Shown here: one piece after another, positions 1-22,357 of the stretch
How positions within the stretch are numbered: position 1 is the stretch's first letter
Layout of the letters: every line of letters starts with the position of its first letter
IMG/VR virus record: IMGVR_UViG_3300017963_003108
Coordinates: 1 to 22,357 of that record
Length of the DNA stretch: 22,357 bases
Source of the DNA: a virus
Strand: one strand, 5' to 3'
Program-made: the position numbers and the translations under genes
The notes under the pieces: model-generated
The model's database searches: none
Seen by the model: the letters and a program-made list of their open reading frames with translations, nothing else
Told to the model about the DNA's origin: nothing

Positions 1-1
1 A

Positions 2-808
2 GTCGGTCTGATGCAAGGTCCAGCGCACGCGTGCATCAACACGCTCTCCCGGAACGCGCCCATCTGGACGAAGGGTGCGGTGCTGTACTGGGACATTCGG
101 GGTGGTTCTCTCGTCGTCGCACGAGGGGCGCGTGCGTACAGCGCTGTCCAGGCAAGCGCCGGGACGGGGAACTACTGGACCTACGATCGCGGTAAGGGGC
201 AGTTCATCCAGGTCGCTGCCGCCGCGCCATCCTTCCCGCTCGATGGCTTCTTCGCAGACGCGCGGACCGCTTACTTCAACGACACGACGAACGCCAGCCG
301 CGGACCGTTCACGCTTGAAGCGGGGGCGACCAGCTCTACCCCAGCACTCGCAGCGGATTACATAGTCGATCCGACGACCATCCCGATGGCGAACGGTTTC
401 CGCATCGCGAACGCGACCGGGTCGGACAAGCGGTTCTATCGCCTGGAATCGACGTCCGGGACGTACCGCCGCTGCTTCTCGCTCCTCGCGCGGCGCGTAG
501 ACGGCGGTGGTGGAGGCGTGATCGATGCGTCCGTGCTGCAGCTGTACACGGCGACATCGGCAGACCCGCTCGGCGCGAACACGCTCGAAACGCCGACGAC
601 CTACAAGAAGATCCGCGGGGACGGGTGGTATGAGCTGTGGGCGTTCACTCCGATCAGTGGAGCGAACATCTACTATGGCGGCATCCTCGCAGACGGGTAC
701 GAGGTCGAGATCGAGGCGCCGATGACCGAGAGCGTCGGGACGACGACGCTCGGCGCGCGGGCGCAGTTCACCGAGAACCCCGGCGCGGGTTCGTTGAGCC
801 CGCCCTAG
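2..808 (+). CDS. Tail-fibre / carbohydrate-binding protein, N-terminal portion (5' end outside window)
   Basis: The frame is open from base 2 with no stop before the ATG at 11, and no Shine-Dalgarno sequence precedes that ATG, so I take this as the 3' part of a gene that starts upstream. The visible product (about 268 residues) is rich in Gly, Ser, Thr and aromatic residues and looks beta-stranded. Its last part (CFSLLARR, GWYELWAF, YEVEIEAPMTES) reads like the lectin/CBM-like module common in phage tail fibres. In such modules a conclusion like 'PSYIES' usually follows the 'EAPM..' strand. That sequence is present here, but only in the +1 frame after the TAG at 806-808 (see next entry). The likely role is host-surface or glycan binding at the tail tip. 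No catalytic motif is visible. Family identity is inferred from pattern only. Confidence 0.7.
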   Translation, partial: VGLMQGPAHACINTLSRNAPIWTKGAVLYWDIRGGSLVVARGARAYSAVQASAGTGNYWTYDRGKGQFIQVAAAAPSFPLDGFFADARTAYFNDTTNASRGPFTLEAGATSSTPALAADYIVDPTTIPMANGFRIANATGSDKRFYRLESTSGTYRRCFSLLARRVDGGGGGVIDASVLQLYTATSADPLGANTLETPTTYKKIRGDGWYELWAFTPISGANIYYGGILADGYEVEIEAPMTESVGTTTLGARAQFTENPGAGSLSPP

Positions 809-1361
809 CTACATCGAATCGGCGCGGACGTCCGGCATCGCGGAACCGTACCCGGCATGCGGATGGGTCGGTGCGGGCTTCACGAACCGGTGGGCGCACG
901 ATGAGCCCTACGATCAGCCCGGTCCGCGGTGGAAGACCGGCTATATCGTGAACTGGCAGGCGGACGCCAGCAACAAGGTCGCCGTCTACATGAGCCAGAC
1001 CAGTCAGCTGTGGGTTGGCTGGATGCGCAAGGCGGGCGTGTCGGAGCTGTTCCTCACTGGTCCCGCCACGTGGGCGGAGAACGAGGCGATGGGCTTCGTC
1101 GTGACGTGGGGAACGCGCAAGGGCTCGCAGTACGGCGTCGTCGCGATCAACGGGAAGCAGTACGACGTAGAGACCGCATTCGCGCTACCGACCGGGACGC
1201 CGAACTACGTCGAGATCGGGGACGTTGGTAGCCTCGGTTACGGGCAGCCTGCGAACTGCCACGTCGAGGCGATGGCGGTTGGGCGGCAAGCGCTCACACG
1301 GCTCGACGCTCGTCATCTCTCGCTCTGGTTCCGCGATCAGGCTGTGGGGGTCATCCGGTGA
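798..1361 (+). CDS. Tail-fibre protein, frame-shifted C-terminal portion (ConA/LamG-like domain)
   Basis: This frame opens right after a TGA at 795-797 and begins ARPSYIESARTSG, the usual continuation of the module that ends the preceding frame. It then runs without a stop to TGA 1359-1361. There is no good start codon near 798. If the product is made independently, the first credible start is GTG 948, giving 137 residues with only a weak GGAAG upstream. The sequence from 948 on (MNWQAD..., VAVYMSQTSQLWVGWM, GFVVTWGTRKGSQYGVVAING) looks like a concanavalin/LamG-type beta-sandwich, common at fibre tips. I infer that 2-808 and 798-1361 encode one fibre protein, joined by +1 frameshifting or split by a recent indel or sequencing error. 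The next gene starts at GTG 1358, overlapping the stop by four bases. Confidence 0.6.
   Translation, partial: ARPSYIESARTSGIAEPYPACGWVGAGFTNRWAHDEPYDQPGPRWKTGYIVNWQADASNKVAVYMSQTSQLWVGWMRKAGVSELFLTGPATWAENEAMGFVVTWGTRKGSQYGVVAINGKQYDVETAFALPTGTPNYVEIGDVGSLGYGQPANCHVEAMAVGRQALTRLDARHLSLWFRDQAVGVIR
803..809 (+). other. Candidate +1 frameshift site, CCC-TAG-C
   Basis: In the upstream frame the last codons are CCG CCC TAG. A proline tRNA on CCC (803-805) could slip one base onto CCT (804-806). The next codon would then be AGC, followed by TAC ATC GAA, giving ...SPPSYIES... and joining the two halves of the fibre. A proline codon before a stop in a CCCT context is the arrangement expected for a +1 slip. 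A simple indel is equally compatible with the sequence. Confidence 0.4.
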
Positions 1362-4300
1362 GCGGACTCTTCACGGGTGGTGCAGGTTCGACCGTCGTTC
1401 CCTTCGGGGACGGTACTGTTGCACGCACGGGTAGCGCGTGGAACCCGTATGACGGCAAGTCCTACCGCGAGAACAAGCCGCGGTTCGGGGATGGGCTGAT
1501 CTTCAACTGCGCCGTGCGCCCGAAGCTCTTCGACACGTTCACCGAGCCGACGAGCTTCATGTGGTACCACCCGACGCAGGGCACACCCAACCTCATCGAC
1601 CGGCAGGCGACGTTCGAGACGCAGTACCCCGAGTTCGACAAGGTCGTCCTCGGGTCGTCCTACCAGGGGCGCGAGATCGTCGGCTACCGCCTCGGACCCA
1701 TCACGCGGAAGCACTGGGTTGTGGACATGGTTGTTCACGGGAACGAGGCGGATGGCGCGCAGGGCACCTTCCGCGCGATGGAGATTCTCGCGCGAGATCC
1801 GATCTTCCAGGCGTTCCGCGACGAGTGGACCATCTTCTTCGTTCCGGCGTTGAACCCGGATGGGTGGTATCTCGGAACGCGCAACCTCGCGGAGATCGGT
1901 CCGAACGGGTTGACCATCAACCTCAACCGAAATTGGGATTGGTTCTGGGACGAGTACGCTGCGTCATCATACGAGTCGAAGGGCTCCGCGCCCGAGAGTA
2001 CGTTGGAAGCGCAGGCGTTCCTCAACTACTACCGCGACCCACAGGTCACGTTCGGCTTCCTCCTCGACCAGCACGCAGACCGTGGCGTCGGCGCACGGTA
2101 CATGAGTCGTGACCGAATCTGGCGGCAGCTTGCACTGGCGCCGGGTGTGGCGGGCGAGGTGCCGAACAACTGGCGGACGCTGTGGCTCGACTGGATCATC
2201 TGGCGCTACGTCGGGCACGTCACCCACATCAGAGCCCGCGATGCTGGTGGGTTCGACAACTACTGTCGATACTACCGGAGCCGCTTCCGTCCGCACCTTC
2301 ACAGTTACTTCAGCTCCCTCGGCGTCATGTCGATGGCGATGGAAGACGAGAAGGTCTCCGATGCGGGCGGGCGCGAGACGGTCGCGAGCGCGTGCAACTT
2401 CCGTCTCGACGCGACGCTTGCAGCGGCGATCTGCTGTACGGAATCGCTTTGGATCAACGACTACGAAGAAGCGCTTCTGCTCGAAAGCGGACCGCGTGCG
2501 CAACTGCTGAGTAATGCGAACTTCCGCAGTTGGCAGGACGACGAGTACCGCCCTGGTTTCTACACGATGAGTCGCATGACGACCGCGCGGGCATCGGAGG
2601 CGAACAGCTACAACGAGGACGGCGGGCGCGCGACGGAGATGACGTCGCAGACACTCATCGAGCTGTCACAGGCGGCGGAGTTCAACGCGGGTGCGCTGAC
2701 GGGCTACACGTCAGCTCTCATCGTCACGAGTCAGGGGCAGCTGTTCAAGATACCGACGGCGGTCGCTGACGAATCTGGCGACGTCATCGACCCGCTGTCG
2801 AGCTTCACCAGCTGGATGGGCGCGGCAGCTTTTGCGGGCGACGTGGACGGTACTATCCAGGTCTTCGGTGGTGGGTCGTCGGAGAAGGACGCTGCTCCGA
2901 CGACGCAATACTACCGGCTCTCAGACACGACGGAGACATCCCTCGTCGCAGTAGGAGCAGTCCCTCCCGGTACGCAGCACGCCGGCTTTTGCGACAACTT
3001 CCTCGACGACCCGTCTCTTGCCGCACGCGAGGGATATCTCGTCGGAGGGTGGACCGGCATCGCGCCGACGCAGGCGATGTACAAGGTCAACGTCGCGACG
3101 CTCACGTGGACGCTCTCGGCGGCAACGCTACCGACGCCGACGTACGGGGCGCTCGCGGTTTACGATCCCGTCCGCAACTACGTGTGGATCATCGGCGGCT
3201 TCAATGCAGCGGGTACGCCACAGACATCGGTAGGCTACTGGGACATCGGTGCCGACACGTACACGCCGACGGCTCCTCTACCGCTCGCGCTGGGCTACGT
3301 GGCGGGCGTGTATGCGCGGTTCGATGGTCGCATCTACGCCTACGGTGGTCAGCTCAGTACGGGGGACATGTCCCCTAACATCTACCGACTCAACCCTGCG
3401 AGTGGGGCGTGGACGCTGCTGTCCGTCACGGCGAACCTCGATGACGACGAGGACCAGCAGGAACCGGAAGACCCGGTGTGGACTATCCAGCTGGGTCGCG
3501 CGCAGGCGCTCCTCCCCGTTGAAACCTCGACGGACAACGGTGTCATCTACCTGCTCGGCGGGCGTCAGGTTAGCACGAGCGGCGCGCTCGCGGATGACTT
3601 CTACAAGCACGACCTCTACGACGAGATCATCGGGCGCGTCGCAGACGCCGACTACGGCTACATCCGCTACTCGACCTCCGTTCAGACCCCGTGGGTAGAG
3701 TTCGTCGCTGCGTTGCAGCCGTGGGTCACTGCGGGTGCGGGGACCGGGACGTGGACGAACGCTCCGGCGAATTGGAGCGCGGCTCCGGCGGGGTTGAACC
3801 CGGCGGGAACGAAGACGGGCGCCGCTGGTAACGCAGCGCTCACGCATAGCGAGACGCCTCCGACCTACGTCAGCTATCGGATGCGGGCGGACGTCTTTCT
3901 CGACGGGGCGGGCACCATCGTGTCCTTCCGGGCAGTCGTGCGCGCGTCCTACATCGGCGCCAACATCCAGGACGGTTACCGCGTCAGGAACGACAACGCC
4001 GGAACGACGTGGACGCTGGAGCGCTACAACAGCACCTCAGGTACAACGCTCGCGACGACGACGGCAGCAGTCATCGATACGACGCCGCGCGAGCTTGACG
4101 TGCGTGTGCTTGGGCAAGATCCCGTGCGGCTTGTCGTGCTGTTCGATGGGGTGGAGCTGTTCAACTACACCGACGCGTCGGTCAACCGACTCCGAACGAA
4201 CGGCGTATCTGGGTATGAGGGTCAGAGTGGCACGGCGAACCTCGTCGTCTCCGACTACTACGCGGAGGACACGGCAGCTGGGGAGGAGATGTTCACAGGC

Positions 4301-5863
4301 TCGTCGCTCGTGCAGTCGAAGCTCGCAACATCGACGGGCTACACGCGTCTTTCCATCCAGCCTGGCGCTCAGGAGGTCGCCGACGCTGAGTACGTAACGC
4401 GACGAGTCCGTAACTACTACACTATTCCACCATCAGGGTTCTGGTTCAACTACCGCGTGCGCGCGTTCCTCCGGCACGGTCCGCGGGCGTTCGTCGAGGA
4501 TCGCATTCGCTACTACACGCGCGTCTACAAGGATTCGCAGGTCGCCCGCATTGACGGCTTCATGCTGGCGAAGGGAACGCTCTTCGGGCAGTCGTACCTC
4601 GACACCGACGCGGTCAGCGGTCCCGAGACGTGCACCTTCGCGACAGCGGTGCAGATGAACCGACTGCACGCTTCGTTCTCGTGGTTGCCGACGTTCGGTT
4701 ACCCCGACGTCGTGGATTCGGATTTCGAGCTGGCACGCTTCTCGATCGACGTGAACAACTACCTCGCAATCATCCTCGTCGCGGGGAATGACGAGGAACG
4801 CGAGTTCAACCGCGACGACCTCTACGCCCAGCATGACCCCGTCATTCGCTTGTCGAAGGTGCAAGCGGGCTCCGAGGTCGACTACGTTGACATCGTCTGC
4901 TACTACGGTTACGCGATGCGGGAGCCGGGTTGCGAACGTGTGGATGATCCGGTCCGCTTCACCATCGTTCACGTCGAGGACCAGCTATTCCGCTTCTCCG
5001 TCGAGCGTTTTGGCTTCGTCGTGCATCGGGAGTCTACAACGGACCTCACCGGTTACTCGACGACGGCGGGGACGCTGTCCTACACGGGGCACGGGCTCTA
5101 CGGGAAGCCGACCATCAGCTACGACGGCATGCACGCGAACGGGATGCACGCACCGCTCGGGCGGCACGCGATCGACCAGCGACTTCGTGATCGTGATAGT
5201 GTCGGAGTGTTCGTTGCGGGGGAGCGTGATCCGACGCAGGGCGGCATCTCGACCTACAACAAGATCCGCCCGTTCATCGACGGGGACGACTTCACACGTC
5301 CGGATGACGCCAACCTCGGATACGGTTGGGACATCATCAAGCAGACGGGGAACGGCTTCAACATCGTCTCCAGCAAGGCGCAGTGTGCGGAACTGGGGTT
5401 CGAGAGTCGTGAGGGTGACCCGCGTCACGCGGACTACATCGCTGCGGCAGACCTCACCGTGCAGAACAATAACGACATCGTCGGCATCCTCGCGCGGATC
5501 GACCGCTTCATGTCGGAGACTGTCCCGGGTGACGAGCCGTTCGGGTACGGGTTCGAGCTGATCCAGACGGGACCGACGGCGGCGACCCTTCGCATCGTGA
5601 CCTACTGGAACGGTGTGAGGGAGATACTCGCCACGCAGGCGCTATCGTCCTACACTGCGGGTGAGACGCTACGGCTGGTGGTGACGACGAGCGGGACATC
5701 GCTCCGAGGTGAGATTTCGGGGCGAGCCATCGTGACGACGACGGACACGCTGTTCAAGCGTCCGGGTCGTCCGGGGATCATGGGAGAGACGGGCGGGCCG
5801 GCGCAGTTCGTCACGGTCGACAACTGGACTCTGACCGAGAATTTCGAGTCGAGCACGGTGTAG
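1358..5863 (+). CDS. Giant tail-fibre protein with M14 metallocarboxypeptidase, kelch propeller and lectin-like domains
   Basis: The 1501-residue product starts at GTG 1358 (GTGA overlap with the preceding stop, G-rich stretch upstream). Residues ~85-365 carry the peptidase M14 signature: GSSYQGREI near 99-107, zinc ligands H127 and E130 in HGNE, NPDG at 166-169, R175, NRNWD at 190-194 (the carboxylate-binding Asn-Arg of carboxypeptidase A), a third zinc ligand H239 in LLDQHAD, and E329 or E331 as catalytic glutamate. Residues ~497-740 have five kelch-like strands with GG doublets (QVFGGG, YLVGGW, WIIGGF, YAYGGQ, YLLGGR). Residues ~790-970 and ~1305-1501 look like ConA/LamG-type sandwiches. 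I see no signal peptide or membrane segment. Its place among fibre genes indicates a virion component. The likely action is trimming peptides of cell-wall stems or surface proteins during adsorption; the substrate is unknown. All expected M14 residues appear intact. Confidence 0.8.
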   Translation: MSGLFTGGAGSTVVPFGDGTVARTGSAWNPYDGKSYRENKPRFGDGLIFNCAVRPKLFDTFTEPTSFMWYHPTQGTPNLIDRQATFETQYPEFDKVVLGSSYQGREIVGYRLGPITRKHWVVDMVVHGNEADGAQGTFRAMEILARDPIFQAFRDEWTIFFVPALNPDGWYLGTRNLAEIGPNGLTINLNRNWDWFWDEYAASSYESKGSAPESTLEAQAFLNYYRDPQVTFGFLLDQHADRGVGARYMSRDRIWRQLALAPGVAGEVPNNWRTLWLDWIIWRYVGHVTHIRARDAGGFDNYCRYYRSRFRPHLHSYFSSLGVMSMAMEDEKVSDAGGRETVASACNFRLDATLAAAICCTESLWINDYEEALLLESGPRAQLLSNANFRSWQDDEYRPGFYTMSRMTTARASEANSYNEDGGRATEMTSQTLIELSQAAEFNAGALTGYTSALIVTSQGQLFKIPTAVADESGDVIDPLSSFTSWMGAAAFAGDVDGTIQVFGGGSSEKDAAPTTQYYRLSDTTETSLVAVGAVPPGTQHAGFCDNFLDDPSLAAREGYLVGGWTGIAPTQAMYKVNVATLTWTLSAATLPTPTYGALAVYDPVRNYVWIIGGFNAAGTPQTSVGYWDIGADTYTPTAPLPLALGYVAGVYARFDGRIYAYGGQLSTGDMSPNIYRLNPASGAWTLLSVTANLDDDEDQQEPEDPVWTIQLGRAQALLPVETSTDNGVIYLLGGRQVSTSGALADDFYKHDLYDEIIGRVADADYGYIRYSTSVQTPWVEFVAALQPWVTAGAGTGTWTNAPANWSAAPAGLNPAGTKTGAAGNAALTHSETPPTYVSYRMRADVFLDGAGTIVSFRAVVRASYIGANIQDGYRVRNDNAGTTWTLERYNSTSGTTLATTTAAVIDTTPRELDVRVLGQDPVRLVVLFDGVELFNYTDASVNRLRTNGVSGYEGQSGTANLVVSDYYAEDTAAGEEMFTGSSLVQSKLATSTGYTRLSIQPGAQEVADAEYVTRRVRNYYTIPPSGFWFNYRVRAFLRHGPRAFVEDRIRYYTRVYKDSQVARIDGFMLAKGTLFGQSYLDTDAVSGPETCTFATAVQMNRLHASFSWLPTFGYPDVVDSDFELARFSIDVNNYLAIILVAGNDEEREFNRDDLYAQHDPVIRLSKVQAGSEVDYVDIVCYYGYAMREPGCERVDDPVRFTIVHVEDQLFRFSVERFGFVVHRESTTDLTGYSTTAGTLSYTGHGLYGKPTISYDGMHANGMHAPLGRHAIDQRLRDRDSVGVFVAGERDPTQGGISTYNKIRPFIDGDDFTRPDDANLGYGWDIIKQTGNGFNIVSSKAQCAELGFESREGDPRHADYIAAADLTVQNNNDIVGILARIDRFMSETVPGDEPFGYGFELIQTGPTAATLRIVTYWNGVREILATQALSSYTAGETLRLVVTTSGTSLRGEISGRAIVTTTDTLFKRPGRPGIMGETGGPAQFVTVDNWTLTENFESSTV

Positions 5864-5872
5864 GGGGCGGTC

Positions 5873-6355
5873 ATGGCAGAGCCTTACGGGTTCGTGGTTC
5901 GGACGGACGGCGCGACGGAGCTGCGCAGCGCCCTCGCTCAGAACGAGGCGGAGCTGGTCATCCTGACGCAGGAAGCGCACGGGGTGCCCGTCGCGGAGTT
6001 CGACATCGTGCGCGTGTCGGTTCTCAGTGCGGAGAACCTCGCGTGGGATGTCTACTTCTACGACAGCGAGCCGGGCGCGCTTACGGAGCACGACGACAAC
6101 CCGGTCGTAGACTGGATCGAGTTCGCCGTCGCGCAGGGGAAGCAGATCAACGCGACCGGTCCGTTCATCTACTCGCTGTCCTCCTTCAAGACGCGATTCG
6201 TCAATCGCAATGGGGAGCCGACGATCTACGTGCGACTCTGTCAGCGCGATGCGGCGGGGAAGACGGCGAACGACCCGGGGAAGGTCGTGGTCATCATCGA
6301 GGGGACGTCCACCGGGAAGGACTACCCCGCGCAGACTCCTGAAACCTATCCGTAA
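5873..6355 (+). CDS. Putative virion structural protein, beta-rich, 160 aa
   Basis: ATG 5873 follows the previous stop by nine bases, with a GGGGGCGG Shine-Dalgarno-like stretch upstream. The 160-residue product has no signal peptide, transmembrane segment or catalytic motif. Alternating hydrophobic stretches (AWDVYFYDSE, FIYSLSSFKTRFV, TIYVRLCQRD, GKVVVIIEG) suggest a beta-sandwich. The sequence FIYSLSSFKTRFVNRNGEPTIYV resembles small decoration or fibre-associated proteins found in many tailed phages. Its setting between the giant fibre and other small surface proteins points to a virion surface role. I do not recognise a named family, so the function remains open. Confidence 0.6.
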   Translation: MAEPYGFVVRTDGATELRSALAQNEAELVILTQEAHGVPVAEFDIVRVSVLSAENLAWDVYFYDSEPGALTEHDDNPVVDWIEFAVAQGKQINATGPFIYSLSSFKTRFVNRNGEPTIYVRLCQRDAAGKTANDPGKVVVIIEGTSTGKDYPAQTPETYP

Positions 6356-6366
6356 GGAGTAGCGTC

Positions 6367-6864
6367 ATGCCGCCTGCAGGATCGGTCGTCGTTGGAGGAG
6401 CAGGGGGTGGTACTCCTGGCGCCGCTACGGAGGACACAGCTGTGTGGGTCGTCACTGGTGACAAGCTACTGCAGACTTATCCGACATCTGGGCAGACGTA
6501 CACGCCTATGGATGTCGGTGACACGATCCGCATGCAGAAGAGGGTGAAGACCGCGGGCGACTACACGGTCAGCATCAACTACGCGATGGCGTCGGCGTCT
6601 GCCAATGCGGTGAAGCTGGAGTGTGACTACAAGTCGGTCGCGGATGGTGCTGATCCCGATGCGGCTCTCGGCTCGGCAACTCCCGCGACGTCCGAGTTCA
6701 CGCCCGGCAACGACACGAACATGCATCAGCATGAGACCTTCGTGGTGACAGTCGCCAACGACGGCGACAATCTCGTGATCCTCCTGACGCGTGTCGCTCC
6801 CGCCGCTGCTGCTCACCCCGGTCTGCTCAACTTCATCGACCCCGCTCTCGACCCCGTACCGTAG
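6367..6864 (+). CDS. Putative virion structural protein with Gly-rich N terminus, 165 aa
   Basis: A clear AAGGAG at 6354-6359, overlapping the upstream TAA, sets ATG 6367 as the start. The product has a flexible Gly/Ala-rich N terminus (MPPAGSVVVGGAGGGTPG) and then a beta-rich body. In that body, MDVGDTIRMQKRVKTAGDYTVSINY, a core acidic segment around residues 80-105 and ETFVVTVANDGDNLVILLTRV look like a jelly-roll or carbohydrate-binding fold. Acidic residues cluster in the middle (YKSVADGADPDAALGSA). There is no enzyme motif. The N terminus resembles that of the protein at 10650-11273, which suggests a shared attachment segment. I infer a fibre or decoration protein; no named family is recognised. 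Confidence 0.6.
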   Translation: MPPAGSVVVGGAGGGTPGAATEDTAVWVVTGDKLLQTYPTSGQTYTPMDVGDTIRMQKRVKTAGDYTVSINYAMASASANAVKLECDYKSVADGADPDAALGSATPATSEFTPGNDTNMHQHETFVVTVANDGDNLVILLTRVAPAAAAHPGLLNFIDPALDPVP

Positions 6865-6873
6865 GAGAGCCTG

Positions 6874-7638
6874 ATGGCGTTCAACACCGCGGTCATCGCT
6901 GGTGCAGAGGAGTACACCTCCTGGGACGACGTCCTCGCCCGTCCTGCCTCGGACGGGGACAGGATCATGTTCATGGGGTTGAAGTGGATCTATGACGGGA
7001 CCAACTCCATCTGGGTTCCGGATTGGGCGTATGGAGAGACCCTCTCCGAGGTGACGAAGGTAGACGGCGACGAGGCGAACGACGCAGCTCTCGTAGCGCA
7101 AGGGTGGACCGTCACGAAAAGCGGCGGCACCACTTCGTTCGACGGGACGCGAGTTCGTCTCTATAGCGCTGGTGCGACCGGGCATACATGCTACCTACAG
7201 CGTAGCACCGCAGGGGGAGCCGGAAACACCTACTTCGCCTACGGGCGCATTCGTGTTGATTCCTTCATCGGGTCCAACTTCTACGCGGGATGCATCCTCT
7301 CGATCAAGGAAGGCACACGTTACCGGGCCTTTGAGTTTCGCTACACGACAGCGAACCAATACTCTGCGTTTTGTAATGCCGGGGCTTCGACCCTTGGGAC
7401 CGTCGATGATGATGTGGACGCCTCGAACGAGCAGTTCTACCTGATCCGCTTCCAGGATTCGGATCGGAGCATGGCGTGGATTGATGGGTCTGGCAAGCTA
7501 TCCGCACCATGTACGTTCCACGGGGCTGGAGGCTTCTCCAGCTCTGGAGCCGGGGACTTGATCATCCAGTTCGGAGGCTTCGCTGGAAACGCGAGCAGCG
7601 ATATCTACATCCGGGATTTCGTGATCGCGAGGTACTGA
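6874..7638 (+). CDS. Fibre-like paralogue A, 254 aa
   Basis: ATG 6874 follows TAGGAGA with good spacing. The product is the first of three tandem paralogues. It shares with paralogue C (8446-9216) the segments TSWDD, MFMGLKW, IWVPD, AYGETL, a following DGDE(A/V)NDAAL and the ending ..ARY. The N-terminal ~60 residues (MFMGLKWIYDGTNSIWVPD) look like a compact beta module seen in phage tail proteins. The remaining ~190 residues form a probable ConA-like sandwich (YGRIRVDSFIGSNFYAGCILSI, QFYLIRF, MAWIDGSGK). No catalytic residues can be assigned. The stop overlaps the next ATG by one base (TGATG). A role in receptor binding or virion decoration is inferred from context. Confidence 0.7.
   Translation: MAFNTAVIAGAEEYTSWDDVLARPASDGDRIMFMGLKWIYDGTNSIWVPDWAYGETLSEVTKVDGDEANDAALVAQGWTVTKSGGTTSFDGTRVRLYSAGATGHTCYLQRSTAGGAGNTYFAYGRIRVDSFIGSNFYAGCILSIKEGTRYRAFEFRYTTANQYSAFCNAGASTLGTVDDDVDASNEQFYLIRFQDSDRSMAWIDGSGKLSAPCTFHGAGGFSSSGAGDLIIQFGGFAGNASSDIYIRDFVIARY
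6965..6987 (+). repeat. Direct repeat copy 1, inside paralogue A
   Basis: This 23-base segment, encoding the MFMGLKW stretch, is identical to 8537-8559 in paralogue C. It is the best-conserved DNA between the two genes and supports origin by duplication or repeated recombination. Confidence 0.8.
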
Positions 7639-8444
7639 TGGCATTCAACACATCTGTCATCGCTGGTGTTCCGGTCTATGGTTCCTGGCTGGACATCCTG
7701 AGCTTGTCGGCTGACGACGGGGACACGGTCGTCCTGAACATGCCCACTGGACAACCAGCTCTGCGTATCTACGACAGCGGGATGGGCACATGGGTACCTC
7801 CTGAGGTCTACGGTAGGTTCACGGACTGGTCGTTGACAGCGGAGGTAGAGGGTTCTGAGGCAGACGCGGCTGCTCTGCTTGCGAAGGGAACCAACGTCAA
7901 CCTCTATGCTGGTTCGTCAACGCTCACCTACAACGACAGCGGGAAGCTGCGCATCCTGAATAGCGGTGCGACAGACGGCTGTGCCATTGAGTGCAACACA
8001 GGACCATCAAATGGATACTCTGTGTTCATGCATGGGTTGGCTCGCGTGGTTCAGTGCAGCACCTACAATGACATCTACTTCGTTGCGAACGACTCGTCGC
8101 ACATGGTCCCGGCGTTGTCATGGTGTGACCAGACAGGCAATGACTACCCGCGCCCGATGCTCACGTCGCCAGCAGTAAGAGGAACCCAGACGCTCGTCAA
8201 TAGCAGCGTGGCGACTCTGCTGGCGTCTGAGGGCTTCCTTGAGGTCTTCGTCATCGGCAATAACGATGACCGTTCCCTCCCGGACGCTGCCATGTTGTTC
8301 TGGCTGAACGGCGTCCTTGCTGGGTTCCTCGACAAGACCGACATGAACTCCGGGGGTGGATCGAACTACTGCAACCTCGTCCAGGTGAATAGCAACACGA
8401 ACGAGATCACCATGCGCAAGTTCGAGACGTGGGTGAGGGCGTAA
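7638..8444 (+). CDS. Fibre-like paralogue B, 268 aa
   Basis: I start this gene at ATG 7638, in the TGATG overlap with paralogue A, because the resulting N terminus MAFNTSVIAG matches MAFNTAVIAG of paralogue A. The same frame is open upstream to 7509, but that part is antiparallel to the logic of the overlap and has atypical composition. The body is more diverged than A and C: it keeps a W-x-DI segment, the GTWVPPEVYG strand, SEADAAALLAKG and an FLEVFVIGNNDD...AMLFWLNGVL segment that corresponds to the LIRF...AWIDG strand pair of A. It is probably beta-rich throughout, with no enzyme motif. The stop at 8442-8444 sits one base before the next ATG. Surface or receptor-binding function is inferred. 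Confidence 0.7.
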   Translation: MAFNTSVIAGVPVYGSWLDILSLSADDGDTVVLNMPTGQPALRIYDSGMGTWVPPEVYGRFTDWSLTAEVEGSEADAAALLAKGTNVNLYAGSSTLTYNDSGKLRILNSGATDGCAIECNTGPSNGYSVFMHGLARVVQCSTYNDIYFVANDSSHMVPALSWCDQTGNDYPRPMLTSPAVRGTQTLVNSSVATLLASEGFLEVFVIGNNDDRSLPDAAMLFWLNGVLAGFLDKTDMNSGGGSNYCNLVQVNSNTNEITMRKFETWVRA

Positions 8445-8445
8445 T

Positions 8446-9216
8446 ATGGCAGCTAATACGAACTACCCCAGCATCGGCGTCCAAGAGATCACCTCCTGGG
8501 ATGACCTCCCGTCCAGTCCGCTGGACGGGCAGGCCCTCATGTTCATGGGGTTGAAGTGGCGGTATGACACGACCAACGGTATCTGGGTTCCTGACTTCGC
8601 CTATGGGGAGACTCTGGCAGGGATCTGCAAGATCGACGGAGATGAGGTCAACGACGCTGCTCTACTCGCGAATGGTTGGACGTCGGTCAACCATACCAAT
8701 GGAGGAACAATCTCCTACGACGGTACGCGAGTGACGTTCACCGCTACAGTAGCCAACAATCAGACTGCGGAAGTTCTCGGCGATCATGGAGGTGGTGTCA
8801 ACGACGACTACTTCCTCTACGGTCGATTTCGGGCGGTCTCTTACGTCGGACCTGGCAGTAATCCCTCATGCTTCCTGGCTATTCAAGATGGTGCCCACAC
8901 GCGCACTTTCGGTCTCCGCTATACAACCACAAATACGGAAGCCTGTTTCTTCAAGATAAGCGGGAGCCGACAAGGTTATGCCGACTCCACGGTGGAGTTC
9001 ACTACCGAGAAGTTCCTCCTCATACGGTGGAGTGGTCTTGGAGCCAAGCACAGCCATTGTTGGGTTGAAGGCCACGTCGCTCTACCTTCCCCTTCCGCTA
9101 CTTATGTTGGAACGGACCACTCCGCCTCGGCAGCGCAGCGGTTTCTGATTGGTGACAGCACAGGTAATGCTGGGGGCGCCCTCACAGCTCGCAACGTAGT
9201 CTGCGCGAGGTACTGA
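8446..9216 (+). CDS. Fibre-like paralogue C, 256 aa
   Basis: ATG 8446 lies one base after the previous stop, with GTGAGGG upstream. The product is collinear with paralogue A over nearly its whole length: SWDDLPSSPLDGQALMFMG, IWVPDFAYGETLAG, DGDEVNDAALLANGW, YDGTRVTF, a ConA-like core (DYFLYGRFRAVSYVG, TFGLRYTT, KFLLIRWSGLG, HCWVEG) and the C terminus ..ARNVVCARY against ..IRDFVIARY in A. The conserved N-terminal ~65 residues with a more diverged remainder fit a common attachment part carrying a variable binding part. It is followed by a TGATG overlap. I infer a fibre or decoration protein. The exact family name is not recognised. Confidence 0.7.
   Translation: MAANTNYPSIGVQEITSWDDLPSSPLDGQALMFMGLKWRYDTTNGIWVPDFAYGETLAGICKIDGDEVNDAALLANGWTSVNHTNGGTISYDGTRVTFTATVANNQTAEVLGDHGGGVNDDYFLYGRFRAVSYVGPGSNPSCFLAIQDGAHTRTFGLRYTTTNTEACFFKISGSRQGYADSTVEFTTEKFLLIRWSGLGAKHSHCWVEGHVALPSPSATYVGTDHSASAAQRFLIGDSTGNAGGALTARNVVCARY
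8537..8559 (+). repeat. Direct repeat copy 2, inside paralogue C
   Basis: These 23 bases are identical to 6965-6987 in paralogue A and encode the same MFMGLKW region. Confidence 0.8.
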
Positions 9217-9452
9217 TGATCGACACAGTCCCTATCTGGGTCATGCGACGGGACGGACCCAAGGGTGTGGGCTACTACCCCACCTCCAAGGGGTCCTACC
9301 ATCTTCTGGCAGAAGGGAGGCACAATGCTGAACCAGGAGTGATTCCTGTTGCTCATCTGGCGCGGAGACGACGCCAACTATCCGAGGACTTCGGCGCACG
9401 TCTTCTGCAACGGCTTTGGGCCTCAACCAGTCTGCACAGCGATTGGGAATAG
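9216..9452 (+). CDS. Doubtful small ORF, 78 aa, 5' part of a broken paralogue
   Basis: ATG 9216 overlaps the stop of paralogue C (TGATG), as the other junctions in this block do, so translation would probably initiate here. The first ~45 residues (MIDTVPIWVMRRDGPKGVGYY...) look plausible. From about residue 48 the product turns Arg-rich (HLARRRRQLSEDFGARLLQRLW), which is typical of reading a GC-rich gene out of frame. At the same point the paralogue-like sequence continues in the +1 frame (next entry). I therefore read this as the intact start of a decayed gene with an out-of-frame tail, not as a well-conserved protein. It could still be expressed as a short peptide. Confidence 0.35.
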   Translation: MIDTVPIWVMRRDGPKGVGYYPTSKGSYHLLAEGRHNAEPGVIPVAHLARRRRQLSEDFGARLLQRLWASTSLHSDWE

Positions 9453-9561
9453 TGGTTGGCCGTCAGCAGGTGGGGCCGACCTAATCAGCGTGGGTGCGAA
9501 TGCTGGTGTAGATACAGGCGTCATGCAGGTCCGCAACCTCGTGGCGGGGACGTTCTCATAG
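9322..9561 (+). pseudogene. C-terminal remnant of a fourth fibre paralogue
   Basis: In the frame ending at TAG 9559-9561 the sequence reads TMLNQE, then TGA at 9340-9342, then FLLLIWRGDDANYPRTSAHV, FCNGFGPQP and a C terminus VGANAGVDTGVMQVRNLVAG. This matches the C-terminal strand order of paralogue C (TTEKFLLIRWSGLG, HCWVEG, TGNAGGALTARNVVCARY). The in-frame TGA falls between the Glu and Phe of the aligned E(K/*)FLL segment, and the 5' part of the gene is in a different frame. I infer a paralogue broken by a deletion or frameshift plus a nonsense change. A TTG at 9349 could start a 70-residue peptide, but it has no convincing ribosome binding site. Confidence 0.5.
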
Positions 9562-9570
9562 GGGTGTTTC

Positions 9571-9717
9571 ATGGGACTCTTTGATGGCTGGTGGAACTGG
9601 CGTGACCCTACGCCCGGCAAGCAGCTTGCCGACATGGATGTCGGACTGAAGATCATCGTCGTCATCGTCGCGATCTTGATCATCCTACTGCTCCTCGTCA
9701 CGGCGGATCAACTCTGA
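9571..9717 (+). CDS. Small single-pass membrane protein, 48 aa
   Basis: ATG 9571 is preceded by ATAGGGGTG at about the right distance, and the TGA at 9715-9717 overlaps the next ATG by one base, like its neighbours. The product is 48 residues: a Trp-rich amphipathic start (GLFDGWWNWRDP), a short charged linker (GKQLADMDVGLK) and one strongly hydrophobic segment at residues 28-43 (IIVVIVAILIILLLLV), then a short polar tail. Gene packing and the sharp membrane segment make chance unlikely. It could be a holin-like or lysis-accessory peptide, or an inner-membrane protein acting at infection. Nothing in the sequence decides, and no endolysin gene is adjacent. Confidence 0.6.
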   Translation: MGLFDGWWNWRDPTPGKQLADMDVGLKIIVVIVAILIILLLLVTADQL

Positions 9718-10052
9718 TGGCAGCCAACACGAAAGTAGGGTTGGGCTTCGGCGACCCGCTCACGGTGGTCGAGAAGGCGTCAGCCGACAGTCCCTACACC
9801 GTCCAGTCAACCGATCAGGTCGTCGCGCTTACGGTCGATGGTTCGATCACGGTCAACCTATCCACGGCTGCGACGTTCGGTCTCAACAAGCGCCTCATCA
9901 TCAAGGATGTCTCCGGTGGGGCGGGCGTCAACAACGTCACGATCGATGGCGCCGGGGCGGAGACGATCGACGGGCGCAGCAGCATTCTGCTAACCAGCAA
10001 CTATGCGACGGTGACGCTGATGGCTGTCACAGGAGGATGGGCAGTCGTATGA
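9717..10052 (+). CDS. Small tail-fibre/decoration protein, 111 aa
   Basis: ATG 9717 overlaps the preceding stop (TGATG). The product has the pattern of a widespread phage fibre segment: a lead such as SPYTVQSTDQVVALTVDGSI, then TVNLSTAATFGLNKRLIIKD, then NNVTIDGAGAETIDGRSSI and a final strand ATVTLMAVTGGWAVV. This order (lost-value strand, 'IKD', 'ITIDG.G.ETIDG', 'TL....GW.V') recurs at the ends of many tail-fibre and virion proteins and probably forms a small trimeric beta-domain. The N terminus MAANT matches that of paralogue C and resembles MAFNT of A and B. A structural role at the tail tip or capsid surface is inferred. Confidence 0.65.
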   Translation: MAANTKVGLGFGDPLTVVEKASADSPYTVQSTDQVVALTVDGSITVNLSTAATFGLNKRLIIKDVSGGAGVNNVTIDGAGAETIDGRSSILLTSNYATVTLMAVTGGWAVV

Positions 10053-10639
10053 CCGAGCGAATACCAGTACCGAGGTACACGGACCAGATTGGTACGACGC
10101 TGGAGGGAGACAAGAAGGCTGCGCTCACGTATGACGACTATCGGGACACCGGTTTTCCGTTTGGCTGCTTTCGTCACGACCAGGACAATGAACTCTTTCT
10201 CTCGTATCAATTCCCTCATGCGAGGCGTCTGAATGCCCCGTTGGGGGACTTCCATCTGCACACTATTCCGCTATCGACTCCTGTGCTCGGAGTCTCAGAT
10301 CATCTTTACTTCGTGTACTCCTACGTGTGGGTAGGCATCGGTCAGGAGCTTCCAGCGATAGCAGGCTGGAATACCGGCACGAAGACGGTCACAATCAGCG
10401 CAGCCGGTCAGCACATTCACACGTACTTCGACATCTTCGATAACATAGCTGCGCCGGTTCCCGACACGTACAGCAGCTTCCTATTCATCAAGCTCAAGCG
10501 GGAAGGGACGAACGTACTCGATACGTTCAACGTGGACAAGACGACGCCAGGCACTGCTGCGGCGAACCTCGCTCTCATGGGATTGGATTGTCATATGCTC
10601 GTCGACCGCCTCGGCAGCTTCTACGAATACTCGGACTGA
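10049..10639 (+). CDS. Phage virion protein of unknown role, 196 aa
   Basis: I place the start at ATG 10049, in a four-base ATGA overlap with the preceding gene and 12 bases after AGGAGG (10031-10036). The in-frame ATG at 10037 directly abuts that AGGAGG and is too close to use it. The product has a pattern I have seen in unnamed phage structural proteins: FLSYQFPHARRLNAPLGDFHLHTIP (a His-x-His strand), YFVYSYVWVGIGQELPAIAGW, a long Thr/Ser strand TKTVTISAAGQHIHTYFDIF, TYSSFLFIKLKREG..DTF and a C-terminal LMGLDCHMLVDRLGSFYEY. It is predicted to be all beta and perhaps trimeric, attached to fibre or head. It has no membrane segment or enzyme motif. Confidence 0.6.
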   Translation: MTERIPVPRYTDQIGTTLEGDKKAALTYDDYRDTGFPFGCFRHDQDNELFLSYQFPHARRLNAPLGDFHLHTIPLSTPVLGVSDHLYFVYSYVWVGIGQELPAIAGWNTGTKTVTISAAGQHIHTYFDIFDNIAAPVPDTYSSFLFIKLKREGTNVLDTFNVDKTTPGTAAANLALMGLDCHMLVDRLGSFYEYSD

Positions 10640-10649
10640 GAGGAACGGC

Positions 10650-11273
10650 ATGCCTCCACTACGACAAGTCATTGCGGCGGGCGGCGCTGGAGCTGGCACC
10701 TCGGCAGCCTACTCGTGGTCGAAGAACTTCATCTCCGATCAGACCTTCGACAACATCTTCGGTCTGCTCGACATGACGACCGCATGGGCGTTCGACGTGA
10801 CGGAAGGTCTCGGTGATGGATCGACGGCAGACTCCGCCGTCGCGATGTTCCCGGTCATCGTGCCCAACTCGTCGCTCAAGGATCAGAAGATCATCGTCGA
10901 GTTGAAGGCGCCGAACGCGACTCTTGAGTGTGGCGTCATCCTTCGCATGAAGGGCTTCAGTTCGCCGAACGCGAACTACTACTGGGCTCGGATCACGGGC
11001 GGCAACTGTCGCATCTCCAAGACGCTCGCGGGCGTCACGACAACCATCGCGTCGAGCACCGCGTTCGCTCACAACGTGGGCGACGTCATCAAGATCACGT
11101 TCCAGGCGGTAGGGGATCAGCTCGACGCGACGTTCGAGAACGTCACGAACCCCAACACCGTGACGCGCACATGCACCGACTCGGACATCGCCGGTCCGGG
11201 ACAGGCGGGCTTCCGCACCGGGTTCACGAACTCGATGATCTGGTGGCGGAGCGTCAGCGTCCAGTCGCTGTAG
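10650..11273 (+). CDS. Lectin-like (ConA/LamG-type) virion protein, 207 aa
   Basis: GAGAGGAAC precedes ATG 10650. The product has a Gly/Ala-rich N terminus (MPPLRQVIAAGGAGAGT) resembling that of the protein at 6367, then a probable concanavalin-like sandwich: SDQTFDNIFGLL, SLKDQKIIVELKAP, ATLECGVILRMKGFSSPNAN, YWARITGGNCRISKTLAG, GDVIKITFQAVGDQLDATFEN and a final GQAGFRTGFTNSMIWWRSVSV. The order of strands and the closing 'G..GFR......W...SV' are typical of LamG-like folds used for glycan binding. It is the last gene of the fibre block before tail-assembly genes. Glycan binding is inferred and the specificity is unknown. Confidence 0.65.
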   Translation: MPPLRQVIAAGGAGAGTSAAYSWSKNFISDQTFDNIFGLLDMTTAWAFDVTEGLGDGSTADSAVAMFPVIVPNSSLKDQKIIVELKAPNATLECGVILRMKGFSSPNANYYWARITGGNCRISKTLAGVTTTIASSTAFAHNVGDVIKITFQAVGDQLDATFENVTNPNTVTRTCTDSDIAGPGQAGFRTGFTNSMIWWRSVSVQSL

Positions 11274-11282
11274 GGGTAAAGC

Positions 11283-12107
11283 ATGCCGAACATCCCGCAG
11301 GGTCCGACGAAGAACGAGAGCTTCGCGGGGCTCTCTTCTCATGCCCCGGCGTACCCGGACATCGCGCCGGAGACGTGCCTGCGGATCATGGACAAGGCGA
11401 TGCTGGAGTGGCTGCAGAGCATCCGCTTCCGCGGGCAGGAGCCTACCCTCGTCGCGGGGTGGAAGTCGAGGTACTTCAGCTCCGTGAAGGAGATGCACGG
11501 GGACAAGCGGCTCGGCGACAAGCAGCAGGTACCGCTGCCGATGATCGCGCTCCTCAATCAGGGTCTCTCCCCCGACCCGAGTCGCTTCGTCTTCGGGAAC
11601 GTGCGCCGGCTCGGACCGGGCGCCGCCGACGAGACGAACACCATCTACCACGGCACGCCGCCGAACGAGGAAGGCGTGCTGTTCCTGCCCTGGCCCTTGC
11701 CGGTCGATATCACGTACCAGATCGAGCTGTGGACTAAGGAACAGCAGGACATGCGGTACCTTCGTACCGCGCTCCTCATGCAGTGGTCCACGCATCCGAC
11801 GGAGACCTACCTCCGGGTTGTCTTCCCCGCGCCGTACGGGGAGAAGCTCATCCCCCTGCAGTTCGAGCGCGACGACAACATCAGCGACTTGGAGCCCGGG
11901 GAGCAGGAGCGACGCCTCCGTCACGCGTTCACGGTGACGATGAAGGGCTGGCTGTTCAAGGTTCCCATCCTGCAGAAGACGATCAAGAACGCGCACGTCG
12001 TCTTCCTTCATGGGAGCTACGACGAGCTTGTTGACTGGTACTGCAACATCGACAACTACAACTTCAACGCGGATTACTCCGTGTTGGAGAGCATCGACGA
12101 ACCGTAA
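11283..12107 (+). CDS. gp15-like tail completion / sheath stabiliser protein, 274 aa
   Basis: ATG 11283 follows GGGGTAA. The length (274) is close to T4 gp15 (272), and the central and C-terminal pattern fits: PWPLPVDITYQIELWTKEQQDMRYL corresponds to the gp15 segment with 'IYELSIFTRYEDDM', and a later RRLRHAFTVTMKGWLFKVP corresponds to its 'RRIEWSLTFEVNGWMYPP'. In T4 this protein forms the hexameric cap on the top of the tube and sheath and joins tail to head. Its position just before the sheath gene, with only a small gene between, agrees with the T4-type order 15-18-19. The N-terminal ~60 residues (PAYPDIAPETCLRIMDKAM) are less clearly matched. The alignment is from memory of motifs, so the assignment is probable but not certain. 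Confidence 0.65.
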   Translation: MPNIPQGPTKNESFAGLSSHAPAYPDIAPETCLRIMDKAMLEWLQSIRFRGQEPTLVAGWKSRYFSSVKEMHGDKRLGDKQQVPLPMIALLNQGLSPDPSRFVFGNVRRLGPGAADETNTIYHGTPPNEEGVLFLPWPLPVDITYQIELWTKEQQDMRYLRTALLMQWSTHPTETYLRVVFPAPYGEKLIPLQFERDDNISDLEPGEQERRLRHAFTVTMKGWLFKVPILQKTIKNAHVVFLHGSYDELVDWYCNIDNYNFNADYSVLESIDEP

Positions 12108-12115
12108 GGTGAGAC

Positions 12116-12493
12116 ATGGCAGCCCCTACCGTACCCCCGCAGCTGTTCGCTGCCTCGCAGGACGAGGCGTCGATCACGGTGACGCACGTCCCGCCGACGG
12201 GCGACGCTGAGTACGTACAGAGTCGGGTGTACTACGGGAAGCCGGGGGAATCGGGTACACTGTGGGGTACGTCGGACGCGCACGAGGCGCTGGCTATCAC
12301 AGGGCTTGAGTCGTCCACGACGTACTTCGCCTACGCGGTACCGGAGGATGGGGCGGGGCTCCGAGGACCGACGAGCGAGGTCGTCGTCATGGAGACGACG
12401 GTGGAGACGCCGAGTGTCGCGAGCGACCCGCAGACGCGGGTGCTCCTGACGCTGAGCTTTTCAGACGGAGAGCTGACGAAGGTCGGCCCATGA
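12116..12493 (+). CDS. Fibronectin type III-like virion protein, 125 aa
   Basis: AAGGTGAG precedes ATG 12116. Residues ~5-95 follow an FN3 pattern: PTVPPQLFAASQDEASITVTHV, a strand with paired Tyr (RVYYG), AITGLESSTTYFAYAVPED in place of the usual 'L.p.T.Y...V.A.d..G', and GPTSEVVVMET as the last strand. The rest is a short tail. Phages often carry such Ig/FN3 domains on sheath, capsid or fibre proteins, where they are thought to bind cell-surface carbohydrate weakly. This one is a stand-alone gene between the gp15-like and sheath genes, so decoration of the tail is a reasonable guess. It is not a known essential component of the T4 tail. Confidence 0.65.
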   Translation: MAAPTVPPQLFAASQDEASITVTHVPPTGDAEYVQSRVYYGKPGESGTLWGTSDAHEALAITGLESSTTYFAYAVPEDGAGLRGPTSEVVVMETTVETPSVASDPQTRVLLTLSFSDGELTKVGP

Positions 12494-12512
12494 GATAGGG
12501 AGGAGCGGGAGC

Positions 12513-14786
12513 GTGGCAGTCTACATCTCTGCTGGTGTGTACATTCAGGAGCGGGACAACTCCCTGTACGCCCCCGCGATTGCCCCGACGGTCATCGGTA
12601 TCGTCGGCACCGCGACGAAGGGGCCACTCAACACTGCGACCCTCGTGACGACCGAGGCGCAGATGACCGACATCTTCGGCGTCCCGCGCACGAAGGACAT
12701 GGGCATGCACACGGCGCTGGAGGCGCTGAAGGAGTGCAGGCTCCTGTACTACTGCCGGATCGCGGGCGCCAGCGTCGCGAAGGGTGTCATCAACGTCAAC
12801 GACGATGGCTCGGGCGCAACTTCGGGATGCACACCGCAAGCTGCCAACAACGAGTATTACAACCTGGAGCCGGGCGCGACGATCGTCTTCACCGACAGCG
12901 TTGCGGGCACGGCGACGTTCACCGCGACCGCTGCACCCCTCACCTCCGGCAACGCGGAGACGTACAACCTCAACGCCATCGCGGCGGGCTCGCCGGTCAC
13001 GCTGACCATCAAGGTCGATCAGGGACCGACGCAGACGTGCACCATCGCCTCCGGTGACGTCTCGAACTTCGCCGCTGTCACCGCGCTGGAAGTCGTGACG
13101 CTCCTCAACGCGCAGATTTTCGGCATCCAGGCGACGGTCTCCGCGACCTCCGTGAAGATCCAGAGCGACACGCGCGGCACGGGGAGCTACATCCAGGTCA
13201 CGGGCGGCACTGGCAACGACGCGACGAACGGTCTCAACTTCTCGACGACCGAGGTGCAGGGCACGGGCAACGTCGTCAGCATCGATGCCGTCACGGGTGC
13301 GGAGATCAAGACGGTCGTCGAGGCAGCCATCGCGACGATCTCGGTCAGCCTCAGCGTCAACGGCGCCCCGACGTTCTGCACGGTCGCGACCGGCGCGGCG
13401 GCGACTATCGGCATCAACGCGACCTCGACCGCAGTTGGGGCAGCGCCTCTCATCTCCGTTCCGACAGGGGTGACGTACGCCGGGCTCGACGCGGCGCTGT
13501 CGCAGAACACCATTAGCTTCACGGCAGCTACGGACGGCTCGCATTCCAGCGAAATCGATGTCGTCATCTCGACCTCGACCATCCACGCGAACCTGAAGAA
13601 GGTCGTCATCATGTACCGCGACGCGGTGGTCGAGACGTACGACGGGCTCTACAAGGGCACCGATCCGTCGCTCTCGAACATCACGTACTACGAGATGATC
13701 ACGACGATCAACAGCGGCTCGACAGACGGCGCGTTCCCCGCGTCGGAGTACGTCGTCGCAGCAGACCTCAACGCGGCGGCGGAAGACCCGACGAACGGCA
13801 CGCACACGCTCTCCGCGGGCAACGATGGTGACGACTGGACGACCGGCACGGTCATCGGTACGGTCGTCGGGAAGACGCGCACGGGCATGCAGGTGTTCGG
13901 CGACCCGGAGCTGATCTACATCACCATCCTCGCCACGCCGGGCATCGCGTACCCCGCGGTCATCTCCGAAGGTCTGAGCATGTGCCAGACCCGCGCCGAT
14001 TGCTTCTACGTCGCGGACCCGCCGCAGAGCCTCACGCCCTCGGAGGTCGTGGACTGGCACAACGGCAACGCGGGCGCGACGTACGTAGTCGATCAGGAGG
14101 GGCGGAGCGAGAGCGGCGCGAACACGACGCAGTTCAACAGCTCGTACGGTGGGCTCTGGCACGACTACTTCACGATGTTCGACGCGTTCAACGACTCGAA
14201 CATCACGATGCCGCCGTCGGCGATCATCCTCCGCACGCTGGGTTACACCGACAACGTCGCTGACCCGTGGTGGGCTCCTGCCGGTCCGAACCGGTCGCAG
14301 ACGAGTTCGGTCATCGAGCTGGCGTCGTCGCCGACGCAGGGCGAGCGCGACCTCATGCAGATGCAGGGGAACAACGTCAACCCGATCGCGCTCATCAGCG
14401 GCGCGGGCATCGTCATCATGGGGCAGAAGACGCTGCAGAAGGCGCCGACGGCGCTCGACCGCGTCAACGTCCGGCGCCTCATGCTCTACGCGGAGAAGAT
14501 CGTCGCGACCGCGGTGCTCTTCCTCACGTTCGAGCCGAACGATCCGACGATGTGGCGGCGCTTCATCAACCTCGTGCAGCCTGTCTTCGACGACATCGCC
14601 GCGCGGCGAGGTATCGACGACTTCCGGGTCATCGCGGACAGCTCGACGAACACCGACGTGCTCATCAACCAGAACACGTTCCTGGGCAAGATATTCCTGA
14701 TTCCGACAAAGTCGGCGGAAAAGATCGTGGCGGAGTTCAATCTTTTGCCCGCGGGGGCCGACTTCACAGAGTATGCGCAGGTATAG
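12513..14786 (+). CDS. Contractile tail sheath protein (gp18-like), 757 aa
   Basis: GTG 12513 is preceded by AGGGAGGAG. The N terminus (SAGVYIQERDNS, then TVIGIVGTATKGPLNTATLVTT and DIFGVP) is the standard sheath opening. The C-terminal ~300 residues carry the conserved core: SLTPSEVVDWHN, DPWWAPAGPNR, LISGAGIVIMGQKTLQ, LDRVNVRRLMLYAEKIV and a final INQNTFLGKIFLIPTKSAEKIVAEFNLLP. Between them, residues ~95-330 form a Thr/Val/Ala-rich insertion of beta strands (VTLTIKVDQGPTQTCTIASG, SVKIQSDTRGTGSYIQVTGG) likely to project from the outer surface. At 757 residues it is longer than T4 gp18 (659). The protein polymerises around the tube and contracts to drive it through the envelope. The assignment is firm. 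Confidence 0.92.
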   Translation: MAVYISAGVYIQERDNSLYAPAIAPTVIGIVGTATKGPLNTATLVTTEAQMTDIFGVPRTKDMGMHTALEALKECRLLYYCRIAGASVAKGVINVNDDGSGATSGCTPQAANNEYYNLEPGATIVFTDSVAGTATFTATAAPLTSGNAETYNLNAIAAGSPVTLTIKVDQGPTQTCTIASGDVSNFAAVTALEVVTLLNAQIFGIQATVSATSVKIQSDTRGTGSYIQVTGGTGNDATNGLNFSTTEVQGTGNVVSIDAVTGAEIKTVVEAAIATISVSLSVNGAPTFCTVATGAAATIGINATSTAVGAAPLISVPTGVTYAGLDAALSQNTISFTAATDGSHSSEIDVVISTSTIHANLKKVVIMYRDAVVETYDGLYKGTDPSLSNITYYEMITTINSGSTDGAFPASEYVVAADLNAAAEDPTNGTHTLSAGNDGDDWTTGTVIGTVVGKTRTGMQVFGDPELIYITILATPGIAYPAVISEGLSMCQTRADCFYVADPPQSLTPSEVVDWHNGNAGATYVVDQEGRSESGANTTQFNSSYGGLWHDYFTMFDAFNDSNITMPPSAIILRTLGYTDNVADPWWAPAGPNRSQTSSVIELASSPTQGERDLMQMQGNNVNPIALISGAGIVIMGQKTLQKAPTALDRVNVRRLMLYAEKIVATAVLFLTFEPNDPTMWRRFINLVQPVFDDIAARRGIDDFRVIADSSTNTDVLINQNTFLGKIFLIPTKSAEKIVAEFNLLPAGADFTEYAQV

Positions 14787-14820
14787 AAAGGACTTACGTC
14801 GTCGTGTTGCCTTCGTTCAA

Positions 14821-14861
14821 CCAACTATGCTTCAATCCTGCTAACATCAGGCTACAGTTGG
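14821..14861 (+). promoter_or_regulatory. Possible nested hairpin upstream of the homing endonuclease RBS
   Basis: In the 87-base gap after the sheath stop, CCAACT (14821-14826) can pair with AGTTGG (14856-14861), and inside it CCTG (14837-14840) with CAGG (14848-14851). The outer stem ends just before AGGAGG (14863-14868), the ribosome binding site of the homing endonuclease. The structure could modulate that translation, but the stems are short and this is weak evidence. Confidence 0.3.
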
Positions 14862-14873
14862 CAGGAGGAAGAT

Positions 14874-15662
14874 TTGACCGAAGGCAACAGCGAGACGGTC
14901 ATCATCTACGGCTTGCAGGCGCAAGGTGGGAAGGTCCGATACGTCGGTGCGTCGGTGGACCCAAGTCACCGGCTCGAACAGCATATGAGCGACGCTCGTT
15001 CGCCGGATGCGCGCGACTACAGGACTCCGAAGAGTCGATGGATTCGCAACCTCAAGCATCCACCAGAGGTTGTTCGTCTGGAAGAGGTGACACAAGGCGA
15101 CGCCGCCGAATCAGAAAAGCGATGGATTGCGTTCTTCTACGTGCAGGGGAACAAGCTCTTCAACGTCTTGTGGTTCGGTCCGCGTCCGTGGTTGTCGGAA
15201 GCGGCGCGTACGAAGATGGCGGAATCCGCACGTCGCCGATGCAAAGACCCGGCGCATCGTGCACTCCTGTCGGAGATCGCGCGAGAGCGTTTGAAGACGC
15301 CCGAAGGGCGCGCTCACCTCAGGCGCGCGAGCGCGCTCGGCGTGCAGGTGTTGAAGAACGACGCCGGGGCTCGGCAACGTCGTCAGGTCGGCATCAAGCG
15401 CGCATGGGACGAGGCGACTCCGGAGCAGCGTGCGTCACGTGTTGCGAACGCAAAAGCGGGCGTCAACGCTCCCGGGGTTCAGGAGCGGAAGGCGAAAGCC
15501 ATCTCAGCTGCGAAACTTCGTCGTTGGGCGAAGAAGGGATGGACGAAAGAGCACATCGAGTCGGTCATTGCGGAGAGTCGGAACCTCAACGTGGCGGCAG
15601 CGTCGCTCGGTTGTACACGCCCGACTCTTCACCAGATCCGCAAGCACTACGGGTTGACGTAA
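14874..15662 (+). CDS. Free-standing GIY-YIG homing endonuclease, 262 aa
   Basis: I choose TTG 14874 because AGGAGG (14863-14868) lies five bases upstream and the frame closes at a TAA shortly before. Residues ~9-97 hold the GIY-YIG nuclease: IYGL at 11-14 (degenerate GIY), YVG at 23-25, R33 in RLEQH, catalytic E81 in AESEKRWI and the closing LFN at 95-97. Residues ~107-150 (LSEAARTKMAESARRR, ALLSEIARERLKTPEG) resemble NUMOD3 DNA-binding repeats, and ~239-262 (NVAAASLGCTRPTLHQIRKH) looks like a helix-turn-helix. The product should cut a specific site in related phages lacking the gene, often in an adjacent conserved gene, and spread by repair. It separates the sheath and tube genes, which are normally neighbours. 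Key catalytic residues are present, so it may be active. Confidence 0.85.
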   Translation: MTEGNSETVIIYGLQAQGGKVRYVGASVDPSHRLEQHMSDARSPDARDYRTPKSRWIRNLKHPPEVVRLEEVTQGDAAESEKRWIAFFYVQGNKLFNVLWFGPRPWLSEAARTKMAESARRRCKDPAHRALLSEIARERLKTPEGRAHLRRASALGVQVLKNDAGARQRRQVGIKRAWDEATPEQRASRVANAKAGVNAPGVQERKAKAISAAKLRRWAKKGWTKEHIESVIAESRNLNVAAASLGCTRPTLHQIRKHYGLT

Positions 15663-15668
15663 CGGGTC

Positions 15669-15702
15669 GCCTCCTGCCGGGGGCTTATCGATAGAAGGAG
15701 GC
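15669..15702 (+). promoter_or_regulatory. Hairpin that could mask the tail tube RBS
   Basis: GCCTCCT (15669-15675) is a perfect inverted repeat of AGGAGGC (15696-15702), with a 20-base loop. The right arm contains the AAGGAGG Shine-Dalgarno sequence of the tube gene (start GTG 15710). The left arm begins seven bases after the homing endonuclease stop (15660-15662), so ribosomes finishing that gene would melt the stem. This suggests translational coupling or a control on tube synthesis. Structure is seen; function is inferred. Confidence 0.45.
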
Positions 15703-15709
15703 AATCGCT

Positions 15710-16273
15710 GTGACGCTCATCAATGCTCAGCACCTCGCCCCCGCGCTCGGCTTTTTCGAGCCGCAGCGGGCGTTCTCGTGGGTGCTGGAGATCGCGCTCG
15801 ACGACGTCGGTGACCAGATCCTCATCATGCAGTCGTTGGAGTCGTTCGGCGCGCCGAAGGAGTCGAACGACACCATCGAGCTGCATCACGGGAACGAGGT
15901 GCGGAAGGTCGCGGGCAAGGCGACGTTCGAGGACTTGACGCTCGTCGTCAAAGACTTCGTCGACTCCAAGACGGCGATGGCTGTCGCGAAGTGGCGGCGC
16001 CTCGTCTACAACCCCGAGACCGGCTCCATCGGGCTCGCGCGTGACTACAAGAAGTCGGCGGACCTCGCGATGTTCGCGCCCGACTTGTCGAGCGTGCGCG
16101 TCTGGAAGCTCTACGGCGTGTGGCCGAAGGACGTGGACTACGGCACGCTTGACATGACGTCGTCGGACAAGGTGACGGTCTCGCTCACGCTCAGCATTGA
16201 CAGGGCTATCCCCGGCTTCGGGATGGCGCTCCCGGCTGGTATCAACCAGGGGCTCTCGCAGCTCCCGATCTGA
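15710..16273 (+). CDS. Tail tube protein (gp19-like), 187 aa
   Basis: The start is GTG 15710, eight bases after AAGGAGG. The product fits the T4 gp19-like tube family in length (187 against 163 in T4) and pattern: an N-terminal FEPQRAFSWVLEIAL, LIMQSLESFGAPKESNDTIELHHGNEVRKVAGKATFEDLTLVVKDF in the middle, and a C-terminal VRVWKLYGVWPKDVDYGTLDMTSSDKVTVSLTLSIDRA. The protein should form stacked hexameric rings giving the inner tube through which DNA passes. It sits downstream of the sheath as usual, but a homing endonuclease intervenes. A strong stem-loop follows the stop. The assignment is firm on pattern and context. Confidence 0.88.
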   Translation: MTLINAQHLAPALGFFEPQRAFSWVLEIALDDVGDQILIMQSLESFGAPKESNDTIELHHGNEVRKVAGKATFEDLTLVVKDFVDSKTAMAVAKWRRLVYNPETGSIGLARDYKKSADLAMFAPDLSSVRVWKLYGVWPKDVDYGTLDMTSSDKVTVSLTLSIDRAIPGFGMALPAGINQGLSQLPI

Positions 16274-16286
16274 TCGGTTTCGAAAC

Positions 16287-16324
16287 GAGCCTACCGCGAC
16301 CGTGGCAGGGGTAGCGGTAGGCTC
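16287..16324 (+). terminator. 11-bp stem-loop between tube and baseplate genes
   Basis: GAGCCTACCGC (16287-16297) pairs perfectly with GCGGTAGGCTC (16314-16324) across a 16-base loop, between the tube stop and the AGGAGGAG of the next gene. There is no T-run after it, so it is not a canonical intrinsic terminator. It may be a partial terminator or an mRNA-stabilising/processing structure that lets the abundant tube be expressed above the baseplate genes. Confidence 0.5.
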
Positions 16325-16344
16325 TCGCATAGGAGGAGAGGACT

Positions 16345-17169
16345 ATGCTCGAACAGTTGCAGGCGATGGCTCTGCGGGAGTGGATGCCCATCACGCTCCC
16401 GTCGCGCGGGTTCTACTACGGCGACAAGTGCCCGATGGGGGAGGTGCAGATCACTCCGTGGACGACCGCGCAGGAGGAAGCCATCGCGCGATACTCGGGC
16501 GGGAACGCGGCGAAGCTCGTGGAACAGCTCATCAAGGGGAACGTCAACCTTGGTGATAATGGGCTAACCTACGAAGACCTCCTCGTCACGGATCACTTCT
16601 ACGTCTTGTTCCAACTGAGGCGTGTCTCGCTCACGTCGCACTACACCATCGAGAGGAAGTGTTCGTCGTGCGGGTTCGAGCACAAGGCGCAGCTCGATCT
16701 CGGAACGGACCTCCCCATCAAGGATCTACCCGCGGAGCCGGTGGAGGAGCCGTTCGAGGTCTTCCTCCCGAAGGCGAAGAAGACCGTCACGCTGAAGTTC
16801 CTTCGCGTCAAAGACGAGAAGGCGATGAACGAGTACGCGGAGAAGAAGCTCCGCGAGGTGACGGAGAAGGGATCACCCGCGACGCGGTTCCGGCACGCGC
16901 GCCGCATCGTCGCCATCGACGGGAAGGACGAACCCTTTCAGGAGCGTATGCGCGTCGTTGCGACGCTTCGCATGCTCGACCTGCAGGTCATGGACATGAC
17001 GATCGAAGAGCACGAGACGGGTCTCGTGCCAGAGATCAAGAGTACATGCCCGCGCTGCAACCATGTAGACGAGTGGGGCGTGCCGATGACGGCGGAGTTC
17101 TTTCGCCCATCTGCGGATGACATCAGATCAGAGATCGCAGCTGCTAAGAGCGGTCATGTCGGAGACTGA
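16345..17169 (+). CDS. gp26-like baseplate hub assembly protein/chaperone with zinc ribbon, 274 aa
   Basis: AGGAGGAG (16331-16338) precedes ATG 16345. The N-terminal WMPITLPSRGFYYGD, followed by MGEVQITPWTTAQEE and later LLVTDHFYVLFQLRRVSL, is typical of the T4 gp26-type baseplate family. Two CxxC pairs (residues 106-109, CSSCG; 235-238, CPRC) are spaced as a split zinc ribbon. The middle (VTLKFLRVKDEKAMNEYAEK) and RMLDLQVMDMTIEEHE also fit this family. In T4 gp26 acts in hub assembly; analogous proteins sit directly upstream of the tape measure and are thought to act as its chaperone. The setting here, before the small ORF and tape measure, agrees. Zinc binding is inferred. Confidence 0.75.
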   Translation: MLEQLQAMALREWMPITLPSRGFYYGDKCPMGEVQITPWTTAQEEAIARYSGGNAAKLVEQLIKGNVNLGDNGLTYEDLLVTDHFYVLFQLRRVSLTSHYTIERKCSSCGFEHKAQLDLGTDLPIKDLPAEPVEEPFEVFLPKAKKTVTLKFLRVKDEKAMNEYAEKKLREVTEKGSPATRFRHARRIVAIDGKDEPFQERMRVVATLRMLDLQVMDMTIEEHETGLVPEIKSTCPRCNHVDEWGVPMTAEFFRPSADDIRSEIAAAKSGHVGD

Positions 17170-17305
17170 CTACCTCGTCGGGCAGGGATACGCATTCTGG
17201 GAGGTCATGTCGATGTCGGCGTCACGGAGACGACGCATCTGTCAGATGAAATCCGAGAAGGCGGAACGCGCTCGGAAGGAAGCGAAGCAGCACCGAAAGG
17301 GCTAA
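17156..17305 (+). CDS. Small basic protein overlapping the gp26-like gene, 49 aa
   Basis: ATG 17156 lies inside the last 14 bases of the gp26-like gene, and the product ends at TAA 17303-17305, three bases before the tape measure GTG. The sequence has an acidic-aromatic start (MSETDYLVGQGYAFWEVMSM) and then a strongly basic helix-like tail (SRRRRICQMKSEKAERARKEAKQHRKG). The same frame is open from ATG 17117, but the later start gives the better overlap. The layout, a small ORF overlapping a chaperone and directly upstream of the tape measure, is like the second part of tail assembly chaperone pairs (G/GT type), which in other phages is reached by frameshifting. I see no clear slippery sequence, so independent translation is as likely. 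Confidence 0.55.
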   Translation: MSETDYLVGQGYAFWEVMSMSASRRRRICQMKSEKAERARKEAKQHRKG

Positions 17306-17308
17306 CCC

Positions 17309-19117
17309 GTGGGCGCTGAAGTAGGCTCATTCAACTTTCTCATCGGCGCGGACATCGAAGAGTTCCGCAAGCAGATTCAGAAAGTACAAGGCACGCTGAA
17401 TGGGCTTGCGGAGCGCGCCGCGAAGATCACTGAAGAGTTCGCAAAGGCAGCAGGTGGTGGCGCGGGTGCAGGCGCGGGTGCAGGCGCGGGTGCTGGAGGA
17501 GGCAAAGCATCGGGCGGCGCGCTCAAGAAGGCGGGCGGACTCATCGGCAGTTGGTTCGGCGCGACCGGCGCAAAGCAGCTCGTCAGGGAGACCTTCCCAT
17601 CTCTCGTGCAAGCGGTGACATCGCTGCGGAGTCCTATCACTGCGATCGGCACGCTTGCAGTCAGCATGACGCGGCAATGGATGGAGTTCCACGGACAGGT
17701 AGACGAGTTCCGCAAGTCTACCGGTATGACGCGCGAGGAGATGTACGAGACGCAGATGGACATGCTCGACGTCGCGACGGTGTACGGCGCGTCTCTCAAG
17801 AACATCGCCAGCATCTACACGCAAGTTGCGATGGGCGCTCGCCGCAGCTCGAAAGAGGTAGCGGAGCTGGCTGGTCATCTTGATCTCTTAGCTGCGGGCA
17901 CCGGCGCGAACGTGCAGACCGTCACTGAGCTGGCAGAAACGCTTCGTAGCGGCATGGGTATGTCGGAGGCAGCAGCGAGACGTACCGAGTACGCGATCAG
18001 CTTGTTCTCGAAAGAAGCAGTGATTTCGTACGACACACTCGCGAGGTCGATGGCGGAGTCACTCGCGCTAACCAGTGGTATGAACGACGAGACGAGGCAG
18101 AAACTCGTTCCGTCTATGTTGCAGCTCAAAGCAGCCGCGAAGCTCGCCTCTGGACCGGAAGGCTTCGCGGGGGTCAACGAAGCAATCGCATCTGCTATCC
18201 AGTTGAGTGGTAAGGCAGTCGGCCGCGAAGCTCTGGAGGCTGTCAACTACAACCTCGTCGAGCTGTTTAGGCGGCTAAGCCTCGTCGAGGAAGGGAGCGA
18301 CACCGCGTTCGCACGTATGGCGGAAGCGATGAACCTCTCCGAGAATCAGGCTCGCGCACTTGCGGAGATGTTCGCACGGGAGGGGGAGCAGGTCCGGGAG
18401 TTCGGCGATCTATACGACAAGGCGATGCGTACTCCTCTTGAAGAAGTGACCGAGCACTTCAAGAACCAGCTCTCGTACACCGAGCGCATCGGTCGAGCGT
18501 GGGAAGGTATCAAGAATGCGCTCTACAAGGTGTCGATAGGTGCAGCGCTTCCAACCATCACAGGCTTCATGGAAGGCGTAGCGGAGGCTGCTCAAACAGC
18601 GTCGGACTTCTGGATGAATCCACCGTCACTGTCGGAATGGAAGACGTTCATCAGCGCTTACATCGATCACCTCCGCGATCCTGTAGTAGACGAGCAGGTC
18701 GCGGAGGCGATGCGCAAGGAAGAAGAGAAGGCATGGCGACAGACGAAGTGGGGTAAGCACCAGGCGATCAACACGCAAGCGACGTTGGAAGCGACAAACC
18801 CACACAAGCCCGGTACCGCAGAGCACGCAGCGTTCGAGCATGAGCGCATGATGAGCCTCCTCATGACACCGCCCGGCGGTCCCTTCGTAGAAGGTGGCAT
18901 GGCGCCGACTATCCCCTTCTCGGTCGATCCGGAGACGCTTGGACCGGCAGCGCCTGACGTCATGACAACCGAAGACCTCCAAGCGGCGATCGAGCGGATG
19001 GACCGTAACGTCACGGGTGCCGTCAACTCATTGCGTAAAGAGCAAGCAGAAGCGAGAAGACGAATAGCTGTCGGTCAGCCCGGCGTACGTCCAGAACTTG
19101 AGGCAGCCGGACCATGA
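17309..19117 (+). CDS. Tail tape measure protein, 602 aa
   Basis: GAAAGG lies about eight bases before GTG 17309. The protein begins FNFLIGADIEEFRKQIQKVQGTLNGLAER, the coiled start typical of tape measure proteins. It has a Gly/Ala linker at residues ~48-65 and then a long helical body (AVSMTRQWMEFHGQVDEFRKSTGMTREEM, LAGHLDLLAAGTGANVQTVTELAETLRSGMGMSEAAARR). A hydrophobic stretch near residues 412-420 (ALPTITGFM) is modest, so no firm transmembrane helix. At the usual 0.15 nm per residue, 602 residues predict a tube of about 90 nm, close to T4, whose gp29 has 590. It determines tail length and is thought to leave the tube before DNA. Position after the gp26-like gene and before baseplate genes supports the call. 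Confidence 0.85.
   Translation: MGAEVGSFNFLIGADIEEFRKQIQKVQGTLNGLAERAAKITEEFAKAAGGGAGAGAGAGAGAGGGKASGGALKKAGGLIGSWFGATGAKQLVRETFPSLVQAVTSLRSPITAIGTLAVSMTRQWMEFHGQVDEFRKSTGMTREEMYETQMDMLDVATVYGASLKNIASIYTQVAMGARRSSKEVAELAGHLDLLAAGTGANVQTVTELAETLRSGMGMSEAAARRTEYAISLFSKEAVISYDTLARSMAESLALTSGMNDETRQKLVPSMLQLKAAAKLASGPEGFAGVNEAIASAIQLSGKAVGREALEAVNYNLVELFRRLSLVEEGSDTAFARMAEAMNLSENQARALAEMFAREGEQVREFGDLYDKAMRTPLEEVTEHFKNQLSYTERIGRAWEGIKNALYKVSIGAALPTITGFMEGVAEAAQTASDFWMNPPSLSEWKTFISAYIDHLRDPVVDEQVAEAMRKEEEKAWRQTKWGKHQAINTQATLEATNPHKPGTAEHAAFEHERMMSLLMTPPGGPFVEGGMAPTIPFSVDPETLGPAAPDVMTTEDLQAAIERMDRNVTGAVNSLRKEQAEARRRIAVGQPGVRPELEAAGP
17459..17494 (+). repeat. Three tandem 12-base repeats encoding a Gly-Ala linker
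   Basis: The unit GGCGCGGGTGCA occurs at 17459-17470 and 17471-17482, with a third copy at 17483-17494 differing in its last base. It encodes the Gly-Ala run after the tape measure coiled start. Such in-frame repeats expand and contract easily and could vary linker length. Confidence 0.85.
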
Positions 19118-19899
19118 GCTACCAGGCGCCGCGTATTCAGGATTTCCGCATCTCGCTCGATCCCGAGTCGCTTCTCGACGAGAACAAGACAGACGCGAAC
19201 GTCTGGTTGTCGTTCCCGGAGCTGCCCGAGACGCTGAACGTCCAGAAGTCGGCGACGTACACCGACGAGGTAATTCCCGGCTGGTCAGAGCCACTCGTGG
19301 GATGGTCGAGTAGCGCGGCGACGACCATCGATTTCTCGGTGAAGATCATCGCGACAGGGGACAATAACTTCAAGAAGCGGCGCTCTCACTATCGCGCGTA
19401 CGACCCGACCGGGGAGTCGTCTGCCGGGGCGGATATTCTCGACTTTCTTCAGAACTTCCCGCTTGCAGTCCCAATGGTTGGGCAGAGCGGTTACCCCTAT
19501 GACAACACGCAACCGTTGAGCGACCTGTCGGCTGTTGTAGCAGACGAAGTGCTCGCGAAGGCGGAGTGGTTGCTGGCGCTGACCTACCCGCAGTACGACT
19601 CATACGGGAAGCCCTATCCGCCGCCGATCGTTCATTTGGAGTACGGGCGGAACTTCCGAAGGCGCGGCGTCATCAAGAGCGTGAGCTTGACGCTCCAAGG
19701 TCCGTGGCATCCGGAGACGTTGCTATGCCAGCGCGTTGATGCGGCGGTTTCCTTCCAGGAGGTGAACCGCGCACCGCTCGGTTACAACCAGGTTCGGAAG
19801 GGTATCTACGACCCGACGACGAACCTCAACCAGTCACTCTTCTCAGTGCACCGACCGAACCAGTCTTCGACTGATCTCGCGCGGCGGGAGGAGACGTAA
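19114..19899 (+). CDS. Baseplate tube-initiator / CIS_tube-like protein, 261 aa
   Basis: ATG 19114 overlaps the tape measure stop by four bases (ATGA). The C-terminal half holds the pattern of tube-initiator/tube-adaptor proteins of contractile systems (CIS_tube-like, functionally akin to T4 gp48/gp54): LLALTYPQYDSYGKPYPPPIVHLEYG, then RRRGVIKSVSLTLQGPWHPETLLCQRVDAAVSFQEVN. The N-terminal part (VWLSFPELPETLNVQKSATYTDEVIPGWSEPLVGWSSS, then TTIDFSVKII) is also tube-fold-like. It would sit between the hub and the first tube ring, with gene order tape measure, initiator, LysM wedge, hub as in many contractile phages. I am fairly sure of the class, less of the exact T4 equivalent. Confidence 0.7.
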   Translation: MSYQAPRIQDFRISLDPESLLDENKTDANVWLSFPELPETLNVQKSATYTDEVIPGWSEPLVGWSSSAATTIDFSVKIIATGDNNFKKRRSHYRAYDPTGESSAGADILDFLQNFPLAVPMVGQSGYPYDNTQPLSDLSAVVADEVLAKAEWLLALTYPQYDSYGKPYPPPIVHLEYGRNFRRRGVIKSVSLTLQGPWHPETLLCQRVDAAVSFQEVNRAPLGYNQVRKGIYDPTTNLNQSLFSVHRPNQSSTDLARREET

Positions 19900-20279
19900 T
19901 GGCAACCGAGAAGGCGACGACGATACGCGTCTCCGCGCGCTCACGCTACCGCACGACGCCGCTCTTTTTGGAACGCTACGAGGTCGAGGATGGAAGTGAA
20001 GTAGAGACGCGCTCGCGGTTGTTCTACGGGACGTGGGAGCCGCCGACGATCTACGAGACGCGGCAGCCTACCATCTGGAAGGTCGCGGCTGACGAGGCGG
20101 GGCGCCCGGATCTCCTCGCATACCGGCTGTACAAAGACCCAACGCTATGGTGGGCGGTCTGCCTGCGCAACAACGTCTTCTTTCCGCTCATCGACCTCCG
20201 GGCGGGTATGACGGTAATCTGCCCGCACATTGAGGACGTCATGTCAGCTCTGACAACGTCGAGGCGAACGATCACGTGA
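19899..20279 (+). CDS. gp53-like baseplate protein with LysM-like fold, 126 aa
   Basis: ATG 19899 overlaps the previous stop by one base (TAATG). The C-terminal ~60 residues are the clearest part: DEAGRPDLLAYRLYKDPTLWWAVCLRNNVFFPLIDLRAGMTVICP matches the 'P.lla...YgDp.lWW.ia..N....p..l..G..l.iP' pattern of LysM-like baseplate proteins, including T4 gp53. The shorter N-terminal part contains RSRYRTTPLFLERYEVED. The protein probably clips hub to wedge in the baseplate. The length is shorter than T4 gp53 (196), which is common in simpler baseplates. The next gene starts at GTG 20276, inside its stop region (GTGA). Confidence 0.75.
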   Translation: MATEKATTIRVSARSRYRTTPLFLERYEVEDGSEVETRSRLFYGTWEPPTIYETRQPTIWKVAADEAGRPDLLAYRLYKDPTLWWAVCLRNNVFFPLIDLRAGMTVICPHIEDVMSALTTSRRTIT

Positions 20280-21682
20280 GCGCTCTGTCGTACGATAGCA
20301 AGAGCCCCCGGCATCCGTTCGTCGAGATGTACATCGGGAGCAGGAAGACGCCTATCACGGTCGTTCATTCGGTTGAGGAGGCGGCTTCGCAGACGACCGC
20401 GGCGCAGCTTGCCATCGCGGTCGTTGAGATGACCTACACCGTAACGGTCGCGGGTCGCGGCAACACGTTGAATCTTCGCGTCATCGACCCGTCGTTCGAC
20501 CGGTTCGAGAAGACGTTGCTTGAGGACAAAGAGACTCTGTGGATCCGATTCGGGTGGCGCTTCTCCGACGGTTCGGAATACGCAACGCCCGAGATTCCTC
20601 TGCTCATCGTCAACTGGACAGGTGAGTTCGTCGGCGGCGCGACCTTCGTTGGGACGAGCCTCAACGTCACGGCGATCGACGATGCGTACCTTCTCGGCGT
20701 GCAGGTCTCGCAGGCAGCCTTCCCTCCCTCGACGACGATCACTGAGGCGATTCGGAAGATCGTGGAAGATGTAGCGAGGAGTCGTTCTGCGAGTCCGCGC
20801 GTCAAGGTCGACATCCGCGTCTCCTCGACGACGCAGTTGACGGACGCGCTGAACAAGGTCAACAACCGTTCGCTGCTTCGCTACATACAGGACATCATCA
20901 AGTTCGCGGACTCGGAGGGGCTCTTCCTCACGTACTACTCGCACCACGAAGAGGGATCGTGGAGCCTCGTCATCGATCAAGTGAACCCGAACCGCCCGCC
21001 GATGCGCACGTACGTCTTCTCGCGCAGCCGGACGAGCGAGATGATCAACTTCCGCGCGAACTACAACGGGCTGCTGGTCCGCGCGGCGGGCGGTGGTCGC
21101 TCATCTATCATCGGGGCGGATGGGTCGAGCTTCTCCTTCACGCCCTACAAGTCCGACGCAGAGAAAGAGCAGGATCAGGCACATGCGGAGTTCTTCCCGC
21201 GTGAACCGATAGACGAGGCGGCGTCACGGCAGACGCTCGTCTCCGCTCGGGATCAGAAGCTCATCGAGGTTTACGAGCGCTCGCGCAGGCGGATCGCAGA
21301 CAAAGCACGGTACGCGGCGACCGCTGACGTAGTGGGTGACCCGGGGCTTCTGCCCATTCGGAATGTCGCCGTGCTCGTGCCGAAGGGCGCGCACACGCTT
21401 CAGGCGCAGCAGGCTCTATTTCGCGAGGCGGACTACCATCACAGCTCTGGCATCTATACCGTCTACGGAATCACACACTCGATCTCTCCGGGGGTCTTCC
21501 GCTCTCAGCTAACCCTTCACCGCGCAAGCGGTGGTATCGGCGCGCTGGTCGCCGCAGGGCAACAGGGCTCCGTGTTCGGGCTGCAGAAGTGGGTCCGTGA
21601 TCGGATGCGCGGCGCGGCTGCAAAGGAGAGGGAGCAGGAAGCAATCCGATGGGCGCAGCGTCTTGGGACGGGAGCTGAATGA
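20276..21682 (+). CDS. Baseplate hub protein (gp27/gpD-like), 468 aa
   Basis: GTG 20276 overlaps the previous stop (GTGA). The product fits the hub family of contractile tails (T4 gp27, P2 gpD, VgrG N-terminal part): HPFVEMYIGSRKTPITVVHSVEE and TYTVTVAGRGNTLNLRVIDPS as the first tube-like domain, WIRFGWRFSDG and LLIVNWTGEFVGGATFVGTSLNVTAIDDA as its partner, then RSLLRYIQDIIKFADSEGLFLTYYS and SFSFTPYK. Near the C terminus, LVPKGAHTLQAQQALFREADYHHSSGIYTVYGITHSISPGVFRSQLTLHR closes a second tube-like domain. A helical, charged tail follows. It forms a trimer at the baseplate centre that carries the spike encoded by the next gene. The ATGA overlap with that gene fits coupled expression. Confidence 0.8.
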   Translation: MSALSYDSKSPRHPFVEMYIGSRKTPITVVHSVEEAASQTTAAQLAIAVVEMTYTVTVAGRGNTLNLRVIDPSFDRFEKTLLEDKETLWIRFGWRFSDGSEYATPEIPLLIVNWTGEFVGGATFVGTSLNVTAIDDAYLLGVQVSQAAFPPSTTITEAIRKIVEDVARSRSASPRVKVDIRVSSTTQLTDALNKVNNRSLLRYIQDIIKFADSEGLFLTYYSHHEEGSWSLVIDQVNPNRPPMRTYVFSRSRTSEMINFRANYNGLLVRAAGGGRSSIIGADGSSFSFTPYKSDAEKEQDQAHAEFFPREPIDEAASRQTLVSARDQKLIEVYERSRRRIADKARYAATADVVGDPGLLPIRNVAVLVPKGAHTLQAQQALFREADYHHSSGIYTVYGITHSISPGVFRSQLTLHRASGGIGALVAAGQQGSVFGLQKWVRDRMRGAAAKEREQEAIRWAQRLGTGAE

Positions 21683-22357
21683 CTGTCGCGTCGTCACAAT
21701 TCCAGTACATCCTACAGCGCATGGCGGAGCACGGCGTCGGCGGGCAGAACCAGCTCGGGCTCATGCGCGGAGAGGTCAACAGCAACGACGATCCGGAGAA
21801 GCGCGCTCGCGTGCAGGTCCGCATCGTGCAGGTTCATGGTACAGGCGTGAATGAGGGAGAAGTGTCGGCGGACCTCCTCCCGTGGGCGGAGCCGTGCTTC
21901 CCCATGTCGGGCTTCGCAGATGGCGGAATGGTTCACGTTCCTCCAGTCGGCGCGACGGTCTGGTGCGCGTTCGAGAACGGCGACCCGCACCGTCCCGTCT
22001 ACCTCGGCGGGTGGTGGAAGACCGGCGAGCTTCCGTCAGAGGTGACGGACCCGGACAAGCAGCGCGTCGTCAAGACGCCCGCCGGGCACACGTTCCTGCT
22101 CGACGACGAGAACGACGGCATCATCCGCCTGTCACACTTCGACGGCGACCGCGAGATCATCCTCGACGGGAACGCGAAGACGACGACCGTCAAGAACAAG
22201 AGCGGGCAGACGATCGTGCTCGACGAGCCGACGAAGACCATCACGGTCACGAACGACTCGCAGACCGTGACGATCGATGGCACGTCGCAGACGATCACCA
22301 TCGACAATGGCGGCACGCAGACCGCGACGATGAACGCGCCGTCGCAGACGGTGGAGA
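21679..22357 (+). CDS. Baseplate central spike (gp5/gpV/VgrG-like), partial 3' end
   Basis: ATG 21679 overlaps the hub stop by four bases (ATGA). The frame stays open to the window end, giving 226 residues. Residues ~25-115 look like the OB-fold (LMRGEVNSNDDPEKRARVQVRIV, then GGMVHVPPVGATVWCAFENGDPHRPVYLGGWW). The neck follows: VVKTPAGHTFLLDDENDGIIRL (~130-150). From ~residue 155 on there is a repeating beta-helix with QT(V/I)..D periods (KSGQTIVLDEPTKTITV, SQTVTIDGTSQTITIDNGG). This architecture is the T4 gp5/P2 gpV/VgrG spike: a trimeric needle that is first through the envelope. No lysozyme domain lies between OB and helix in the visible part. The tip and 3' end lie outside the window. Confidence 0.8.
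   Translation, partial: MTVASSQFQYILQRMAEHGVGGQNQLGLMRGEVNSNDDPEKRARVQVRIVQVHGTGVNEGEVSADLLPWAEPCFPMSGFADGGMVHVPPVGATVWCAFENGDPHRPVYLGGWWKTGELPSEVTDPDKQRVVKTPAGHTFLLDDENDGIIRLSHFDGDREIILDGNAKTTTVKNKSGQTIVLDEPTKTITVTNDSQTVTIDGTSQTITIDNGGTQTATMNAPSQTVE

Follow-up and report, generated by a model that had tools for sequence, protein, structure and literature searches.

The enzymes carried by phage tails are mostly known as cutters of polysaccharide or peptidoglycan. M14 peptidases (zinc carboxypeptidases) on fibres were hardly discussed in the literature that we searched, where we found one remark, about Clostridium phage phiCP24R: a review mentions that a zinc carboxypeptidase domain, then unreported in viruses, was described in this phage in 2012 (PMC9234517). 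In our searches, Bacillus phages Moonbeam and Palmer, Staphylococcus phage StB20, and phage f2b1 proved to encode M14 proteins within their tail modules. These "zinc carboxypeptidases" are 521-620 amino acids long, belong to phages of Gram-positive hosts, and are encoded amid tail spike, fibre, or baseplate genes. We did not find a kelch propeller in the M14 proteins of Moonbeam, Palmer, or StB20. In Stenotrophomonas phage BUCT702, an M14 protein adjoins the holin. Carboxypeptidases T and A, the bacterial and animal M14 enzymes, are free enzymes. In classical carboxypeptidases, an Asn-Arg pair (together with Arg127) holds the C-terminal carboxylate of the substrate. PghP and PghL, which are small single-domain enzymes of phage origin with a related zinc-carboxypeptidase fold, have other substrate-binding residues, with His/Thr/Ser in place of Arg127/Asn144/Arg145 of carboxypeptidase (PMC6506827).

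Here we describe a much larger M14 protein, of 1501 amino acids, from a viral sequence of 22,357 nucleotides (IMG/VR record IMGVR_UViG_3300017963_003108; "the window"). The first-pass annotation of the window had proposed that one open reading frame in a block of fibre genes encodes an M14 peptidase fused to a kelch region and two ConA-like regions. That open reading frame exists, on the plus strand and with a GTG start (Table 1). What is new is the combination of M14, kelch propeller, and long C-terminus; the tail M14 peptidase itself is already known, if little studied.

Table 1. Features of the window, with the basis for each.
Feature	Coordinates	Strand	Basis or remark
Upstream fibre gene	11..1361	+	interrupted by a frameshift near 805; its stop codon and the M14 start codon (GTG) overlap
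M14-kelch fibre-block protein, 1501 aa	1358..5863	+	GTG start; homologue 76% identical in L002/L003
N-terminal segment, residues 1-62	1358..1543	+	dN/dS 0.24, above that of M14
M14 zinc carboxypeptidase domain, residues 63-365	1544..2452	+	Pfam, fold match, dN/dS
HxxE zinc ligands H127 and E130	1736..1747	+	invariant in 16 M14 sequences
R175, candidate Arg127 equivalent	1880..1882	+	same residue in J2-1; alignment dependent
N190-R191, Asn144-Arg145 equivalent	1925..1930	+	invariant under both alignment settings
H239, third zinc ligand	2072..2074	+	invariant under both alignment settings
E329, candidate Glu270 equivalent	2342..2344	+	one alignment; predicted strand 324-330
Kelch beta-propeller, residues about 431-765	2648..3652	+	Kelch_3, Kelch_1
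C-terminal region, residues 766-1501	3653..5863	+	no significant family match
T4 gp15-like tail sheath stabiliser	11283..12107	+	Pfam E 4.6e-4, under cut-off
Tail sheath	12513..14786	+	PHROG 23, E 6e-69
Tail tube	15710..16273	+	PHROG 4542, E 1.4e-21

The membership of this protein in the M14 family is secure. The profile comparison with PF00246 that had been suggested gave a match over residues 85-240 (E = 1.4e-17) with 64.7 bits, which is about three times the curated cut-off of 21.6. As a single sequence compared to solved structures, the protein matched carboxypeptidase A (3.8e-5), and a profile that included bacterial relatives, whose rows dominate it, matched carboxypeptidase T (1.9e-47). 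The predicted fold, the zinc ligands, and the Asn-Arg pair are common to these enzymes and our protein, which also has candidates for Arg127 and Glu270.

The residues that the first-pass annotation had named (H127, E130, R175, N190-R191, H239, and E329) are all at the positions given, in the motifs HGNE (127-130), NRNWD (190-194), DQHAD (which contains H239), and AMEDE (which contains E329). An alignment shows that the zinc ligands are also kept in other phage M14 proteins, including those from Moonbeam, Palmer, StB20, and f2b1. The spacing of R175 fits the equivalent of Arg127, and its placement varies with the alignment. The equivalent of Glu270 is more likely to be E329 than E331: in one alignment, this column is E in 16/16 sequences, while a second alignment setting disagrees. 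Because the alignments conflict and the profile matches to M14 end before E329, its placement rests on a low-confidence fold match that extends to residue 364 and on the pattern of predicted strands. The earlier description of the active site as apparently intact is supported, with the reservation that the position of Glu270 depends on the alignment.

An AlphaFold model that was built from an alignment of 16 sequences had low confidence (pLDDT 36.6). When we compared this model to known structures with Foldseek, the matches listed were carboxypeptidases (E about 2e-8), and carboxypeptidase A could be aligned to about residues 63-364 (VIA-align; Z about 11.6, about 240 residues aligned). The check by structure prediction that had been called for returned a low-confidence model with the M14 fold over the whole domain. 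Since the alignment from which the model was built contained M14 sequences, we view this match as support and not as independent proof.

In a comparison of the window with L002 (76% identity), the peptidase evolves more slowly than any other part of the protein, with dN/dS of 0.07, versus 0.14 for the kelch region, about 0.2 for the C-terminus, and 0.24 for residues 1-62. Residues 241-345 of the M14 domain, which lie past the profile match, are equally constrained (0.05). A slowly evolving peptidase with a C-terminus that changes faster than the M14 or kelch parts is what one would expect if the enzyme works and the binding regions are freer to vary, and judging from these sequences, the M14 domain is likely to be catalytically active.

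The kelch part of the earlier proposal stood as well. Kelch families matched the protein with E values of 1e-8 to 1e-11, and Kelch_3, Kelch_1, Kelch_6, and Kelch_4 were over the Pfam cut-offs. (For the kelch region alone, Kelch_3 had E = 1.1e-11 and Kelch_1 had E = 1.4e-10.) The five GG strands are visible at about residues 505, 562, 613, 663, and 734, or about 50 residues apart. The two ConA-like regions were not confirmed: neither Pfam nor PHROGs gave a significant match in the C-terminal region. The model of this region is unusable (pLDDT 26.9). It probably comprises beta-rich binding domains, and residues 1-62 are the probable attachment region.

The neighbouring genes support the placement of the M14-kelch protein in a phage tail or fibre block. 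Small fibre or baseplate genes lie downstream, and genes for gp9/10-like and gp15-like proteins, sheath, tube, hub, and tape measure are also downstream. Given this context, we rejected the idea of a free bacterial enzyme instead of a phage gene. Because the open reading frame overlaps the upstream fibre gene and lies ahead of the tail genes, we consider it likely, from gene order, that the protein is in the virion. The overlap (GTGA) is also present in L003, where the upstream fibre gene is a single open reading frame of 445 amino acids; the frameshift in the window is either a sequencing error or a real lesion.

Several other features of this region deserve mention. The window contains three tandem paralogues of about 255-267 amino acids (6874-7638, 7638-8444, and 8446-9216), and G001, a longer relative (95.6 kb) that also encodes a baseplate wedge protein and a family A DNA polymerase, has four (47223-50330). 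Several of these have a TSWDD motif near the start. They had no family match, and they are possibly a repertoire of fibre tips. The block at 9216-10639 is absent from the same place in G001, and contains a T4 gp9/10-like N-terminal domain (9717-10052). Between the sheath and tube genes, an open reading frame at 14874-15662 is similar to GIY-YIG proteins (E = 5.8e-4, just below the cut-off) and is 55% identical in a relative; this is a probable homing endonuclease. The polymerase is encoded within one open reading frame of 1732 amino acids (G001 88483-93681, which is L031 8483-13681), with a uracil-DNA glycosylase superfamily domain and with LAGLIDADG and HNH/intein matches, so it apparently carries two inteins.

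Comparing the whole 1501-residue protein to phage records with tblastn gave no match, while the M14 part alone gave relatives. The closest architecture outside its own lineage is ATN93378.1 ("Kelch motif family protein") from Pseudoalteromonas phage J2-1, which also has M14 and then a kelch propeller in one protein. The J2-1 protein has corresponding HGNE, NLNRNWD, and DYH motifs, as well as a similar acidic DDED stretch in the propeller region. The similarity of the M14 domains is significant (7e-10 by BLASTP; 96% by hhalign); that of the kelch regions is weak but collinear; and hhalign found no significant match for the C-terminus. The J2-1 protein is shorter (1098 amino acids, with a shorter C-terminus), the overall identity is about 23%, and its gene adjoins the terminase, outside the annotated tail genes, whereas the gene in the window is in a fibre block. 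Two scans for DNA motifs identified two more metagenomic phages, with M14 in a fibre-like protein of 1227 amino acids (L047) or in a protein of 514 amino acids (L038). L040 and L046 matched the patterns and were dropped, as we found no M14 protein in either. Apart from two contigs, the scans of viral sequences turned up no close relatives. Because Moonbeam, Palmer, StB20, f2b1, L038, and L047 have M14 proteins among their tail or fibre genes, and J2-1 has the same order of M14 and kelch, the first-pass annotation's description of the peptidase as unusual for a tail fibre was too strong.

We propose that the protein belongs to a tail fibre or baseplate appendage of a phage with a contractile tail, and that it has a competent M14 domain that trims peptides of the host envelope and kelch and C-terminal regions that bind. 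We consider this explanation fairly probable. It is rather improbable that the M14 domain is catalytically dead and is only a binding scaffold in the fibre: the uncertain placement of the Glu270 equivalent would allow this, but the zinc ligands and the Asn-Arg pair are all kept, and no other part of the protein is under stronger constraint than this domain, residues 241-345 included (dN/dS 0.05-0.08). We strongly doubt that the domain depolymerises capsular poly-gamma-glutamate in the manner of phage PghP. Related tail M14 genes are found in phages of Bacillus megaterium and of coagulase-negative staphylococci; StB20 has a PghP-type gamma-PGA hydrolase two genes downstream of its M14 gene, in the same tail module (L035 5620-9324); and the fold of PghP is carboxypeptidase-like (PMC6506827). 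However, R175, N190, and R191 are kept here, in contrast to the His/Thr/Ser of PghP and PghL (PMC6506827), and a Pfam search of the 1501-residue protein gave no match to PF05908, the PghP family. Because the Asn-Arg pair is kept (along with R175, if it is aligned correctly) and is absent from PghP-type enzymes, we favour an exopeptidase that acts on envelope peptides. A protease that is soluble or acts during assembly, processing other tail proteins rather than being exposed on the outside, would be in keeping with the position of the J2-1 gene by the terminase, but seems very unlikely: the protein's size, kelch propeller, variable C-terminus, and fibre-gene neighbours would better fit a surface appendage.

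If the protein is an envelope-trimming appendage, as we propose, then the propeller, together with the variable C-terminus, would bind the host surface and hold the enzyme there. On contact, the enzyme would remove C-terminal residues from peptides of the envelope, and candidate substrates are the stem peptides of peptidoglycan or a protein of the host surface. This trimming might help the phage to cross a barrier or to commit to a receptor. The presence in the virion, the activity, the substrate, and the order of binding and then cutting are all what we infer within this explanation. A bolder idea, which we think unlikely, is that fibres with M14 and kelch form a class of their own among virion enzymes, one that cuts a proteinaceous receptor or surface layer. 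If so, they would be the peptide counterpart of the tailspike polysaccharide depolymerases. More broadly, an M14 peptidase on fibres that recurs in unrelated phages points to a peptide-trimming step in entry, which is open to a simple assay.
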